Shown here one piece after another: positions 1 to 64,000 of a stretch of 64,000 nucleotides of DNA; the stretch's first letter is position 1; every line of letters starts with the position of its first letter. Location of the stretch: positions 62,001-126,000 of the forward strand of contig JADLEQ010000048.1 in the NCBI GenBank assembly GCA_020846005.1, read 5' to 3'. Source of the DNA: Polyangiaceae bacterium (GTDB lineage Bacteria > Myxococcota_A > Polyangia > Polyangiales > Polyangiaceae). Below the pieces are notes generated by a model, which saw nothing but the letters and a program-made list of their open reading frames with translations, had not been told where the DNA came from and did not search any database. The position numbers and the translations under genes were made by a program.

Positions 1-2
1 TC

Positions 3-1553
3 CTGAGCTTCTCCCTCGGGCCGGTGTGCCAACACATCGCGGAGAAGTTCGCCGGTGACGTGTACCCGGGGGATGTCTTCTTCCACAACGACGTCTTCAG
101 CTTCGGCAATCAGAACAACGACGTCGCGGCGTTCAAGCCCATCTTCGTCGGCGAGACGCTGGTCGGCTGGGCGGCGTGCAAGGGCCACCAGGCGGACATC
201 GGCGGCGCCGTGCGCGGCGGCTACAACCCGAACGCCACCGAGGTCTGGCAGGAGGCGCTCCGTATCCCCGCCGTGAAGGTGTTCGAGCGGGGCAAGCTGC
301 GGCGCGACGTCTGGGACCTCATCTTCGCGAACATCCGCCTGCCCATCGTGCAAGAGGACATGCGCGCGGAGATCGGGAGCTCTACCGTCGGCGAGCGCCG
401 CCTCCGCGCCCTCATCGAGAAGCTCGGGCTCGCGCGCTTCGAGGCCCACAAGCAGGCCTTGTTCGACTCCACGCGGCGGCTCATGGAGGCGGAGATCCGG
501 AGCATCCCGAGCGGCACCTATCGCGGCGAGGCGACCGTCTACTTCGACGGCAGGAACCCCGGCTCCCGCCACCAGATCCGGGTCACCATCACCGTCGACG
601 ACGGCCGCATCCGCTTCGACTACTCGGACACCGATCGGCAGACGGACGGCTTCGTCAACGGCACGTACACCTCCACGGCCTCGGCCACGATCCTCACCTT
701 CCTCCAGATGGTGGACCCGCGCATCCCGCACAACCACGGGATGGTGGCGCCGATCGAGATCGTGGTGCCGGAGGGGACGCTCCTCAACGCCGCCTACCCG
801 GCCGCCACGACCTTCGGCAACCACCTGTGCCCGCCGAACGCGGACGCGATCATCCGGGCGCTCTCTCCGGTCGTCCCGGAGCGGGTCACCGCGGGGTGGA
901 ACCAGCTCCTCTGCTCGCTCTCGACCGGCACCGATCCGCGCCGGAAGGAGACCTACGTCGACATCCTCTTCATGGGGCTGAAGGGCGGCTCCGGGGCCAC
1001 CGCCGACTGCGACGGCTACGACCACATCGGCATGATCGACGCCTCCGGGGGCGTCCTCGATCAGGACTACGAGATGTTCGAGCAGATGACGCCGCACCGC
1101 CTCGTCTCGCACGAGTACCTCGTCGACTCCGCGGGCCCGGGCCGTCACCGGGGCGGGCTCGGGGTCGAGACCCGCTACGTGATCGGCTCGGACGACACCC
1201 AGCTCGTCACCTTCGGCGACGGCGACGTGGAGCCGGCGTTCGGCCTGTGCGGTGGCGGCGACGGCACGCTCAACTTCATCGAGCTCCGCTACCCCGACGG
1301 CCGGGCCGTCCGTCCGGCGACGAAGGACCACCTGCGCGGCGTGCCCGCGGGCACGCTCTACGTGCAGGCGGCAGGAGGGGGAGGCGGATACGGTCCGCCC
1401 GAGGAGCGCCCTGCCGAGGTGGTCGCGGGCGAGGTCCGCGACGGCCGGGTCTCCGTCGAGGCGGCGCGGGGAGCGTACCGCGTGGTGGTCGATCCGCAGA
1501 CGTTCGCGCTCGACCGCGCCGCCACCGATCGGCTCCGGGCGGAGAGGCCCTGA
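3..1553 (+). CDS. Hydantoinase B / oxoprolinase-type subunit (5' partial)
   Basis: The frame is open from the left edge, so the N-terminus is missing; about 516 residues are visible. The protein matches the HyuB family, the beta subunit of ATP-dependent hydantoinases, 5-oxoprolinases and acetone/acetophenone carboxylases. Family features seen are GDVFFHND near the N-terminus, the GHQADIGG histidine motif, GTYRGEA in the middle and a C-terminal AGGGGGYG glycine loop. These enzymes normally work with a HyuA ATPase subunit, expected just upstream, outside the window. It is the first visible gene of a nine-gene operon; the next start lies 4 nt after its stop. The substrate (a cyclic amide, imide or ketone) cannot be read from the sequence. 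Confidence 0.9.
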   Translation: MSFSLGPVCQHIAEKFAGDVYPGDVFFHNDVFSFGNQNNDVAAFKPIFVGETLVGWAACKGHQADIGGAVRGGYNPNATEVWQEALRIPAVKVFERGKLRRDVWDLIFANIRLPIVQEDMRAEIGSSTVGERRLRALIEKLGLARFEAHKQALFDSTRRLMEAEIRSIPSGTYRGEATVYFDGRNPGSRHQIRVTITVDDGRIRFDYSDTDRQTDGFVNGTYTSTASATILTFLQMVDPRIPHNHGMVAPIEIVVPEGTLLNAAYPAATTFGNHLCPPNADAIIRALSPVVPERVTAGWNQLLCSLSTGTDPRRKETYVDILFMGLKGGSGATADCDGYDHIGMIDASGGVLDQDYEMFEQMTPHRLVSHEYLVDSAGPGRHRGGLGVETRYVIGSDDTQLVTFGDGDVEPAFGLCGGGDGTLNFIELRYPDGRAVRPATKDHLRGVPAGTLYVQAAGGGGGYGPPEERPAEVVAGEVRDGRVSVEAARGAYRVVVDPQTFALDRAATDRLRAERP

Positions 1554-1557
1554 GCCC

Positions 1558-2670
1558 GTGGACCTCGCCCTCCGCCCCGAGCAGGCCGAGATCCAGCGCA
1601 CCTTCCGCGACTTCGTGGCGCGCGAGGTCGCGCCCGTCGCGCGCGCGCTCGACGAGTCGCCGCGCTTCCCTCGCGAGCTCTTCGAGCGGGTGGGCGAGCT
1701 CGGCTTCTTCGGCATGCGGTACCCCGAGCCGCTCGGCACGGGGGCCGACGTGGTCTCGGCGGTGCTGGTCGTGGAGGAGCTGGCCGCCGGGTCGCTGTCG
1801 CTGGCGGCGGCGTGCACGATGCAGTCGCTCATGGGCACGTGGTTCGTCCACCGGTTCGGCACGGTCGAGCAGCGCGAGCGGCTGCTCGTCCCGGCGCTCG
1901 CGGGGCGAGCCATCGGCGCCATCTGCATGACGGAGCCGGACGCCGGGAGCGACCTGTTCGCCATCTCCACCCGCGCCGTGGCCGAGGGCGGCACCTGGCG
2001 GCTCACCGGCTCGAAGACCTGGGTCACCTCGGCGCCCGTGGCCGACTTCTTCACCGTCTTCGCGCGGACGGGCGAGGACCGCCTGAGCGTGTTCTTGCTC
2101 GAGCGCGGCGCCGAGGGGCTGGAGATCGGCCGCGCGATCGAGAAGGCCGGCGTGCGCTCGTCGCTCACGAGCGAGGTCCACCTCGACGGAGCGCGGGCGA
2201 CGGCGCTGCTCGGCGAGGAGGGTGCTGGGGGCGGGTACCTCCGGGAGATCCTCGCCGAGATCCGGGTCGTCACGGCGGCGCTCGCCGTCGGCGTCGGTCG
2301 CGCGGCGTACGAGGAGGCGCGGCGGTACGCGGGCGAGCGGCGCCAGTTCGGCAAGCTCATCGAGCGCCACCCGGCCGTGCAGGAGCACCTGGCCGAGATG
2401 GCCACGGAGCTCGAGGCGGCGCGGCGCCTCACGCACTGGGCCGCGTGGCGCAGCGACCAGCGGCTGCCGAACGCCCGCGAGGCGAGCATGGCCAAGCTCT
2501 TCGCGTCCGAGGCAGCGAACCGCATCGCAGATCGCGCCGCCCGCGTGACAGCGAGCTACGGCTACGCGACGGACAGCCCCGTCCAGCGGTACCTGCGGGA
2601 CGCTCGCTTCGTGTTGATCGGAGGCGGGACCTCCGAGATCCTCAGGATGAACATCGCGAGGGAAGGATGA
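1558..2670 (+). CDS. Acyl-CoA dehydrogenase
   Basis: A 370-residue flavoprotein of the acyl-CoA dehydrogenase family (usual length about 380), which introduces an alpha,beta double bond into an acyl-CoA and passes electrons to ETF. Seen: the FAD/substrate motif CMTEPDAGSD near residue 123, TGSKTWVTSA near 152, the C-terminal region with RRQFGKLI, and the final IGGGTSEI box. In MCAD-type enzymes the catalytic Glu sits in IYEGT; here that place is Gly, as in isovaleryl-CoA dehydrogenase-like members whose base lies elsewhere. The GTG start at 1558 is chosen because it follows the upstream stop by 4 nt and begins directly at the family N-terminus. Its stop overlaps the next ATG (ATGA). Confidence 0.93.
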   Translation: MDLALRPEQAEIQRTFRDFVAREVAPVARALDESPRFPRELFERVGELGFFGMRYPEPLGTGADVVSAVLVVEELAAGSLSLAAACTMQSLMGTWFVHRFGTVEQRERLLVPALAGRAIGAICMTEPDAGSDLFAISTRAVAEGGTWRLTGSKTWVTSAPVADFFTVFARTGEDRLSVFLLERGAEGLEIGRAIEKAGVRSSLTSEVHLDGARATALLGEEGAGGGYLREILAEIRVVTAALAVGVGRAAYEEARRYAGERRQFGKLIERHPAVQEHLAEMATELEAARRLTHWAAWRSDQRLPNAREASMAKLFASEAANRIADRAARVTASYGYATDSPVQRYLRDARFVLIGGGTSEILRMNIAREG

Positions 2671-3065
2671 CGGAACCGCTACGAGTGCTGGTAGCCAAGC
2701 CCGGCGTGGACGGCCACGACGTCGGCGCGAAGCTCGTGTGTCGCGCGCTGATGGAGGCGGGCATGGCTGTCGTCTACACGGGCCTCCGCAAGTCGCCGCG
2801 TCAGATCGCGGAGGCCGCGCGCGAGCACCGCGCCGACGTGGTAGGGCTCTCCATCATGTCGGGCGCGCACCTCCCGCTCTCCACCAAGATCCTCGCCAGC
2901 CTGCGCGAGGCGGGGATGGGGGGCGCGAAGCTGGTCGTCGGCGGCGTCATCCCCGAGCGCGACCGCGCGGCGCTGGAGCAGCTCGGCGTGAGCGCGGTGT
3001 TCGGCGTGCGCTCCACGCTGGGCGACGTCGTCGCCTGGGTGCAGGCCCACGGGAGGTCCCCGTGA
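2667..3065 (+). CDS. B12-binding small subunit of acyl-CoA mutase
   Basis: A 132-residue stand-alone cobalamin-binding domain, equal to the C-terminal domain of fused methylmalonyl-CoA mutases. The base-off/His-on motif is intact: Asp15, His17 and Gly20 in KPGVDGHDVGAK, with His17 the expected lower cobalt ligand. GLSIMSGAH (the Ser-x-Leu-like strand) and GGVIPERD follow. It has four-nucleotide overlaps on both sides (ATGA with the dehydrogenase, GTGA with the large subunit), so both subunits are probably made together. Separate small and large subunits are typical of archaeal methylmalonyl-CoA mutase, isobutyryl-CoA mutase and 2-hydroxyisobutyryl-CoA mutase, rather than of the usual bacterial fused chain. 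Confidence 0.93.
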   Translation: MTEPLRVLVAKPGVDGHDVGAKLVCRALMEAGMAVVYTGLRKSPRQIAEAAREHRADVVGLSIMSGAHLPLSTKILASLREAGMGGAKLVVGGVIPERDRAALEQLGVSAVFGVRSTLGDVVAWVQAHGRSP

Positions 3066-4660
3066 GCCGCGAGCGCGCCGAGCCCCAGCGCGTCACCTGG
3101 GACAGCGGCATCGAGATCCAGCCCGTCTACGGCCCCGAGGACGTGGCGGGGGGCGAGCCGCCCGGCGCGCCCGGAGAGTACCCGTTCACCCGCGGGATCC
3201 ACCCGCTGATGTACCGGCAGCGGCCGTGGACGATCCGCCAGTATTCGGGCTTCGGCACCGCCGCGGAGACCCACGAGCGCTTCCTCTACCTGATCGAGCA
3301 CGGCAACACCGGCCTCAACGTCGCCTTCGACCTGCCCACGCAGTGCGGCCTCGACTCCGACGACCCGATGGCGGACGGCGAGGTGGGGCGGGTCGGCATG
3401 GCGGTGGACTCCCTCCAGGACATGGAGGAGGCGTTCGCCGGCATCGATCTGAACCGCATCACCGTTTCGCTCACCATCAACGGCGCGGCAATCCCGATCA
3501 TCGCGATGTACTTCGCGATGGCGGAGAAGCGCGGCTTCGAGCTGCGCGAGCTGCGTGGCACCGCGCAGAACGACATCCTGAAGGAGTTCGTCGGCCGCGG
3601 GACGTGGATCTACCCGGTGGAGCCGAGCGTGCGCCTCGTGGGCGACACCCTCGAGTGGTGTGCCGAGCACGCTCCGCACTACAACCCCGTCTCCGTCTGC
3701 GGCTATCACATCCGGGAGAGCGGCGCGACGCCCGCGCAAGAGATGGCCTACGCGCTCGCCATCGCCAGCGCGTACGTCGAGCACGTCCGCGGGCGAGGCC
3801 TCGAGGTCGACGCCGTCGCCCGCGGCATCTCGTTCAACTTCGACATCTTCGGCGATCTCTGGGAGGAGGTGGCGAAGTTTCGCGCGGGGCGCCGCCTGTG
3901 GGCCCGGATCGTGAAAGAGCGCTTCGGCGCCACGGATCCGCGCGCGATGCAGCTCCGCATGATCGCGGGCGGCGGCGGCGCGGGGCTCACCGTGCAGCAG
4001 CCGCTCAACAACGTGGTGCGCGGCGCCTACTACGCGCTCACGAGCGCCCTCGCCGGCACGCAGACGATGGCGCTCTGCTCCTACGACGAGGCGTACACGA
4101 TCCCGAGCGAGAAGGCGGCGCGGCTCTCGCTCCGCACGATGCAGATCCTGATGAACGAGATCGGCGCCTGCGACACCGTCGACCCGCTCGCCGGGTCGTA
4201 CTTCGTCGAGGCGACGACCCGAGCCATGGAGGAGAAGATCCAGGAGATCCTCGCCGGGGTCGAGGCCGAGGGTGGCATCGTGCGCGCCGTGGCCGAGGGG
4301 CGCGTCCAGGCGGCGGTGAACCGGCAGGCGTACGAGCGGCAGCGCCGCGTCGAGCGCGGCGAGGTGAAGAAGGTCGGGGTCAACTGCTTCGTCGAGAGCG
4401 AGGACGAGCCCGACGTGGACTTCCACCCGTACCGCCGCGAGCAGGCCGAGGCGCAGGTCGCGCGCCTCCGCCGCCTGCGCGAGACGCGGGACGCCGGCGC
4501 GGTCGAGCGGGCGCTCGCGCGCCTGCGGGGCGACGCGCGCGCGGCCCGCAACGTGATGCCCGCGGCGCTCGAGGCCGTGCGCGCCTACGCCACCGTCGGT
4601 GAGCTGTGCGGCGCGCTCCGCGCCGAGCTCGGGACGTGGGACGAGCCGGTGCGGTTCTGA
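3062..4660 (+). CDS. Acyl-CoA mutase large subunit (methylmalonyl-CoA mutase family)
   Basis: A 532-residue TIM-barrel catalytic subunit of a B12-dependent carbon-skeleton mutase, lacking the B12 domain that the preceding gene supplies. PWTIRQYSGFGTA holds Tyr61, aligned with Tyr89 of Propionibacterium methylmalonyl-CoA mutase. KEFVGRGTWIYP holds Arg179, aligned with Arg207. SVCGYHIRESG holds the Tyr-His pair (215/216). Isobutyryl-CoA mutases replace the Tyr/Arg pair by Phe/Gln, so a dicarboxylic (methylmalonyl- or ethylmalonyl-like) CoA substrate is favoured. FDLPTQCG is, however, of the isobutyryl/ethylmalonyl flavour. The alignment is from memory, so specificity is inference. No MeaB-type G-protein chaperone is seen nearby. 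Confidence 0.92.
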   Translation: MSRERAEPQRVTWDSGIEIQPVYGPEDVAGGEPPGAPGEYPFTRGIHPLMYRQRPWTIRQYSGFGTAAETHERFLYLIEHGNTGLNVAFDLPTQCGLDSDDPMADGEVGRVGMAVDSLQDMEEAFAGIDLNRITVSLTINGAAIPIIAMYFAMAEKRGFELRELRGTAQNDILKEFVGRGTWIYPVEPSVRLVGDTLEWCAEHAPHYNPVSVCGYHIRESGATPAQEMAYALAIASAYVEHVRGRGLEVDAVARGISFNFDIFGDLWEEVAKFRAGRRLWARIVKERFGATDPRAMQLRMIAGGGGAGLTVQQPLNNVVRGAYYALTSALAGTQTMALCSYDEAYTIPSEKAARLSLRTMQILMNEIGACDTVDPLAGSYFVEATTRAMEEKIQEILAGVEAEGGIVRAVAEGRVQAAVNRQAYERQRRVERGEVKKVGVNCFVESEDEPDVDFHPYRREQAEAQVARLRRLRETRDAGAVERALARLRGDARAARNVMPAALEAVRAYATVGELCGALRAELGTWDEPVRF

Positions 4661-4671
4661 GGGCGCGCACG

Positions 4672-5880
4672 ATGACCGATCGGCGACCGGTGGTGGTGAG
4701 CGTCGAGCAGGCGCTCAGCATGTCGTACGCGACGCTGCGCTTCGTCCACCTCGGCTGGCGCGTGATCCGGGTGGAGCCGACGCCGCAGGGCGGGCGCGCG
4801 ACCCCGGGCGACCCGAACCGCCACATCGGGCGGCCGGTCGCCGACGGCGGGCGGGCCAGCTACTTCGTCGGGCCCAACTGCGGCAAGGAGGCGATCGCGC
4901 TCGATCTCAAGGCGCCGGAGGGGCGCGAGATCCTCGCCCGCCTCGTGCGCGAGCTCGAGGCCGACGTGTTCTGCACGAACACGCTCCCGGTGCGCCACCC
5001 GGCGCTGGGGCTCGACTACGCCTCGCTCGCGGCCGGGCGCCCCGAGCTGGTCTGGTGCTGCATCTCGGCGATGGGCCTCGCGTACCCCGAGGTGCCCGGG
5101 TACGACCCGGTCCTGCAGGCGCTCTGCGGCTACATGGACCTCACAGGGGATCCGGAGGGCCCGCCCATGCAGAACGGCCCGCCCATCATCGATCTCAAGG
5201 CGGGGGACGAAGCGTTCGCTCAGGTCCTGCTCGCGTTGCTCGAGCGCGCGCGGACGGGGCGCGGGCGGGCGATCGACGTCTCCATGGCGCAGGTCGCGAC
5301 GAGCTGGCTGCTCACCTTCCTCCCCATGCTCGACATGGGCAGCGAGCCAGCGGACCTGCGCCGCTCCGGCAACGAGCACCGGCAGTTCATCCCGACCAAC
5401 GCCTACCCCACGGCGGACGGCTTCATCTACCTCGCCGTCGGCAGCGACGCGCAGTGGGCGCGGCTCGTCGCGCGCGATCCCTTCCGCGCGCTCGGGCGCC
5501 CCGAGCTCGCGACCAACGAGGGGCGCCGCGCCACAAAGCGCGAGCTGCACGCCTCGATCGGCGAGATCACGCGCCGGCACACGACCGGGGCCGTCGCCGA
5601 GGCGCTCGCCGTCGCGCAGATCCCCCACGCGCCGATCACGCCGATCGGCGACGTCCTCGGGCTCGAGTTCGTGCGCGCCGCCGAGCTCCACACCGCGGCG
5701 CCCGACGGCCGGCGCATCCGCCTGCCGCCGCCCGCCGTCACGACGCCCTGGCTCGAGGCGCGCGGGCGCGAGGTCCCCTTCCCCCCAGCCTACGGTGAGC
5801 ACACCGAGGCTCTGCTCGCCGAGCTCGGGCTGCCCGAGGAGGAGCGCCGCGCGCTCCGGGCGCGAGGAGTCGTCGCGTGA
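4672..5880 (+). CDS. Class III (CaiB/BaiF) CoA-transferase
   Basis: A 402-residue formyl-CoA-transferase-family protein that moves CoA between carboxylic acids. Typical pieces are FVGPNCGKEAIALDLK near residue 65, the catalytic Asp174 in NGPPIIDLKAGDEAF, GRGRAIDVSMAQ near 210, and the C-terminal HAPITPIGDV region that lines the CoA site. The N-terminus begins at VVSVEQALSMSYATL, somewhat shorter than in formyl-CoA transferase. The ATG at 4672 lies 11 nt after the mutase stop, and the gene's own stop overlaps the next GTG. In this operon it likely activates the free acid released by the ring-opening step, using another acyl-CoA as donor. Confidence 0.9.
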   Translation: MTDRRPVVVSVEQALSMSYATLRFVHLGWRVIRVEPTPQGGRATPGDPNRHIGRPVADGGRASYFVGPNCGKEAIALDLKAPEGREILARLVRELEADVFCTNTLPVRHPALGLDYASLAAGRPELVWCCISAMGLAYPEVPGYDPVLQALCGYMDLTGDPEGPPMQNGPPIIDLKAGDEAFAQVLLALLERARTGRGRAIDVSMAQVATSWLLTFLPMLDMGSEPADLRRSGNEHRQFIPTNAYPTADGFIYLAVGSDAQWARLVARDPFRALGRPELATNEGRRATKRELHASIGEITRRHTTGAVAEALAVAQIPHAPITPIGDVLGLEFVRAAELHTAAPDGRRIRLPPPAVTTPWLEARGREVPFPPAYGEHTEALLAELGLPEEERRALRARGVVA

Positions 5881-6752
5881 GCGAGGAGGTGCGCATGCCC
5901 GCGAGTCCCGAGTACCATCGGCCCCGTTCGCTGGAGGAGGCCTGGCGCCTGCTCGAGGCCCAGCCCGACGCTCGCCTCGTCGCTGGCGGGACGGACGTCC
6001 TCGTGAGGCTGCGCGAGGGCCGCTACCACCCGCCCGCCCTGGTCTCGCTCCGGCGCGTCGAGTCGCTGCGACGGATCGAGCCGGGGCGCGCGTGGACGAT
6101 CGGCGCCGGCGTGAGCGTCGCCGAGTTGCTCGAGCACCGCGAGCTCGCGGCCGTGTTCCCGGTGCTCGTCGAGGCGGGGCGCCGCCTCGGCAGCGCGCAG
6201 ATCCGCAGCGCCGCCACCGTCGGTGGCAACCTCTGCAACGCGTCGCCGTGCGCCGATCTGGCCCCGCCGCTGCTCGTGCTGGAGGCGCGCGCGCTGATCG
6301 CGTCGGCGGCCGGCGAGCGCGAGGTGCCGCTCTCGGAGTTCTTCCTCGGTCCGCGCCGCACCGCGCTCGGCCCCGGCGAGCTCCTGAGCGCGCTCCGGGT
6401 GGAGGCGCCGCCCGCCGGCGCTCGCGCCACCTTCCTCAAGCAGGGTCGGGTGCGCATGGACATCGCGCTCGCCAGCGTCGCGGTACGCCTCGAGCTCGAG
6501 GGCGCGCGCTGCGTGGAGGCCCGCGTGGCCGCCGGCTCCCTCGCGCCCACGCCGACACGTCTCGGCGAGGTCGAGGCGTCGCTCGCCGGCACCGAGCTCG
6601 ACGAGGCGACCCTCGCGCGCGCGCGCGCGGCCGCCGAGCGCGAGGTCCGCCCCATCACCGACGTGCGCGCCAGCGCGGACTACCGCCGTCACCTGGCGGG
6701 CGCCCTCGTCGTGCGCGCCGTCCGCGCCCTCACTCGACCGGAGGCCCGATGA
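5877..6752 (+). CDS. Molybdenum hydroxylase FAD-binding subunit (CoxM-like)
   Basis: A 291-residue medium subunit of a xanthine dehydrogenase/CO dehydrogenase-family hydroxylase. It carries FAD and hands electrons from the Fe-S subunit to the acceptor. Seen: the FAD motifs AGGTDVLV near residue 37 and IRSAATVGGNLCNASPCAD near 110-128, then a C-terminal CO-dehydrogenase-flavoprotein domain. The GTG start at 5877 overlaps the upstream TGA; an in-frame ATG seven codons later is a possible alternative. It lacks the Tyr-rich loop and extra 4Fe-4S insertion known in 4-hydroxybenzoyl-CoA reductase, which argues against that enzyme. No family maturation (CoxD- or XdhC-like) gene is visible in the operon. 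Confidence 0.93.
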   Translation: MSEEVRMPASPEYHRPRSLEEAWRLLEAQPDARLVAGGTDVLVRLREGRYHPPALVSLRRVESLRRIEPGRAWTIGAGVSVAELLEHRELAAVFPVLVEAGRRLGSAQIRSAATVGGNLCNASPCADLAPPLLVLEARALIASAAGEREVPLSEFFLGPRRTALGPGELLSALRVEAPPAGARATFLKQGRVRMDIALASVAVRLELEGARCVEARVAAGSLAPTPTRLGEVEASLAGTELDEATLARARAAAEREVRPITDVRASADYRRHLAGALVVRAVRALTRPEAR

Positions 6753-7243
6753 TCGACCTGGAGCTGACCGTGAACGGCGAGCTCGCGCGGGTGCGCGTGG
6801 AGCCGGGGGCCCGCCTGCTCGACGTACTCCGCGGCCCGCTCGGCCTCCCCGGGACGAAGGAGGGCTGCGGCAACGGTGAGTGCGGCGCCTGCACGGTGCT
6901 CGTCGCCGGTCGCCCGGTGTGCGCGTGCCTGACCCCGGCGGCCGAGGTGGAGGGGCTCGAGGTGCTCACGGTGGAGGGCCTCGTCGGTCCGGGGGGCGAC
7001 CTCTCCGCCGTGCAGCGCGCCTTCGTCGAGGGCGGCGGCGTGCAGTGCGGGTTCTGCACGCCGGGTATGGTGATGAGCGTCCACGCGCTGCTCGAGCGCA
7101 ACCCCGACCCGACGCCGGAGGACGTGCGCGAGGCCCTCACCGGCAACCTCTGCCGCTGCACCGGCTACGCGCAGATCGTCGAGAGCGCGCTCCTCGCCGC
7201 GCGCAAGCGCCGCGAGGCGCGCGAGGGAGGCGACCGTGCGTGA
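6749..7243 (+). CDS. Molybdenum hydroxylase [2Fe-2S] subunit (CoxS-like)
   Basis: A 164-residue small subunit with both iron-sulfur clusters of the family. The plant-ferredoxin-type site is in KEGCGNGECGACTV (Cys40, Cys45, Cys48, then Cys58 or Cys60). The second, helical-bundle site is QCGFCTPGM plus LCRCTGY (Cys100, Cys103, Cys135, Cys137). It shuttles electrons from the molybdopterin centre to FAD. The ATG overlaps the stop of the FAD subunit, and its 3' end overlaps the large-subunit start by 8 nt. The length is normal for the family and all eight ligands are present, so it should be functional. Confidence 0.96.
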   Translation: MIDLELTVNGELARVRVEPGARLLDVLRGPLGLPGTKEGCGNGECGACTVLVAGRPVCACLTPAAEVEGLEVLTVEGLVGPGGDLSAVQRAFVEGGGVQCGFCTPGMVMSVHALLERNPDPTPEDVREALTGNLCRCTGYAQIVESALLAARKRREAREGGDRA

Positions 7244-9644
7244 CACCACCTGGATCGGCCGGGATCTCCCGCGGCCAGACGCCGCCGACAAAGTCGCCGG
7301 GCGCGCCGCCTACATCCACGACCTCTCCCGGCCCGGGATGCTGTGGGGCAAGGTCAAGTTCAGCGAGCACGCGAGCGCGCGCATCGTGCACATCGACACC
7401 TCCCGCGCGCGGCGCCTCCCGGGCGTGCGCGCGGTGATCACCGGCGACGACACCCCCGAGATCCGCATCGGCTTCTTGCGCGACAACGTGGCGCTCAAGC
7501 GCGGGCGCGTCCGCCAGCAGCGCGACGAGATCGCGGCCGTCGCGGCCATCGACCCGGACGTCGCCGCCGAGGCGATCGAGCTCATCCGGGTGGAGTACGA
7601 GCCGCTCCCCGCGGTGTTCGATCCGGAGCAGGCGCTGCACCCCGACGCGCCGCTCGTGCACGACCGGGACGCGAGCGGGCGCCCGGTGACCTCGAACCTG
7701 CTCCCGGTGAGCGTCCGGCACGTCTCCGGCGACCTGGCCGCGGGGGAGCGCGCCGCGCGCTACGTCGCGGAGGGCGAGTTCTCGACGCCGCTCATCCAGC
7801 AGTCGTGCCTCGGCACGGCCGGCTGCATCGCGGAGTTCGACCTGCGCGGCAACCTGACCCTGTGGGCGAAGACCCAGATCCCGTTCCTCGCCCAGCGGGA
7901 CTTCGTGAAGGCGCTCGAGGCGATGGGGCTCGAGGGGCGCAACGCGCGCGTCATCGTGCCGGCGCTCGGCGGTGCCTTCGGTACTGGGCTCGACACCCAT
8001 TGCTACGAGTACATCGCGATGCTGCTCGCCCACCGGACGGGGCGGCCGGTGAAGATGCTGTACACGCGCGAGGAGGAGTTCGCGTTCCTCTCTCCGCGGC
8101 AGAGCGCCCGGACGCGCATCGTCCAGGGCTGCGACGCCGAGGGGCGGCTCACCTTCCGCCGCATCGACGTGCTGCAGGACAACGGCGCGTACACCTCATG
8201 GGGCGCGACCTATCCCACGGTGATGCTGATCCCGGCGACCTCGCTCTACAAGGTCGCGAACGTGTGGTTCGACGCGCGCATCGTCTACACGAACAACACC
8301 TACGCCCAGGCGATGCGCGGCTACGGCAACCCCGAGGTCACCTGGCCCATCGAGCGCACGCTCGACGACCTCGCCCGCCAGGCCGGCATCGATCCGCTCG
8401 AGCTCCGGCTGCGCAACGTCAACGAGCCCGGCGAGACGACGCCGATGGGCCTGGAGGTGACGACCTGTGGCCTGCGCGAGTGCTTCGACTTCGCGCGCGA
8501 GAAGCTCGACTGGGCGAAGAAGCGTGGACAGCAGCGCGGCGCGCGCCGCGGCGTGGGCGTGGCGGCGCTCGTGCACGTGGGCGGCTCCGGCCGGATCTAC
8601 CGATCCGACGGCGGAGGCGTCATCCTCAAGCTCGACGACTTCGGCAACGTGAACGTCTCGTATGGCGGAGTCGAGATGGGCCAGGGGCTCCACGCCGCGC
8701 TCACCTCCGCGGTCGCGGAGGCGCTCGGCGTGACCCCGGAGCGCGTGCACGTGAACCCGACGGACACCGCGACCTGCCCTTGGGACGTGGGGACTCACGC
8801 GAGCCGGGGCGCGTTCATCGCGTGCAACGCCGCGATCCGCGCGGCGGCCAAGGCGCGCACGAAGCTCTTCGCCCTCGCGGCGGAGCTCTTCGCGCCCGAG
8901 GTGGCGCGCAACCTCGAGGCGCACCAGCGGCGCAACCCGGGCTACGAACCGCCGAACTTCGACGTGGGCGCCGCGTGCGCGGCCGGGCGCTTCCAGCTGG
9001 CTTCCGGCGTCGTGACCCTCGAGGGCGCGCCGGCTGAGCCGTGGCTGCGCCTCGAGCTCGCGCGCCTGCTGCGCGCGGGCCACTTCCGCGGCGTCGCGGG
9101 CCAGATGATCGTCGAGGAGGCGTTCTACGAGCCGCCGAGCACGCTGCCCGACTGGTCGGAGGGCGTCGGCAACATGAGCGCCTGCTACGCCTACGGAGTC
9201 CAGGGCTTCGAGGTGGAGGTGGACGACGAGACGGGCGAGGTGACCATCCTGCACGCCGTCTCGGCGCACGACGTGGGGCGCGTGCTCCACCCGCAGGCGC
9301 TCCGCGGCCAGGTCCAGGGTGGCCTCGCGCAGGGGATCGGGTACGCCCTCTACGAGGAGGTGCGCACCCACGAGGGCCGCGTGCTGAACCCGAGCTTCAC
9401 CGACTACAAGATCCCGACCGCTCACGAGCTGGCGTTCCCCGTCGACGTGCACTTCGTCGAGACGGACGACCCCGCGGGGCCCTTCGGCGCCAAGGGCGTG
9501 GGCGAGCCGGGCCTCGTGCCCACGGCCCCGGCGCTCGCCAGCGCGATCGAGGACGCCGTGGGAGTGCGCATCGCCGACCTACCGATGACCCAGGAGAAGA
9601 TCGTGCGGGCGCTCCGCGAGCAGCGGGCGCCGCGCGGGAGCTGA
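7236..9644 (+). CDS. Molybdenum hydroxylase large (Mo-cofactor) subunit (CoxL-like)
   Basis: An 802-residue molybdopterin-binding subunit of the xanthine dehydrogenase family, which hydroxylates a carbon (usually of a heterocycle or aldehyde) with water-derived oxygen. Seen: the N-terminal DAADKVAGRAAYIHD, the Mo-site motifs GGAFGTGLD near residue 248 and AMRGYGNPE near 350, GGVEMGQGLH near 475, and the C-terminal GAKGVGEPG, whose Glu near 757 is the universal catalytic base. CO dehydrogenase's VAYRCSFR loop is absent, so it is not a CO dehydrogenase. The GTG start at 7236 is preceded by GGGAGG. The three subunits run in the order M-S-L. Substrate unknown. Confidence 0.93.
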   Translation: MRDTTWIGRDLPRPDAADKVAGRAAYIHDLSRPGMLWGKVKFSEHASARIVHIDTSRARRLPGVRAVITGDDTPEIRIGFLRDNVALKRGRVRQQRDEIAAVAAIDPDVAAEAIELIRVEYEPLPAVFDPEQALHPDAPLVHDRDASGRPVTSNLLPVSVRHVSGDLAAGERAARYVAEGEFSTPLIQQSCLGTAGCIAEFDLRGNLTLWAKTQIPFLAQRDFVKALEAMGLEGRNARVIVPALGGAFGTGLDTHCYEYIAMLLAHRTGRPVKMLYTREEEFAFLSPRQSARTRIVQGCDAEGRLTFRRIDVLQDNGAYTSWGATYPTVMLIPATSLYKVANVWFDARIVYTNNTYAQAMRGYGNPEVTWPIERTLDDLARQAGIDPLELRLRNVNEPGETTPMGLEVTTCGLRECFDFAREKLDWAKKRGQQRGARRGVGVAALVHVGGSGRIYRSDGGGVILKLDDFGNVNVSYGGVEMGQGLHAALTSAVAEALGVTPERVHVNPTDTATCPWDVGTHASRGAFIACNAAIRAAAKARTKLFALAAELFAPEVARNLEAHQRRNPGYEPPNFDVGAACAAGRFQLASGVVTLEGAPAEPWLRLELARLLRAGHFRGVAGQMIVEEAFYEPPSTLPDWSEGVGNMSACYAYGVQGFEVEVDDETGEVTILHAVSAHDVGRVLHPQALRGQVQGGLAQGIGYALYEEVRTHEGRVLNPSFTDYKIPTAHELAFPVDVHFVETDDPAGPFGAKGVGEPGLVPTAPALASAIEDAVGVRIADLPMTQEKIVRALREQRAPRGS

Positions 9645-9647
9645 AGC

Positions 9648-10838
9648 ATGCTGGAGAAGTCGTTCGTCCCCTACGGTGCCTACTGGTCGTCCCCGTTCTG
9701 CCGCTGGCAGGGCGCGCTCGCGAGCTCGCACGCGCTCGAGCTGGCGGGGGAGGTCGCGCGCGCCGCGCTCGAGCGGCGGCAGATCGATCCGCGCTCGCTC
9801 GACGCGCTGGTCCTCGGGATGACGGTCCCGCAACGCTCGAGCTTCTACGGGGCGCCGTGGCTCGCGGGGCTGCTCGGCGCGCCGGGGATCACCGGACCGA
9901 CGGTCGCCCAGGCCTGCGCGACCAGCGCGCGCGCCCTCGCGACCGCGGCCGCCGAGGTCGAGCTCGCCGGGGCCGCCTCGGTGCTGGTCGTGGCCTGTGA
10001 TCGCACGAGCAACGGCCCCCACGTCTACTACCCGCAGCCCGGCGCCCCGGGCGGCACGGGCGCCGCCGAGGACTGGGTGCCGGACGCCTTCCAGCGGGAC
10101 CCGTGGGCGAAGAACGCGATGATCCAGACGGCCGAGAACGTCGCCCGCGAGGCGGGCTTCGGCCGGGAGGAGCAGGACGCCGTGGCGCTGCTGCGGAGCG
10201 AGCAGTACCGCGCCGCGCTCGCCGACGATCGCGCCTTCCAGCGGCGGTACCTGGAGCCCGTATCCCTCCGGCGCGGGAAGAGGGAGCCGGTGGTCGTCGC
10301 CGAGGACGAGGGGGTCCACCCGACGACGCGCGAAGGCCTCGCCCGGCTCCAGCCCGTGCTCGAGGGCGGGACGGTCACCTTCGGCGCGCAGACGCACCCC
10401 GCGGACGGCAACGCGGGCCTCATCGTCGCGAACCGGGAGCGCGCGCGGGAGCTCTCGCGGGACGCGGCGATCGAGGTGCGCGTGGTCGCCTTCGGCTCCG
10501 CGCGCGTGGAGAAGGGCTACATGCCCAAGGCGGTCGTGCCGGCGGCGCGCGCCGCGCTCGCCCAGGCCGGGATCGCGATCGGCGACTGCAAGGCGATCAA
10601 GACCCACAACCCCTTCGCGGTGAACGACCTCTACTTCTGCCGTGAGCTCGGCCTCCCGCTCGACGCCATCAACCACTATGGCTCCCCGCTCGTCTACGGC
10701 CACCCCCAGGGCCCGACGGGCGTGCGCCTCACCCTCGAGCTCATCGAGCAGCTCGCGATCTCCGGCGGCGGCTACGGCCTCTTCAGCGGCTGCGCCGCCG
10801 GAGACACCGCGATGGCGCTCGTCGTCCGCGTAGGGTGA
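9648..10838 (+). CDS. Thiolase-family acetyl-CoA acyltransferase
   Basis: A 396-residue thiolase. The acylated nucleophile is Cys90 in AQACATSA. The second active-site Cys lies near 384 in FSGCAAGDT. The histidine motifs are THNPFAVND near 313 (replacing the common NEAFA) and YGHPQGPTG near 353. It would cleave a 3-oxoacyl-CoA with CoA as the last step of the operon's route. The ATG is 3 nt after the Mo-subunit stop. The divergent HNPF box and the aromatic-rich N-terminus put it outside the ordinary FadA/PhaA group, so the substrate may be branched or functionalised. It closes the operon; a hairpin follows at 10851. Confidence 0.9.
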   Translation: MLEKSFVPYGAYWSSPFCRWQGALASSHALELAGEVARAALERRQIDPRSLDALVLGMTVPQRSSFYGAPWLAGLLGAPGITGPTVAQACATSARALATAAAEVELAGAASVLVVACDRTSNGPHVYYPQPGAPGGTGAAEDWVPDAFQRDPWAKNAMIQTAENVAREAGFGREEQDAVALLRSEQYRAALADDRAFQRRYLEPVSLRRGKREPVVVAEDEGVHPTTREGLARLQPVLEGGTVTFGAQTHPADGNAGLIVANRERARELSRDAAIEVRVVAFGSARVEKGYMPKAVVPAARAALAQAGIAIGDCKAIKTHNPFAVNDLYFCRELGLPLDAINHYGSPLVYGHPQGPTGVRLTLELIEQLAISGGGYGLFSGCAAGDTAMALVVRVG

Positions 10839-10850
10839 GGGAGGGCGGGG

Positions 10851-10874
10851 CGCGCGGAGCGGACCGACCGCGCG
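10851..10874 (+). terminator. Stem-loop after thiolase
   Basis: A perfect 7-bp GC stem (CGCGCGG/CCGCGCG) with a 10-nt loop, 12 nt after the thiolase stop and before the 3' end of the convergent small gene. There is no T-run, so it is only a possible termination or 3'-end-protecting structure. Confidence 0.4.
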
Positions 10875-10889
10875 TGCTGACCGAGCCTC

Positions 10890-11195
10890 CTACTGCTTGG
10901 GAGGCAGGACCTCTTGCGCAGGGGACCACTCGCTGCCGTCGTTGCCCCACGGGAGGTTGACGAGCAACCACGGCGCCTGGTCGTCCCACGCTTCGCGCAG
11001 CCCTCTCACTGCGCGAAAGAAGTCTCCAGTCTCGCTGCCGCCGCCCGTGTGCGTGGCCATGATCATGACCTTGACGGACGCCCTCACGGCCGCCAGCTTG
11101 GACGCGTCGTCGAGCACCATCGTCAAGCTCCGGTTCGGGGATCCACTCTTCCCCCACTCGCACTCGAGCCCCAGCTTCATTTCGGACTTCTCCAC
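10890..11195 (-). CDS. Hypothetical protein, possibly truncated
   Basis: A 101-residue ORF with balanced amino-acid composition (few Arg/Pro runs), unlike the shadow frames around it, and with slightly lower GC than its neighbours. It begins VEKSEMKLGLECEWGKSG and ends with SPAQEVLPPKQ. An internal ATG at 11180 is another possible start. The LECEWG strand followed by hydrophobic VKVMIMATH and WLLVNLPW reads like the core of an alpha/beta domain, vaguely like a nuclease-fold half. I do not recognise the family. The abrupt start without a good ribosome site suggests it may be the C-terminal remnant of a longer gene. Confidence 0.55.
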   Translation of the reverse strand: MEKSEMKLGLECEWGKSGSPNRSLTMVLDDASKLAAVRASVKVMIMATHTGGGSETGDFFRAVRGLREAWDDQAPWLLVNLPWGNDGSEWSPAQEVLPPKQ

Positions 11196-11433
11196 TCGAG
11201 GGAGGTCGTCGCGGCGGCGCGAGCGGCGATCGAGCGGTGATCGAGCGGCGGAGCTGGTCCGCGAGCTGGTCGAGGGGCGAGGTGTACGGACAAACGTGAG
11301 ACGAGGGCGTCGCGCGACTCCCGCGGCGCGCGAAGGTGCGCCGCCGGCGGAGTACGACCGGCGCCTCGGACGTTCAACCTGGCCCGGACGGGAGAGGTCC
11401 GAGGGCCGGCGGGCGAGCCAGACCGCGAGGGCC

Positions 11434-11763
11434 TCAGCGGCGGAGCGCGGCCCGAGCCCGCTCGCAGTTGGCGTCTCCGGGCTGGACGCGCCGGCACGGG
11501 TGCGGGCGCTGCGCGTAGATCGTGCACCGCACGCGGGAGAAGAGCGCGCCCGAGAGCGCGAGGCAGCGACCGTCGCGCGCCACGCGCAGGTGCGGGACGC
11601 CGTCGCCGTCGAACGTCACGAGCTTGCGCAGCAGGTCCTTGCGCCGCAGGATCGCCGCGTCGCGCTCGATCTCCACCCAGAAGTGGAACTCCTCGGCGCG
11701 GTTCTCGGGCGGGTTCACGCAGCACGCGCCGCAGCGGCCGCAGTCGTACGTGGTCGAGGTCAT
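11434..11763 (-). CDS. YkgJ-family cysteine cluster protein
   Basis: A 109-residue protein of the YkgJ/UPF0153 family (putative zinc- or iron-sulfur-chelating domain). The N-terminal cluster YDCGRCGACCVNPP is the family signature. Later cysteines are in GRCLAL, RCTIY, HPCRRVQPG and NCERA, giving the usual eight-Cys set. The ATG at 11763 (MTSTTYDCG) is chosen over the in-frame start at 11814 because family members begin just before the first Cys; the longer start adds an Arg/Pro-rich stretch with no support. Biochemical role not established. It stands alone between two poorly coding stretches. Confidence 0.82.
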   Translation of the reverse strand: MTSTTYDCGRCGACCVNPPENRAEEFHFWVEIERDAAILRRKDLLRKLVTFDGDGVPHLRVARDGRCLALSGALFSRVRCTIYAQRPHPCRRVQPGDANCERARAALRR

Positions 11764-12005
11764 CCTGCTCGAGATCGCGCGCGGCTCCTCTACCCGCGGC
11801 GTCGCCGGGCGCAATCACCCGCCCGGGGCGCGCCGGCTCGCGGGCAGGGTCGCGGAGGCGGTCCGCGAGCTGGACGCCGTCGGGGTGGCGGCGACGGAAC
11901 CGCGGCAACCCAGCCGGGGGAGCGATCCTCCGGGTCGAGTCGCCGCTCCGCCTCGGGCCGGTCGCGGGTCGACCGCCGGCTCGGGGCGGCGCTCCTCAGA
12001 GCACG

Positions 12006-12475
12006 ATGCGAAGCTTGAAACGCAAGCTCGCGCGCCGCGGCGGCGTCACGGGGGGGAGAGTCTCGACGAGCTCGTCGACGGCCTCGAGGTCCGACTGGAG
12101 GACGCCAAGGACCTCAAGTCGGCCAGCGACTGGTTTCACGACCGAGTCGTCCGTCACCCCGAATTCGTCGCAGCGAGCCAGGTCTCGCAGCGCGAGCGGC
12201 TCACGCTCGTGGTGGAGAAGGTCGCGGAGCGGATGGGCAAAGACCTGAGCCGCGCCGAGTCGGTCGTGTTGCCCATCGAGCGCAAGCGGATGTGGCACGG
12301 CTTCGCCTCGTGGTCGCCGGAGCAGTGCTCGTTCTTCCACTTCGAGGCGCTGGACATGGGCCTGGCAGTCTTCTCCCCTGCGCTGAGCGACCGGAAGACG
12401 CACTTCATCCGCTGCTCCATGGTGGAGCTCGCCGGCGGAGTGATCCCCGGCGCCGTCGCCCGCGGCGAGGCCGGA
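12006..12475 (+). pseudogene. Frameshifted gene of unknown function
   Basis: From ATG 12006 the frame reads MRSLKRKLARRGGVTGG up to a run of seven G (12050-12056). From there a different + frame gives convincing protein: ESLDELVDGLEVRLEDAK, then DWFHDRVVRHPEF, MWHGFASWSPEQCSFFHFE and DRKTHFIRCSMVELAGG. That frame has no ATG, GTG or TTG at its own beginning. Eight G instead of seven would join both parts into one reading frame. After about 12475 the frame turns Pro/Arg-rich and runs into the aldolase gene, so the true C-terminus is also lost. It could be a sequencing error, a real pseudogene, or slippage. Family not recognised. Confidence 0.55.
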
Positions 12476-12680
12476 GGGCCCGAACGAGAGGCGCCCCGCC
12501 GCGCGGCGCGCCCCCCGCCCCCGGCGGCCCGTCCTCGGCCGGCGGGCTCCGCTCCGCGGCAGAGCCGTTGCTCGCGGCGCGGTCCTCTCCTAGCCTGGCT
12601 CCCCCTGCGACCTGCCCGGGCGCCCCGCGAGGCGCCTCCGGCTGGCCGCGAGCGCTACGAGGACGTGAAGGAGTCGGCCC

Positions 12681-13598
12681 ATGGTGTTCACGGATCGAGT
12701 GAAGGAGATCCTCTCCTGGTATGGATCGGACAACCCGGGCACGCGCGAGAAGCTCGCGCGGCTGCTCACGACCGGCACGCTCGCGGGGACGGGGCGGCTC
12801 GTGATCCTGCCGGTGGACCAGGGCTTCGAGCACGGCCCGGCGCGCTCCTTCGCCGAGAACCCTGACGCTCACGATCCCGCGTACCACTTCCGGTTGGCGA
12901 TCGAGGCGGGGTGCAACGCCTACGCCGCGCCGCTCGGGTTCCTCGAGGCAGGCGCCGCGGAGTTCGCCGGCCAGCTCCCGCTCATCCTCAAGCTGAACAA
13001 CTCCGACTCGCTGTCCGAGGTCGAGCCCTGCTCCGCCCTCACCGCCAGCGTGGACGACGCGCTGCGCCTCGGCTGCGTGGGGATCGGGTACACCATCTAC
13101 CCGGGCTCGGGCCAGCGGAACCAGCAGTACCAGGACTTCCGCGACCTCACCCGCGAGGCGAAGGCCAAGGGGCTGGCCGTCATCCTGTGGGCGTACCCGC
13201 GGGGCACCGGCCTGAGCAAAGAGGGCGAGACGGCCATCGACGTGGTGAGCTACGCCGCGCAGATCGCCGCCCAGCTCGGCGCCCACGTCATCAAGATCAA
13301 GCCGCCGACGGCGCACCTCGAGCAGAAGGACGCGCGCAAGGCGTTCGAGAAGGCGGGCATCCCGATCGGGACGCTCGCCGAGCGCGTGCGCTACTGCGTG
13401 AAGGCGGCGTTCGACGGCCGGCGCATCGTGATCTTCTCGGGCGGGCCGGCCAAGAAGGACGACGACGTGCTCGACGAGGTCCGCCAGATCCACGCCGGGG
13501 GCGGCTTCGGTTCCATCGTCGGGAGGAACGCCTTCCAGCGGTCCCGCCCCGAGGGCGTCGCTCTGCTGCGTCGCATCATGGACGTGTACCGGGCCTAG
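12681..13598 (+). CDS. fbaB: Class I fructose-bisphosphate aldolase (archaeal/DhnA type)
   Basis: A 305-residue TIM-barrel aldolase of the FbaB/DhnA family, which cleaves fructose 1,6-bisphosphate to two triose phosphates through a Schiff base. Markers are the N-terminal VILPVDQGFEHGP near residue 41, TIYPGSGQRN near 138, the Lys pair in VIKIKPPT (Lys205/207, one of which forms the imine), and the phosphate-binding IVIFSGGPAKKDDD plus GSIVGRNAFQR at the C-terminus. A GAAGGAG ribosome site precedes the ATG by about 8 nt. It is apparently monocistronic, with 135 nt to the next gene. The metal-free class I enzyme replaces or supplements a class II aldolase elsewhere in the genome. Confidence 0.93.
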   Translation: MVFTDRVKEILSWYGSDNPGTREKLARLLTTGTLAGTGRLVILPVDQGFEHGPARSFAENPDAHDPAYHFRLAIEAGCNAYAAPLGFLEAGAAEFAGQLPLILKLNNSDSLSEVEPCSALTASVDDALRLGCVGIGYTIYPGSGQRNQQYQDFRDLTREAKAKGLAVILWAYPRGTGLSKEGETAIDVVSYAAQIAAQLGAHVIKIKPPTAHLEQKDARKAFEKAGIPIGTLAERVRYCVKAAFDGRRIVIFSGGPAKKDDDVLDEVRQIHAGGGFGSIVGRNAFQRSRPEGVALLRRIMDVYRA

Positions 13599-13733
13599 CC
13601 CCGCGCCGCCTCGGCGGAGCGCGCTTCCCTCCGGGTACGCTGGCCCCCGGTCCCCCGCGACCTCTGGTAGGCTCCAACGCCCGGCCGGCCCCCGCGCGGC
13701 CTGCCGGCACTCCAAGCCGAGGGATTTCACTCC

Positions 13734-15215
13734 ATGCCGATCGCCATCGATTTCGCCAGCGCCGACCCGACCACCGTCTCCGGCGACGTCCTCGCCGTGC
13801 TCGTCCCGGAGGGGCCGCTCGAGAAGCACAAGGTCGTCCAGGCGCTCGACCAGGCGCTCGGCGGTGCCCTCCTCGCCCACGCCAAGACGGCGGAGTTCTC
13901 AGGCAAGGCGGAGCAGCTCCTCGACCTCCCCGTCCTCGGGCGCCTGCCGGTGAAGCGGCTGATCCTCGCAGGCCTGGGCGCGAAGCGCGACGTGCACGAC
14001 GCGCGGATCGCGGCCGTCGTCGCCACGGTGGCGCGCGCGAGCGCGAGCGCCGCGTCGCTCGTCCTCGTCGCGCCCGAGCGCGCCGCCGGCGCCTCGATGC
14101 GGGCGGTCGGTGAGGGGCTCGTGCTCGGCGCGTATCGCTTCACGCGGTACCTCACCGGTGACCGGAGGCCGAAGACCTCGCTCGCGAAGGTGACCGTCGT
14201 CCCGCCGAGCGGCCGCGGCACGGCGGCGGAGCGCAAGGCGCTGGCGCTCGGCGCCGAGATCGGCGAGGCCGTCGGGGTCGCGCGGGACGCGGTGAACGAG
14301 CCGCCGAACGTCGTGAACCCGGAGGCGCTCGCCGAGATCGCGCGCGGCCTGGCGAAGCAGCACGGCTTCAAGCTCACCGTGCTCGACAAGAAGGGCATCG
14401 AGAAGGCCGGGATGAAGCTCCACTACGCGGTCGGGCAGGGCAGCGCCCACGAGCCGCGGTTCATCCACCTCGCGTACGTGCCCAAGCGTGCGAACGCCAA
14501 GCTCGCGTTCGTCGGGAAGGGACTCACCTTCGACTCGGGCGGCCTGTGCATCAAGCCGGCGCCCGGCATGGGTGAGATGAAGGGCGACATGGCGGGCGCC
14601 GCAGCGGTGCTCGGCCTCATGGCGGCGATCGGCGCCGCGCGGCCGAACGTCGAGGTGCACGGCATCGTCGGCGCCGCCGAGAACATGCCGGACGGCGCCG
14701 CGTATCGCCCGGGCGACATCTTCGGCTCGCTCGACGGCAAGACCGTCGAGATCGTGAACACCGACGCCGAGGGGCGCCTCGTCCTCGCGGACGCGCTCAC
14801 CTACGCCGCGCGCCTGGAGCCCGACGCGATCATCGACGCCGCCACCCTCACCGGCGCGTGTGTCATCGCGCTCGGCAAGACCTGCTCGGCCTACTACACG
14901 GCGGACGGCGAGCTCGTGAAGCGCATGGATCGCGCCGCGCTCGCCGCGGGCGAGCAGTTCTGGCGCATGCCGCTGCTCGAGGAGCTGCGCGAGCAGCTCA
15001 AGAGCGACGTGGCGGACCTCAAGCACACCGCCGACCGGTGGGGTGGGTCGATCTCGGCGGCGCTCTTCCTCCGCGAGTTCGTGGGCAAGGTGCCCTGGGT
15101 CCACTGCGACGTGGCCGGCCCGACGCTCGCCGACAAGGCGAAGGGCATCTATCCGAAGGGAGGTACCGGTCATCCCGTGCTCACCTTCCTCCGGCTGGTC
15201 GAGAGCTACGGCTAG
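13734..15215 (+). CDS. pepA: Leucyl aminopeptidase (M17)
   Basis: A 493-residue cytosolic aminopeptidase of family M17, a hexameric di-metal enzyme that removes N-terminal residues from peptides. The C-terminal catalytic domain shows KGLTFDSGG near residue 262 (metal- and substrate-binding Lys and Asp), the diagnostic NTDAEGRL near 342, and GDMAGAAAVLG between them. The N-terminal half is the variable macro-domain-like part. It ends with the usual GTGHPVLTFL segment. The ATG is preceded by GAGGG at about 9 nt. PepA in Escherichia coli also binds DNA; nothing here shows that role. The next coding frame follows almost at once. Confidence 0.95.
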   Translation: MPIAIDFASADPTTVSGDVLAVLVPEGPLEKHKVVQALDQALGGALLAHAKTAEFSGKAEQLLDLPVLGRLPVKRLILAGLGAKRDVHDARIAAVVATVARASASAASLVLVAPERAAGASMRAVGEGLVLGAYRFTRYLTGDRRPKTSLAKVTVVPPSGRGTAAERKALALGAEIGEAVGVARDAVNEPPNVVNPEALAEIARGLAKQHGFKLTVLDKKGIEKAGMKLHYAVGQGSAHEPRFIHLAYVPKRANAKLAFVGKGLTFDSGGLCIKPAPGMGEMKGDMAGAAAVLGLMAAIGAARPNVEVHGIVGAAENMPDGAAYRPGDIFGSLDGKTVEIVNTDAEGRLVLADALTYAARLEPDAIIDAATLTGACVIALGKTCSAYYTADGELVKRMDRAALAAGEQFWRMPLLEELREQLKSDVADLKHTADRWGGSISAALFLREFVGKVPWVHCDVAGPTLADKAKGIYPKGGTGHPVLTFLRLVESYG

Positions 15216-15216
15216 G

Positions 15217-15996
15217 CGCCGGCGTCCTCCAGGGCCCGCGAGCGGCGCCAGGGTCGCGCTCGCGGTCGTCGCGGCGTCGCTCGGCGCCGCGCCGGCCGCC
15301 GCGCACCTGCGCTTCCCGGAACTGCCGGCCGAGCGCTCGATCGAGCTCCGGCTCGAGGCGGACGGCGCGGCGATCGTCTACCGGCTCGCCTTCGGCGCGA
15401 AGCAAGCCGCCGAGGAGCGCCGCCGAGCGGACCGCGACGGCGACGGCGTGGTGAGCGCCGCGGAGGGGAACGCCGCGCTCGACGCGCGGACGGCCGCGCT
15501 CCTCCCGAGCCTGCGGCTCTGCGTCGGGAGGACCCGCGCCGAGCTCCACTGCCGGTCGCCCGAGGCGCGCGACGTGGACCGCGCGGAGGCCGAGGGCTGG
15601 CAGGCGAGGACGGTCGATCACCTGCAGCTCCAGTGGACCGTGCGCTTCCGCGAGCGCCCGCGGGACCTCGGGGCCCTCCGGATCGAGGACGCCGACGAGA
15701 CGCCGGGGGCGGCGATCACCGAGGTCCGGATCGAGGGAGCGCCGGGGCGGCCGCTGCTGCTCGCGGGCGACGGACAGCGCGAGAGCGGCGTCGCGCGCGG
15801 CTTCACCTGGGTGGAGAGCAACCGCGGGCCCGGGCCGCGGATCGTGCACGCGTCGTGGGCCCCACCCCAGCGCCTTCCCCCTTGGGCGTTCGCCGGGGTC
15901 GCCGGCGCGCTGGCCGCCGGCGCGCTGGCGGCGCTCGCCGCCGCGCGCCGCGCACGCCGTGGTCGCGCGGCCGTCACGTGCGATCCGCCACGCTAG
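15217..15996 (+). CDS. Exported, membrane-anchored EF-hand protein (start unclear)
   Basis: An open frame of about 250 residues encodes a clean signal peptide (ARVALAVVAASLGAAPAAA), a mature domain with one EF-hand-like loop (DRDGDGVVSAAEG), two later cysteines, and a C-terminal membrane anchor of about 20 hydrophobic residues followed by RRARRGR. Similar proteins in Myxococcota have an EF-hand loop after an N-terminal beta domain; function unknown. There is no ATG, GTG or TTG in frame between the pepA stop and the signal peptide. The only in-frame start (GTG 15043) lies deep inside pepA. A base error or a non-standard start is likely, so the given start is only the first codon after pepA. 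Confidence 0.65.
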   Translation, partial: RRRPPGPASGARVALAVVAASLGAAPAAAHLRFPELPAERSIELRLEADGAAIVYRLAFGAKQAAEERRRADRDGDGVVSAAEGNAALDARTAALLPSLRLCVGRTRAELHCRSPEARDVDRAEAEGWQARTVDHLQLQWTVRFRERPRDLGALRIEDADETPGAAITEVRIEGAPGRPLLLAGDGQRESGVARGFTWVESNRGPGPRIVHASWAPPQRLPPWAFAGVAGALAAGALAALAAARRARRGRAAVTCDPPR

Positions 15997-16013
15997 CGCC
16001 TACGCTCTCGTTC

Positions 16014-17729
16014 GTGGCGAGGCGCGCCGTCGGGTCCTGGTCTACGTCGCGGCGCGTGGCGGTGGCGCTCGGCGCGGGGCTGGCGGCGGCGTGCGCCGCC
16101 GGCGCGCCCGCGCCGCGGGGGCCCGCGCCGGCGACCTCCGGCGTGGCGGCGGCCCCCGACCCGCCCTCGCGCGTGCCCCCGCCGCCGGCGCGCCCGCGGC
16201 TCGTCGTCGGCGTGGTCCTCGATCAGGTGGGCGCCGACATGCTCGCGCGACACGCGGAGCTGCTACCGGAGGACGGCATCCTGCGGCGCGCCCGGGAGCG
16301 CGGCGCGGCGCACGAGCGGGTCCGCTTCGAGTATGCGACGACGCTCACGGCGCCGGGGCACGCTGCGATCTATACGGGGCACCCGCCGAGCCGCACCGGC
16401 ATCGTGGCGAACGAGATCTACAGCCGCGCGCGGTCGCAGGTGCTGCCGCAGGTCGACGACGGCGAGCACGCGGTCGCCGGCACCCGCTCGAAGTTCGCGA
16501 GCCCGAAGGCGCTGCGTGTCGAGGGCGTCGCCGATCGGCTGCGCGCGGCGCGGCCCGGCGCGCGCGTCGCGACGCTCTCCATCAAGGATCGCGGCGCGAT
16601 CCTGGCCGGCGGCGCGCGGCCCGATCTGGCGCTCTGGTTCGAGCCCGAGGCGCGCGGCTTCACGACCTCGACCTACTACGGCGCGCCGCCGGCGTGGCTC
16701 GCGGAGTGGCAGTCAGGGCACCCGCTCGCGGCGCTGCTCGTCCCCTGGACGCCGCTCGACCCCGCGCGCTACGCCGAGCGCCTCGGCCCCGACGATCGGC
16801 CGGGGGAGGGCGCGTGGCTCGGGCTCGGGCGCGCCTTCCCGCACGATCCGTCGAGATCGACGGCGCCGCTCGGGGCGCTCGCGGTGATGCCGGCGTCGAG
16901 CGAGCACCTGCTCGCGCTCGCGCTGGAGGTCGCCCTCCGTCTGGAGCTGGGCGCTGACGACCTCCCCGATCTGCTCGCGGTCAGCGTCTCGGGGACGGAC
17001 TACGCGGGGCACGTGTTCGGCGGCGAGTCGTGGGAGTACGTCGATCATCTGGTGCGCGTCGATCGCGCCCTCGCGCGCCTCTACGACGCGCTCGCGGCTC
17101 GCGCGCCGACGGCGATCGTCGTCACCTCGGACCACGGCGCCGCGCCGCTGCCGGAGCGCGCGGAGCCCCCGGGCCCCGCCCGCGTCGCGACCCCGGACCT
17201 CGAGCGGTTGCTCGAGGGCTCGCTCGATCGCGCGCTCGGCAAGGGGGACTGGATCGGCGCGGTCGTCCAGCCGTTCGTCTACCTCGGGGCGAGCGCGCGG
17301 GACGAGCGCTCGCGCGCCCGCGCGGTGGAGGCGTCGCTCGCCGCGCTGCGCGCCCAGCCGTGGCTCGAGGCGGCGTGGGAAGTGCGGGAGCTGCGCGCGC
17401 GCGCCGCGACCACGGCGGGGCTCGAGCGCCAGGTCGCGCTCTCGCTCCCCGAGTCGACCGAGGGCGACCTCTACGTCGTGCTGAAGCCGGGCACCCTGTT
17501 CGATCCTCGCATGCCGGGCGGATCGGGCACCCACCACGGCGCGCCGTGGCCGTACGACACCGACGTGCCCGCCTTCGCGCTCGGGCCCGGCGTGGAGCGC
17601 GCGAGCTCCACCGAGCCGCTCCAACAAGCGCGCGTCGCCGCGACCCTCGCCGCGCTGCTCGGTGTGCCCTCCCCGGTCGACGCCGCGCCGCTGCCGGGCG
17701 TCGCGCGACGCGACGACGCTGCCAGGTAG
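16014..17729 (+). CDS. PafA-like alkaline phosphatase superfamily lipoprotein
   Basis: About 571 residues. The N-terminus is a signal sequence ending in LAAAC, a plausible lipobox, followed by a Pro/Ala linker. The catalytic domain opens with PRLVVGVVLDQVGADML (first metal Asp). TTLTAPGHAAIYTG carries the Thr nucleophile typical of the PafA/NPP branch. SGTDYAGHVFG and VVTSDHGAAPLPE supply the other Asp/His metal ligands, and GTHHGAPWPYDTDVP the last His. It should hydrolyse phosphate mono- or diesters at the outer membrane or in the periplasm. GTG 16014 is preferred because GTG 15978 lies within the upstream frame. The 3' end nearly touches the convergent gene at 17734. Confidence 0.85.
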   Translation: MARRAVGSWSTSRRVAVALGAGLAAACAAGAPAPRGPAPATSGVAAAPDPPSRVPPPPARPRLVVGVVLDQVGADMLARHAELLPEDGILRRARERGAAHERVRFEYATTLTAPGHAAIYTGHPPSRTGIVANEIYSRARSQVLPQVDDGEHAVAGTRSKFASPKALRVEGVADRLRAARPGARVATLSIKDRGAILAGGARPDLALWFEPEARGFTTSTYYGAPPAWLAEWQSGHPLAALLVPWTPLDPARYAERLGPDDRPGEGAWLGLGRAFPHDPSRSTAPLGALAVMPASSEHLLALALEVALRLELGADDLPDLLAVSVSGTDYAGHVFGGESWEYVDHLVRVDRALARLYDALAARAPTAIVVTSDHGAAPLPERAEPPGPARVATPDLERLLEGSLDRALGKGDWIGAVVQPFVYLGASARDERSRARAVEASLAALRAQPWLEAAWEVRELRARAATTAGLERQVALSLPESTEGDLYVVLKPGTLFDPRMPGGSGTHHGAPWPYDTDVPAFALGPGVERASSTEPLQQARVAATLAALLGVPSPVDAAPLPGVARRDDAAR

Positions 17730-17733
17730 CGGC

Positions 17734-18240
17734 TCAGGGTGTCGGGCCGAGCTCGCTCGGCGGCGACACCGTCGCCTCGCGCTCTCGGAGCTGCTTCGCC
17801 ACGTCCGCGAGGACCGTGTCGACCACGCCCGCCGGCGTGCTGGCGGGCGCGTTGTGGTAGAGCGCGTACCGCTCCGTCTCGACCGGCGGTGTCGCCCGCT
17901 GGGTGCCCTTCAACGCCACGAACACCCAGAACCGCACGCCGCCCGCCTCGACCACGAAGGGGAGCTGGCGATCCAGGAAGCCGTCCACCTGGACCACCGT
18001 CGCGCCGCCGATCCGGCTCCCGGCGCGCAGCCCGAGCAGCGCCTCCGCCGCGGCGTCGTGCGGGGTGTCCCGGGCCGCGGGGGCCGACCCGCTCGACGCG
18101 GGCGCGCCGCCCGGCGAGGCCGGGAACAGCGATCGCGCGACGAGCCCCGCGAGCCCGAGGGCGAGCGCCGCGGCGACGAGGCAACCGGCGCCGGGGCCGC
18201 GGCGCGCCGGCGAGGGACCAGCGGGAGGAGGGGAAGGCAC
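17734..18240 (-). CDS. Membrane-anchored hypothetical protein
   Basis: A 168-residue protein: a short Pro-rich cytoplasmic N-terminus, one transmembrane segment (CLVAAALALGLAGLVARSLF, about 20-39), an Ala/Ser/Pro linker, then a compact domain of about 100 residues containing VVQVDGFLDRQLPFVVEAGG and WVFVALKGTQ. It has no cysteines in the folded part and no motif I can assign. The GTG start at 18240 is the only start before the membrane segment. It follows the FAD oxidoreductase gene on the same strand with 94 nt between, so the two may be co-transcribed. Confidence 0.7.
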   Translation of the reverse strand: MPSPPPAGPSPARRGPGAGCLVAAALALGLAGLVARSLFPASPGGAPASSGSAPAARDTPHDAAAEALLGLRAGSRIGGATVVQVDGFLDRQLPFVVEAGGVRFWVFVALKGTQRATPPVETERYALYHNAPASTPAGVVDTVLADVAKQLREREATVSPPSELGPTP

Positions 18241-18334
18241 GGTGCGGCTCGGGAGGGCGCGCCGGGAGCACGTCGCCGCCGCGGCGCCACTCTAGCCCGC
18301 CCGCGCGGCGCGCGCAGCCGCGGACGGCGCGCGC

Positions 18335-19801
18335 TCAGCGCCCGCGCGCGTCCCGGGAGACGGCGGCCGCGGCGAGGCATCCGCTCTCGCCGTGCGCGGC
18401 CAGGCCGTCCCCGTCCGGGACGGCGTACGTGTACAGCCCGGCGACCGAGCGACGCGGGGGAGCCCCCCCCACGAGGCCGAAGCCGACGCGCGTCCCGCCG
18501 GCGGGGTCGCCCGGGTCTCGGGGCGGGGGCGAGGTCACCCGGCGCTCCAGGATCGCCTGGCGGAAACCCGGCGCGAAGGCCTCGATGCGCGCCTCGAGCC
18601 AGGCCGCCAGCTCGTCGTCGCCGCGGGGCTCCTCGCCGCCCCCTTCCGGATGTACGTGGTACCCCCATAAGGTATGAAACCCCGCCGGGGCCCGGAGGTC
18701 GTCGACGCCGGACGCCTGCGCCAGCACGAGCGACCCGGCCTCCGCCTGGGACGACAGCCCCCGCCCGGGGGCGCCGGGGGCGGCGGCGGCGTCCGGCGTG
18801 GCGAGGTGAACCAGCGCGCTCTCGCGAGCGGCGTCGTGCTGCCACGGGACGCCGTAGGCGAGCGACCAGTCGAGCCGGCGCGCCCTGCCGGGGCGCCGGC
18901 TCGACTGGTCGCTCGCGGCGGGCAACCGGTGCGCGCTCGGCGCGGCCGGCGCCGAGAGCAGGCTCGCCGCGCGGCGCTGCTCGACGAGGATCGCGCAGCT
19001 CGCGCGCAGCTCGTCGCGGTCGACCAGGCGCACGCCGACGGCGCGGCGGCCCTCGGTCAGGAGCTCCTCCACGCGTGCGCCGAGGTGGAGGCGCCCGCCC
19101 TGCGCCTCGAGGCACGTGACCAGCGCGTTGACCAGAGAGATCACGCCGCCCCGGGGCGTCGCGACGCCTCGGGTCGCGACCGCGAGCGCGAGCGCCAGCC
19201 CGCGGCCCGGTCGCGCACGGCCGTCCCGGCCCAGGCCGAGCTGGGCGACGAGGCGCCCGCCGGTCGCGCCCTCGAGGGCCGGCCTCGCCAGCCCTCCGCC
19301 GGTGCCGCCGAAGCGGCGCAGCGCCCGCCAGGCGTCGCTGACGCCGAGCCTCGACAGGCGCCTCACGTCGAGGCCCGGCGCGAGGAGCGCGTCGAGCAGC
19401 GGCTCCTCGACGCTCCGGTACCACGCGAGCAGCGCCCGCCAGCGCGGCTCGTCCGCCGCGCCGAGCGACCGCGCCGTCCGCTGCTCGTCCGCTGCGAGCA
19501 CGGCGGCCTCGTCCCCCGAGAGCAGGTGGACGCACTCGACCTCGGCGCGGCACCAATCGAGCCCGTGACGCTCGAGGCGGAGCGCCGTGATCCCGCGCAG
19601 GAGCGCCAGCGGGAAGAAGGTCGGCCCGTCGTCGTGGAGGAACCCCGCGCGAAGCGGGGACGAGGTCCCGGCGCCGGCGCCGGGGCGGCGCGGGTCCTCT
19701 TCGAGCACGAGCACGCGGTGCCCGCGCCGCGCGAGCGTGCACGCGGCGGCGAGCCCGTCGAGGCTCGCGCCCACGACGATGATCTCGGGATCTCGCGCCA
19801 C
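18335..19801 (-). CDS. FAD-dependent oxidoreductase (phytoene desaturase-like)
   Basis: A 488-residue protein of the CrtI/NAD(P)-binding Rossmann amine-oxidase group. The N-terminal dinucleotide fold is IIVVGASLDGLAAACTLARRG followed by VLVLEED; the usual GxGxxG is here G-A-S-x-x-G, with Ser for the middle Gly. TPRGGVISLVNALV near residue 220 is the conserved FAD/substrate segment of phytoene desaturase relatives. The C-terminal FAD motif (usually GGxxxPG) is weak here (GLYTYAVPDGDGLAA). The reaction is unknown; carotenoid or other polyene substrates are possible. A perfect 24-bp inverted repeat sits inside the gene near codons 296-315 and adds a DQSSRRPGRARR stretch. GTG start. Confidence 0.8.
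   Translation of the reverse strand: MARDPEIIVVGASLDGLAAACTLARRGHRVLVLEEDPRRPGAGAGTSSPLRAGFLHDDGPTFFPLALLRGITALRLERHGLDWCRAEVECVHLLSGDEAAVLAADEQRTARSLGAADEPRWRALLAWYRSVEEPLLDALLAPGLDVRRLSRLGVSDAWRALRRFGGTGGGLARPALEGATGGRLVAQLGLGRDGRARPGRGLALALAVATRGVATPRGGVISLVNALVTCLEAQGGRLHLGARVEELLTEGRRAVGVRLVDRDELRASCAILVEQRRAASLLSAPAAPSAHRLPAASDQSSRRPGRARRLDWSLAYGVPWQHDAARESALVHLATPDAAAAPGAPGRGLSSQAEAGSLVLAQASGVDDLRAPAGFHTLWGYHVHPEGGGEEPRGDDELAAWLEARIEAFAPGFRQAILERRVTSPPPRDPGDPAGGTRVGFGLVGGAPPRRSVAGLYTYAVPDGDGLAAHGESGCLAAAAVSRDARGR
18858..18916. repeat. Perfect 24-bp inverted repeat, 11-nt spacer, inside CDS
   Basis: The left arm (18858-18881) starts GCGAGCGACCAGTCGAGCC. The right arm (18893-18916) is its exact reverse complement, ending GACTGGTCGCTCGC. 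The spacer is GCCCTGCCGGG. It lies wholly inside the FAD oxidoreductase gene and would form a very stable hairpin in DNA or mRNA. No second copy was noticed in the window. Confidence 0.95.
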
Positions 19802-19904
19802 GGCCGGGAGGATACGCCCGCTCGTCGCGGCCGGTGCCTCGCCGGCGCGCGGCCGCGCGCCACGGGAGCTGGGCAGTCCGAGCCGGACGTGCGAAGTTGG
19901 CCGC

Positions 19905-20474
19905 GTGCTCGCCCTCGGCGTCGATCCCGGGACCCGCCACCTCGGTTGGGGGGTGGTGCGCCGTGACGGCCCGCGCGTGGTCCACGTGGCTCACGGAGTC
20001 ATCGATCTGGACACCGAGGCGCCGCTCGCGTCGCGCCTGGTGTGCCTGGACACCGAGCTGGCTCGAGTCGTCGGACAGCATCGCCCCAGCGTGGGCGCGG
20101 TGGAGAGCCTCTTCTTCCACAAAGACGCGCAGGCGGCGGCGAAGCTGGGGCACGCGCGCGGGGTCGTGCTGCTCGCGCTCGCGCGCGCCGGCGTCCCGAT
20201 CGCGGAGTACGCGCCGGCCCGCGTGAAGCGGACGATCGCCGGCCACGGCCGCGCCGAGAAGCGCCAGATCGCGCTGCTCGTCCGCGCACTGCTCGGCCTG
20301 CCGACCCTCCCCCGACCGGACGCCGCCGACGCGCTCGCGATCGCGATCGCGCACCTCCGGCTCGGCGGCGCGCCGGTCCCGCGGGCGCCGCGGCCGTCGC
20401 GGGCCCGCGCCGAGCTCGAGCGCCTGGTGCGCGCTCAACGCGCGCGGGCGGCGCCGTCGCGCGTCGCCCGCTGA
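19905..20474 (+). CDS. ruvC: Crossover junction endodeoxyribonuclease RuvC
   Basis: A 189-residue Holliday-junction resolvase. RNase-H-like catalytic acids are present: Asp in LGVDPGTRHLGWGVV (residue 7), Glu in VGAVESLFFHKDA (about 66), and the Asp pair in PRPDAADALAIAIAH (about 138-141). The GTG at 19905 starts right at the first strand, as in the family. The Arg-rich C-terminal tail (about 155-189) is longer than usual. RuvA and RuvB are not next to it. It is divergent from the oxidoreductase gene, with about 100 nt between the starts that must hold both promoters; no clear -10/-35 was seen there. Confidence 0.93.
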   Translation: MLALGVDPGTRHLGWGVVRRDGPRVVHVAHGVIDLDTEAPLASRLVCLDTELARVVGQHRPSVGAVESLFFHKDAQAAAKLGHARGVVLLALARAGVPIAEYAPARVKRTIAGHGRAEKRQIALLVRALLGLPTLPRPDAADALAIAIAHLRLGGAPVPRAPRPSRARAELERLVRAQRARAAPSRVAR

Positions 20475-20599
20475 GCCCGCCGTCGTCGTCCCGGCGCCGG
20501 GCGAGGGGAGATCACCCCGCCCTCCCCGTACGATCCCGCTGAGCCGCCCGCTCGCCCTGCCCGCCGTAAGCTGCTACCGATCGCCCCGTTGGATCTCCG

Positions 20600-21289
20600 A
20601 TGAACCGCCGCTCCGTTCTCTTCGCGTTGCTCGCGGCCTGCGCCGCCCCGCTCGTCTCCGGCCGGCCGGCCCGCGCGGAGGGCGAGGCCGCCGCCGCAGC
20701 AGCGCCCGAGCCCGAGGTCGGCGAGATCGCCGATCGGGTCCAGGCCTTCTACGACAAGACGAAGACGTTCCGCGCGCAGTTCACCCAGCGCTACAAGATG
20801 AAGGCGTACAACAAGCGCAAGGACAGCAAGGGGGAGGTCATCTTCCAGAAGCCGGGGAAGATGAGCTGGCGCTACAAGAACGGCAACCGCGTCGTAGCCG
20901 ACGGCAAGGTCGTGAAGGTTTACGAGGCAGACAACAAGCAGATGTACGAGAGCCCGATGGACAAGAGCCAGTACCCTGCGGCGCTGGCCTTCCTCACCGG
21001 GGACGGTGACCTGCGCAAGAGCTTCAAGCTGCGCAAGCTCGACGCCGAGAAGATGAAGTTCGAGGGCGGCTACGTGCTCGAGGGTGTGCCGAAGGAGGCC
21101 ACCCCGGCGTACCAGAAGATCCTGCTCTACATCGACGGCAAGACGGCGCAGGTGCGGCGCGTGCTCCTGCTCGACGCCCAGGGCAACCGGAATCGCTTCG
21201 ACTTCAAGCGCCCGAAGCTCAACAAGAAGGCGCCGAAGGGCGAGTTCGAGTTCACGCCGCCGGCCGGGACGCAGGTCATCAAGCCCTGA
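20600..21289 (+). CDS. lolA: Outer-membrane lipoprotein carrier LolA
   Basis: A 229-residue periplasmic chaperone that takes lipoproteins released by LolCDE and passes them to the outer membrane. The signal peptide is clear (SVLFALLAACAAPLVSG, cut after ARA). The LolA fold is recognised by VQAFYDKTKTFRAQFTQRY near 50, FQKPGKMSWRYKNGNRVVADGK near 90 and the Lys-rich C-terminal half ending GEFEFTPPAGTQVIKP. Lys is used unusually often for this genome. It is apparently monocistronic, with a 56-nt gap to the next gene. The many lipobox proteins in this window are its probable clients. Confidence 0.92.
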   Translation: MNRRSVLFALLAACAAPLVSGRPARAEGEAAAAAAPEPEVGEIADRVQAFYDKTKTFRAQFTQRYKMKAYNKRKDSKGEVIFQKPGKMSWRYKNGNRVVADGKVVKVYEADNKQMYESPMDKSQYPAALAFLTGDGDLRKSFKLRKLDAEKMKFEGGYVLEGVPKEATPAYQKILLYIDGKTAQVRRVLLLDAQGNRNRFDFKRPKLNKKAPKGEFEFTPPAGTQVIKP

Positions 21290-21345
21290 GCTCGTCGGTG
21301 CGACTCGGGTCGGCGCGCGCGATGGACCAGGGCTAGAGTGGGGAC

Positions 21346-22749
21346 GTGAAGCTCCAGCACGTCGGCGCGGCCCGCACGGTGACCGGGTCCAAGCACCTGC
21401 TCACGACGGACCACGCCCGCGTGCTGCTCGACTGCGGGCTCTGGCAGGGCCGTCGCCAGGAGGCGTTGACGCGCAACCGGAGCCTCGGGATCGAAGCCGG
21501 CGGCGTCGACGTGGTCGTGCTCTCCCACGCGCACATCGACCACTCGGGCGCGCTGCCGCTCCTGGTGAAGAGCGGCTTCGACGGGCCCATCTACGCGACC
21601 AGCGCCACCCGGGATCTCTGCGCGGCGATGCTGATGGACGCGGCGATGATCCAGGCCGCGGACGCCAAGTTCATCAACCGCATGATCGAGCGCGGCGAGA
21701 GCGACATGGCGCCGGTCGAGGCGCTCTACGACGAGGGCGACGTGCTGCGGGTGCTCGACCGCTTCGTCACGATCCCCTACCGCCGGAGGCTGCCGATCGC
21801 CCGCGGGGTGGACGTGACGTTCCTCGACGCCGGCCATGTCCTCGGCAGCGCGGTCACGTGCCTCGACGTTGAGACGGCGCGGGGTCCACGTCGTGTCGTC
21901 TACACCGGGGACCTCGGCCGCCACCACATCCCGTTGCTCCGCGACCCGGAGATCGCCGAGGGGGCCCACGTGCTGGTCTCGGAGAGCACCTACGGCGACC
22001 GCCTCCACCAGCCGATCGAGGTGGTGGACGACGAGCTGGCGCGAGCGGTGACCCGCACCGTGGACCGCGGTGGCAAGGTGATCATCCCGTCGTTCGCGCT
22101 CGAGCGCGCGCAGGAGGTGGTCTACGCGCTGAAGCAGCTCCGCGCGGCGGGCCGCGTACCGAAGGTGCCGGTGTACGTCGACTCGCCGCTCGCCGTGAAG
22201 CTGACGGACGTCTTCAAGCTCCACCCCGAGTGCCTGGACACCGACGCCCGGCGGCACCTGGCGGCGCACGACTCGCCGTTCGAGTTCGACGGGCTCACGT
22301 ATGTCGAGAGCCGCGAGGAGTCCAAGGCGATCAGCCAGTCCTCGCGGCCGGCGGTGGTGATCGCCGCGAGCGGGATGTGCGAGGCGGGGCGCGTGCTCCA
22401 CCACCTCCGGGCCGCGGTGGACGACTCGCGGAGCACCATCGTGATCGTGGGCTTCCAGGCGCCGCACACCCTCGGCCGGCGGCTGGTCGAGCGTCAGCGC
22501 GAGGTCCGCGTGTTCGGCGTGCTGCGGCCGCTGCGCGCGGAGGTGGTCGTGCTGAACGGCTTCAGCGCGCACGCCGACCAGTCCGGGCTCCTCGCCTACG
22601 CGCGGGGCGTCCGGGCGCGGGGCGCGCTCGAGCAGGTGATCCTGGTGCACGGCGAGGAGCCCTCCCAGAACGAGCTCGCCGGCCGCCTGCGCGACGAGGG
22701 GTTCGCGCAGGTCGCCATCCCCGCGCCGGGCGACGAGCTCGAGGTCTGA
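21346..22749 (+). CDS. Beta-CASP metallo-beta-lactamase-fold RNA hydrolase
   Basis: A 467-residue protein of the CPSF/YsH1-like bacterial group. Zinc-site motifs are LSHAHIDHSG near residue 62 (HxHxDH), DAGHVLGSA near 162, YTGDLG near 184 and the final VLNGFSAHADQSG near 402. The beta-CASP insertion shows VPVYVDSPLAVKLT near 280 and IAASGMCEAGRVLHHL near 340. Family members are endo- or exonucleases acting on RNA. The GTG start at 21346 is fixed by the immediate MKLQHVGAARTVTGSKH beginning, which holds the conserved G-x-x-x-V-T-G-S loop. Its target is unknown. The membrane protein after it starts 21 nt downstream. Confidence 0.9.
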   Translation: MKLQHVGAARTVTGSKHLLTTDHARVLLDCGLWQGRRQEALTRNRSLGIEAGGVDVVVLSHAHIDHSGALPLLVKSGFDGPIYATSATRDLCAAMLMDAAMIQAADAKFINRMIERGESDMAPVEALYDEGDVLRVLDRFVTIPYRRRLPIARGVDVTFLDAGHVLGSAVTCLDVETARGPRRVVYTGDLGRHHIPLLRDPEIAEGAHVLVSESTYGDRLHQPIEVVDDELARAVTRTVDRGGKVIIPSFALERAQEVVYALKQLRAAGRVPKVPVYVDSPLAVKLTDVFKLHPECLDTDARRHLAAHDSPFEFDGLTYVESREESKAISQSSRPAVVIAASGMCEAGRVLHHLRAAVDDSRSTIVIVGFQAPHTLGRRLVERQREVRVFGVLRPLRAEVVVLNGFSAHADQSGLLAYARGVRARGALEQVILVHGEEPSQNELAGRLRDEGFAQVAIPAPGDELEV

Positions 22750-22770
22750 GGCGGGGCGCACGGCGAGCGG

Positions 22771-24519
22771 ATGGCGGTCACGTCTCCTCGGCTCGGCGCG
22801 CGCATGGCGCTGGCGGCGATCGGGGTGCTCGGCCTCGCGGTCGTCGCGGCGCAGCTCGTCTTCTACTTCGCGCGGACGGTCGACGACGCGTTCATCTCGC
22901 TCCGCTACGCCGAGAACCTCGCGGCAGGGGACGGCTTCGTCTACAACCCCGGCGAGCGGGTCGAGGGCACGAGCAGCCCGCTCTGGGTCGTGCTTCAGCT
23001 CGCCGGGGTCGCCGCCGGGGTGAACGGCGTCTGGGTCACGAAGCTCCTGTCGCTCGCGAGCTCGGCGCTGCTCGGCTGCCTCGCCTGGGCGACCGCCCGC
23101 CGGCTCGGGGCGGGGAGGCGGCTCGCGGCGCTCGGGCTCGTGGCGCTGGCCGCGTGCTCGTACGTGTCGGCGTGGGCGCTTCTGGGCCTGGAGACGCCGC
23201 TCTTCCTCGCGCTGCTGCTCGCTTGGCCGCTCGCGCTCCGCGGACAGCTCCGCGCGCCGTCGGTGGGGCGCGCAGCGCTCGCGTGGCTCGTCGCGCTGGC
23301 GCTCGCGACCTCCCGGCCGGAGGGGCCGCTCTGGGTCGCGACCCTCGGCGTCGCGACCGTCGCGAGCTGCGACCCGCGCGTGGGCCTGCGACAGCGCGTG
23401 TGGCGCGCCGCGGGCGTCGGTGCCGCGACGCTGTGCTGCGCGGGCGCCCTGTTCGCCCTGCGGCGCTGGTACTTCGGCCTGTGGCTCCCGCACACCTACT
23501 ACGCGAAGCAGGGGACGGGCGTCTCGCTCGAGAAGCTCGAGGCGCTCTGGGGGCAGGGCGTCCACGCCACGGAGCTCACCGTCCTCGGGGCCGCGGCGCT
23601 CGTCGCGGTCGTGCGCCTCGTGCGCCTCGGGGATCTCGTCCCGGCCGCGTACGTCGCGACTGCGCTCGTCTTCGTCGCGTCGGTGCTCGAGGACTGGATG
23701 CCGAACCAGCGCCACCTGCTCCCGCTCTGGGTGCTCGCGCCGTTGCTGGTCGTCGGCGCCGTCGGCGTGGCGCTTCGGCGCGCCACGCGCGCGCCGTGGA
23801 CGGCCGCCGGCGTCGCGCTGCTCGTGCCGCTGATCTGGGCAGGAGTCGTCCAGCTCCAGACGGACAGCCGCTTCTCTCCTCGCGAGGCCGCGACGCACGG
23901 CCGGCCGCCGGATCGCTGGCGCCGGTGGAAGACGGCCGAGACCTGGCGCGACGCGTGGGAGCTGCTGCGCCACCGGCGGCCGCGGCACGTCGAGCGGATG
24001 CACGTCGACCGGATGGGCATGATCACGCAGCTCTGGTGGGTGCTCGAGGCGTCGACCGAGCCCGAGCGGGAGTCGTGGTTCGTGGGCCGCGACATCGGGC
24101 GCGTCGGGTGGCTCTCGCCCGTCCGCGTGTTCGACACCGACGGACTGTTCACCCCCGCCGTCGTCGCGGACGAGGCGTGGCGGCGCACCGGGCGGGTGAC
24201 CCCCGCGCTCGCCGGGCGCGCGCTCGCGCTGCAGCCGATCGCGACCGATCTGCTCGACGACTGGCCGAACGGCGCCGCGCGCGTCGACCTCGCCGGGTAC
24301 GACATGCTGCTCGGCTCGAAGCGCTTCCCGAACGCGATGCGGCGCAAGGGCCCGCGCCCGCCGCTGGACGAGGTGGTCGCGCGCTACCGGCGGGTCGCCG
24401 CCAAGCTCCCGCGGGGCTTCCATCTGGCGACGCTCTATGGAGAGGGCGTGGGCGCCGCGATCGAGCGGCGGATCGAGCACATCGAGGACCGGGCGGCGCG
24501 CAGGCCGCCCGCGCGCTGA
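22771..24519 (+). CDS. GT-C-type membrane glycosyltransferase
   Basis: A 582-residue multi-spanning protein with about nine or ten hydrophobic segments in the first 370 residues and a soluble C-terminal domain. The first periplasmic loop, [20 protein letters not shown], then [15 protein letters not shown], is the acidic DD(A/G)FI motif of lipid-phospho-sugar-dependent GT-C enzymes such as AftB relatives. Further RPEGPLW and [11 protein letters not shown] match the family. It would add sugars to an envelope glycan or glycolipid at the outer face of the inner membrane. ATG 22771 is used; ATG 22804 is possible. A paralogue with the same layout is at 35801. Confidence 0.82.
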
Positions 24520-24527
24520 GGCGCGGG

Positions 24528-24547
24528 CCTCGCCGCGCGCGGCGAGG
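24528..24547. terminator. Perfect 20-nt palindrome between convergent genes
   Basis: CCTCGCCGCG is followed directly by its reverse complement, between the stop of the GT-C gene (24519) and that of the convergent lipoprotein gene (24556). No T-run. Possibly a bidirectional 3'-end structure. Confidence 0.5.
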
Positions 24548-24555
24548 GCCGTCGC

Positions 24556-25791
24556 TCACCGCTGCAGAACGACCGTCTCGTCGCAGCCTGCGCCACGCAG
24601 CCGCGCGGTGGGCCCCGACCAAGTCACGCTCACCGCGCCGGCGTGCTCGCTCACCTCGAGGAGCGCCCTGCCCTGCGCGTCGTACCAGCGCGCGCGGGCG
24701 GGTTCGACGAGGCCGAGGCCGGGGCCCGCCTGGCACCCGCTCGACATCGCCAGCTCCGCGTCCGCGCTGGAGTCGACCGGGCACCTCGGCGGGTCGAGCT
24801 CGAGCGTGGTGTCCGCCCAGCGAACCCCATTGAAGAACCCCCGACCCTCCACGAGGTCGCCCGTGTTCCAGGCGAATTCGGGCTCGGGGCCGCTGCGTCG
24901 CAGGAAGCCACCGGGGACCGCCACGAGCGGTGGCCCGCCCCGTGGATCCACGTAGAGCCGCCCGGCCCCGACGGGCTGGACGAGCAGCGAGAACGACGAG
25001 CAGTGTAGGTATCCGGCCGGGATCCGCCAGGGCGCAGGTCCCGCGCAGGCGTCCCCCGGGACGAAGCCGCCCGGCTCGCACGCGCGGCACACCTCGCGGC
25101 GCGCGTGCGCCTCGCTCTCGGCCGAGTCGGCCGCGTCTCCGCAGTTCACGAGCTGGCGCGCGGCGAGGACCTCGCTCCAGCGCGTCACGAGCCTCGCGTC
25201 CTCGAGCCCCGACGTGGTCCACGTCGCCGTGCACGCCGAGCGACCGGCGAGCTGCTCGCGCGCGACCGGGCTGCCGTGCGCCGCCGCGAGCGCGAGCGCG
25301 AGGCGCGCCGCGGCGGCGTCCCCTCGCCGCGTGTGGGCGTCCGCGGTCGAGAGCAGCGCGTCGATCACGAGCGCCGGGTCGCGGGTGAGCGACCGCGCGG
25401 CGCGGAGATCGCGTAACGCGTCCTCGGCGCTCGCCGCGAGCCGCACCTGGCCGCGCTCGAGGCGCGCGCGCGCGTCGTACGGGCGCGCGAGGACCGCGTC
25501 GTCGTACGCGCGGATCGCCGCCGCTGCCTCGCCGGCCCGCGCGAAGCGGCGCGCCCGCGCGAGGCTCTCCTCGTAACGGGGGCACGGCGTGGCCGCCGCG
25601 GTCGGCGCCGGCGCCGACGAGATCGAGGCGGCCGACCGTGGAGCGGACGCCGCCGCGGGCGCCGTGACGGCGGGTGCCGCGCCCGTCTCCGGCGCGGACC
25701 GTGGCGCGGTGGGCGCCCGCCCCTCGCCGGCGCCGCACCCGACGACCGCCCAGAGCGCCCAGCGCCACGTGTTCGACGAGGCTCGACCCAT
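24556..25791 (-). CDS. Putative lipoprotein with TPR-like helical region
   Basis: About 411 residues. The N-terminal signal WALWAVVGCGAGEG ends in a lipobox-like VVGC, then a long Ala/Pro/Ser-rich linker (to about residue 70). A TPR-like part follows (RARRFARAGEAAAAIRAYDDAVLARPYDARARLERG, given in pieces along 80-130). The C-terminal half is beta-rich with paired cysteines (REVCRACEPGGF, GDACAGPAPW, RCPVDSSAD, SSGCQAG, GAGCDETVV) and resembles a secreted domain of unknown fold. ATG 25791 is preferred to the upstream start at 25827 because it places the signal peptide at the N-terminus. Family not recognised; the neighbours suggest an envelope role. Confidence 0.7.
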   Translation of the reverse strand: MGRASSNTWRWALWAVVGCGAGEGRAPTAPRSAPETGAAPAVTAPAAASAPRSAASISSAPAPTAAATPCPRYEESLARARRFARAGEAAAAIRAYDDAVLARPYDARARLERGQVRLAASAEDALRDLRAARSLTRDPALVIDALLSTADAHTRRGDAAAARLALALAAAHGSPVAREQLAGRSACTATWTTSGLEDARLVTRWSEVLAARQLVNCGDAADSAESEAHARREVCRACEPGGFVPGDACAGPAPWRIPAGYLHCSSFSLLVQPVGAGRLYVDPRGGPPLVAVPGGFLRRSGPEPEFAWNTGDLVEGRGFFNGVRWADTTLELDPPRCPVDSSADAELAMSSGCQAGPGLGLVEPARARWYDAQGRALLEVSEHAGAVSVTWSGPTARLRGAGCDETVVLQR

Positions 25792-25926
25792 GGAGATCCG
25801 GAGGTGCCGGCCTCCATCCTCGATCACCGCGCCGCCCTGCGCAACCGTCGCCGCTGCCCCCGGCGTCGGCGGATCCAGGGTGTCGCGTGGCGCGGGCGAG
25901 GCGCCACGGTGGGCGCTCCGCTCCCC

Positions 25927-27747
25927 TCAGCGACGGACCGTGGCCGCGCAGCGGCCGCCGCGGAAGGGGACGCTGCCTTGCAGCTCGCGGTGCACGTTGC
26001 GCCACGTCCCGCGGTGCTCGAGCATGGCGGGCGCGACCGAGTACTCGATCGCGCCGCGCTCCAGGTCGACCACCGCGTCGCCGAGGGGCGCGCCCTCGAT
26101 GCGGAGTCGCGTCCGGTTCGCCGCGTGGGCCGGCGCAAGGAACTGGCTCGCCTCGCCGATCGCCTCGCTGCTCGAGAGCAGCCGGCAATCCTGGCCGGTC
26201 TGCGACTCGTCGGAGTCGTACACGACGAACGGGATCGACAGGATCTCCTCCACGAAGCCGCCCTGGTGGGCGATGCCGCCGTGCTCACCAAAGAGCTCGC
26301 CGTGGTCAGCCGTGAGGATCAGGCGGAACGGGCGCCCTCGCCGCCGGAGGTGGTCCAGCACCCGGTCGACGGACTCCTCTACGTCCGACAGCCCGGCAAG
26401 GTACCCGCGCCGAGCCTCCTCCACCAGCCGACGACCTTCGGCGCTCGAGAAGTCGCACTGCTCCGCGAAGCAGCGCGCCATGAATTCCCCGAGGGTGCTC
26501 AGGTAGGGCGCGTCAGCGGCGAGTGCCTTCGGCACGCACGGCGCGTGTAGGTCGAGGAAGTGGAAGTAGACGAAGAGTGGGTGTCGCTCGGCGACCGGAT
26601 CCCTCGCGAACGTCTCGAACAGCTCGCGGCTGTCGATGTACTTCGCCCGTGGAGTGTCCGCTCCGAGGGAGCCGAGCGCTGAAACGAGCGACGGCGCCGC
26701 GTAGCCCTCGAGGAGCGTGCGGTTCTCGCCGGAGAAGTAGCGGTCGAAGCAGAACGCCCCCGCGATGTTGATGAGCTTCCGGCCCAGGTACATCGCGGTC
26801 GTGTATCCCTGCGCGCCGAGCCGACCCGGGACCGACTCCGGGCACGGCCGGTCACCCGCGAGGTTGCGGGTGAGGATGACGTACGTCCCGAGGCCACTGG
26901 AGAGGACGTGCTCGTAGCGGCGGCCGCGCTCACAGAGGGCGCGGAGGCCGGGGCTCTTCGTGACGCGGCAGCGCGCGTCGAACACGTCCTTGCGGAGCGC
27001 GTCGAACGAGATCACCACCACGTCCGGCCGCCCGGAGGCCGAGCTGCGGCGCTCCTGCGCGACGACGTCCTCGCTCGTCGCGAAGATCCAAGCGCCCATG
27101 GCGGCAGCCACCGCGGTCGCCGCGAACCCGACGGCTCGGCGCGCCCTCGCCGCCAGGAGCGCGAACGCCCCGAGCGCCAGGCCGGCGATGGCGACCACGG
27201 CCACCGTCTCCTTCGCGAGCAAGAAGGCGCGCAGGTTCCCGCCGCGGGTAGCCCACCCGTGGCCGAGGCACTTCAGCGCGTTGAAGCCCACGAGGACCAC
27301 CGCCGGGTAGACGAGCGTGTCGCGCAGCAGGCGCTGGCCACCGTGCGCGACCCCGAAGAGGGCACAGGACGCGACCACGAACGCCGCCAGCGGCGCCGGG
27401 TGGTGCAGGAAGCTCGCATCGATCGCCAGCACCTTGGCGGAGAGCGCGGCGTACACGACGATCGAGAACAGCAAGCTGCGGGCCGTCGCGCTCCGCACCG
27501 CGAGCCCGAGCGCGGTCGCAACTGCCGCCCACGCCGCCACGTACGCGAGCGCGACGCGCACGGCGGAGACGCCGAGGGCCGGGAGGAAGGCGCTGTTCTT
27601 CCAGACCAAGTGCAGGGTCTCCGAGACGAGCACGAGGAGCACGAGGACCGCGCTCTCTCGCCAGAAGTCGCCCCTCATCGCGAGCCGACTCACCACCGCA
27701 CGCCCCACCCTCGCCACGGACCCGTCACCCGCCTGTCGCTCGCTCAT
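25927..27747 (-). CDS. Membrane sulfatase / phosphoethanolamine-transferase-like protein
   Basis: A 606-residue protein with five or six transmembrane segments in the first 220 residues and a periplasmic alkaline-phosphatase-superfamily domain (about 240-600). Metal-binding motifs are DVVVISFDALRKDVF near 241 and LILTADHGELFGEHGG near 480. SSGLGTYVILTRNL near 282 holds the probable Thr nucleophile in place of the Cys/Ser of true sulfatases. FVYFHFLDLHAPC is the usual HxH-like segment. The layout equals EptA or LtaS-type enzymes that transfer phospho-groups to lipid A, glycans or lipids. It lies downstream of a glycosyltransferase gene on the same strand with 84 nt between. Confidence 0.82.
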   Translation of the reverse strand: MSERQAGDGSVARVGRAVVSRLAMRGDFWRESAVLVLLVLVSETLHLVWKNSAFLPALGVSAVRVALAYVAAWAAVATALGLAVRSATARSLLFSIVVYAALSAKVLAIDASFLHHPAPLAAFVVASCALFGVAHGGQRLLRDTLVYPAVVLVGFNALKCLGHGWATRGGNLRAFLLAKETVAVVAIAGLALGAFALLAARARRAVGFAATAVAAAMGAWIFATSEDVVAQERRSSASGRPDVVVISFDALRKDVFDARCRVTKSPGLRALCERGRRYEHVLSSGLGTYVILTRNLAGDRPCPESVPGRLGAQGYTTAMYLGRKLINIAGAFCFDRYFSGENRTLLEGYAAPSLVSALGSLGADTPRAKYIDSRELFETFARDPVAERHPLFVYFHFLDLHAPCVPKALAADAPYLSTLGEFMARCFAEQCDFSSAEGRRLVEEARRGYLAGLSDVEESVDRVLDHLRRRGRPFRLILTADHGELFGEHGGIAHQGGFVEEILSIPFVVYDSDESQTGQDCRLLSSSEAIGEASQFLAPAHAANRTRLRIEGAPLGDAVVDLERGAIEYSVAPAMLEHRGTWRNVHRELQGSVPFRGGRCAATVRR

Positions 27748-27781
27748 GCGGCCGACGTTACTCGACTTGACCCGATCCCGT

Positions 27782-27821
27782 CGGGGCCGGGCCCGGTGGT
27801 GGTGGGCCGGGAGCGGCCCCG
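27782..27821 (-). terminator. Strong GC hairpin between two minus-strand genes
   Basis: An outer stem CGGGGCCG/CGGCCCCG and an inner stem GGCCC/GGGCC lie in the 84-nt gap between the glycosyltransferase (27832-28992) and the downstream membrane transferase. It could end or attenuate transcription, or protect the upstream mRNA. No T-run. Confidence 0.35.
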
Positions 27822-27831
27822 GCCCCCTCGC

Positions 27832-28992
27832 TCAGCGCGACAGCGGCGCGGCGATGGCGTCGTCGTCTTCGGGCTCCCACTTGCCCATCGCTGGGGCGAG
27901 GAGGCGCTTCGGGCGCTTGTCCCCGTTTTGACAGCGCTCGATGAGCTCGTCGAGGCAGCCGAACGTCAGCGAGTTGTCCCGCCGCTGGTACTTCTCGAGC
28001 GCGTGGGCGTAGTCGTCGGTGCGCTCCAGGAAGGCGGAGACGGTGTCGAGGTCGAGCGTCTGCGCCCACGCGCCGTAGCCGAGGTGGGCGAGGTAGCGCG
28101 CGTTCAGCTCCTGCTCGTACTGCCGCTCGATGGGGACGCTCAGCATCGGGACGTGCAGCGTCACCGCCTCGCTCATCAGCGTGAAGCCTCCGCCCGAGAT
28201 CACGGCTCGCGCGGTGCGGAGGTCGTCGACGAAGCCGCGCTCGCTGAACGCGCACAACGTCACGTTGCCCTCGCTCCCCTCCCGGCCCATGCCATACACG
28301 CGGAACCGATGTGGGAGCTTGCGCAGCGCGGGGAGGAGCTCCCGGTTGGACTCCGACGTCTGGTAGACGAGCACGTGGTCACCAGGCTCGCGCTTCGCCT
28401 CCAGGATCTCGCGGCGCAGGATCGGCGGCACGAGCGTGGTCCGCTTCTTCGCGACCGGCGGATAGAAGAAGCTCGTGACCAGGTAGTGGTACGCCCCGGG
28501 CAGCTTCATCTTGACCGCGAGCTCGATGACCTTGGTGTTGAACCCCGTGCCGGCGGTGACGGCAGGGTCGTGCCGGCACCGGTCGAGGATCTGCATGTTG
28601 TCGACACTGACGACCGGGATCACGTGGTTGAGCGCGTAGAACGCCGCCCACGACTCGAAGTCGCTGACCACGAGGCGCGGGCGGAAGCCGTCCTCGGCGA
28701 CCCGCCGATAGACCTCGAGGTTCTTCCGCAGCCCCTTCGGCGCGTCGCGGAGGTTGCGGAACAGGCTGCGCGACTTGTCGAGTCGGTTGTCCGCGTAGGT
28801 GAGCGTGATCCCGTGGATCTCCTCGATGGTCACGTTCTTGTAGGCCTGGAGCCGCTCGACGAGGAACCGGTGGGCCCGGCCCGAAACGACCACCCGGACC
28901 TCGTGCCCGCTGCGCGCCAGGTGCTCCAGCACCACCCGGCTCCTCGTCGCGTGCCCCATCCCTTCACCGACGACGCCGTAGAGGATCCGCAT
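27832..28992 (-). CDS. MJ1255-type glycosyltransferase (GT-B fold)
   Basis: A 386-residue protein starting MRILYGVVGEGMGHATRS, the signature of the MJ1255/VC2487 (TIGR00661) family, related to MurG/UGT-type GT-B enzymes. The N-terminal domain carries the acceptor loop GEGMGHATRS. The C-terminal domain has AVISGGGFTLMSEAVTLHVPML near 290, the nucleotide-sugar-binding G-G-G-x-T-x-x-E motif. It lacks membrane segments, so it acts in the cytoplasm. The ATG at 28992 is preferred; upstream in-frame codons to 29298 give only Arg/Gly-rich sequence. With the neighbouring GT-C and phospho-transferase genes it suggests a surface glycan or glycolipid pathway. Confidence 0.85.
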   Translation of the reverse strand: MRILYGVVGEGMGHATRSRVVLEHLARSGHEVRVVVSGRAHRFLVERLQAYKNVTIEEIHGITLTYADNRLDKSRSLFRNLRDAPKGLRKNLEVYRRVAEDGFRPRLVVSDFESWAAFYALNHVIPVVSVDNMQILDRCRHDPAVTAGTGFNTKVIELAVKMKLPGAYHYLVTSFFYPPVAKKRTTLVPPILRREILEAKREPGDHVLVYQTSESNRELLPALRKLPHRFRVYGMGREGSEGNVTLCAFSERGFVDDLRTARAVISGGGFTLMSEAVTLHVPMLSVPIERQYEQELNARYLAHLGYGAWAQTLDLDTVSAFLERTDDYAHALEKYQRRDNSLTFGCLDELIERCQNGDKRPKRLLAPAMGKWEPEDDDAIAAPLSR

Positions 28993-29166
28993 CGGGGGTG
29001 AGGATGCCCGAGTCCGGCGACGGTCGCCAGCGCCGGGGCCGCCGGCTGGGTCGGTCGTCCGCCGCGCGCCCCGCCGCGAGGCACCGGCGCGACGAACGCG
29101 CGCCACGGGACGGGCGCCGCGAGGTTCTGCGTGTCGCGCGGCCCGGGACCGGTCTAGGCTGGGCCC

Positions 29167-29676
29167 GTGGCGCTCGACGGCAAGCAGCGACGGTTCCTCC
29201 GGGCTCTCGGCCACCCGCTGGCGCCCGTCCTCCAGATCGGGCGCGGGGGCGCCACGCCGGCGGTCGTCCGCGAGGTCGAGCGCGCGGTCGCGCACCATGA
29301 GCTGATCAAGGTGCGCGTGGGGCGCGAGGCGCCCGGCGAGCTCGACGAGATCGGCGCGGCGCTCGCCGGGGCGCTCGGCGCCGAGCTCGCGCAGGTGCTC
29401 GGGCGCACGCTCCTCCTCTACCGGCGCCGGGCGCGCGATCCGGTGATCCAGCTCCCGGGCGCGCCCCCGATCCCCGCGAAGCGCGCCCGCGCGCCGGGCG
29501 CGTCGAAGCGCCTCCCGTCGACGCGCGCCGCGGCGCCCGCGACCCGCGACCCGCGACCCGCGCCGCCCGCGAAGCGCGCGAAGGCAGGCAGCACTGCGCA
29601 GCCGGCGAGCCGGTGGCGCGGGCGCCGCGCTCCCGAGGCTCCCCCTCTCCCCGACGACGAGGACGACGAACGATGA
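29167..29676 (+). CDS. yhbY: YhbY-family CRM RNA-binding protein with basic tail
   Basis: A 169-residue protein. Residues 1-95 are a CRM domain: KQRRFLRALGHPLAPVLQIG, then GATPAVV, HELIKVRV, and LLLYRR at the end. YhbY binds the pre-50S ribosomal particle in Escherichia coli. The remaining 75 residues are Ala/Arg/Pro-rich and end in an acidic PDDEDDER, an extension absent from the usual 97-residue protein. Within it the DNA has a 7-nt tandem repeat. The GTG start at 29167 matches the family N-terminus. Its TGA overlaps the ATG of orn, which couples the two RNA-metabolism genes. Confidence 0.88.
   Translation: MALDGKQRRFLRALGHPLAPVLQIGRGGATPAVVREVERAVAHHELIKVRVGREAPGELDEIGAALAGALGAELAQVLGRTLLLYRRRARDPVIQLPGAPPIPAKRARAPGASKRLPSTRAAAPATRDPRPAPPAKRAKAGSTAQPASRWRGRRAPEAPPLPDDEDDER
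29536..29562 (+). repeat. Tandem 7-nt repeat (CCCGCGA x3 plus a near-copy)
   Basis: Units at 29536, 29543 and 29550 are identical; the fourth, at 29557, ends in C. It lies in the basic tail of yhbY. Seven is not a multiple of three, so gain or loss of one unit would shift the frame. Confidence 0.85.
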
Positions 29677-30230
29677 CGGTCCAGCGCGCGCAGTCCCCCG
29701 GCCACCTCGCGTGGCTCGATCTCGAGATGACCGGACTCGACGCCGAACGCGACGTCATCCTCCAGTGCGCCCTCGTCATCACGAACGCGGAGCTCGTGCC
29801 GCTCGAGGAGTGGGTCGTCGACGTCTGGCAGCCCCCCGCGGCGCTCGCCACGATGTCGCCGTTCGTGCGCGAGATGCACACCACGACGGGCCTCCTCGCG
29901 CGGGTCGAGGCGTCGACGGTGGATCTCGCCCGCGCCGAGAAGGCCTTGCTCGAGCGGATCTCCGGGTGGTGCCCGTATCCGGCCGTCCTCTGCGGCAACA
30001 CCATCGGCACGGACCGGCGGTTCGTGGACCGCTGGATGCCCGGTCTCTCCACGTATCTCCACTATCGGAGCGTCGACGTGAGCTCGATCAAGGTGCTGGC
30101 GCGGCTCTGGTACGGCGACGCAGCCGTCTTCGACAAGCCCGAGCAGGGCAAGCACGACGCTCTCGTCGACATCCGCAACTCGATCGCCGAGCTGGCGTTC
30201 TACCGCCACGCGCTGTTCCGCACCCCGTGA
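29673..30230 (+). CDS. orn: Oligoribonuclease
   Basis: A 185-residue DEDDh 3'-5' exoribonuclease that degrades di- to pentaribonucleotides, including pGpG from c-di-GMP breakdown. All catalytic residues are visible: Asp and Glu in LAWLDLEMTGLD (about 16-18), Asp in NTIGTDRRFVDRWMP (about 114), His and Asp in GKHDALVDIRNSI (about 160-165). VDVSSIKVLARLWYG is the conserved YRxxDVST-type helix with Ser-Ser-Ile. The ATG overlaps the yhbY stop. A hairpin follows at 30236. Relevant context: c-di-GMP signalling genes occur elsewhere in the window. Confidence 0.95.
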   Translation: MTVQRAQSPGHLAWLDLEMTGLDAERDVILQCALVITNAELVPLEEWVVDVWQPPAALATMSPFVREMHTTTGLLARVEASTVDLARAEKALLERISGWCPYPAVLCGNTIGTDRRFVDRWMPGLSTYLHYRSVDVSSIKVLARLWYGDAAVFDKPEQGKHDALVDIRNSIAELAFYRHALFRTP

Positions 30231-30235
30231 GCCTC

Positions 30236-30260
30236 GCAGCGCGGGCCCGGCCCGCTGCGG
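30236..30260 (+). terminator. Hairpin after orn
   Basis: CGCAG-CG-CGGGCC pairs with GGCCCGCTGCG through an 11-bp stem with a 2-nt bulge, five bases after the orn stop. No T-run. Possible terminator of yhbY-orn. Confidence 0.4.
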
Positions 30261-30334
30261 CTTCGCCGCCGCGCTCCTGAGCCGCTCGGGCGAGGCGGCT
30301 TGCCGGCGATCGCTCGGCGGACCACGCTCGGCGC

Positions 30335-31765
30335 ATGCTCCTCGCGCGCACCGCGCTCCCCGAGGCGCCCGCCCCGGCGCGGGAGCGGGCGCTGCGCCTG
30401 CTGGACCGTCGGCTCGGGGGCTCGAAGGTGCTCTCGGGGCGCGAGGCGTGCGACGCCTACGCGCGGGACGAGTCCGAGGCGATCGGGCGGGTCCCCGACG
30501 CGGTGGTGCGGGCCGCGTCGGCGGACGACCTCGCGGTGGCGCTCGCGGTCGCGCGCGAGACGGGCGTGCCGATCACGCCGCGAGGCGGAGGCACGGGGCG
30601 GACGGGCGGGGCCGTCCCGCTCGCCGGCGGGATCGTGCTCGACACCTCCTCGCTCGGCCGCATCAAGGAGATCGATCTCCGGGAGCAGCTCGCCGTGGTG
30701 GAGCCCGGCGTGGTGCTCGCCGAGCTGCAGGCGCGCGTCGAGGAGGTGGGGCTCTTCTATCCCCCCGACCCGAGCTCCCTCGAGAGCTGTTGCCTTGGGG
30801 GGAACGTCGCCGAGAACGCGGGCGGGCCGCGCGCGTTCAAGTACGGCGTCACCCGCGACTGGGTGCTCGGCGTCGAGGCCTTCCTGGTGGGGGGGCAGCG
30901 TATCCACGCCGGGCGCCGCACCCGCAAGGGCGTGACGGGCTACGACGTGACGGGCCTGCTCGTGGGCAGTGAGGGCACGCTCGCGGTGCTGGGCGACGTC
31001 ACGCTGCGCCTGGCGCCGAAGCCGCCGGCCGTCGTGACGCTGCTCGCGCTGTTCGCGGACGTCCGGCGGGCGGCGTGCGCCGTCCAGGAGATCACGGGCG
31101 CCGGGCTCATCCCGCGCTGCCTGGAGCTGCTGGACGACGAGACGCTCCGCGCGGTGCGCCGCGCCGGCAACCCCATCGACGAGCGGGCCGGCGCCATGCT
31201 CCTCATCGAGCTCGACGGCGACCCCGCGGCGTGCGAGGCGGACGCCGAGCGCACGGGCGAGGCCTGCGTCGCCGCCGCCGCGCTCGACGTGCTCGTGGCG
31301 AAGGACTCCGCGCAGCGCGAGCGACTGTGGGCAGCGCGGCGCCGGATGAGCCCCGCCGTTCGGAGCCTGACGCGCTTCAAGCTGAGCGAGGACGTCGTCG
31401 TCCCCCGGCAGCGTCTCGTCGAGCTGCTGGAGCGCAACGCCCGGACGTGCGAGCGCGAGCGCGTGCGGACCCTCACCTACGGCCACGCCGGGGACGGCAA
31501 CCTCCACGTGAACTTCCTCTGGGACGACGACGACGAGCTCCCGCGTGTGAGCGCCGCCATCGAGCAGCTCTTCCGCGACACCGTCGCGCTCGGCGGCACG
31601 CTGAGCGGGGAGCACGGGATCGGCGTGCTGAAGGCGCCCTACCTGCCCATCGAGCAGAGCCCGGAGCTCATCGCGCTCCAGCGGGATCTCAAGCGCGTCT
31701 TCGATCCGGAGGGGCTGCTGAATCCCGGCAAGATCTTCCCCGCGCTCGGCCACGGCGCGTGTTGA
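30335..31765 (+). CDS. FAD-linked oxidase, GlcD/D-lactate dehydrogenase type
   Basis: A 476-residue flavoprotein of the VAO/PCMH family. The FAD-binding domain shows TPRGGGTGRTGGAVPLAGGI near residue 85, DPSSLESCCLGGNVAENAGGP near 146 and GYDVTGLLVGSEGTLAV near 205. The C-terminal domain has TYGHAGDGNLHVNF near 385 and GTLSGEHGIGVLKAPYL near 425, then GLLNPGKIFP. These mark a 2-hydroxy-acid dehydrogenase such as glycolate or D-lactate oxidase subunit GlcD. Its GlcE/GlcF partners are not adjacent, so a single-subunit D-lactate-dehydrogenase-like enzyme is as likely. The ATG at 30335 is the first in-frame start after the preceding hairpin. Confidence 0.88.
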   Translation: MLLARTALPEAPAPARERALRLLDRRLGGSKVLSGREACDAYARDESEAIGRVPDAVVRAASADDLAVALAVARETGVPITPRGGGTGRTGGAVPLAGGIVLDTSSLGRIKEIDLREQLAVVEPGVVLAELQARVEEVGLFYPPDPSSLESCCLGGNVAENAGGPRAFKYGVTRDWVLGVEAFLVGGQRIHAGRRTRKGVTGYDVTGLLVGSEGTLAVLGDVTLRLAPKPPAVVTLLALFADVRRAACAVQEITGAGLIPRCLELLDDETLRAVRRAGNPIDERAGAMLLIELDGDPAACEADAERTGEACVAAAALDVLVAKDSAQRERLWAARRRMSPAVRSLTRFKLSEDVVVPRQRLVELLERNARTCERERVRTLTYGHAGDGNLHVNFLWDDDDELPRVSAAIEQLFRDTVALGGTLSGEHGIGVLKAPYLPIEQSPELIALQRDLKRVFDPEGLLNPGKIFPALGHGAC

Positions 31766-31832
31766 GTCGTCGCGCAGCAGGCCGCTCGCGCAGGGCCGGG
31801 GCAGCCGCCTCGCGGCGCGGCGCCGCCGGATC

Positions 31833-31861
31833 TTGACGTAGGGTCGGCTCGTGTTAGCCCT
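31833..31861 (+). promoter_or_regulatory. Possible sigma-70 promoter for tRNA-Lys
   Basis: TTGACG (31833-31838), then a weak -10 near TTAGCC/TAGCCC (31854-31861) with a 15-17 nt spacer, about 52 nt upstream of the tRNA. The -35 matches consensus at five of six; the -10 is poor. Confidence 0.4.
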
Positions 31862-31912
31862 CCGCCTCCCGGGCCCCTGGTGGCGCGGGTCGGGTCGCCC
31901 CGCGGCGGCCTC

Positions 31913-31985
31913 GGGCCATTAGCTCAATTGGTAGAGCAGCGGACTCTTAATCCGTTGGCTTCAGGTTCAAGTCCTGAATGGCCCA
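31913..31985 (+). tRNA. tRNA-Lys (anticodon CTT)
   Basis: A 73-nt cloverleaf. The acceptor GGGCCAT pairs with ATGGCCC and the discriminator is A. The D-arm has AGCTCAATTGGTAGAGC. The anticodon stem GCGGA/TCCGT holds the loop CTCTTAA with anticodon CTT. The T-arm is CAGGTTCAAGTCCTG. CCA is not encoded. It is a single tRNA, close to the YaeQ gene. Confidence 0.96.
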
Positions 31986-32082
31986 CCGAGCTCACGCGAG
32001 GGCGCGTCGCAGCTGGGGTCGTCGGTCGTGATCCGCGTGGCGCGCCGGCTCGGGCGCGCCACGCGCGTGGTAGGACGCTCGG

Positions 32083-32637
32083 GTGGCGCTGACCGCGAGC
32101 TTGCTCCGTTTCCGGGTGCAGCTCTCGGATGTCGATCGCGGCGTGTACGAGGCGCTCGACGTCCGGCTCGCGCGGCACCCGTCCGAGTCGGATCGCCACC
32201 TGGTGGCGCGGCTGCTCGCGTACGTGTGCTGGTACGAGGAGGGCCTCGCGTTTTCGGGGGGTGGGGTCTCCGCCCCCGATGAGCCCGCGCTCGCGCTCCG
32301 AGACGCCGGCGGCGCGGTGCGGCTCTGGATCGAGATCGGGCAGCCGAGCCCCGCCCGGCTCGCCGCGGCGACGCGCCAGAGCCCGCGCGTCGTGGTCGTG
32401 GCCCATCGCGACCCGGCGCCGCTGCTGGCGGCGCTGGCGCGAGAGCCGCTCCGGCGCCCGGAGGGCCTAGAGGTCCACGCGCTCGATCCCGCGCTCGTGG
32501 ACGCGCTCGTCGACGCCGTGGGGGAGCGCGGCGCCGCGCTGGCGGTCACGGTGAGCGACCGAGTGCTCTACGTCGATCTCGGCGGCCGCCAGCTGAGCGG
32601 TGAGGTCCACCTCGTCCGCCAGCCGAGGGGCGCGTGA
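32083..32637 (+). CDS. yaeQ: YaeQ family protein
   Basis: A 184-residue protein matching YaeQ from the start: MALTASLLRFRVQLSDVDRGVYE, then LARHPSESDRHLVARLLAYV, DEPALALRD and LWIEIGQP, where the Asp/Glu/Gln pattern resembles a PD-(D/E)xK nuclease-like core, as structural work on YaeQ has noted. The ending VTVSDRVLYVDLG is the usual C-terminus. The precise function is unknown; in enterobacteria it was linked to suppression of rfaH defects. The GTG start at 32083 is the family start. It lies between two tRNA genes, with no obvious operon partner. Confidence 0.88.
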   Translation: MALTASLLRFRVQLSDVDRGVYEALDVRLARHPSESDRHLVARLLAYVCWYEEGLAFSGGGVSAPDEPALALRDAGGAVRLWIEIGQPSPARLAAATRQSPRVVVVAHRDPAPLLAALAREPLRRPEGLEVHALDPALVDALVDAVGERGAALAVTVSDRVLYVDLGGRQLSGEVHLVRQPRGA

Positions 32638-32688
32638 GCGCGCGCGCCCGCCGCTGTCCAGCGCCGCGCGCCCGCCCATCTTCTCCTG

Positions 32689-32762
<74 letters not shown>

Positions 32763-32797
32763 AGCGCGCCGGGCCGGGGGGCCCGTCACGCGGGGGC

Positions 32798-32829
32798 AAG
32801 TTACTGGCCCGAGCGGGCGAGACTGTCAA
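32798..32829 (-). promoter_or_regulatory. Likely promoter of tRNA-Arg
   Basis: On the minus strand a perfect TTGACA (32824-32829) lies about 60 nt upstream of the tRNA 5' end. Candidate -10 elements are CAGTAA at 17-nt spacing or TAACTT (32798-32803) at 20 nt; both are weak. Confidence 0.5.
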
Positions 32830-32889
32830 CCGGCGGGTGAATCGGCAGGCAGATCGGCTCGCTCCGGGCGGGCCAGCCGGCGCCGGGCC

Positions 32890-34104
32890 TCACCGGGCAG
32901 ACCGCGCGGCGGCGCGTCGGCCGACCTCCTCGAGCGCCTCGCGGAGCTCCGCTCGGGTGTAGGGGAGCGCGTCGAGCGCGCGCTCCTCGGCGTCGATCCC
33001 GGCCTGGATCTCGCGGCGCGCCTGCTCGCAGCGCTCGATCCACGTAGTGCGCTCGCCCGTGCGCTTCGCCATCGCGAGGGTGTGGTCGATCATGCCGAGC
33101 GCCTTGGTGAGGAGGATCGAGTACCGGAGGCGAAGCGCGCCTTCGAACAGCTGCCGGCGCGCGTCCGTGTCCGCGGTCGCGGGTACCGGGACCCTCATCA
33201 GATCCTCGTGGAGCTTCTTGTAGAGCTCGCCCACGCGGTACCCGGCCATCGTCGACCAGTGGGCCTCGTAGGCGCGCATGGTGTCCGAGTAGGCGCTCTG
33301 CGCGTCGAGCAGCAGCTGCGCGCGGGCCTCGAGCGCGGCCGGGAAGTCCGGGGGCCGGGGGTCGAAGACGATCCGTTCGGCGCGCACCCTGCGGATCTCT
33401 CCGAGCGCGAAGTAGACGAGCGCGAGATCGTGGGGGATCCGCCCGGCGGCGTCGTACCCGTGCGCTTCGATCACGTTGCGCCCCTTCTCGACGAAGCGCT
33501 CCGCCGCGAGGTCGTCGCCCGTGGCGATCAGCGCGAGCGCCTTGGCTCCCAGCACCACGACGGACTCGAACGGGCGCAGGTCCCGGTACCGCTCGAGGGC
33601 GGCGTCGGCGACCTCGCCGGCCCGCTGCCATCGCTCCAGGTAGCAGAGCAGGCGCAGCGCCCGCAGGTGAGCTTCGCGCCCGAGCGCGTGCTCGGGGTGC
33701 CGCTGCGCCAGGCGCTCGAAGCGCGCGAGCGAGGCCTCGCGATCGCCGGCCTGCTCGTGCGCGGTCGCGGCGCCGTGCAGCGCCTCGGGCGCGAGCGGGC
33801 CGCGCGGGTCCAGTCGGTGCGCGCGATCGAAGGCGGTCGCGGCGCCCGCTGCGTCGCCTCGCTCGGCGAGTGCCCTGGCCGCCTCGACGAGCGAGGGGAC
33901 GTCGGTGGCCCCGTCCGGCGTCACGATCGTCCGCGCGACCGTCACGGTGGGGCGCGCCGGCGCCGGGCGCGCGCCAGCCGCTGGGCTCGCGCCTCTGCCG
34001 CGCTGCGTCGCCGCGCCCCCGCACCCGGCCAGTCCCATCGCGCACCCCGCGCCGAGCGCGGCGGCGGCGAGGCGCGCGCGAGTCCGTGAGCCGACGTGCG
34101 TCAT
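32890..34104 (-). CDS. TPR-repeat lipoprotein
   Basis: A 404-residue exported protein. The signal LAAAALGAGCAMGLAGCGG ends in a lipobox (LAGC). Residues 70-170 hold TPR units (LVEAARALAERGDAAGAATAFDRAHRLDP; GAATAHEQAGDREASLARFERLAQRHPEHA, in pieces), and helical sequence continues to about 250. The rest is a long charged helical region (for example RVGELYKKLHEDLMRVP and LTKALGMIDHTLAMAKRTGERT). No enzyme motif. It is likely a periplasmic scaffold of an envelope or motility complex, as is common for such Myxococcota lipoproteins. ATG start at 34104; the divergent small gene begins 185 nt away. Confidence 0.78.
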   Translation of the reverse strand: MTHVGSRTRARLAAAALGAGCAMGLAGCGGAATQRGRGASPAAGARPAPARPTVTVARTIVTPDGATDVPSLVEAARALAERGDAAGAATAFDRAHRLDPRGPLAPEALHGAATAHEQAGDREASLARFERLAQRHPEHALGREAHLRALRLLCYLERWQRAGEVADAALERYRDLRPFESVVVLGAKALALIATGDDLAAERFVEKGRNVIEAHGYDAAGRIPHDLALVYFALGEIRRVRAERIVFDPRPPDFPAALEARAQLLLDAQSAYSDTMRAYEAHWSTMAGYRVGELYKKLHEDLMRVPVPATADTDARRQLFEGALRLRYSILLTKALGMIDHTLAMAKRTGERTTWIERCEQARREIQAGIDAEERALDALPYTRAELREALEEVGRRAAARSAR

Positions 34105-34289
34105 CGTGCTTCAGTGTACGGCCGCTCGCGCCGGTTCCGCACCCGCGCCCGGACGGTCCCGGCCGAACCCGGGCGGAGTTGCCCGGCCGCCGGGCCCGCG
34201 CCTACGATCCGCCCCACCCAGCGCGCGCGCCCGCGGCGAGCGAGGTCAGCGCGGCCCGTCGACCAGACGCCAGTCGGGAGAACCAGCGG

Positions 34290-34472
34290 ATGAAGCGAGC
34301 CCAGACGAAGTCAGCCCACGCCTGGAAGGCCGAGCACGAGCGACTCGCTGACAGCGTGCGCACCCTCGAGCGGCGCGCCTACCTCACGCCGAGCGAGCAG
34401 CGCGAGATGGCGGAGCTCAAGAAGAAGAAGCTCCTCGCCAAGACCGAGCTGCTGCGGTTGGGCGAGGAGTGA
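34290..34472 (+). CDS. YdcH/DUF465-like small protein
   Basis: A 60-residue protein starting MKRAQTKSAHAWKAEHERLADSVRTLERR and continuing AYLTPSEQREMAELKKKKLLAKTELLRLGEE, a short helical hairpin with the YdcH pattern (charged helix, LTP turn, E-x-x-x-L-K-K-x-K-L-x-x-K). The function of YdcH is unknown. The ATG at 34290 is supported by CGGGAG about 10 nt upstream and by the composition change at that point. A hairpin follows at 34480. Confidence 0.8.
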   Translation: MKRAQTKSAHAWKAEHERLADSVRTLERRAYLTPSEQREMAELKKKKLLAKTELLRLGEE

Positions 34473-34479
34473 TCGCGCG

Positions 34480-34512
34480 GCGCTGAGGCCGCGCGTGGCG
34501 TGGCCTCAGCGC
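34480..34512. terminator. Bidirectional stem-loop between convergent genes
   Basis: A perfect 11-bp stem GCGCTGAGGCC/GGCCTCAGCGC with an 11-nt loop, exactly between the YdcH-like gene (stop 34472) and the convergent lipoprotein gene (stop 34523). No T-run. Confidence 0.6.
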
Positions 34513-34522
34513 GCGTAGCGCG

Positions 34523-35038
34523 TCACAGCGGCACGCACTCGGACGCCTGGCAGACGTTGCCCTCGGGGCAGTCCGCGTTGCTCGAGCAGCCGCCGCCCGC
34601 GGGCTTCTCGCCCTCGCCAGGATCTTCCGTCTTCACCTCGGCGGTCGACCGGCTCGTCTCGTCGCGCTTGCCGCCGCGGTGCCAGTCGGCGTTCAGGTCC
34701 TCCAGCGCCTCGTCGATGCGCGCCTTCCACTGGGCGTTGAGCCCACCGGGGTGCTCCTTCTCCACGGCCTTCGCGATCGCGAGCCAGTGGCGGGCGTCAG
34801 CTCGGAAGGCCGGGCCGAGTCGGTACGCCGTCATCCCGCGGAAGTACGCGTACCGGGCCTGGTCCCCATACGTCAGCGAGTCGAGATCGGCCTCGAGCAC
34901 ACGCCAGATCGCGAGCGCGCGATCGTAGTCGTTGTTCTGGTAGAGCCGCTGACCGCGGTTCAGGTCCTCGCGGTACGTCGCGCAGCCGCCGGCTGCGGCG
35001 AGGGACACGGCGAGCAGCAACGAGGCGGCGATTCGCAT
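34523..35038 (-). CDS. Small lipoprotein with Cys-rich C-terminus
   Basis: A 171-residue exported protein. The signal LLLAVSLAAAGGCATYRE has a lipobox (AGGC). A helical part with LNRGQRLYQNNDYDRALAIWRVLEADL looks like a single TPR-like repeat, and the Lys/Glu-rich centre reaches residue 150. The C-terminus, CSSNADCPEGNVCQASECVPL, has four cysteines and resembles small disulfide knots frequent in myxobacterial surface proteins. ATG 35038 is chosen because it starts the signal peptide; upstream in-frame sequence is Arg-rich. It follows trmB on the same strand by 55 nt. Confidence 0.75.
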   Translation of the reverse strand: MRIAASLLLAVSLAAAGGCATYREDLNRGQRLYQNNDYDRALAIWRVLEADLDSLTYGDQARYAYFRGMTAYRLGPAFRADARHWLAIAKAVEKEHPGGLNAQWKARIDEALEDLNADWHRGGKRDETSRSTAEVKTEDPGEGEKPAGGGCSSNADCPEGNVCQASECVPL

Positions 35039-35093
35039 GGCGACCCGGAGGGTAGTCCGGGCCGGCGCACGTCCGCAACCGCCGTCCCCGGCC

Positions 35094-35720
35094 TCAGCGA
35101 CGGCGCCACGCCAGGCGGTGGACCGGCAGGCCGTCCGCCATCGCGCGCCGCTCCCTCGGGCTCCGCGCCGCGACCGGGCTCTCGTCGAGCCAGGCGCCGG
35201 AGCCACCCGCGAGGCCGCGCCCCACCCCCACGAGGCGGGGCGCGCCGGCGACGAGCGCCTCGACGGCCCGCGCGCGGTCCTCCACGTCGGTCTGCACGTA
35301 GAACAGCCCGCCGGGGAGGAGGACCCGGCTCACGGCCTCCACCAGCCAGGCGTCCAGCACCCGGCGCTTGGCGTGTCTCGCCTTCCACCACGGATCCGGG
35401 AAGTGGACGAACACGGCCTCGAAGCTGCCCTCCGGGAAGCGCGGGATCCCGTCCCGGACGTCCTCCGCGAACACCCGGGCGCGCGCCCCGAGCCCCTGGC
35501 CGGCGAGGCGCCGGTCGACGAGCGTCGCCCATTTTCGACGGATCTCCAGCCCGATCAGCCGCACCTCGGGGCGCTCCGCGGCGCGCTCGAACAGGAACCC
35601 GCCCCGGCCGGGGCCGATCTCGAGCTCTAGCGGACCGAGGCCCGGGAACAGCGTGGCGGGATCGAGGGGCCCCGTGCCGCCAAGGCGCGGGGCGTCGGCG
35701 TAGGGGTCGGGAGGGCGCAC
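35094..35720 (-). CDS. trmB: tRNA (guanine-N7-)-methyltransferase
   Basis: A 208-residue SAM-dependent enzyme making m7G46 in tRNA. SAM-binding motif I is LELEIGPGRGGFLFERA (about 32-48) and LIGLEIRRKW follows. The catalytic loop is VFVHFPDPWWKARHAKRRVL (about 104-123) with the invariant FPDPW-x-K-x-R-H-x-K-R. The N-terminus is short. The GTG start at 35720 leaves 80 nt to the divergent GT-C gene. Length and motifs are complete. Confidence 0.94.
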   Translation of the reverse strand: MRPPDPYADAPRLGGTGPLDPATLFPGLGPLELEIGPGRGGFLFERAAERPEVRLIGLEIRRKWATLVDRRLAGQGLGARARVFAEDVRDGIPRFPEGSFEAVFVHFPDPWWKARHAKRRVLDAWLVEAVSRVLLPGGLFYVQTDVEDRARAVEALVAGAPRLVGVGRGLAGGSGAWLDESPVAARSPRERRAMADGLPVHRLAWRRR

Positions 35721-35800
35721 GGCGGCCTCCTAGCATCGGCCGACGCCGCCGGCGCCGGCGCGGGCGCCGCGCCAGCCAGCGGCTATCGTGCACGCCCGCC

Positions 35801-37834
35801 ATGCCCGAAGACCGATCGCCCGCGCCGGGCGCGCGACGCCTGTGGGCACGAGCGCGCCCTCTCGCGCCCTACGCCGCGGCCGTCGCGGCGGCGGGGGTGC
35901 TCGCCCGCCTCGTCCTGGGATCGGTGCTCGCCAAGACCGGGGGCGAGCCTGCGGCGCCGCTCGACGACGCCTACATCCACTTCCAGTACGCGCGCGCCTT
36001 CGCGCGCCTCGAGCCGTTCGAGTTCACGGAAGGGAGCGCTCCGGTCGGCGGCGCGACCAGCCTGCTCTGGCCGGCCGTGCTGGCCATCGCGTGGGTCGCC
36101 GGGCTGCGCGAGGACCGGATCGTCTGGGCGGCGTGGACGTTCGGCTTCCTGGCGCACGGCCTGCTCGCGCTCGAGACCCACCGACTGGCGCGCGGGCTGG
36201 TGTCCCGCGACGCCGCGCTCGGCGCGGCCGCCATGGTGCTGCTGTTCGGCGGGTACGTGTGGTTCGCCGCGAGCGGGATGGAGACGCTCCCGCTCGCGTG
36301 GCTGCTCGTGCTCGGAGCGCGTCTCGCCGCCGACCACCACGAGCGGCCGCTCGGCCCTCGCGGTCGGGCCTGCATGGTGGTGGTGGCGTGGGCGGCCCCC
36401 CTCGTGCGGCCGGAGGGCGCGCTCGCGACGTCGCTCGTGGTGGTCGCCCTCGCCGCGACCCGCGGCGCGCCGCGCGCGCGCCTGGCGTGGGCGGTGGGCG
36501 CGGCCGCCGGCGCGGGGACGACGCCGCTGTTCACCTGGCTCGGGACGGGCTCGATCGCGAGCACCACCGCCCGGGTGAAGTGGCTGCCGTTCAACCCGTA
36601 CTACGACGCGGCTGCGTTCGAGGCCGCCGTTCGCGCGAACTGCGCGCTCCTGTTCGACACGCTCCTCGACGGGCGGGTGTGGAGCGCGGTGTTCTTGCCG
36701 GCGGGCGCGGCGCCCGCGTTCATCGGCGCGCTCGCGGCCCTGGTGTTCGCCGCCGCGCGGGGCCGGCGCCGATTCCGCGCGGCGATGGCGCTGGCCGTCG
36801 CGTGCGGGATGTTCCTCCCCACGACCTACGACAGCTTCCTCTGGAACCGGCTGCGCTATCTCTGGCCGTTCTTCGCCGGCTGGGCCGTCGGGCTCGCCGC
36901 GCTGGCCGACGCGATCGGCGATCTCACGGCGCACTTCGATCGCCGGCTCGTCCGCGTCCGCGGGCTGCTCGCCGGGCTCTTCGCGGGCGCGTTCGCCAGC
37001 TACCTCCCGTTCTCCGTCCGAGACGTGGCGGAGAGCGCCGACGCCATCCGGCGCCAGCAGGTCGCGCTCGGCAAGTGGGCGAAGGCGTCTCTCCCGGCGG
37101 ACGCGCGCATCGGCGTGAACGACACCGGGGCCGTCGCGTACTTCTCCGATCGGCGCACGTTCGACGTGGTGGGCCTGACCACCGCCGGCGAGGCTCCCTA
37201 CTGGCTGGCTGGCGCCGGCGCCCGCTTCGAGCGCTACGAGCGGCTCGGGCGGGATCGGCTGCCCACGCATTTCATCGTCTACCCGCACTGGCTCGCGCTG
37301 GACGACGTGCTCGGCGAATGGCTCACCGCCCGCTCGGTGCCGGGCGCGACGATCCTCGGCGGCGAGACGATGTCCGCGCACGTCGCCGACTGGACGGTGC
37401 TCGGCTCGGGGGCGCTGCCGCACGCGCCGCCGCCGGCGCCGCTGCTCGACGAGGTCGACGTGGCCGATCTCGAGAGTGAGCGCGAACACCACTACGTCCT
37501 GCTCCCCGCCGCACAGGCGGACTGCGTCGCGATCGGCGACGGCGCCGGTCGCGTCGACGGCGCGCGCCGCAACCGCGCCAGCGAGGTCTTCCGTCTGCGG
37601 TTGACGCCGGGCGGCGTGTTCGTCGCGCGCGTGGCGAGCGATCAACCGCGCGAGCTCGAGCTGATCGTCGCCGGGCGGCCGCTCGGCGTGTTGCAGGTGA
37701 CCGGCGAGACCTGGGACGAGCCCGGGCTCGATCTGCCTGCCGATCTGCGGGACGGCGTCCACACCGTCGAGCTGCGCGTCGCCGGGGAGGCGCGGTTCGA
37801 TGCGCTGCACTACTGGTCGTTCGGCGCGCGGTGA
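35801..37834 (+). CDS. GT-C-type membrane glycosyltransferase, paralogue
   Basis: A 677-residue polytopic protein with about ten transmembrane segments in residues 25-410 and a C-terminal periplasmic part. The first loop LDDAYIHFQYARAFARLEPF, then TEGSAPVGGATSLLW, matches the DDA(F/Y)I loop of the protein at 22771, so the two are paralogues. RPEGALATS also corresponds to RPEGPLW there. A soluble domain follows (VNDTGAVAYFSDRRTFDVVGLT near 438), common at the C-terminus of this group, and a beta-rich domain closes it. It probably adds sugar from a lipid-linked donor. ATG 35801; the stop is 26 nt before the next start. Confidence 0.82.
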   Translation: MPEDRSPAPGARRLWARARPLAPYAAAVAAAGVLARLVLGSVLAKTGGEPAAPLDDAYIHFQYARAFARLEPFEFTEGSAPVGGATSLLWPAVLAIAWVAGLREDRIVWAAWTFGFLAHGLLALETHRLARGLVSRDAALGAAAMVLLFGGYVWFAASGMETLPLAWLLVLGARLAADHHERPLGPRGRACMVVVAWAAPLVRPEGALATSLVVVALAATRGAPRARLAWAVGAAAGAGTTPLFTWLGTGSIASTTARVKWLPFNPYYDAAAFEAAVRANCALLFDTLLDGRVWSAVFLPAGAAPAFIGALAALVFAAARGRRRFRAAMALAVACGMFLPTTYDSFLWNRLRYLWPFFAGWAVGLAALADAIGDLTAHFDRRLVRVRGLLAGLFAGAFASYLPFSVRDVAESADAIRRQQVALGKWAKASLPADARIGVNDTGAVAYFSDRRTFDVVGLTTAGEAPYWLAGAGARFERYERLGRDRLPTHFIVYPHWLALDDVLGEWLTARSVPGATILGGETMSAHVADWTVLGSGALPHAPPPAPLLDEVDVADLESEREHHYVLLPAAQADCVAIGDGAGRVDGARRNRASEVFRLRLTPGGVFVARVASDQPRELELIVAGRPLGVLQVTGETWDEPGLDLPADLRDGVHTVELRVAGEARFDALHYWSFGAR

Positions 37835-37859
37835 CGCCCGCGTGCTATGGGCCCGCCGG

Positions 37860-38804
37860 ATGCGACGACGAGCGCTCGGCCGGACGGGCCTGCAGACGAC
37901 CGAGCTCGGGCTGGGCACCTGGGGCCTCTCCGGGGACGCCTATGGGGCGGTCACTGAGGCCGAGAGCGCGCGCGTCGTGGAGCGCGCGCTCCAGCTCGGC
38001 ATCTCCCTGTTCGAGACCGCTGACTCCTACGCGCACGGGGAGGTGGAGCGGCGACTCGCCGGGCTGCTCCCGGCGGCCCCGGCCGCGGTGGTGGTCACCA
38101 AGGTGGGCACGGATCGCGAGGCGGTGCCGCCGCGCAAGCGCTTCGACGCCGCCTACGTCGCCGCCGCCGTCGAGCGGTCCGCGGAGCGCCTCGGCCGCTC
38201 CACGCTCGATGTCGTGCTGCTGCACAACCCCTCCGCGCGGGCGATCGCCAGGGGCGAGGCGACGCGGATCTTGCGCGATCTCGCCGCGACGGGCGCGATC
38301 CGGGCGTGGGGAGTCAGCGCCGGGGACGAGGAGACGGGGCGCGCCGCGCTCGCGGAGGGCGCCCCGGTCGTCGAGGTCGCGTACAACGCGTTCCATCGGC
38401 GCACGCTTCGCGCGATCCTCCCCGAGGTGAAGGAGCGCGAGGTGGGGATCCTGGCGCGCTCGGTGCTGGCGCACGGGCTGCTCTGTGGCCACTGGGCCGC
38501 CGACAAGCGCTTCCCGGAGGGCGATCACCGCGCGGACCGCTGGACGCCGGACGAGCTCCGCCTGCGGATTCGCCACCTCGACGCGCTCCGTCCCGTGGTA
38601 GGCAACGCCGTGTTGACCTTGCGCTCCGGAGCCCTGCGTTTCGTCCTCGAGGAGCCCGCCGTGTCGTGCGCGGTGCTCGGCGCGCGATCGGTCGTGCAGC
38701 TCGACCAGCTCGTGCGAGAAGCGGGGCGCGAGCCGCCCTACCTCGGGGAGGAGAAGCTCGCGGCGCTGGCGCGGCGGCTCGACGATCTGCGGGTGGAGGC
38801 GTGA
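37860..38804 (+). CDS. Aldo/keto reductase
   Basis: A 314-residue NADPH-dependent oxidoreductase of the AKR family (TIM barrel). N-terminal RRRALGRTGLQTTELGLGTWGL is typical. Catalytic tetrad residues: Asp and Tyr in FETADSYAHGEVE (about 51-55), Lys in VVVTKVGTD (about 82), His in VVLLHNPS (about 122). The cofactor region near the C-terminus is short (SCAVLGARSVVQLD), as in YghZ/AKR11-like members. ATG 37860 is the start with the family N-terminus. The stop overlaps the next GTG (GTGA), so it is co-expressed with the CysQ-like phosphatase. Substrate unknown. Confidence 0.9.
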   Translation: MRRRALGRTGLQTTELGLGTWGLSGDAYGAVTEAESARVVERALQLGISLFETADSYAHGEVERRLAGLLPAAPAAVVVTKVGTDREAVPPRKRFDAAYVAAAVERSAERLGRSTLDVVLLHNPSARAIARGEATRILRDLAATGAIRAWGVSAGDEETGRAALAEGAPVVEVAYNAFHRRTLRAILPEVKEREVGILARSVLAHGLLCGHWAADKRFPEGDHRADRWTPDELRLRIRHLDALRPVVGNAVLTLRSGALRFVLEEPAVSCAVLGARSVVQLDQLVREAGREPPYLGEEKLAALARRLDDLRVEA

Positions 38805-39667
38805 CCGGCCTCGAACGGGCGGGCGCGGGGCCCGGCGTGCTCGACGTCCTGCTCGGGATCGCGCGCGACGCTTCGCGGGTGGTCCTCGAGGTGTACGAGA
38901 CGGCGTTCCAGGTCGAGTACAAGTCGCCGCGCGACCCCGTCACCCAGGCAGACGCCCGAGCGAACGCGCTCATCGTGGCCGCGCTCGCGAGGGCGTTCCC
39001 CGGAGTCCCGTGCGTCGCCGAGGAGAGTCGCCCCGAGGAGTTCGCCGAGTTCCGTCGGTCCGAGCGGGTCTTCTTCGTCGACCCGCTCGACGGCACTCGA
39101 GAGTTCGTCGATCGGAACGGCGAGTTCGTCGTGATGATCGGCCTCCTCGAGGGCGACCGCGCGACCCACGGTGTCGTGCTCGCGCCCGTGTCGGGGCTCG
39201 CCTACTGCGGCGAGGTCGGGCGGGGCGCGTTCGTGGTCGACGCGGCCGGGGCGCGGACGCCGCTGGTCGTGAGCCCGGCGGACACCCTCGCGCTCGCGCG
39301 GCTCGTGGTGTCCCGCTCCCACCGCGACGCCGCGATCGATCGCGTGCTGGCGGCGCTCGGCGTCGCCGAGTGCCGCGCGCTCGGGAGCGCAGGGCTGAAG
39401 GGCGCGGAGGTCGCGCGGGGAGCGGCCGAGGGCTACCTGTCGCCTCGCCACGCGGGGAAGCGCTGGGACGTCTGCGCCGTCGATGCCCTCGTCACGGCGG
39501 CGGGCGGTCGCGTCACCGACGCCTTCGGTGTCCCCATCGATTACCGTGCCGATTCGCTCGTGAACGACCGTGGGTTGGTCGTGAGCAACGCGCTCCTGCA
39601 TGAGGGCATGGTCGAGCGTCTCCGCGCGGCGCTTGACCTCCACCCGCTCGAGAAGCAGAGTGGCTAG
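38801..39667 (+). CDS. Inositol-phosphatase-family (CysQ/BPNT-like) phosphatase
   Basis: A 288-residue Mg-dependent phosphatase. Motif A is FFVDPLDGTREFVDRNGEFVV (about 90-110) with the D-P-x-D-G-T core. AEESRPEE carries the metal Glu near 70, and GKRWDVCAVDALVTAAGG near 222 is motif B (W-D-x-x-A). The family includes 3'(2'),5'-bisphosphate nucleotidase CysQ and inositol monophosphatase; REFV after DGT favours CysQ. It is translationally coupled to the aldo/keto reductase before it, and the fur-like gene begins 1 nt after its stop. Confidence 0.87.
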   Translation: MTGLERAGAGPGVLDVLLGIARDASRVVLEVYETAFQVEYKSPRDPVTQADARANALIVAALARAFPGVPCVAEESRPEEFAEFRRSERVFFVDPLDGTREFVDRNGEFVVMIGLLEGDRATHGVVLAPVSGLAYCGEVGRGAFVVDAAGARTPLVVSPADTLALARLVVSRSHRDAAIDRVLAALGVAECRALGSAGLKGAEVARGAAEGYLSPRHAGKRWDVCAVDALVTAAGGRVTDAFGVPIDYRADSLVNDRGLVVSNALLHEGMVERLRAALDLHPLEKQSG

Positions 39668-39668
39668 G

Positions 39669-40085
39669 ATGTCCGCGCACTTCGCCGATGCGCTCCGGAG
39701 CCACGGAATCCAGCCGTCCGCCCAGCGGGTCGCCGTCGCGGAGTACCTGCTCGAGACCACGGAGCACCCGTCGGCCGAGGAGGTGTGGGCGCGCGTCCGC
39801 GCCAAGTTCCCGATGATCTCGCGCGCCACCGTCTACAACACCGTGAACCTCTTCGTGGAGAAGGGGCTGGTGAAGCCGCTCATCCTCACCGAGGGGCGCG
39901 TCGTCTTCGATCCCGACACCCGGCCGCACCACCACTTCGTCGACGACGAGACCGGCATCATCCACGACGTGCCGTGGGAGGCGTTGAAGGTGTCCGGGAC
40001 GGATCGCCTGGAGGGCTTCGAGCTGCGCGAGTACGCCGTGGTGCTGCACGGTCGCGCGGTCGGTGCCGCGCGCTGCGCCGGTTGA
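39669..40085 (+). CDS. Fur-family transcriptional regulator without CxxC zinc site
   Basis: A 138-residue repressor-like protein. The winged helix has GIQPSAQRVAVAEYLLETTEHPSAEEVW and RATVYNTVNLFVEKGLV, the standard Fur DNA-recognition helix. The regulatory-metal segment HHHFVDDETGIIHDVP is present, but the CxxC pair that normally follows (structural zinc) is missing, as in Irr-like and some PerR-like members. The only Cys lies at the extreme C-terminus (RCAG). It may therefore sense peroxide, haem or metal differently from Fur. It begins 1 nt after the phosphatase stop, an unusual fusion of a regulator into a metabolic operon. Confidence 0.88.
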   Translation: MSAHFADALRSHGIQPSAQRVAVAEYLLETTEHPSAEEVWARVRAKFPMISRATVYNTVNLFVEKGLVKPLILTEGRVVFDPDTRPHHHFVDDETGIIHDVPWEALKVSGTDRLEGFELREYAVVLHGRAVGAARCAG

Positions 40086-40103
40086 GCCGCCCGCGTACCG
40101 GCC

Positions 40104-40119
40104 GCGGTGCGCTCACCGC
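40104..40119. terminator. Short hairpin between convergent genes
   Basis: GCGGTG/CACCGC with a 4-nt loop spans the gap between the fur-like stop (40085) and the convergent barrel gene's stop (40113). No T-run. Weak. Confidence 0.35.
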
Positions 40120-40826
40120 TCGCCGAAGACCCAGCTCCCCATCAGCACGACCCGCCACGGCACCGCGTGGTGCTCGGGCGTCCCGCGGGAGCAGGTCTCT
40201 GCACCGTCGTTCTCGCGCTCGCAGTGCGTCTGCGTCGCGTGGACGTAGATGAGCCCCTGGAGCCCCAGGCGGACGTCGTCGCTCGCGTACCAGTCGAGCC
40301 CGGCGGCGACCGGGTAGACGAACCCGGTGTTCTCGACCTCGAAGCGGCCGCCGCTCGTGTTCTCCGCCCGACCGGAGACGGCGCCGAGCCCGAACCCGAG
40401 CTGCACGTAGGGATCGAAGTCGCCCTCGGCGAGGAACCAGTAGCGCGCGTGGGGTGCCAGGTAGAAGGTCGAGAACTCGGTGTCCTCGGCGGGCGGATCG
40501 AGCTTGCGCTTCCACGACTCCCGCACCGCGAGCGACCACACCGCGATCTCGCCCCCGAGCTCCCAGCGGGGCGACAGGCGGTAGCCGCCGCCCAGCCCGA
40601 CCGCGATGCCGCCATCTACCGGGCACTCGTCGACGGGCTTCTTGCGGTCGCAGAGCGCCGCGCCCGGGCCGATCGCGACGTGGACCGCGCCGAGGCGGCG
40701 GGCCCTCGGCGCCGCGGCCGGGCCGCCGTCGGCCGCGGCCGCGGCCGAGGTGGTCGTCAGGGCCACGACGGCCCAGCTCACAGTTCGGCCCCTGGCCCGT
40801 CCGTTCGAGCGACCGGCGGTCTTCAT
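40113..40826 (-). CDS. Outer-membrane beta-barrel protein
   Basis: A 237-residue exported protein. The signal peptide is TVSWAVVALTTTSAAAAADG after a basic N-terminus. The mature part alternates polar and aromatic residues in strands, e.g. LGAVHVAIGPGAAL, GIAVGLGGGYRLSPRWELGGEIAVWSL (in two parts), FYLAPHARYWFL and DPYVQLGFGLGAV. It ends WRVVLMGSWVFGER, with the C-terminal aromatic strand expected of barrels near 8 strands. Cysteines (ALCDRKKPVDECP; HCERENDGAETCS) may form loop disulfides. Function unknown; OmpW/OmpA-like porin folds are alternatives. It is divergent from the gene at 40906, with 79 nt between starts. Confidence 0.8.
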   Translation of the reverse strand: MKTAGRSNGRARGRTVSWAVVALTTTSAAAAADGGPAAAPRARRLGAVHVAIGPGAALCDRKKPVDECPVDGGIAVGLGGGYRLSPRWELGGEIAVWSLAVRESWKRKLDPPAEDTEFSTFYLAPHARYWFLAEGDFDPYVQLGFGLGAVSGRAENTSGGRFEVENTGFVYPVAAGLDWYASDDVRLGLQGLIYVHATQTHCERENDGAETCSRGTPEHHAVPWRVVLMGSWVFGER

Positions 40827-40905
40827 GCCCGCAGGATACCCCATTCGTTGGTGCCTACTTGCGCGCAACGGAGCGCGCGGAGTACGCCCTGAGCCGGGTC
40901 GCGCC

Positions 40906-43515
40906 ATGCCCAGCGATTGGATCCGCCAGAGCGTCGGGGTGGCGATCGCCGCCGCGGGCGCCGCCGCGGCCGTCCACGGGACGGCGGCCCCGCCTCCGGC
41001 GCGCGATCTCGCCGGGCTCGCCGGCGCGCTCGGTCGGGCCGCGGGTGGCGTGGTCGAGCCGGGTGACATCCGCTGGGAGCCAGGCGGATCGATGTGGCGC
41101 GACCTCGCGCTGGGGCGCCGCGTGGTGTTCCTCGCGGCTGCGAGTCGCGGCGCGCCGAAGGATGTCTTCCGCGCGAGCGTCCGGCTCGCGCCAGACGGTG
41201 CGCCGATCCGGGTCGATGGGGTGCGCAACCTGACGGACACCCCGCTCGGCGACGACGTCGGCCTCCAGGTGCGCGGGACGACGGCAGCGTTTGCGACCGT
41301 CGCGTACGGCCGCATCCAAGGGATCGGCGTGCTGGAGCTGGACGGCGTCCGCGCCCAAGACCTGCCCGCGAGCCCGCTCGTGCGCGTGCTCTCCGCGGTG
41401 ACGGCCTACCAGCACACGGCCAGCCCTGAGGGGATCGGGCGCACCGACATCGTGCTCGACGCGCCGGCGCGCGGCGTCGAGCTCGCGCTCGGGGCCGAGG
41501 CGCTCACGCTCCGCCTCGACGGCCGGGAGCGCGAGATCGCGTACGATGTCCGGCGGCGCACGGTCGGCGGTGAGCCCGCAGAGCACGGCGTCCGCCCGGT
41601 CCCCCGCGTCCACGCGGCCAAGCCGCTCGTGCTCTGGGCGGTGGACACCGTGCGCTACGAGATCGGGCCTGGGCCGATCGCCTGGCTCGAGGACAAGGTC
41701 TTCGGGGCGCGGGACACCGTTCGCCGGGCCTGGCACTCCGCCACGGCTTCCTCCCGCGAGACCGCGCTGCGTCAGAACGCCGACGCCGTGGTCGCGGAGA
41801 CCCGCGCCACGGTGCCCCTCGCGGCTCCCAGCGGCTCGGCGGCGGCTCCAGCGGAGGGCCTGCGGGCCAGCCCCGCCGAGGCGCCGTGGCCTCCCCCGCC
41901 GATCCCGTCGCTGTGGCAGGAGGTGACGCCCGGCGAGGGCGAGTGGCGCGCGGTCACGCTCCCGTTCCTGCCCCCGCTCGCGAACGAGGGCGCCGGGCCC
42001 ACGCCGCCGCCGTACTTCCAACGCACGTTCATCCGCCCGGATCCGAAGCGCAGCTACTCGGAGCTGCACCTGGTCGCCCTGGACATGCGGCAGCTCGCGC
42101 TGGGGATGGAGGCGGGGTTCGAGGATCCGGAGCCGCTCACGGGTCCCCCAGGGAGCGGGCGCCTGCCTCGTGACCCGGCGACCGTCGAGCGGGTGGTCGC
42201 GACGTTCAACGGCGCGTTCAAGACCACCCACGGCAAGTACGGGATGATGGTCGACCGCCGCGTGCTCCTCCCGCCCGTGCCCGGCGGCGCGACCGTCGCG
42301 GTGGCGGAGGACGGCTCGGCCCTGTTCGGCAGCTGGCCGGAGAGCACCGACATCCCCCCCGAGCTCGTCTCGTTCCGGCAGAACCTCGATCCGCTGGTCG
42401 AGGACGGCATCGCCAACCCCCGCGGCCGCTTCGTGTGGGGGTGGCAGCTCGCGGGGACGAGCGTGATGACGGAGCGGACCGCGCTCTGTATGACCTCCGC
42501 CGGTCACGTCTACTTCGCCTGGGCGAAGGAGATCGACGGACCGACTCTCGGCAAGGGGCTGCGGCAGGCCGGCTGCGCCTACGCCATCCACCTCGACATG
42601 AACCCGCGCCACTGCGGCTTCGTGTTCACGAGCCTGGCTGGTCCCGGGAGCCGCGAGGCCGCGCTGGAGAAGCTCCACCCCGACATGGGGATCTCGCCCG
42701 ACAAGTTCGTGAAGTGGTCCCCGAAGGACTTCTTCTACGTGCTGCTCCGCGATCCGCTCCCCAAGGACGCCTCGGGGCTACGCTGGCTCCCCGACGCCGG
42801 CGCGCAGCCGGGTCCGCCCTGGCTGCCGGGGGTATACGCGGCGCGCGTCACGGGCGGCGGGGTCGACGCCGAACTCACGAGCTTCGAGCCCGGGCGGGTG
42901 CGGTTCGTCGTGCGCGCGGGCTCGGCCGAGCCGACTCGCGTCGGCGCCCCGCCGAAGCCGACCGAGCTGCTCCCGGGCGAGCGCGGGCAGGTCGTCGCCG
43001 CGGTGGGCCTCGGGCACGCGACCGAGTCGTCGCGCGCCGGGATGTCGTTCGGCGCCGTGCCGGCTCTACCGCTCACCAGCGGCTTCGCGACGCTGGTCAT
43101 CCCCTCCCGTGGCGCGATGCGCGTCGAGCCGCCGGGGCGCGCGCTCGCGCTCCGCGCCGACGATCAGGCGGTGCAGCTCCCGCTCCTCGCGGACGACGGC
43201 CGGCTCGTCGAGTCCGCGCGGGACCCGGGCGCGCTGCGCGCCCGGGGCGCGCTCTGCGTGACTCCCGGTGGGAGGCTGTTGATCGCTCGCGGACGCCACG
43301 ACTCGAGCGACGCGCTGGTCGTGCAGCTCCTCCGCGCGGGGTGTCGTCGCGTCGTGGGGCTCGACCGGGGCTCGCACCATCCCGCGACGCTCCACCGGGC
43401 CGGGACGTCGAGTCCGCCGCTCGAGCGGTACGAACCGAGCGTGCTCTACGTCCTCGGGCAGCCGATGATCCCGCCCGTCCGTCGCCTGCCGCCCACGTGG
43501 GGCACCCCGGGGTGA
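40906..43515 (+). CDS. Exported phosphodiester-glycosidase-like (NAGPA domain) protein
   Basis: An 869-residue protein with an N-terminal hydrophobic signal (SVGVAIAAAGAAAAVHGTAA). The N-terminal 300 residues are an unrecognised beta-rich region. The centre shows the NAGPA/DUF2233 fold: VVATFNGAFKTTHGKYGMMV near 431, RTALCMTSAGHVYFAWA near 525, and QAGCAYAIHLDMNPRHCGFVF near 550, where ATFNGAF and HLDMN are the conserved substrate-side segments. Family members cleave N-acetylglucosamine phosphodiesters or act on exopolysaccharide. A second, diverged copy of the middle block lies near 781-830 (RGALCVTPGGRLLIARG, then LRAGCRRVVGLDRGSHHP). ATG 40906 is chosen because it begins the signal. Confidence 0.75.
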   Translation: MPSDWIRQSVGVAIAAAGAAAAVHGTAAPPPARDLAGLAGALGRAAGGVVEPGDIRWEPGGSMWRDLALGRRVVFLAAASRGAPKDVFRASVRLAPDGAPIRVDGVRNLTDTPLGDDVGLQVRGTTAAFATVAYGRIQGIGVLELDGVRAQDLPASPLVRVLSAVTAYQHTASPEGIGRTDIVLDAPARGVELALGAEALTLRLDGREREIAYDVRRRTVGGEPAEHGVRPVPRVHAAKPLVLWAVDTVRYEIGPGPIAWLEDKVFGARDTVRRAWHSATASSRETALRQNADAVVAETRATVPLAAPSGSAAAPAEGLRASPAEAPWPPPPIPSLWQEVTPGEGEWRAVTLPFLPPLANEGAGPTPPPYFQRTFIRPDPKRSYSELHLVALDMRQLALGMEAGFEDPEPLTGPPGSGRLPRDPATVERVVATFNGAFKTTHGKYGMMVDRRVLLPPVPGGATVAVAEDGSALFGSWPESTDIPPELVSFRQNLDPLVEDGIANPRGRFVWGWQLAGTSVMTERTALCMTSAGHVYFAWAKEIDGPTLGKGLRQAGCAYAIHLDMNPRHCGFVFTSLAGPGSREAALEKLHPDMGISPDKFVKWSPKDFFYVLLRDPLPKDASGLRWLPDAGAQPGPPWLPGVYAARVTGGGVDAELTSFEPGRVRFVVRAGSAEPTRVGAPPKPTELLPGERGQVVAAVGLGHATESSRAGMSFGAVPALPLTSGFATLVIPSRGAMRVEPPGRALALRADDQAVQLPLLADDGRLVESARDPGALRARGALCVTPGGRLLIARGRHDSSDALVVQLLRAGCRRVVGLDRGSHHPATLHRAGTSSPPLERYEPSVLYVLGQPMIPPVRRLPPTWGTPG

Positions 43516-43517
43516 GC

Positions 43518-43548
43518 CGCGCCGCCGCGCTGCGCTCAGCGCGGCGCG
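43518..43548. terminator. Bidirectional hairpin between convergent genes
   Basis: CGCGCCGCCGCGCTG folds onto CAGCGCGGCGCG (3-nt bulge, 4-nt loop). The stop codon of the minus-strand LysM gene lies in the loop region and that of the upstream + gene is 2 nt before it. Confidence 0.5.
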
Positions 43549-44783
43549 GGCGCCGCCGCCGCCCGAGGCCGCGGCGGGGCGGCGGGGGGCGTCGCCCCGC
43601 CCGCGGGCTCGACCGGCGGCGCCGCCGCGGGACCCGAGGCGCCGCCCGGGGGCGGAGTAGGATCATCGTGCGGATCGCCTCGCGCTTCGTCGTCGGCCGT
43701 CGCCTCGGGAGCCGGCTCCGCGCCGGGACGGGGCGTCGGCTCCTGCGCCATGTCGGCTCCGGGGACCAGGGGCCGCGCCGCCTCCGCCCGCGCCGCCCCG
43801 CGCCCGGGGTCGCGGCCGCGTGAGTCCGCGTAGCGAGGCCGCTCTCCAGGGCCGGAGTAGTCAATCCAGTAGGCGCTCGCCTCCCGCACGTCCAGGTGGA
43901 TGAAGCTCGAGTTCGGGTAGTACCCCACCCCTACACTCGGGAGTGAGCGGCAGAAGTCGCGGACCGTGGTGTTCGGCACACCCTCGACGCTGAAGTCGAC
44001 GGCGTGGCCGTCGTTGTGGCGGGAGTGCGGCGTGTACTGCGTCGGCGAGTACGGGCGGTACCCGCTCACGACGCGCAGCGGGCGCCCCTCGAAGCGATCG
44101 CTCACCCGAACCAGCAGGCGGAGCAGGCGCGGGTGCATCGTGGAGCGCGCGCCCGTCCGCCAGGACGCGAACACCCGCGTGAGCCCCCGCTGAGCCTCGC
44201 GGGTCACGCGGCCGTGGCGGTCGAAGATGGGGCCCTCGTAGCTCCCCATGAGCGAGGACAGCCGTACCCAGCCGCGACGCCATCTGCGGACCCCCTTGGC
44301 GCCCGCCCGCTTCGTCTCGGCGCGCTCGCCTGCCCGGCTCGTCGCCTTGCCCTCGCCCGCCGCCGGCCGGCCCGGTTCGGTCGCGCGGGAGGGTTGCGTG
44401 CGCGCGCTGCTCGCCGGCGCGGCGCCCGCCTCAGGTGCCGGGACCTGTGGCTCCGGCTCGCTCGTGTCCGCCCGCCCGGGGCTGCCGGCAGCGGCCCGCG
44501 CCGGCGCGACGCTCGCGGGGCGCGGCTCTCGGCCGGCCGGCGCGGGCGGGGGCGCCTCGCCGGGCACCGGGATCCGCAGCCGCAGCCCCGGCTGGATCGT
44601 CCGGCACTTCCGCAAGGCGTTGGCGCGGCAGAGCTCCGCGACGCTCACGCGGTAGCGCTTGGCGATCATCCCGAGCGTCTGGCCCGGGTAGACGACGTGG
44701 ACCCGCGGGCGCGGCGCCGCCTGGGCGACCCCACCGCCCAGGAGCGCGGTGGCCAGGATCGACGCAGCGAGGAGCAGCTTCAT
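43536..44783 (-). CDS. LysM-domain DUF882 (YcbK/M15-type) cell-wall peptidase
   Basis: A 415-residue exported protein. Signal LLLAASILATALLGGGVAQA. LysM (about 30-75): HVVYPGQTLGMIAKRYRVSVAELCRANAL, then IQPGLRLRIPVP (peptidoglycan binding). An Ala/Pro/Glu linker (75-175) follows. The catalytic domain (about 180-325) has the zinc-site pattern SRHNDGHAVDFS near 270 and SSFIHLDVRE near 298 (H-x6-D and H-x-D) of DUF882/M15 L,D-endopeptidase-like enzymes. The last 90 residues are Pro/Ala-rich low complexity. ATG 44783 starts the signal. It is divergent from the pil operon, with 176 nt between the starts. Confidence 0.86.
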   Translation of the reverse strand: MKLLLAASILATALLGGGVAQAAPRPRVHVVYPGQTLGMIAKRYRVSVAELCRANALRKCRTIQPGLRLRIPVPGEAPPPAPAGREPRPASVAPARAAAGSPGRADTSEPEPQVPAPEAGAAPASSARTQPSRATEPGRPAAGEGKATSRAGERAETKRAGAKGVRRWRRGWVRLSSLMGSYEGPIFDRHGRVTREAQRGLTRVFASWRTGARSTMHPRLLRLLVRVSDRFEGRPLRVVSGYRPYSPTQYTPHSRHNDGHAVDFSVEGVPNTTVRDFCRSLPSVGVGYYPNSSFIHLDVREASAYWIDYSGPGERPRYADSRGRDPGRGAARAEAARPLVPGADMAQEPTPRPGAEPAPEATADDEARGDPHDDPTPPPGGASGPAAAPPVEPAGGATPPAAPPRPRAAAAPAPR

Positions 44784-44959
44784 CGGCGGACGGGCGCGGC
44801 GCGCTCCAGATGGAAAGCAGAGAACCGAGCGTAGCGCAATTTCCAGCCGGGGCGCCCGCCGTCGCGCCCGCGAGCCCCGGCTTATTTGGCGGTGCCTCAC
44901 TCAGGATGCCAGACTCCTCGCGCACGTCCCCGTTCCGGGGGCTGACAGCTCGAGGCAGT

Positions 44960-46021
44960 ATGGGCGAAGGCAAGAACCTCGTCGGCGTGGACATCGGCAC
45001 CAGCTCGATCAAGGTCTGCCAGCTCAAGGAGGCCAGAAAGAGCGTCGGGCTCGTGCGCTTTGGGTACGCGCCGCTCGCGCCTCAGATCATCGCCGACGGC
45101 CAGGTCATGGACCGCGGCGCGGTCACCGAGGCGCTCCTCCGGACCTTCGCCGAGGCGAAGATCAAGCAGAAGGAGGTCGCGGTGAGCGTCTCCGGCCAGA
45201 CGGTCATCATCCGCAAGATCGCGGTGCCGATGATGACGGCGGCTGAGCTCGCCGAGCAGATCCAGTGGGAGGCGGAGCAGCACATCCCGTTCGACATCAA
45301 GGACGTCCAGATCGACTACCAGGTGCTACGGCGCCGGCCCGAGGCGAGCCAGATGGACCTGCTCCTGGTCGCCGCCAAGCGGGACCAGATCCAGGACTAC
45401 ACGCAGATTCTGCGCGACGCGAAGCTCAAGCCCCTCGTCTGCGACATCGACGCCTTCACCATCCAGAACCTGTTCGAGCACTCGCGGGGGCTCCCGCCGA
45501 ACCAGACGGTCGCCATCCTGAACGTCGGGGCCAGCCTGTCCTCACTGAACATCGTCGCCAACGGGATCAGCGCGTTTACGCGCGAGATCGCCAACGGCGG
45601 CAACGCGATCACCGAGGAGATCCAGAAGCAGCTCGGCGTCCCGTACGAGCAGGCCGAGGCCTACAAGTGCGGCGGGGATCCCGCGCAGGGCGGGATGGTC
45701 CCGAACCAGGTCGTCCAGGTCGTGGAGGCCGTGTGCGACTCGATCGCCGCTGAGATCCAGCGCTCGCTCGACTTCTTCATGGCGACGAGCGGCGAGGGGG
45801 AGATCGTCCGCATCTTCCTCACGGGCGGCACCGCGAACCTCGCGCCGCTCGCCCGCGCGATCGAGCGGCGCGCCCGCGCCCCGGTGGAGACGTGGGCGCC
45901 CACCGAGGGCATCGGCATCGAGCCGCGTGAGGTGAACGCGCCGCTCGTCCAACAGCGGGCCTCGCAGCTAGCGGTGGCCCTCGGCCTGGCGCTCCGCCAC
46001 GAGAAGGAGCAGCGGTCGTGA
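44960..46021 (+). CDS. pilM: Type IV pilus assembly protein PilM
   Basis: A 353-residue actin-like cytoplasmic ATP-binding protein of the pilus alignment complex. Motifs: the phosphate-1 loop LVGVDIGTSSIKVCQL (residues 8-23), the helix QIQWEAEQHIPF near 108, NQTVAILNVGASLSSLNIV near 182 (phosphate-2) and IFLTGGTANLAPL near 289 (adenosine motif). PilM recruits PilN through its N-terminal tail and bridges to the motor ATPases. The ATG at 44960 follows CGAGGCAG. Its TGA overlaps the pilN GTG. First gene of pilMNOPQ. Confidence 0.96.
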   Translation: MGEGKNLVGVDIGTSSIKVCQLKEARKSVGLVRFGYAPLAPQIIADGQVMDRGAVTEALLRTFAEAKIKQKEVAVSVSGQTVIIRKIAVPMMTAAELAEQIQWEAEQHIPFDIKDVQIDYQVLRRRPEASQMDLLLVAAKRDQIQDYTQILRDAKLKPLVCDIDAFTIQNLFEHSRGLPPNQTVAILNVGASLSSLNIVANGISAFTREIANGGNAITEEIQKQLGVPYEQAEAYKCGGDPAQGGMVPNQVVQVVEAVCDSIAAEIQRSLDFFMATSGEGEIVRIFLTGGTANLAPLARAIERRARAPVETWAPTEGIGIEPREVNAPLVQQRASQLAVALGLALRHEKEQRS

Positions 46022-46656
46022 TTCGCATCAACCTGCTGCCGCAGAAGCGGCGCGCCGAGACGACCCAGGACCGCCAGATCTGGCTCCTCGTGGTCCTCGC
46101 GCTCTTCCTCCTCGAGGTAGGAGGGCTCCTCGTGTTCCACGGCATGAAGGCCGACGAGCTGGAGGCCCAGGAGCGACGGAACAGCGAGCTGACGACCCAG
46201 ATCGACAAGCTGAAGCAGGCCGTGCAGAACCACGAGGAGGTGAAGGCGAAGCTCGCGTCTCTCCGCGCGCGCGAGGACGCGATCGCCAAGCTCCAGACGG
46301 CGCGCTCCGGGCCGACCGCGGTCCTCCTTGAGCTGGCCCGGATCCTGACGGTCGGTCGGGGACCGACGGTCGATCCGGAGCGGCTGGTGCGAGAGCGCCG
46401 CGAGAATCCCCTCGCCGTATACAGCCCGGGATGGGACGCGCGACGCCTGTGGATCACGAAGTTCGCCGAGCAGTCGCGCGCCGTCCGCCTCGAGGGGATC
46501 GCTCGCGACGGCGAAGACGTGAGCGAGATCGCGCGGCGCCTCGGCCTCTCCAGCTTCTTCTACGACATCCGGCTCCTCCCGGCGCGGAAGCTGAGAGACA
46601 GCCGATCGGGCCTCGATCTCGTGCACTTCCAGCTCGAAGCCAAGGTGAGGTACTGA
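46018..46656 (+). CDS. pilN: Type IV pilus assembly protein PilN
   Basis: A 212-residue bitopic membrane protein. The N-terminus MIRINLLPQKRR is the PilM-binding INLLP motif. One transmembrane helix (IWLLVVLALFLLEVGGLLVF, about 21-40) follows, then a coiled coil (ELEAQERRNSELTTQIDKLK, about 45-100) and a small periplasmic ferredoxin-like domain. It contains an insertion with LTVGRGPTVDPERLVRERRENP that is longer than in Pseudomonas or Thermus PilN. The GTG overlaps the pilM stop, and pilO begins 1 nt after its stop. Confidence 0.95.
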   Translation: MIRINLLPQKRRAETTQDRQIWLLVVLALFLLEVGGLLVFHGMKADELEAQERRNSELTTQIDKLKQAVQNHEEVKAKLASLRAREDAIAKLQTARSGPTAVLLELARILTVGRGPTVDPERLVRERRENPLAVYSPGWDARRLWITKFAEQSRAVRLEGIARDGEDVSEIARRLGLSSFFYDIRLLPARKLRDSRSGLDLVHFQLEAKVRY

Positions 46657-46657
46657 G

Positions 46658-47257
46658 ATGGCGCGCGCACCGCTCAAGCTGCCGCTGATCGCCAAGTTCG
46701 GTGTCGGGGCCGGCCTCCTCGCGCTGGTCGGCGTGGCGTACTTCGTCGTGTTCTACGGGGACATCGCCGCGCGCATCGGCGCGGAGCAGAAGAAGGAGCG
46801 AGAGCTCCGCACCCAGCTCGAGACGGCCCGCGCCAACGAGTTCGCGTACCAGAAGGACCTCGCCGAGCTGACCGAGCGCCAGCAGCGCCAGCGCGAGCTG
46901 AACAAAGTGCTGCCCGCCGCCGCGGAGTACCCTGCGTTCCTGAGCTCACTGCAGAGCGTCGCCAACGTGGCGGGCGTGAGCCTCAGCGCGTGGACGCCGC
47001 AGGAGGAGCAGCGAGAGCAGTTCTATGCTCGGGTGCCGATGAAGCTGGCGATCGTGGGCCGGTACCACCAGGTCGCCAAGTTCTTCTTCGGCGTGGGGCA
47101 GCTCGACCGCATCATCAACATGGAGAACATCACGATGCACGAGCCCAGCGTCGAAGGAAGCGACGTGATCGTGAAGGTCGAGGCGCTGGCGACGGCCTTC
47201 CGCGCGCTCTCCGAGGAAACCCCCGGCGGGCCGGACAAGCGCGGGGGGCGGCGATGA
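46658..47257 (+). CDS. pilO: Type IV pilus assembly protein PilO
   Basis: A 199-residue bitopic protein, partner of PilN. The transmembrane helix is about 12-35 (FGVGAGLLALVGVAYFVVFY), the coiled coil about 40-85 (EQKKERELRTQLETARANEF), then a periplasmic ferredoxin-like domain with LPAAAEYPAFLSSLQSVANVAG, VPMKLAIVGRYHQVAKFF and RIINMENITM, all family hallmarks. PilN-PilO heterodimers link PilM to PilP and the secretin. The stop overlaps the pilP start (ATGA). Confidence 0.96.
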   Translation: MARAPLKLPLIAKFGVGAGLLALVGVAYFVVFYGDIAARIGAEQKKERELRTQLETARANEFAYQKDLAELTERQQRQRELNKVLPAAAEYPAFLSSLQSVANVAGVSLSAWTPQEEQREQFYARVPMKLAIVGRYHQVAKFFFGVGQLDRIINMENITMHEPSVEGSDVIVKVEALATAFRALSEETPGGPDKRGGRR

Positions 47258-47850
47258 GCGCGCTCGGCCGCACCCGGGTCGGCGCCGCCTTGGCGGTGGG
47301 CCTCGCGTGTCTCGGCGTCGCTTGCGAGGAGGAGATCGTCCAGGGGACGGATCCGCCGCCCGCGGACTCGGCCGCCGCGGCGTCCGCCTCGGTGTCGGCG
47401 ACGGCCAGCGCCACGCCGAAGCTCGAGGTGCAGGAGCAGGAGTTCGCGGAGTCCGATCGGAGCCGCGATCCGTTCCGGTCGTTCGCGGACACCTTCGTCG
47501 AGGAGGCGCGAGGGAAGAAGAACCTGCAGCGCCAAGTCGTCCTCGACCAGTACTCGCTGGAGGAGCTCAAGCTCGTCGGGATCGTCACGGGCAACGCCGC
47601 CCCGGTCGCGATGCTCGTCGATCCGACGGGCAAGGGGCACGTCATCCGCCGCGGCCAGTTCATCGGCCGCGCGGAGACCGTCCCTTCGCCGAACCAGTCG
47701 GGAGCCACCTACGAGATGAACTGGCGCGTGGATCGCATCCGCGACGGCGACGTCGTGCTCATCCGCGAGGACCCGCAGAACCCCGATGTGCCGACGGCGA
47801 CTCGCGTGATCCCGCTGCGCCCCGAGGGGGCGCTCCTCGAGCCGGGCTGA
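47254..47850 (+). CDS. pilP: Type IV pilus assembly lipoprotein PilP
   Basis: A 198-residue protein. The signal ends near LACLGVACEE, where Cys24 is the likely lipidated residue (the lipobox is imperfect). After a flexible Ala/Ser linker, RSRDPFRSF near 76 and the HR-domain beta fold follow: LVGIVTGNAAPVAMLVDPTGKG near 112 and IRRGQFIGRAE near 135, ending in TRVIPLRPEG. PilP ties PilNO to the N0/N1 domains of PilQ. It overlaps pilO by four bases, with 108 nt before pilQ. Confidence 0.94.
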   Translation: MSALGRTRVGAALAVGLACLGVACEEEIVQGTDPPPADSAAAASASVSATASATPKLEVQEQEFAESDRSRDPFRSFADTFVEEARGKKNLQRQVVLDQYSLEELKLVGIVTGNAAPVAMLVDPTGKGHVIRRGQFIGRAETVPSPNQSGATYEMNWRVDRIRDGDVVLIREDPQNPDVPTATRVIPLRPEGALLEPG

Positions 47851-47861
47851 GGATTCTCGCC

Positions 47862-47877
47862 CGCGAATTTGTTCGCG
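47862..47877 (+). promoter_or_regulatory. Hairpin in pilP-pilQ gap
   Basis: A perfect CGCGAA/TTCGCG stem with a TTTG loop, 12 nt after the pilP stop. A second stem, GTCGGT (47911-47916) with ACCGAC (47933-47938), lies just upstream of the pilQ start. They may be mRNA-processing or translation-control structures, or an attenuator; a weak promoter (TTGTTC and TACGCT) may overlap. Confidence 0.35.
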
Positions 47878-47958
47878 CCGTCGCCGCTTCGATACGCTGA
47901 GCGAGCAAGTGTCGGTAGGCCGGTTCCACGGCACCGACCCTCGGATCGGAGTCGCACG

Positions 47959-50274
47959 ATGGTAGCTCCTGTGCATGAGCGAGGGACCCGAAGGCAGATG
48001 CGGCGCGCTGCGCGCGTCGCGGGCGTCCTGGCCTTCGCGGCCGCCCTCGCGGCGCCGCTCTCCGCGGCGGCGGCCGCCCCCGCACGGAACGCGACGGCGG
48101 TCGGCGTCGCCCCGCGAGGCGGTCACGGAGCAGCCGAGGTCCGCGTCACCTTCACCTCGCCTCCAACGTTCAGCGCGCGAGCGGATCGTGGCGGCCGGCG
48201 GCTGCTCGTCGATGTGCCCCACGCCGGGGTGAGCGGCGCGCCGCCGAGCACGACCCGCAAGGTGGGGGTCGTCGCGGGCGTGCTCGTGCAGTCCTTCCGC
48301 AGCAGCCAGTCGGGTGCGACCACGAGAGTCGTGGTGTCGCTCTCGGAGGAGTCCCAGCACGCGGTGCGCGTCGAGGGGAACGACCTCGTGATCGCGGTGC
48401 GGCCCGGCAAGGCCGGCCCCATCGTGGACGCGGGACGGAGCCGTGCGCGTGCGGAGACCCCCGCCGAGGCGGCGGTCGAGCGCGGCCGGGTGACGGACGT
48501 GCGGTTCGAGCACGGCTCGGTCGAGCAACGGGTCGTGGTCGAGCTGAGCGGCGCCCCGCGCCAGCTCCGCACGGATCGCAAGGGGCGCAGCGTGCTGCTC
48601 CTCGAGGAGGCCGAGCTCCCCGAGGCCCTGGTGCGCGCGCTGGACGTGGGGGCGTTCGGCGGCGACGTATCGCGGGTGTCGTCGTACGTCACTCGCCGAG
48701 GCGTCGTGATCGAGGTGGAGCACTCGGACGCCGTGACGAGCCGGATCGGTCGTCGGGGGCGGGCGCTCGTGTGGTCGTTCCACCGGCCCGGCGCGCTGCC
48801 CTCGAGCGCCACCGGGGTCGCGCGGGACGGCGGCGCCGCGCGCCGGACGCGCACCGTGCACGTCGAGCCCGGCGTCGACGAAGGCTCCCGGTCGCCGAGC
48901 GGGGCGCCCGTGGAGTCGGCGGCCGACGAGGCGGCGGGCGCGTTCGGCCCGGTCGTCGTGGGGCAGGCCCGCTTCACCGGGCGGCGGATCGATCTCGACC
49001 TCAAGGACGCCGACATCCACAACGTCCTGCGGCTCCTCGCCGACGTGGGCCGCGTGAACATCGTCACCGCCGACAACGTGTCCGGGTCGGTGACGATCCG
49101 GATGCGGAACGTCCCGTGGGATCAGGCGCTGGACATCGTGCTGCAGGCGAAGAGCCTCGGCATGGTGCGCCAGGGGAACATGATCCGCGTCGCCCCGCAG
49201 TCGGACCTGGAGAAGGAGCGCGAGATGGCCATCGCGCGCCGCAAGCAGGAGCTCGAGCTCGCGCCGCTGGAGACGCGCATCATCCCGGTGAGCTACGCCC
49301 GCGCGTCCGACATCCAGCAGCGCGCCCGCGATCTCCTGTCGCCGCGCGGCACCATCGCGGTGGACGACCGCACGAACGTGCTCATCGTGCGCGACGTGAC
49401 CGGGAACCTGAACCAGATCGAGGAGCTCACGCGCTCGCTCGACACCCAGACCCCGCAGGTGCTGGTCGAGGCGCGCATCGTCGAGGCGACCAGCCGGTAC
49501 CTCCGGGAGGTCGGCATCCAGTGGGGAGGCGACACGACCTTCTCGGGAGCGACCGGCAACCCGACGGGCCTAGCGTTCCCGAACAGCGTGGGTGTCGTCG
49601 GCGGTGCCAGCGACGACAGCACGCCGACCGCCGGCCTCAGCCCGTTCACCAACCGGGTGGCGACGCCGAACTTCGCCGTCAACCTGCCTGCGGCGGTCGG
49701 CACCGGCGCCGGCGGCGCGATCGGGCTCTCCTTCGGCTCGATCGACAACACGATCAACCTCGCCGTGCGGCTCTCTGCGGCGGAGTCGACCGGCATGCTC
49801 CGCATCGTCTCGAGCCCCCGCATCCTGACCCTCGACAACCGTGAGGCGCGCATCTCGCAAGGCACCCTGATCCCGTTCTCCCAGGTGAGCGCCCAGGGTG
49901 TGCAGACGACCTTCCAGGAGGCCAAGCTCCAGCTCCTCGTGCGACCGCACGTCACGGCCGACGGCAGCGTCTCGATGCACGTGAAGATCAACCGCGACGA
50001 GCCGGACTTCAACCAGACGAGCGCGCGCGGGGATCCGACGATCCTGAAGCGCGAGGCGGAGACGGATCTGCTGGTCATGGACGGACACACCGCGGTGATC
50101 GGCGGCATCTTCAGCCGCAACACCGGCCGGAACCTGGATCAGGTGCCGTTCTTCGGGGACATCCCGCTCATCGGGCTGCTCTTCCAGCGCCGGCGCTCGA
50201 GCGACACGCGCAGCGAGCTCGTGATCTTCCTCACGCCCCGGATCGTGAACCGCGCCGAGGCGCTCGGGCGCTGA
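47959..50274 (+). CDS. pilQ: Type IV pilus secretin PilQ
   Basis: A 771-residue outer-membrane secretin. Signal VAGVLAFAAALAAPLSAAAAA. Two AMIN-type beta domains bind peptidoglycan (about 45-130 and 165-265). An STN/N0 domain follows (RRIDLDLKDADIHNVLRLLADVGRVN, near 337), then N1 (PVSYARASDIQQRARDLL, near 440) and the secretin barrel (LRIVSSPRILTLDNREARISQG, near 613; VPFFGDIPLIGLLFQ, near 731; LVIFLTPRIV at the end). The ATG at 47959 puts a basic stretch before the signal; ATG 47998 is an alternative. It forms the pore for the pilus fibre, and completes pilMNOPQ, the basis of social or twitching motility. Confidence 0.95.
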   Translation: MVAPVHERGTRRQMRRAARVAGVLAFAAALAAPLSAAAAAPARNATAVGVAPRGGHGAAEVRVTFTSPPTFSARADRGGRRLLVDVPHAGVSGAPPSTTRKVGVVAGVLVQSFRSSQSGATTRVVVSLSEESQHAVRVEGNDLVIAVRPGKAGPIVDAGRSRARAETPAEAAVERGRVTDVRFEHGSVEQRVVVELSGAPRQLRTDRKGRSVLLLEEAELPEALVRALDVGAFGGDVSRVSSYVTRRGVVIEVEHSDAVTSRIGRRGRALVWSFHRPGALPSSATGVARDGGAARRTRTVHVEPGVDEGSRSPSGAPVESAADEAAGAFGPVVVGQARFTGRRIDLDLKDADIHNVLRLLADVGRVNIVTADNVSGSVTIRMRNVPWDQALDIVLQAKSLGMVRQGNMIRVAPQSDLEKEREMAIARRKQELELAPLETRIIPVSYARASDIQQRARDLLSPRGTIAVDDRTNVLIVRDVTGNLNQIEELTRSLDTQTPQVLVEARIVEATSRYLREVGIQWGGDTTFSGATGNPTGLAFPNSVGVVGGASDDSTPTAGLSPFTNRVATPNFAVNLPAAVGTGAGGAIGLSFGSIDNTINLAVRLSAAESTGMLRIVSSPRILTLDNREARISQGTLIPFSQVSAQGVQTTFQEAKLQLLVRPHVTADGSVSMHVKINRDEPDFNQTSARGDPTILKREAETDLLVMDGHTAVIGGIFSRNTGRNLDQVPFFGDIPLIGLLFQRRRSSDTRSELVIFLTPRIVNRAEALGR

Positions 50275-50376
50275 TCGGACGGCGTCGGCGGAGACCGTGA
50301 CGGCTCCGCGCCGGTCTCGACCTCCCGCCCGCCGCCCGCCACGCCCCGCCGGCCGGCGCCGCGCTATGCTGGCGCC

Positions 50377-52143
50377 GTGCTCGTTGGTCTCGTCACCCCG
50401 CCCGGGCTCCTGGGCGACTACGTCGGGCGCGCGCTCGGGCCGGCAGGGCACGAGCTGCGCCTCGCGCCGTCGCTCGAGGCCCTCCGCGCGCAGTGCGAAG
50501 GCGCCGTCGACGTCGTGCTGTTCGCCCCGGTGGTCGACGGCCAGCCCGCCGAGGACGCCCTGCGAGAGAGCAGCGCCGAGGGCCGAGCGCCCGCGCACGC
50601 CGTGTACCTCGGGCTGGACGCGGCGGCGTGCGTCCGCGCCCGTGCGAGCGGGTTCCAGCACGCGCTGGCGCTGCCGTTTCAGGGGGCCGATCTCGTCGCC
50701 GCGGTCGAGCGCGCGGCCCGGGGGCAGCTCCGCGTGCTGCTGGCGGACGACAGCGACCTCATCCACCGGCACACCGTCCCGATCCTGACGGAGGAGGGCT
50801 ACGAGGTCGAGGAGGCCTGGGACGGCGCCGAGGCGCTCGAGCGCGCGCGGGCGTCGCGCCCGGACCTCGTGCTCACGGACGTGGAGATGCCCAAGCTCGA
50901 CGGCTTCGGCCTGTGTCGCGCGCTCAAGGAGGACGCCGCTACCGAGTCGATCCCGGTCGTGATCTGCTCGTCGCTCGGGGAGGCGAGCGATCTCGAGAGG
51001 GGCTTCGATTCAGGCGCCGACGACTACCTGGTGAAGCCGGTGGTGCCCGAGGAGCTGATCGGGCGCCTGCACGCGCTCCTGGCGAGTCGGATGGTCAGCG
51101 CGCGCGAGCGGGTACTCGTGGTGGACGACTCCGCCGCGATCCGTCACCTGGTGGCGGACTGCCTGCGCCGGCAAGGGTTCCGCGTCGAGACGGCCGTGGA
51201 CGGCCAGGACGGCCTGGAGAAGGCGACGCGAGAGGCGCCCGACCTGGTGCTCACCGACTACGACATGCCGCGGATGACGGGCTTCGAGTTGGTCGTGGCG
51301 CTCCGCCGCCAGCCGGCGACGCGGGACCTCCCCATCGTGATGCTCACCGCGCGCGACACGCGGCGCGATCAGGCGCAGATGCGCGCCGCGGGGCTCACGA
51401 GCTATCTCGTCAAGCCCTTTGGGACCGATAAGTGCATCGCCATCGTCGAGCGGGTGCTCGCCGAGACGCGGCTCGCTCGTTACAAGGAGGCGTCCCGCCT
51501 GTACATCAGCGAGGGGGCCGTCCGTGCGGCCGAGGAGCTCTCCCGCGCGGGGACGCTCGGCGAGGTGCGCGCGCGGGAGGTGGACGCGACGCTCCTCTTC
51601 TCGGACATCTCCGGCTTCACCGCGATGAGCACGAGGATGAGCCCGGCCGAGGTCGTCGCGGTGCTGAACGCGTCGTTCGACGCCTTGTGCATCGTGATCA
51701 AGCAGCACGGTGGCGACATCGACAAGTTCATCGGCGACGCGATCATGGCCGTGTTCGAGGCGCGCCCCGAGCTCGACGAGCCTCACGCGCTCCGCGCGGC
51801 GCGGGCGGCGTGGGGGATGCAGCGCGCCCTGGACGACTTCAACGCGGGGCGGGAGAGCCCCCTCGTGATGCGGATCGGGCTCAACTCGGGCCCCATCGTC
51901 CGGGGCGACATCGGCTCCCGGTTCGTCCGCCGCGACTACACCTGCATCGGGGACGTGGTGAACCGAGCGCAGCGGCACGAGTCGAAGTGCCCGCTCGGGG
52001 GCGTCCTGCTCAGCGCCGACACCCATGCCCGGATCGCGGACCACGTCGTCGTCGAGGAGATGACGGGAATCACGCTCAAGGGTATCGATCACCCGGTGAG
52101 CGCGTACGTGTTGAGAGGTCTCCGCGAGGAGGGCCCGTCGTGA
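50377..52143 (+). CDS. Multi-receiver adenylate cyclase (REC-REC-REC-CHD)
   Basis: A 588-residue cytoplasmic signalling protein. Residues 1-115 form a receiver-like domain without the phospho-acceptor Asp box. Receiver 2 (about 117-235) has LLADDSD, the phospho-Asp in LVLTDVEMPKLDG and the Lys in DDYLVKPV. Receiver 3 (about 247-365) has VLVVDDSA, VLTDYDMPRMTG and TSYLVKPF. The class III cyclase domain (about 400-580) has metal Asps in LLFSDISGFTAM and IGDAIMAVFE, the base-selecting Lys in DIDKFIGD and the Asn/Arg pair in GDVVNRAQR; all are intact, so ATP cyclisation is expected. The GTG start at 50377 precedes the first domain directly. It is coupled to the next gene by GTGA. Confidence 0.92.
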   Translation: MLVGLVTPPGLLGDYVGRALGPAGHELRLAPSLEALRAQCEGAVDVVLFAPVVDGQPAEDALRESSAEGRAPAHAVYLGLDAAACVRARASGFQHALALPFQGADLVAAVERAARGQLRVLLADDSDLIHRHTVPILTEEGYEVEEAWDGAEALERARASRPDLVLTDVEMPKLDGFGLCRALKEDAATESIPVVICSSLGEASDLERGFDSGADDYLVKPVVPEELIGRLHALLASRMVSARERVLVVDDSAAIRHLVADCLRRQGFRVETAVDGQDGLEKATREAPDLVLTDYDMPRMTGFELVVALRRQPATRDLPIVMLTARDTRRDQAQMRAAGLTSYLVKPFGTDKCIAIVERVLAETRLARYKEASRLYISEGAVRAAEELSRAGTLGEVRAREVDATLLFSDISGFTAMSTRMSPAEVVAVLNASFDALCIVIKQHGGDIDKFIGDAIMAVFEARPELDEPHALRAARAAWGMQRALDDFNAGRESPLVMRIGLNSGPIVRGDIGSRFVRRDYTCIGDVVNRAQRHESKCPLGGVLLSADTHARIADHVVVEEMTGITLKGIDHPVSAYVLRGLREEGPS

Positions 52144-52784
52144 GGTGGGTCCAGCGCGTCGCGCTGCCGGGCGTGGTGGCGAGCGTGGTCGCCGGGGCGG
52201 CCGTCGCCGGGTCGCCGGAGGAGAGCCGCTACCCCTACGATCCGGCCTGCCCGTGGGGACGCGTCGCGAACGGCAAGGGCATGCTGGTGCGCTGCCTGGA
52301 GGAGCGCGAGGCGCGCCTCGTGCTCGGCGCCGCGAGCGCTCGTCCCCCGCAGTCCGCGGCGGCGCACTCCGCGTCGTCGTCGTCGCCGCCGGCAGGCTCC
52401 GCTCCGCCTGCGACGTCTTCGAGCGCTCCCGCGGATCCCCCGCCGCCCGACCCGCCGAGCGCGGTGCGCGTCGCGACGCTCACGGTGACGGCCGATCAAG
52501 GCGGCCTCCCGGCAGCGGAGCGCCATCTGCGCGGAGCCCGCAAGGTCTTCGCGCGCTGCGTCGAGCAGCATGGTGGCGTCGAGGGAGCCTCGGCCGAGAT
52601 CAGCCTCCGCTTCCTGGTGCGGGCGCGGGGCCGCGCCGAGGGCGTCAGCGTGGCGCGCCGGCGCGGGCTCCGCGCGGAGGCCGCCCGCTGCATCGCCGAG
52701 GCGCTCGATCGCCGGTGGGTCGGGCAGCCGGAGGAGCCCATCACCGGCGCGACGCTCGTCCTGGGCTTCGCGAGGGATCGTTGA
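52140..52784 (+). CDS. Exported protein with C-terminal AgmX/TonB-like domain
   Basis: A 214-residue protein. Signal peptide ALPGVVASVVAGAAVAGS. A short Cys-containing head (DPACPWGRVANGKGMLVRC) is followed by a Ser/Ala/Pro-rich linker (about 65-105). The C-terminal domain has VFARCVEQHGG, AEISLRFLVRARGRAEGVSVARR and AARCIAEALDRRWVGQP, the pattern of the AgmX/PglI C-terminal domain (TonB-like beta fold with a Cys pair) found in gliding and motility proteins of myxobacteria. The function is inferred only from that similarity. It overlaps the cyclase stop and the cheB start by four bases each. Confidence 0.7.
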   Translation: MRWVQRVALPGVVASVVAGAAVAGSPEESRYPYDPACPWGRVANGKGMLVRCLEEREARLVLGAASARPPQSAAAHSASSSSPPAGSAPPATSSSAPADPPPPDPPSAVRVATLTVTADQGGLPAAERHLRGARKVFARCVEQHGGVEGASAEISLRFLVRARGRAEGVSVARRRGLRAEAARCIAEALDRRWVGQPEEPITGATLVLGFARDR

Positions 52785-53845
52785 GCTCACCGATCCGTGT
52801 CTTGATCGCGGACGACTCGGCGTTCATGCGCGCGGCGGTCGCGCGGCTGCTCGAACCCGACTCGCGCTTCACGGTCGTCGGGCAGGCGAAGGATGGTCTC
52901 GAGGCGGTGCGGCTCGCCGACGACCTCCGCCCCGACGTGGTCACCATGGACTTCAACATGCCGGGACTCGACGGCGCGGAGGCGACGCGGCGAATCGTGG
53001 CGCGCGCGCCGACACCGATCGTGATGCTGAGCGCCCACACGCGCGAGGGCGCCGCCGAGACGCTGGCGGCGCTCGCCGCGGGGGCGGTCGACTTCGTGGC
53101 GAAGCCGGACGGCGAGGTGACGACCACCCTCGGCGAGGTCCGCGACGAGCTCCTCGGGAAGCTGATCGCCGCCGCGATGGCCAACGTCGCGGGCGTCCCC
53201 GCGCCCCAGGCGGGCGCGGCCCAAGCGGCGATCGCCGGAGCCGTCGACACGAGCCGCCGCGGAGCCGTGGCGGCGCGCCCGATGCCGCCGGGGCTCCGCG
53301 TCGTCGTCGTCGCGTCCTCGACCGGCGGGCCCCAGGCGCTCGCGCGTGTGCTGCCGCGACTCGGCCTGAGCGGCTCCGCGCTGCTCGTCGTGCAGCACAT
53401 GCCGGAGGGCTTCACGGCCGCGCTGGCGACCCAGCTCGCCGAGCTGACGCGGTTCGCCGTGCGTGAGGCTGCGGCGGGCGACGTGCTCGCGCCGGGGGTC
53501 GCGCTCGTCGCCCCCGGCGGGCGGCACCTCGCGCTCGAGCAAGGCCGCGTCGCGCTCTCGGTCGCGCCGCCCGTGCACGGCGTCCGTCCCGCGGCCGACG
53601 TGACGCTCCGCTCGGTCGCGCAGGCGTTCGGCGCGCGGTCGGTGGGCGTCGTCCTCACGGGCATGGGGCGCGACGGTGCGCTGGGCCTCGCGGCCATCAA
53701 GGCGGCCGGGGGCCGGACGCTGGCGCAGGACAAGGCCTCGTCCCTCGTGTACGGCATGCCGAAGGCGGCCGCCGAGCTCGGGGTCGTGGACGAGGTCGTG
53801 CCCCTGGATCGGATGGGGGACGCGATCGAGCGCGCGGTCCGCTGA
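52781..53845 (+). CDS. cheB: Chemotaxis methylesterase CheB
   Basis: A 354-residue two-domain protein. Receiver (about 5-120): RVLIADDSAFMR, phospho-Asp in VVTMDFNMPGLDG, Lys in VDFVAKPDG. Methylesterase (about 165-354): catalytic Ser in VVASSTGGPQAL, His in VVQHMPEGFT, Asp in LTGMGRDGALG, giving a full triad. It removes methyl groups from, or deamidates, chemoreceptors. No receptor, CheA, CheW or CheR gene is next to it. The start is TTG 52781, overlapping the upstream TGA; TTG 52802 would cut into the first strand and is less likely. The TGA overlaps the next ATG (TGATG). Confidence 0.92.
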   Translation: MSSPIRVLIADDSAFMRAAVARLLEPDSRFTVVGQAKDGLEAVRLADDLRPDVVTMDFNMPGLDGAEATRRIVARAPTPIVMLSAHTREGAAETLAALAAGAVDFVAKPDGEVTTTLGEVRDELLGKLIAAAMANVAGVPAPQAGAAQAAIAGAVDTSRRGAVAARPMPPGLRVVVVASSTGGPQALARVLPRLGLSGSALLVVQHMPEGFTAALATQLAELTRFAVREAAAGDVLAPGVALVAPGGRHLALEQGRVALSVAPPVHGVRPAADVTLRSVAQAFGARSVGVVLTGMGRDGALGLAAIKAAGGRTLAQDKASSLVYGMPKAAAELGVVDEVVPLDRMGDAIERAVR

Positions 53846-55737
53846 TGACACCCCACGCAGCCGTCACGGGCGAGGCGCCCCCCCGGGCTCCGGCGACGCC
53901 TCTCGAGGAGCTCTACCGTGCCCGGGCGACCCGGTTCGAGGCCGAGGCAGCGCGGCTCGGCGCGCGCTCGCGTGGCGTCTCGCACCTGCGCGGCGCGGCG
54001 TTCCTCGTGGCGGGCCTGGGCGGGCTCTGGGGCGTCCTCGGCGGGCCCCGGGGCGCCGCGCTGGCGGTGGTCGCCGCGGGGCTGGTCGCGTTCCTCGGCC
54101 TGGTGGTCGCCCACGCGCGCGTGATCGCGCTCGAGGACACCGCTCGGCGGTGGGCGCGCGTGAACGAAGAGGCGCAGCTCCGGTTGTCCGGTCGCTTCTC
54201 CGAGCTCCCGCGGGACGGCGCCCGGTTCCTCTCGGCGCGCCACGCGTACGCGAGCGATCTCGATCTGTTCGGGCCCGCCTCGGTGTTCCAGCGCGTCAGC
54301 GTGGCGCGCACGCGGTGGGGCGAGGACACGCTCGCCGACTGGCTCCTCGGGCCCGCCGAACCGCAGGCGATCGTTCGCCGCCAGGCCGCCGTGCGCGCGT
54401 TCGCGCCCCGCCTCGATCTTCGGCAGGAGATCGAGGCGCTGGGCCTCGAGCTGCGCGAGCTGCGACCGCGCGGGACCTCCGGCGCCGCGCCCGTCGTGGA
54501 GCCATCGGATCCAGAGGCGATGCTCGGCTGGGCGGAGGGGAAGCCGGAGCTCGCGGGGCGGCCGCTCCTGCTCGTGGCGGCCCGAGGCTTGCCCTTGTGG
54601 ACGGTCGCCGTCGCCGTCGCGGTGGGCGTGGCCGACGCGCCGCTCTACGCGCTGCTGGTCCCGCTCGCGCTCGCGATCGGGGTCGACCTCCGCACGCGCG
54701 CGGCGACTCATCGGGCGTTCCAGGCCGTCACCGCCGGCGAGGGCGCCCTCGCGCGCCACCAGGCGGCGCTCGCCGCCGTCGAGCGCGCGACGCTCGATCC
54801 GGAGATCCACGCGGCCCTCGGCGACCCGCTGGCTGGAGGCGCGGCGCGGCCGTCCGAGGCGCTCCGCGCGCTGCGGCGCGCCGTGGGGTGGCTCGCGCTC
54901 CGCGAGAACGCGCTCTTGCACCCGGTCGTCAACGCGTTCCTGCTCTGGGATCTGAACTGGGCGCTGGCGCTCGACGGCTGGCGCGGTCGGTACGGCGCTG
55001 CGGCGCGCGGCTGGTTCCGCGCGCTCGGCGAGCTCGAGGCGCTGTCGTCGTTCGCCGCGCTCCACCACGACGAGCCCGAGTGGACGTTCCTGGAGCTCGG
55101 CGCCGACGGCGAGCCGCTCGAGGCGCTCGGCGTGTCGCACCCGCTGCTCCCGGGCGGCGCGCGCGTCGGCAACGACGTCTCGCTGTCGGGCCCGGGCACC
55201 GCCCTCCTCGTGACCGGGTCGAACATGAGCGGCAAGAGCACGCTCCTCCGCGCCGTGGGGCTCGCCGTGGTGCTCGGGCTGGCGGGGGCTCCGGTGTGCG
55301 CGCGACGGCTGCGGCTCGGCCCGGTCGCGCTCCGCACGAGCATGCGAGTCTCCGACTCTCTCGCCCAGGGCGCCAGCCACTTCTACGTCGAGGTGAGCCG
55401 ACTCGCGTACGTGCTCGCGGGGACCCGGCAGCCGACCCGACTCCTCTTCCTGCTGGACGAGATCCTACACGGCACGAACTCTCGGGAGCGGCAGATCGGC
55501 GGGCGCTGGGTCATCGCAGAGCTCGTCCGGCAGGGCGCGCTCGGGCTCGTGTCGACCCACGACATGGGCCTGGTCGAGCTGCCGCCGGAGGTCGCCCCCG
55601 CGGTCCGGATCGTCCACTTCCGCGAGGCCGTCACCGACGGCGTGATGACCTTCGACTACCGACTGCGGGACGGTCCGGTGACGGAGGGCAACGCGCTCCG
55701 GCTGATGCGCGCGCTCGGCCTCGCCGTCCCGGAGTGA
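53845..55737 (+). CDS. Membrane-anchored MutS-like ATPase
   Basis: A 630-residue protein. The C-terminal third is a MutS ATPase: Walker A LVTGSNMSGKSTLLR (about 456-470), the signature loop SMRVSDSLAQGASHFYVEV (about 500), Walker B LLFLLDEILHGTNSRER (about 532), and VSTHDMGLVELP near 571. The mismatch-recognition domain of MutS1 is absent. The N-terminal half has two hydrophobic blocks, about 47-92 and 248-275, that look like paired transmembrane helices, and a core or lever region between and after. Such short MutS-family proteins are known in several phyla without a defined role. It is coupled to cheB by TGATG. Confidence 0.86.
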   Translation: MTPHAAVTGEAPPRAPATPLEELYRARATRFEAEAARLGARSRGVSHLRGAAFLVAGLGGLWGVLGGPRGAALAVVAAGLVAFLGLVVAHARVIALEDTARRWARVNEEAQLRLSGRFSELPRDGARFLSARHAYASDLDLFGPASVFQRVSVARTRWGEDTLADWLLGPAEPQAIVRRQAAVRAFAPRLDLRQEIEALGLELRELRPRGTSGAAPVVEPSDPEAMLGWAEGKPELAGRPLLLVAARGLPLWTVAVAVAVGVADAPLYALLVPLALAIGVDLRTRAATHRAFQAVTAGEGALARHQAALAAVERATLDPEIHAALGDPLAGGAARPSEALRALRRAVGWLALRENALLHPVVNAFLLWDLNWALALDGWRGRYGAAARGWFRALGELEALSSFAALHHDEPEWTFLELGADGEPLEALGVSHPLLPGGARVGNDVSLSGPGTALLVTGSNMSGKSTLLRAVGLAVVLGLAGAPVCARRLRLGPVALRTSMRVSDSLAQGASHFYVEVSRLAYVLAGTRQPTRLLFLLDEILHGTNSRERQIGGRWVIAELVRQGALGLVSTHDMGLVELPPEVAPAVRIVHFREAVTDGVMTFDYRLRDGPVTEGNALRLMRALGLAVPE

Positions 55738-55806
55738 GGCTCGCCGCGGGGCGCTGGGTGCGCTGGCGGCTTGCGACCCGAGGCCCGATCGGCCTAGAGG
55801 CGCGCC

Positions 55807-57027
55807 GTGTCCCGCGCGGAGACCTCACCCAGCGCCGAGGCAGTCCTCACCTTCCTCGAGAGCGCCGGTCATCGCTCGGAGGCGGAGCACTACCTCGAGG
55901 TCTTCCGCGATCTCCCCCGCGAGAGCTTCGCCATCATCGGCGTGGAGTCTGCGGTCGTCGGCCACGCGCTCGACTCGATCGGCGAGCAGCTCCGCTTCCT
56001 GGCCGAGCTCGGGCTGGTGGCTCCGATCGTCGTCGGGCTGTTCGACCCGGCGGGGTCCGAGCGCGCCGCCCAGCGCCTCGCCCGCCGCCTCCCGCGGCTC
56101 GGGGTCGCGATCGAGCGCGTCGAGCCCGTGAGCGCGGCGACGGCGGGCGGCCTCCGGTCGCTCCTCGTCGCCGGTCGCTTCCCGCTCCTCCGCTTCGGTG
56201 CGGAGCTGCCCGCCGAGGACCGCTTCGACCGCCTCGCGGAGATCGCGGTCGCGCTCGGGTCGCGCAAGCTCGTGCTGTGCCGCCGGCGCGGAGGCCTGGG
56301 GCCGCGCGTCGAGCGGTCGATCGAGCTGCTCCCGGGCCACCTGGTCGACGCGAGCGCCGGCGGACTCTCGGTGATCAACCTGCGAGCCGACCGCGTGGCG
56401 CTCGAGGCGTCGCGGCTGCTGCACCGGGAGGACGCGGCGCTCCTCGGCCACCTCGCGCGGTTCCTCGATCGCGCGGCGCCGCGGCCACTGGTCGTCAACG
56501 TCGCCGCGCCCTTCGATCTGCTGAAGGAGCTGTTCACCGTCCGAGGCGCCGGGACGCTGGTGAAGGCCGGCGCCGAGATCGAGCGCTGCTCCGGGTGGGC
56601 GGCGGTCGACGCGCCGCGCGTCCGCGCGCTCATCGAGGCCAGCTTCGGGCGGCCGCTCCGGTCGGACTACTTCGAGCGCGCGCCGCTCGCCGTCTACCTC
56701 GAGCGCGCGTACCGCGGCGTCGCCGTGGTGGAGGAGGGGCGGGTAGCACCCTATCTCGCGAAGTTCGCCGTCGAGCCGTTCGCGCGAGGCGAAGGGCTGG
56801 GAGCGGATCTCTGGCTGGCGCTCACGCGGGAGCACCCGACCCTCTTCTGGCGGACGCGCGCCGACAACCCGGTGGCGACCTGGTACCAGTCGGTCTGTCA
56901 TGGGATGCAGCGGGGGGCGCGCTGGCACGTCTACTGGCGCGGGCTCCCGCCGACGGCCATCGAGCAGGCGATCGAGGAGGCGATCGCGCTCCCCGACGAC
57001 TTCCTGCTGGCGCCCGGGGCGGCGTGA
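55807..57027 (+). CDS. Vertebrate-type N-acetylglutamate synthase
   Basis: A 406-residue protein with an amino-acid-kinase-like domain (about 20-260) and a C-terminal DUF619 GNAT domain (about 265-400). The GNAT part has YLERAYRGVAVVEEG, YLAKFAVEPFARGEGLGADLW and TLFWRTRADNPVATWYQ, closely following the animal NAGS and NAGS-K proteins. LFTVRGAGTLVKAGAEIE is the usual hinge. In the kinase half the nucleotide loop reads FAIIGVESAVVG instead of the lysine-glycine-rich VVKIGG loop, so kinase activity is probably lost. It would make N-acetylglutamate for arginine synthesis. GTG start 55807; it may follow the MutS-like gene in one transcript (69-nt gap). Confidence 0.85.
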   Translation: MSRAETSPSAEAVLTFLESAGHRSEAEHYLEVFRDLPRESFAIIGVESAVVGHALDSIGEQLRFLAELGLVAPIVVGLFDPAGSERAAQRLARRLPRLGVAIERVEPVSAATAGGLRSLLVAGRFPLLRFGAELPAEDRFDRLAEIAVALGSRKLVLCRRRGGLGPRVERSIELLPGHLVDASAGGLSVINLRADRVALEASRLLHREDAALLGHLARFLDRAAPRPLVVNVAAPFDLLKELFTVRGAGTLVKAGAEIERCSGWAAVDAPRVRALIEASFGRPLRSDYFERAPLAVYLERAYRGVAVVEEGRVAPYLAKFAVEPFARGEGLGADLWLALTREHPTLFWRTRADNPVATWYQSVCHGMQRGARWHVYWRGLPPTAIEQAIEEAIALPDDFLLAPGAA

Positions 57028-57078
57028 GGTGACGGAGCCGGGCGCGGGGCCCCCGCGGCGCCAGGCGGCCGCCCGCAG

Positions 57079-57621
57079 CTACCCGGGCGCGGGGGCAGGC
57101 GCGCCCGCCGCGGCGCGGAGGTCGATCCGGAGGGTGACGCGGTCCTCCACCTCGAGCGCGCCGAGCAGCGCCCGGTAGGGGCGGATCCCCCAGCGCGACG
57201 GCGTGAGCTCGACGCGCGCTAGCGCTCGCCCATCGAGCACCCGCACGGCGAGCTCCAGCGGGTGTCGCTCGCCGCACAGCGTCAGCTCGCCCGTCACCCG
57301 CCCCGGCCCTCGGTCCCACGTGCCCTCGTAGGAGATCCGCGGCCAGCGAGCCGACCCCAGCACGTCACGGTTGAGGTTCTTCTCGATGTCCGCCCGGTCG
57401 CGCGCCCCGAGCGCCGCGGTGTCGACACGCTCGGCCGCGTCGATCGCGCCCGTCACCCGGAGGCTCGCCGCGTCCGCGTGCGCGGTGACACGGTCACCCT
57501 CCAGGCGGACCTCGAAGGACTCCACCCGGAGCAGGAGATCGTGCCCGACCCGCGCGAGGAGCCCCCGGCGTCGGGTGAGCACCTCAATCCGGCCGTCCGC
57601 CGGCCCCACCGTCCAGCTCAC
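57079..57621 (-). CDS. YceI-family lipid-binding-like protein
   Basis: A 180-residue protein of the YceI lipocalin-like family (bacterial polyisoprenoid-binding fold). It starts WTVGPADGRIEVLTRRRGLLARVGHDLLL (in pieces), with the typical H of xGHxL. It continues with DIEKNLNRDVLGSARWPRISYEG near 80, GELTLCGERHPLELAV near 110 and WGIRPYRALLGALEVEDRVTL near 145, the conserved end of the barrel. No signal peptide is visible, so it is cytoplasmic or exported another way. GTG start at 57621. Ligand unknown. It is convergent with the NAGS-like gene (51-nt gap with GC-rich inverted sequence). Confidence 0.88.
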   Translation of the reverse strand: MSWTVGPADGRIEVLTRRRGLLARVGHDLLLRVESFEVRLEGDRVTAHADAASLRVTGAIDAAERVDTAALGARDRADIEKNLNRDVLGSARWPRISYEGTWDRGPGRVTGELTLCGERHPLELAVRVLDGRALARVELTPSRWGIRPYRALLGALEVEDRVTLRIDLRAAAGAPAPAPG

Positions 57622-57837
57622 AGGTGAGCCCCGGAGGTGGTCCTACCTCGGGCCCACGGCCCGAGGCGCGGGTGTGGAGACCGGACGGCTCGGCTTGCGG
57701 GGGCAGCCACGGACCGGTACCTTACCCCGATGCGACCGCCGATGGCCACCGCCAGCGGGTCGGCCAGCTGGCACCGCGTGCTCGGCTCGGTCGGCAGCGG
57801 CCGCGTGGCTTGATGCGGTGCGGCGCCCTGGGGTTCT

Positions 57838-58731
<894 letters not shown>

Positions 58732-58771
58732 GGCCCGCCCCCGAGCGGACGACTCGCCCGACCCCGCGCGC

Positions 58772-60130
58772 ATGACCTTCAGCGAGATCCCGCCTCCTCC
58801 GGAGGAGCGCCCCGGTGAGGACCTGCCGTTCCTCCGCGTGCGGCCGCCGGGGCCGCTCAGCCGGACGTGGCGGTTGCGCGCGTCGACCTGCCTGGCGCCG
58901 ATGGGCGCCGCGCCCTCGGACGACGGCCCGGGCGCCTGTCGCGCCGCCGGGTCGCTGGTCCTGGCGCGCGGCCTCGGCTGCAACGTCGTCGACGTGGACG
59001 GCAACCGCTTCGTGGACCTCGCAGCGGGGTTCGGGTCGCTCCTGCTCGGTCACGCGCCTGCGGCGGTGTCCCGCGCCGTCGAGCTGCAGGCGGCGCGGCT
59101 CTGGCAGGCGATGGGTGACGTCCACGCGTCCGACGCCAAGATCGGCCTGGCCGCTCGCCTCGCTGAGCTGCACCCCGAGCGCGGCGCGCAGGTGATCCTC
59201 GGGCAGTCCGGCGCGGACGCCATCACCGCCGCGATCAAGACGGCGGCGCTCGCCACGGGGCGCCCGGGCGTGCTGGGCTTCGAGGGGAGCTACCACGGGC
59301 TCGGCTACGCGCCGCTGGCGGTGAGCTCGTTCCGCCCCGGGTATCGGGCGCCGTTCGCTGCGCAGCTGAGCCCCCACGTGCGCTTCCTGCCGTTCCCGGC
59401 CAGCGCCGCCGGCGCCGCGTTCGTCTTGGAGCGCGCGCGCGTCGAGCTCGCGCGAGGCGATGTGGGCGCCATCGTCGTCGAGCCGATCCTCGGGCGGGGC
59501 GGCTGCGTCGTGCCGCCGCCGGGGTTCCTGAGCACGCTCGGCGCCGAGGCGCGAGCCGCGGGCGCGCTGGTCATCGCCGACGAGATCTGGACGGGGCTCG
59601 GCCGCTCCGGCGCCTGGCTCGCGAGCGTCGACGCCGGGCTCACGCCGGAGCTGGTGTGTCTGGGCAAGGGCCTCGGCGGCGGGCTCCCCATCAGCGCGTG
59701 CGTCGGCGCGCCCGGAGTCATGGCGGCGTGGCGCCGCCGGCCCGAGGTGGTGCACACCTCCACGTTTGCCGGCGCTCCCCTGGCGTGCGCGGCGGCGCTC
59801 GCGACGCTCGACACGCTCTCTCGCGGGGGCGTGGTCACGCAGGCGCGGGGGCGCGGCGATCACGCGCTCGCGGAGCTCCGGGCGGCCGTGGGCGGCGCCC
59901 CGGGGGTCCGAGAGATCCGCGGCGCGGGCTGGATGATCGGCGTGGACCTCGGCGACGTCCCGGGCGCCGCGGCGCGCCTGGCGTCTCGGCTGCTCGAGGC
60001 CGGCTATCTCACCTCGACCGGCGGAGGTGAGCGCGAGGTGCTGGTGCTCACGCCGCCGCTGACGCTGCCGGAGGAGCTGTTCTCCGCGTTCGTGCGCGCG
60101 CTCGGGGATGCGCTATCCGGCCGCCCGTGA
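58772..60130 (+). CDS. Class III aminotransferase
   Basis: A 452-residue PLP enzyme of fold type I. Motifs: GNRFVDLAAGFGSLLLGHAPAAV near 76, QSGADAITAAIKTAA near 146 (phosphate binding), FEGSYHGLGYAPL near 170, VVEPILGRGGCVVPPPGF near 232, VIADEIWTGLGRSG near 267 (Asp on PLP N1), and the Schiff-base Lys near 299 in LGKGLGGGLPIS. Members include omega-amino-acid, diamine and GSA aminotransferases; substrate cannot be read. The ATG at 58772 is chosen as the first start before the conserved region. Its stop overlaps the LuxE-like start (GTGA), strong evidence for shared function with an aldehyde-forming system. Confidence 0.9.
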   Translation: MTFSEIPPPPEERPGEDLPFLRVRPPGPLSRTWRLRASTCLAPMGAAPSDDGPGACRAAGSLVLARGLGCNVVDVDGNRFVDLAAGFGSLLLGHAPAAVSRAVELQAARLWQAMGDVHASDAKIGLAARLAELHPERGAQVILGQSGADAITAAIKTAALATGRPGVLGFEGSYHGLGYAPLAVSSFRPGYRAPFAAQLSPHVRFLPFPASAAGAAFVLERARVELARGDVGAIVVEPILGRGGCVVPPPGFLSTLGAEARAAGALVIADEIWTGLGRSGAWLASVDAGLTPELVCLGKGLGGGLPISACVGAPGVMAAWRRRPEVVHTSTFAGAPLACAAALATLDTLSRGGVVTQARGRGDHALAELRAAVGGAPGVREIRGAGWMIGVDLGDVPGAAARLASRLLEAGYLTSTGGGEREVLVLTPPLTLPEELFSAFVRALGDALSGRP

Positions 60131-61254
60131 GCCTCCTCGAAGAGTCCGACCTGCTCCACGCGCGAGTGCGGCGCTACCTGGCCGCCGCCGGCGCGGCGGA
60201 GCCCTTCGAGACGCTCGCCCTCGCCCTCGCGCGCTTCCAAGCGCGCTGGATCCCGGGCTTCGCTCGGCTCCTGGACGCGCGGAGCGGCTCGCTCGAGGAG
60301 CTGGCGAAGGTCCCGGGCGTCCCCACCGACGCGTTCCGCCTGACCCGCGTCGCGGTCCACCCTCCCGAGCTCGACGAGGCTCGCTTCGAGACCAGCGGGA
60401 CGACGGGCGCGCGCGCCGGCGTACATGCGCTGCGCTCCACCGCGACGTACGCCGCGATCAGCACGTGGGGGGCGAGACGCGCGCTGCTCCCGCCGGGCGT
60501 CGCGCGCGCGGTCGTCGTCGGCCTGGCGCCCTGCCCCGGCCCCGCAGGACGCTCGTCGCTCGGCTGGATGATGCGGCGACTCGTCGAGGAGCTGGACGGC
60601 CGCGCGCTGCGAGTGGACGCGACCGGCGCCGCGTTCGACGCCGACGACCCCGCGCGGTGGCTCGCGGGCGGCTCCGGCGTCGACGTGGCGGGGCTGGAGC
60701 GCGCGGCGCGCGTCGCGCGCGAACGCGCGGAGCCGCTCGTCGTGCTCGCGACCGCCTTCGCGCTCGTCCGACTCGTCGACGATCTCGACGGCCGCCGCGT
60801 CGAGCTCCCGCGGGGGAGCGTCGTGATGGAGACCGGCGGCTTCAAGGGGCGGAGCCGAGAGGTCGACCCGGTGGACCTGCGGAGCGCGGTCGAGCGCGCC
60901 CTCCGCCTCGCGCCCGGGCACGTCATCGGCGAGTATGGGATGACCGAGCTCACGAGCCAACTCTGGGAGGCGCCGCCCTGGTGCGCGAGCGACTCACCGC
61001 GCCTGCGGCGCTTCCGGCCCGTCCCGACGCTCCGGGTCGACCCGGTCGATCCCGTGACGCTGGCGCCTGTTCCCGAGGGGGAGCTCGGTATCGCGCGGAT
61101 CACCGACCTCGGCAACGTCGACTCGGCGGTGGTCGTGCTCGCGCAGGACCAGGTGCGCCGGGTCGGTGACGAGGTCGAGCTGCTCGGCCGCGCGCCCGGG
61201 GCGCCCGCTCGCGGCTGCTCGCTCGCGCTCGAGTCGCTGCTGGGGGGCGCGTGA
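60127..61254 (+). CDS. LuxE-type acyl-protein synthetase / fatty-acid activating enzyme
   Basis: A 375-residue member of the LuxE family (ANL-related). It activates a carboxylic acid as acyl-AMP and passes it to a Cys for the reductase. Motifs: AMP-binding RFETSGTTGARAG near 86, VMETGGFKGRSREV near 236, and GEYGMTELTSQLWEAP near 270. A cysteine 11 residues from the end, at about 364 (RGCSLAL), lies where Vibrio LuxE carries its acylated Cys364. GTG start 60127 overlaps the aminotransferase stop, and its own stop overlaps the next GTG. Its acid substrate need not be a long-chain fatty acid. Confidence 0.88.
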   Translation: MSLLEESDLLHARVRRYLAAAGAAEPFETLALALARFQARWIPGFARLLDARSGSLEELAKVPGVPTDAFRLTRVAVHPPELDEARFETSGTTGARAGVHALRSTATYAAISTWGARRALLPPGVARAVVVGLAPCPGPAGRSSLGWMMRRLVEELDGRALRVDATGAAFDADDPARWLAGGSGVDVAGLERAARVARERAEPLVVLATAFALVRLVDDLDGRRVELPRGSVVMETGGFKGRSREVDPVDLRSAVERALRLAPGHVIGEYGMTELTSQLWEAPPWCASDSPRLRRFRPVPTLRVDPVDPVTLAPVPEGELGIARITDLGNVDSAVVVLAQDQVRRVGDEVELLGRAPGAPARGCSLALESLLGGA

Positions 61255-62375
61255 CGGGGCCTCGCGTCGAGGTCGCGGCCCGGTCCCCGGCCGCGTTCGA
61301 CGAGCCGACCCGCGTCCGGCGCGCGCTCGCGATCCTCGCGGCGGCGGCGCGGATCGCGGATCCGGCGGACCCCCTCGGCCGCCGGGCCCGCGCCGAGCTC
61401 CCCCGGACGACCGGGCTCTCGCCGGAGGGCGTCGAGCTCGCGCTCCGCGAGCACCTCGAGGTCGGCCCGACGGACCGCGAGCTCGGCGCGCTCGCTCGAC
61501 GGACGCCCGTCGTGGCCCGAACGCACCTCGTCCTCGCCTCGACCGTCTTCGTGGCGCCCGCGCGGGCGGTCGCCCTCGCGGTGCTGGAGGCGCCGCGGGT
61601 CGCGCTCCGCCCGTCCCGCCGTGAGCCCGCGTTCCCCGCGCTGCTCGTCGCCGCCGCCCCCGACCTCTGCGCGCTCGTCGATGAGATCGACGCAGCTCCC
61701 GGCGATCACGTGCACGTCTTCGGCGCGGACGAGGCGCAGCGCGCGCTCCGGCTCGCCCAGCCCCCCGGGGTGCGCTTCCACGCGCACGGGCCCGGGCTCG
61801 GCGTCGCCGTCGTCGAGGCGGAGCACTTCCCGGCGCGAGGTCGTGACCACGCGCTCGGTCGCGTCGCCCGCGCGCTGGCGGCGGACGTGGTCCCGTTCGA
61901 TCAGCGCGGCTGCCTGAGCCCGCGGATGGCGCTCTTCGTCGGCTGCGCCGCCGACGCCGAGCACTTCGCGCGCGCGCTCGCTCGCGCGCTCGCCGAGCTG
62001 GAGCAGCGGGTGCCGCGAGGCGAGCTCGCCCCGGCGGAGGCGGCAGAGGCCGCGCGGTTCCGCGACACGATGACCTACGCCGCGCAGCTCTGGCCGGCGG
62101 GGCGAGGGGCGGTGTCGCTCGCGACGGCGCGCGATCCTCTGCCGATCGTGCCGCCCGTCGGGCGGTACCTCCACGTCACGGTGTGCGGCGCCGGGCTCGA
62201 GCCGCTCGCGCCGCTCCGGCCGCTCGTGACCAGCGTGGGGGTCGCCGCCGGGCTCGAGCTCCGCGCCCGACTCGCGCGGGAGCTGCCGAGCGCGCGCGTC
62301 GTCCCTCTCGGCACCATGCAGCGGCCACCGCTCGACGGACACGTCGATCGCCGCGTGCGCCCGGAGACGCTCTGA
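61251..62375 (+). CDS. LuxC-type acyl-CoA/acyl-enzyme reductase
   Basis: A 374-residue aldehyde-dehydrogenase-superfamily reductase of the LuxC family, which reduces an acyl thioester to an aldehyde with NADPH. The catalytic Cys is near residue 220 in FDQRGCLSPRMALFV, the standard LuxC motif; LRPSRREPAFPALL near 121 and VARALAADVVPFDQ before the Cys support it. LuxC of luminous bacteria is about 480 residues, so this one is about 100 shorter, mainly at the N-terminus. It overlaps luxE-like by four bases. No luxA, luxB, luxD or luxG gene is seen. It ends at a hairpin at 62377. Confidence 0.85.
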   Translation: MTGPRVEVAARSPAAFDEPTRVRRALAILAAAARIADPADPLGRRARAELPRTTGLSPEGVELALREHLEVGPTDRELGALARRTPVVARTHLVLASTVFVAPARAVALAVLEAPRVALRPSRREPAFPALLVAAAPDLCALVDEIDAAPGDHVHVFGADEAQRALRLAQPPGVRFHAHGPGLGVAVVEAEHFPARGRDHALGRVARALAADVVPFDQRGCLSPRMALFVGCAADAEHFARALARALAELEQRVPRGELAPAEAAEAARFRDTMTYAAQLWPAGRGAVSLATARDPLPIVPPVGRYLHVTVCGAGLEPLAPLRPLVTSVGVAAGLELRARLARELPSARVVPLGTMQRPPLDGHVDRRVRPETL

Positions 62376-62376
62376 G

Positions 62377-62405
62377 CGCAGCGGAGCGCCGCGCGCGCCG
62401 CTGCG
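62377..62405. terminator. Hairpin between convergent genes
   Basis: CGCAGCGG/CCGCTGCG, an 8-bp stem with a 13-nt loop, fills the gap between the LuxC-like stop (62375) and the stop of the convergent Cys-rich gene (62406). No T-run. Confidence 0.55.
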
Positions 62406-64000
62406 TCATCCGCAGACGTTGCCCGCGAGGCAGCGCTGGCCCGCGGTGCAGGTCGTCGACCCGCACACACACTGGCCGCTCGCGTTGCACGTCCCGGCGC
62501 CGCCGGCCGAGCAGTCCGCCGCCGCGTCGCAGCGGCACGCCGCGGACTGACAGACGAAGCCGCTCGGGCAAGCGTGGCCACAGGCGCCGCAGTTCGCGGC
62601 GTCCGTGTTCGGGTCGCGACACCCCGCCGGGCTCTGGCAGCAGATCTGGCTGCCGCTGCACGCGGCCCCTCCGTTGCAGGTGCACTCGCTGAAGACGCCG
62701 TCCTTCTTGCAGCGCTCCCCCGCACGGCACTGCACCCCGGACCCGATGGAGCACCGGCAGAAGCCGGTGCCGCTGTCACACGCCGCGACGGCGTCGGAGT
62801 CGTACTTGCACGCGCCGTCGTTGCCGTTGCAGCCGCACCGGTTGTCGGCGGCCGGGTTGTCGCCGCAGGTCAGGCTCTGCGAGCTGCACGAATTGGAGCA
62901 CCCACCGCAGTTCGTGTCGTTCTCCCGGACGTCCAGCTCGCAGCCGTTGTCCGCCGTCGGCGCCGCAGGGCGCGTGCAGTTGGCGCGCCCCAGCACGCAG
63001 GTCGAGACGCAGAGCCCCGCCGAGCACTCCCGGCTCGCGACGTTCGACGTGCTGCACGCCCGGTTGCAGCCGCCGCAGTGCGCGACGTCGGTGTCGACGT
63101 TGCGCTCACAGCCGTTCGCGGCCTGCCCGTCGCAGTCGGCGTACCCGCTGACGCAGCCGCACGTGCTCGAGGCGCACGCCTGGTTCGCGCCGCAGGGCGC
63201 CCCGCACCCGCCGCAGTGGGCTGCCGTGCCGGTCGTGTCGACCTCGCAGCCGTTCGACGGGTTGCCGTCACAGTCGCCCCAGCCGCCGTCGCACGAGAGC
63301 ACGCAGTTCGTCCCCGAGCACGCCGCGGCGCCGTGGTGCGATCCACCCGGGATGCACACCTCGCCGCTCGACCCGCACTTGCAGACCCCGCTGACGCAGG
63401 CCGCGCCCGTCCCGCAGATGTTGCCGCAGCCTCCGCAGTTCAGGGGATCGCTCGCGAGGTCCGCCTCGCAGCCGTCCACGCTGGCGCCGTTGCAGTCCGC
63501 GGCGCCCACGTTGCAGGTGTACTGGCAGTCGGTCCCCGAGCAGGACGCGAACGCGTAGCCCGCCCCCGACTCGGTGCAGTACTCGCCGGTGCCGCCGCAG
63601 CGGCAGGCGGAGTTCGCGCAGCTCGCCCCCCCGGCGCAGGCGACCCCGCACGCGCCGCAATTGGCTGCGTTCGTGGTCGTCGAGGTCTCGCAGCCGTTCG
63701 ACGGGTTGCCGTCGCAGCTCGCATAGCCCGCGTTGCACCAGCAGGCGCTCGCGTCGCAGTAAGCCTGAGCGCCGCACGACGCGAAGCAAACGCCGCAGTG
63801 CAGCGCGTTGGTCGCCAGGTTCGCCTCGCAGCCGTTCGACCAGGCGCCGTCGCAATTGGCGAAGCCCGGGCTGCAGCCGCAGGCTCCGCCCGAGCACGAC
63901 GCGCTCGCGCCACAGGGGCTCCCGCAGGCGCCGCAGTGCTGGCCGGAGGTCGCGAGGTTCGCCTCGCAGCCGTTGGTCGCGTTGCCGTCGCAGTCCCCAT
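62406..64000 (-). CDS. Cys-rich NGCE-repeat extracellular protein (5' partial)
   Basis: The frame is open to the right edge, giving 530 residues of a longer protein. It is built of tandem units of about 45-60 residues: DCDGNxxNGCE, then a short spacer with CGGCGxxC or CGACGxxC, then CxxxxCxCxxGY. About seven NGCE-type units are visible (for example NGCEANLATS, NGCETSTTTN, DGCEADLASD, NGCEVDTTG, NGCERNVDT and NGCELDVREN). The last 150 residues are diverged Cys-rich sequence ending CLAGNVCG. The cysteine pairing suggests a disulfide-stabilised secreted or surface protein; such proteins are numerous in Sandaracinus/Sorangium-type genomes. No signal is visible because the start is outside. Function unknown. 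Confidence 0.85.
   Translation of the reverse strand, partial: GDCDGNATNGCEANLATSGQHCGACGSPCGASASCSGGACGCSPGFANCDGAWSNGCEANLATNALHCGVCFASCGAQAYCDASACWCNAGYASCDGNPSNGCETSTTTNAANCGACGVACAGGASCANSACRCGGTGEYCTESGAGYAFASCSGTDCQYTCNVGAADCNGASVDGCEADLASDPLNCGGCGNICGTGAACVSGVCKCGSSGEVCIPGGSHHGAAACSGTNCVLSCDGGWGDCDGNPSNGCEVDTTGTAAHCGGCGAPCGANQACASSTCGCVSGYADCDGQAANGCERNVDTDVAHCGGCNRACSTSNVASRECSAGLCVSTCVLGRANCTRPAAPTADNGCELDVRENDTNCGGCSNSCSSQSLTCGDNPAADNRCGCNGNDGACKYDSDAVAACDSGTGFCRCSIGSGVQCRAGERCKKDGVFSECTCNGGAACSGSQICCQSPAGCRDPNTDAANCGACGHACPSGFVCQSAACRCDAAADCSAGGAGTCNASGQCVCGSTTCTAGQRCLAGNVCG

Follow-up and report, generated by a model that had tools for sequence, protein, structure and literature searches.

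Three overlapping genes in the window, a 64,000-nt stretch of a contig from a Polyangiaceae bacterium, probably encode a stand-alone pathway from a carboxylic acid to a primary amine, with a fatty acid as the most likely starting compound. The genes encode a class III aminotransferase (AT), a LuxE-type acyl-protein synthetase, and a LuxC-type acyl-thioester reductase. The proposal is based on observed protein families, catalytic residues, gene linkage, LuxE–LuxC fusions, co-occurrence, and a change in the AT active site, from which the reactions and the direction in which they run, as well as the substrate and the amino donor, are predicted. The earlier note had read the trio as an acid-to-aldehyde-to-amine route. 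That reading is still the best fit, as the trio is widely kept and the AT is separate from the housekeeping aminotransferases, and its chemistry is a prediction.

In the proposed pathway, LuxE would adenylate the free acid with ATP to form acyl-AMP, the acid being most likely a fatty one, and would then load the acyl moiety onto its own cysteine near the C-terminus, Cys364. From there, the acyl moiety would be transferred to Cys221 of LuxC, which would use NAD(P)H to reduce the thioester to an aldehyde, with neither CoA nor a carrier protein involved. The AT would finally turn the reactive aldehyde into a primary (fatty) amine.

Organization of the three-gene locus

All three genes are on the plus strand. 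The AT gene spans positions 58772–60130, with an ATG start at 58772 and a TGA stop at 60128–60130. The luxE-type gene (60127–61254) starts with GTG at 60127 and has its stop codon at 61252–61254, and the luxC-type gene (61251–62375) starts with GTG at 61251 and runs to the end of its open reading frame at 62375. Adjacent genes overlap by 4 nt at both junctions, and both overlaps read GTGA; hence, AT, LuxE, and LuxC are probably co-translated. The coordinates together with the Pfam assignments bear out the earlier description of a class III aminotransferase, a LuxE, and a LuxC gene overlapping by 4 nt each. A gene for an FHA–GGDEF protein, a putative diguanylate cyclase, lies 40 nt upstream of the trio on the plus strand (57838–58731). 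It precedes the trio in each of the 14 loci examined from the window's own family and in none of the seven from other families of the order, and is possibly both the first gene of the trio transcript and its regulator. A scan for promoters and terminators found no element.

The source genome is a 5.7-Mb draft of 119 contigs with 99% completeness. It contains no luxA/luxB luciferase genes; its three luciferase-fold matches are all F420-type LLM oxidoreductases located on other contigs. The lack of a luciferase, which had been remarked on for the window, thus holds for the genome, and a lux operon for bacterial bioluminescence is ruled out.

LuxE- and LuxC-type proteins

The window LuxE scores 29.9 bits against the Pfam LuxE family (cut-off 24.9), and the window LuxC scores 63.3 bits against the Pfam LuxC family (cut-off 21). 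We aligned each protein with relatives from distant loci. The acyl-accepting cysteine of LuxE, Cys364 within an RGCS motif, is invariant in the alignment of 32 relatives, and so is the LuxC nucleophile Cys221, located in a DQxGCLSP motif or close variants of it, in the alignment of 31 relatives. Both cysteines are therefore intact, as the earlier note had stated.

Profiles built from the two sets of relatives were compared with the solved fatty acid reductase complex of Photobacterium phosphoreum (7xc6), in which LuxC is chain A and LuxE is chain E. The LuxE profile matches 7xc6_E over positions 16–348 of 351 with an E-value of 3.4e-35, and its RGCS cysteine is aligned with the terminal GCS of the solved chain. 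The LuxC profile matches 7xc6_A over nearly the full length with an E-value of 4.1e-39. The AlphaFold model of the window LuxC has a pLDDT of 90.1 and 7xc6_A as its top Foldseek match. For the window LuxE model (pLDDT 88.9), the best Foldseek matches are PaaK-type adenylating enzymes, EhpF, and ClxA, and 7xc6_E is absent among the 50 matches listed.

While the superfamily matches are above their cut-offs, both proteins fall short of the NCBIfam lux equivalogs, with LuxE scoring 18.9 bits against NF052244 (550 needed) and LuxC scoring 11.6 bits against NF052251 (750 needed). They are hence members of the LuxE and LuxC superfamilies and not lux equivalogs. For LuxC, this assignment is founded on whole-chain homology, the catalytic cysteine, and an ALDH-like fold; for LuxE, it is a sequence-based assignment founded on whole-chain homology and the predicted acyl-accepting role of the C-terminal cysteine. 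The function of the window LuxE is most likely ATP-dependent acid activation, with the acyl group held on Cys364.

Conservation and co-occurrence of the trio

LuxE relatives are present in 221 of the 282 sampled genomes of the phylum. They also occur in Gemmatimonadota, Eremiobacterota, Verrucomicrobia, and proteobacterial MAGs, where the phylum labels are those of the records and some are possibly mis-assigned. We compared the gene order around 112 loci. The order AT–LuxE–LuxC occurs at 56 loci, and LuxE–LuxC–AT at 11, with two more having a split LuxC. LuxE–LuxC has no adjoining AT at 23 loci, and the remaining loci have partial arrangements, in many cases where a contig or flank ends. At two loci of one genus (L172 and L174), insertions part LuxC from AT–LuxE, with LuxC being within ~8 kb on the same strand. 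LuxE and LuxC share a single uninterrupted frame at three loci (L017, L060, and L077). The arrangement is thus seen at scores of loci in different phyla, which is more than chance, and the idea that the trio is kept elsewhere is confirmed by this neighborhood search in several phyla.

In some genomes, AT, LuxE, and LuxC are not adjacent, which counts against the proposed pathway. We then inspected the LuxE-positive genomes without an adjacent AT and found that 20 of 22 hold an AT ortholog elsewhere. These unlinked orthologs are 40–50% identical, as opposed to 37% or less for full-length paralogs. They join the linked ATs in a maximum-likelihood tree, apart from ArgD, GabT, BioA, and other paralogs; the exceptions are a divergent row (L090) placed among the paralogs and a long-branched HemL row beside the AT group.

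Co-occurrence was measured in 40 genomes of the phylum, 20 with LuxE and 20 without. All 20 LuxE-positive genomes have the trio-type AT and none of the LuxE-negative ones does, the lowest positive score being 436 bits and the highest negative score 357 bits. LuxC is present in all 20 positives and in one of the 20 negatives, with two more negatives having only weak matches (54 and 64 bits). The Fisher p-values over these 40 genomes, which are not corrected for kinship, are ~1e-11 for AT and ~3e-10 for LuxC.

Neighboring genes and the nature of the acid

No common tailoring enzyme or amine-using downstream gene is conserved around the loci, and the lack of the latter counts against the proposed pathway. 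The neighbors reflect lineage-specific synteny, and include SUF/Rrf2 genes and other unrelated genes. The one neighbor link informative for identifying the pathway is an enoyl-ACP reductase gene. This gene immediately precedes the unlinked AT on the same strand, with a gap of 30–134 nt to the AT domain, in 12 of 16 mainly Gemmatimonadota genomes. It encodes a plant-type reductase (NF004957, 480 bits). The adjacency connects the AT with the synthesis of fatty acids and points toward a fatty substrate. At 13 loci of the same mainly Gemmatimonadota group, LuxE–LuxC is followed after ~300–900 nt by a gene for an ABC-2 exporter ATPase. Separately, a FabH gene lies ~2 kb from the AT in L191 and L192, with an opposite-strand gene in between, and was not counted as evidence.

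A rare secondary-metabolite pathway is not supported, the earlier note having named an antibiotic building block among the candidate products. Large parts of the phylum have the unit almost universally, it has no fixed tailoring genes, and in Gemmatimonadota the AT is linked to fatty acid synthesis.

The same three steps could instead act on an aromatic, dicarboxylic, or isoprenoid acid and yield a small functionalised amine or a diamine. We regard this as the less likely choice of substrate, albeit one to be taken seriously. The solved folds closest to the LuxE model, namely PaaK, the phenazine antibiotic protein EhpF, and ClxA, are activators of aromatic or small acids, and since LuxE-fold enzymes also activate aromatic acids, a fatty substrate is not proven. 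The AT also gives good scores with diamine and small-acid transaminases, and neither a carrier protein nor an acyltransferase is linked to the trio. On the other hand, the LuxE profile matches the Photobacterium LuxE nearly end to end, terminal acyl-cysteine included, and the AT is coupled to the enoyl-ACP reductase in 12 of the 16 Gemmatimonadota-dominated loci mentioned above. A fatty acid is hence the preferred substrate.

An aminotransferase subfamily with a rewired gate

The window AT scores 257 bits against the Pfam Aminotran_3 family, and its PLP lysine, Lys299, is invariant in an alignment of 29 relatives from distant loci. Its best solved relatives are GABA, putrescine, and ornithine aminotransferases, with which it shares the PLP fold. 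Class III enzymes have a Glu–Arg ion pair that works as a switch exposing the arginine to the α-carboxylate of 2-oxoglutarate (PMC9136103, PMC4244111). The pair is Glu235/Arg413 in ornithine aminotransferase (OAT) and Glu243/Arg426 in putrescine aminotransferase YgjG (PMC4244111, PMC9136103). While the GABA, putrescine, and ornithine enzymes keep this pair, the trio ATs have an arginine in place of the glutamate and have lost the arginine at the second site. Specifically, the gate glutamate is replaced by arginine in 94 of 95 trio ATs (Arg242 in the window), and the gate arginine is lost in all 95, being replaced by Ser, Thr, Val, Ala, Gln, Glu, or another residue (Val425 in the window). The second site is mostly glutamate in the unlinked orthologs, so that the Glu/Arg pair is swapped. 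Paralogs sampled from other genomes kept the arginine in 10 of 10 cases, with glutamate or valine at the first site.

The ArgD/GabT/PatA/OAT-type gate is thus not found in the trio ATs. Judged from their sequences, they are a separate class III subfamily with the signature EPIQGRGG, which reads EPILGRGG in the window. The rewired gate suggests an altered mode of amino-donor binding. As the canonical arginine for the α-carboxylate of 2-oxoglutarate is absent, glutamate as the ordinary donor is not assured.

The gate and the gene order also bear on an alternative in which the AT acts first, producing an amino acid or a β-amino acyl acid that LuxE and LuxC then convert to an amino-aldehyde or amino-alcohol. 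The AT leads the gene order in 56 loci, class III aminotransferases include enzymes for α- and β-amino acids as well as racemases, and in the rewired gate the substrate charge may sit in a new place. However, the order LuxE–LuxC–AT is found too, which makes gene order uninformative about reaction order; the arginine that binds the carboxylate has been lost instead of being retained; and a free aldehyde is normally taken over by a further enzyme, a role for which no conserved candidate other than the AT is present. We consider this order of reactions improbable, and prefer the AT as the last enzyme of the pathway.

Housekeeping roles were inspected as well. The genome encodes, elsewhere than in the trio, an ArgD scoring above its cut-off, BioA, an L-lysine 6-transaminase, a HemL-type enzyme, and a GabT-like enzyme, and it has two ArgC-type reductases. 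Roles of the AT in haem (HemL), biotin (BioA), or lysine 6-transaminase metabolism are thereby ruled out, in agreement with the expectation that the AT is not the haem or lysine transaminase of the genome. A NAT-domain gene at 55807–57024 had prompted the idea that the trio is an ArgB/C/D-like replacement in arginine synthesis, which is ruled out by the ArgD and the two ArgC-type genes. It is very improbable that the AT is an enzyme of ordinary amino-acid or cofactor metabolism that merely neighbors a LuxE–LuxC pair forming an aldehyde or alcohol: although the curated models closest to it are those for acetylornithine and GABA transaminases, the scores are far under the cut-offs (247 vs 457 bits), the presence of the AT follows that of LuxE in 40 of 40 test genomes, linked or not, and the EPIQGRGG subfamily, which should then occur without LuxE/LuxC, was seen in none of the 20 LuxE-negative genomes.

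Implications of a widespread LuxE–LuxC–transaminase unit

Among open-licence papers, we found none relevant to the trio, to LuxE in Myxococcus, or to fatty amines in bacterial membrane lipids, and no description of a widely conserved LuxE–LuxC unit with a dedicated, rewired transaminase. The presence of the gene set in ~80% of the sampled genomes of the phylum, and in other phyla, suggests that environmental bacteria routinely make an unrecognised metabolite. Going further, we tentatively propose that a carrier-free LuxE–LuxC–transaminase route, with donor recognition rebuilt in the transaminase, supplies the cell with long-chain primary amines as one of its normal constituents, be it a lipid, a signal, or a chemical-defence compound. 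This would hold for most members of the phylum as well as for Gemmatimonadota, Eremiobacterota, and others, none of which is known to make this compound class. If the product is a fatty amine, it would be a new class of lipid or signal for these groups and would explain a possible use of luciferase-free LuxE–LuxC pairs. The trio parts would serve biocatalysis as a compact, carrier-free acid-to-amine cascade, and the trio AT is a natural experiment in how transaminases recognize two substrates.

Comparison with known systems

The principle of converting an acid via an aldehyde to an amine is already known from TamA/TamH of tambjamine biosynthesis in Pseudoalteromonas tunicata, the nearest analogue of the trio. 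TamA/TamH converts a C12 acid to the amine, and the transaminase domain of TamH takes C7–C14 aldehydes (PMC9594044). The likeness lies in the sequence from free fatty acid through activated acyl group and aldehyde to primary amine, the last step being that of a class III transaminase (PMC9594044), a chemistry that for the trio is predicted. In TamA/TamH, however, the adenylation domain is fused to an ACP, the thioester reductase resembles cyanobacterial AAR and is fused to the transaminase, and the system belongs to one antibiotic cluster. The trio has LuxE and LuxC as unrelated parts for activation and reduction, has no linked carrier, and is widespread across phyla.

PigE of prodigiosin MAP biosynthesis (NF053554) likewise couples a class III transaminase to thioester reduction, and the window AT scores 215 bits against this model, below the cut-off of 850 bits. 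PigE differs in being a fused bifunctional protein, the reductase of which is not LuxC. Outside bioluminescence, LuxE and LuxC have been annotated together in flagellin glycosylation islands (PMC4875605, PMC7874193), a context of flagellar glycosylation that is not seen around the trio. With the LuxC–LuxE(–LuxD) fatty acid reductase of luminous bacteria, the trio shares nearly full-length homology of both subunits and both acyl-cysteines. It differs in having no LuxA/LuxB, with the dedicated AT proposed to take the place of luciferase as the consumer of the aldehyde.

Genes flanking the trio and variant LuxE–LuxC loci

The gene for an FHA-GGDEF protein (57838-58731, + strand) lies 40 nt 5' of the aminotransferase gene, and such a gene precedes the trio in all of the loci examined within the window's own family (14/14). 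A connection of the trio with c-di-GMP is possible. Another + strand gene, at 55807-57024, encodes a protein with a NAT domain; it resembles an acetylglutamate kinase/synthase fusion in which the kinase part has diverged. On the other side, a long Cys-rich protein with NGCE...NCGxCG repeats (62406-63998, - strand) is encoded convergently with the trio; its reading frame runs past the window end, and a Pfam search with it returned zero matches.

In 13 Gemmatimonadota-type loci (L034, L039, L047, L075, L076, L080, L086, L087, L098, L106, L109, L110, and L112), genes for the ATPase and permease of an ABC-2 exporter lie downstream of LuxE-LuxC in the same orientation; this exporter perhaps carries the product out of the cell.

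A LuxC relative scoring 155 bits is found in genome G216 (contig C226, 71664-72791). As both the trio LuxE and the trio aminotransferase are absent from this genome, the LuxC relative must either work with a different partner or be a remnant.

Two loci from one genus, L172 and L174 (genomes G099 and G276), have genes inserted between aminotransferase-LuxE and LuxC, and LuxC is still kept nearby despite the insertions. The L172 insertion includes an apparent IS66-type TnpA reading frame, recognized by eye only.
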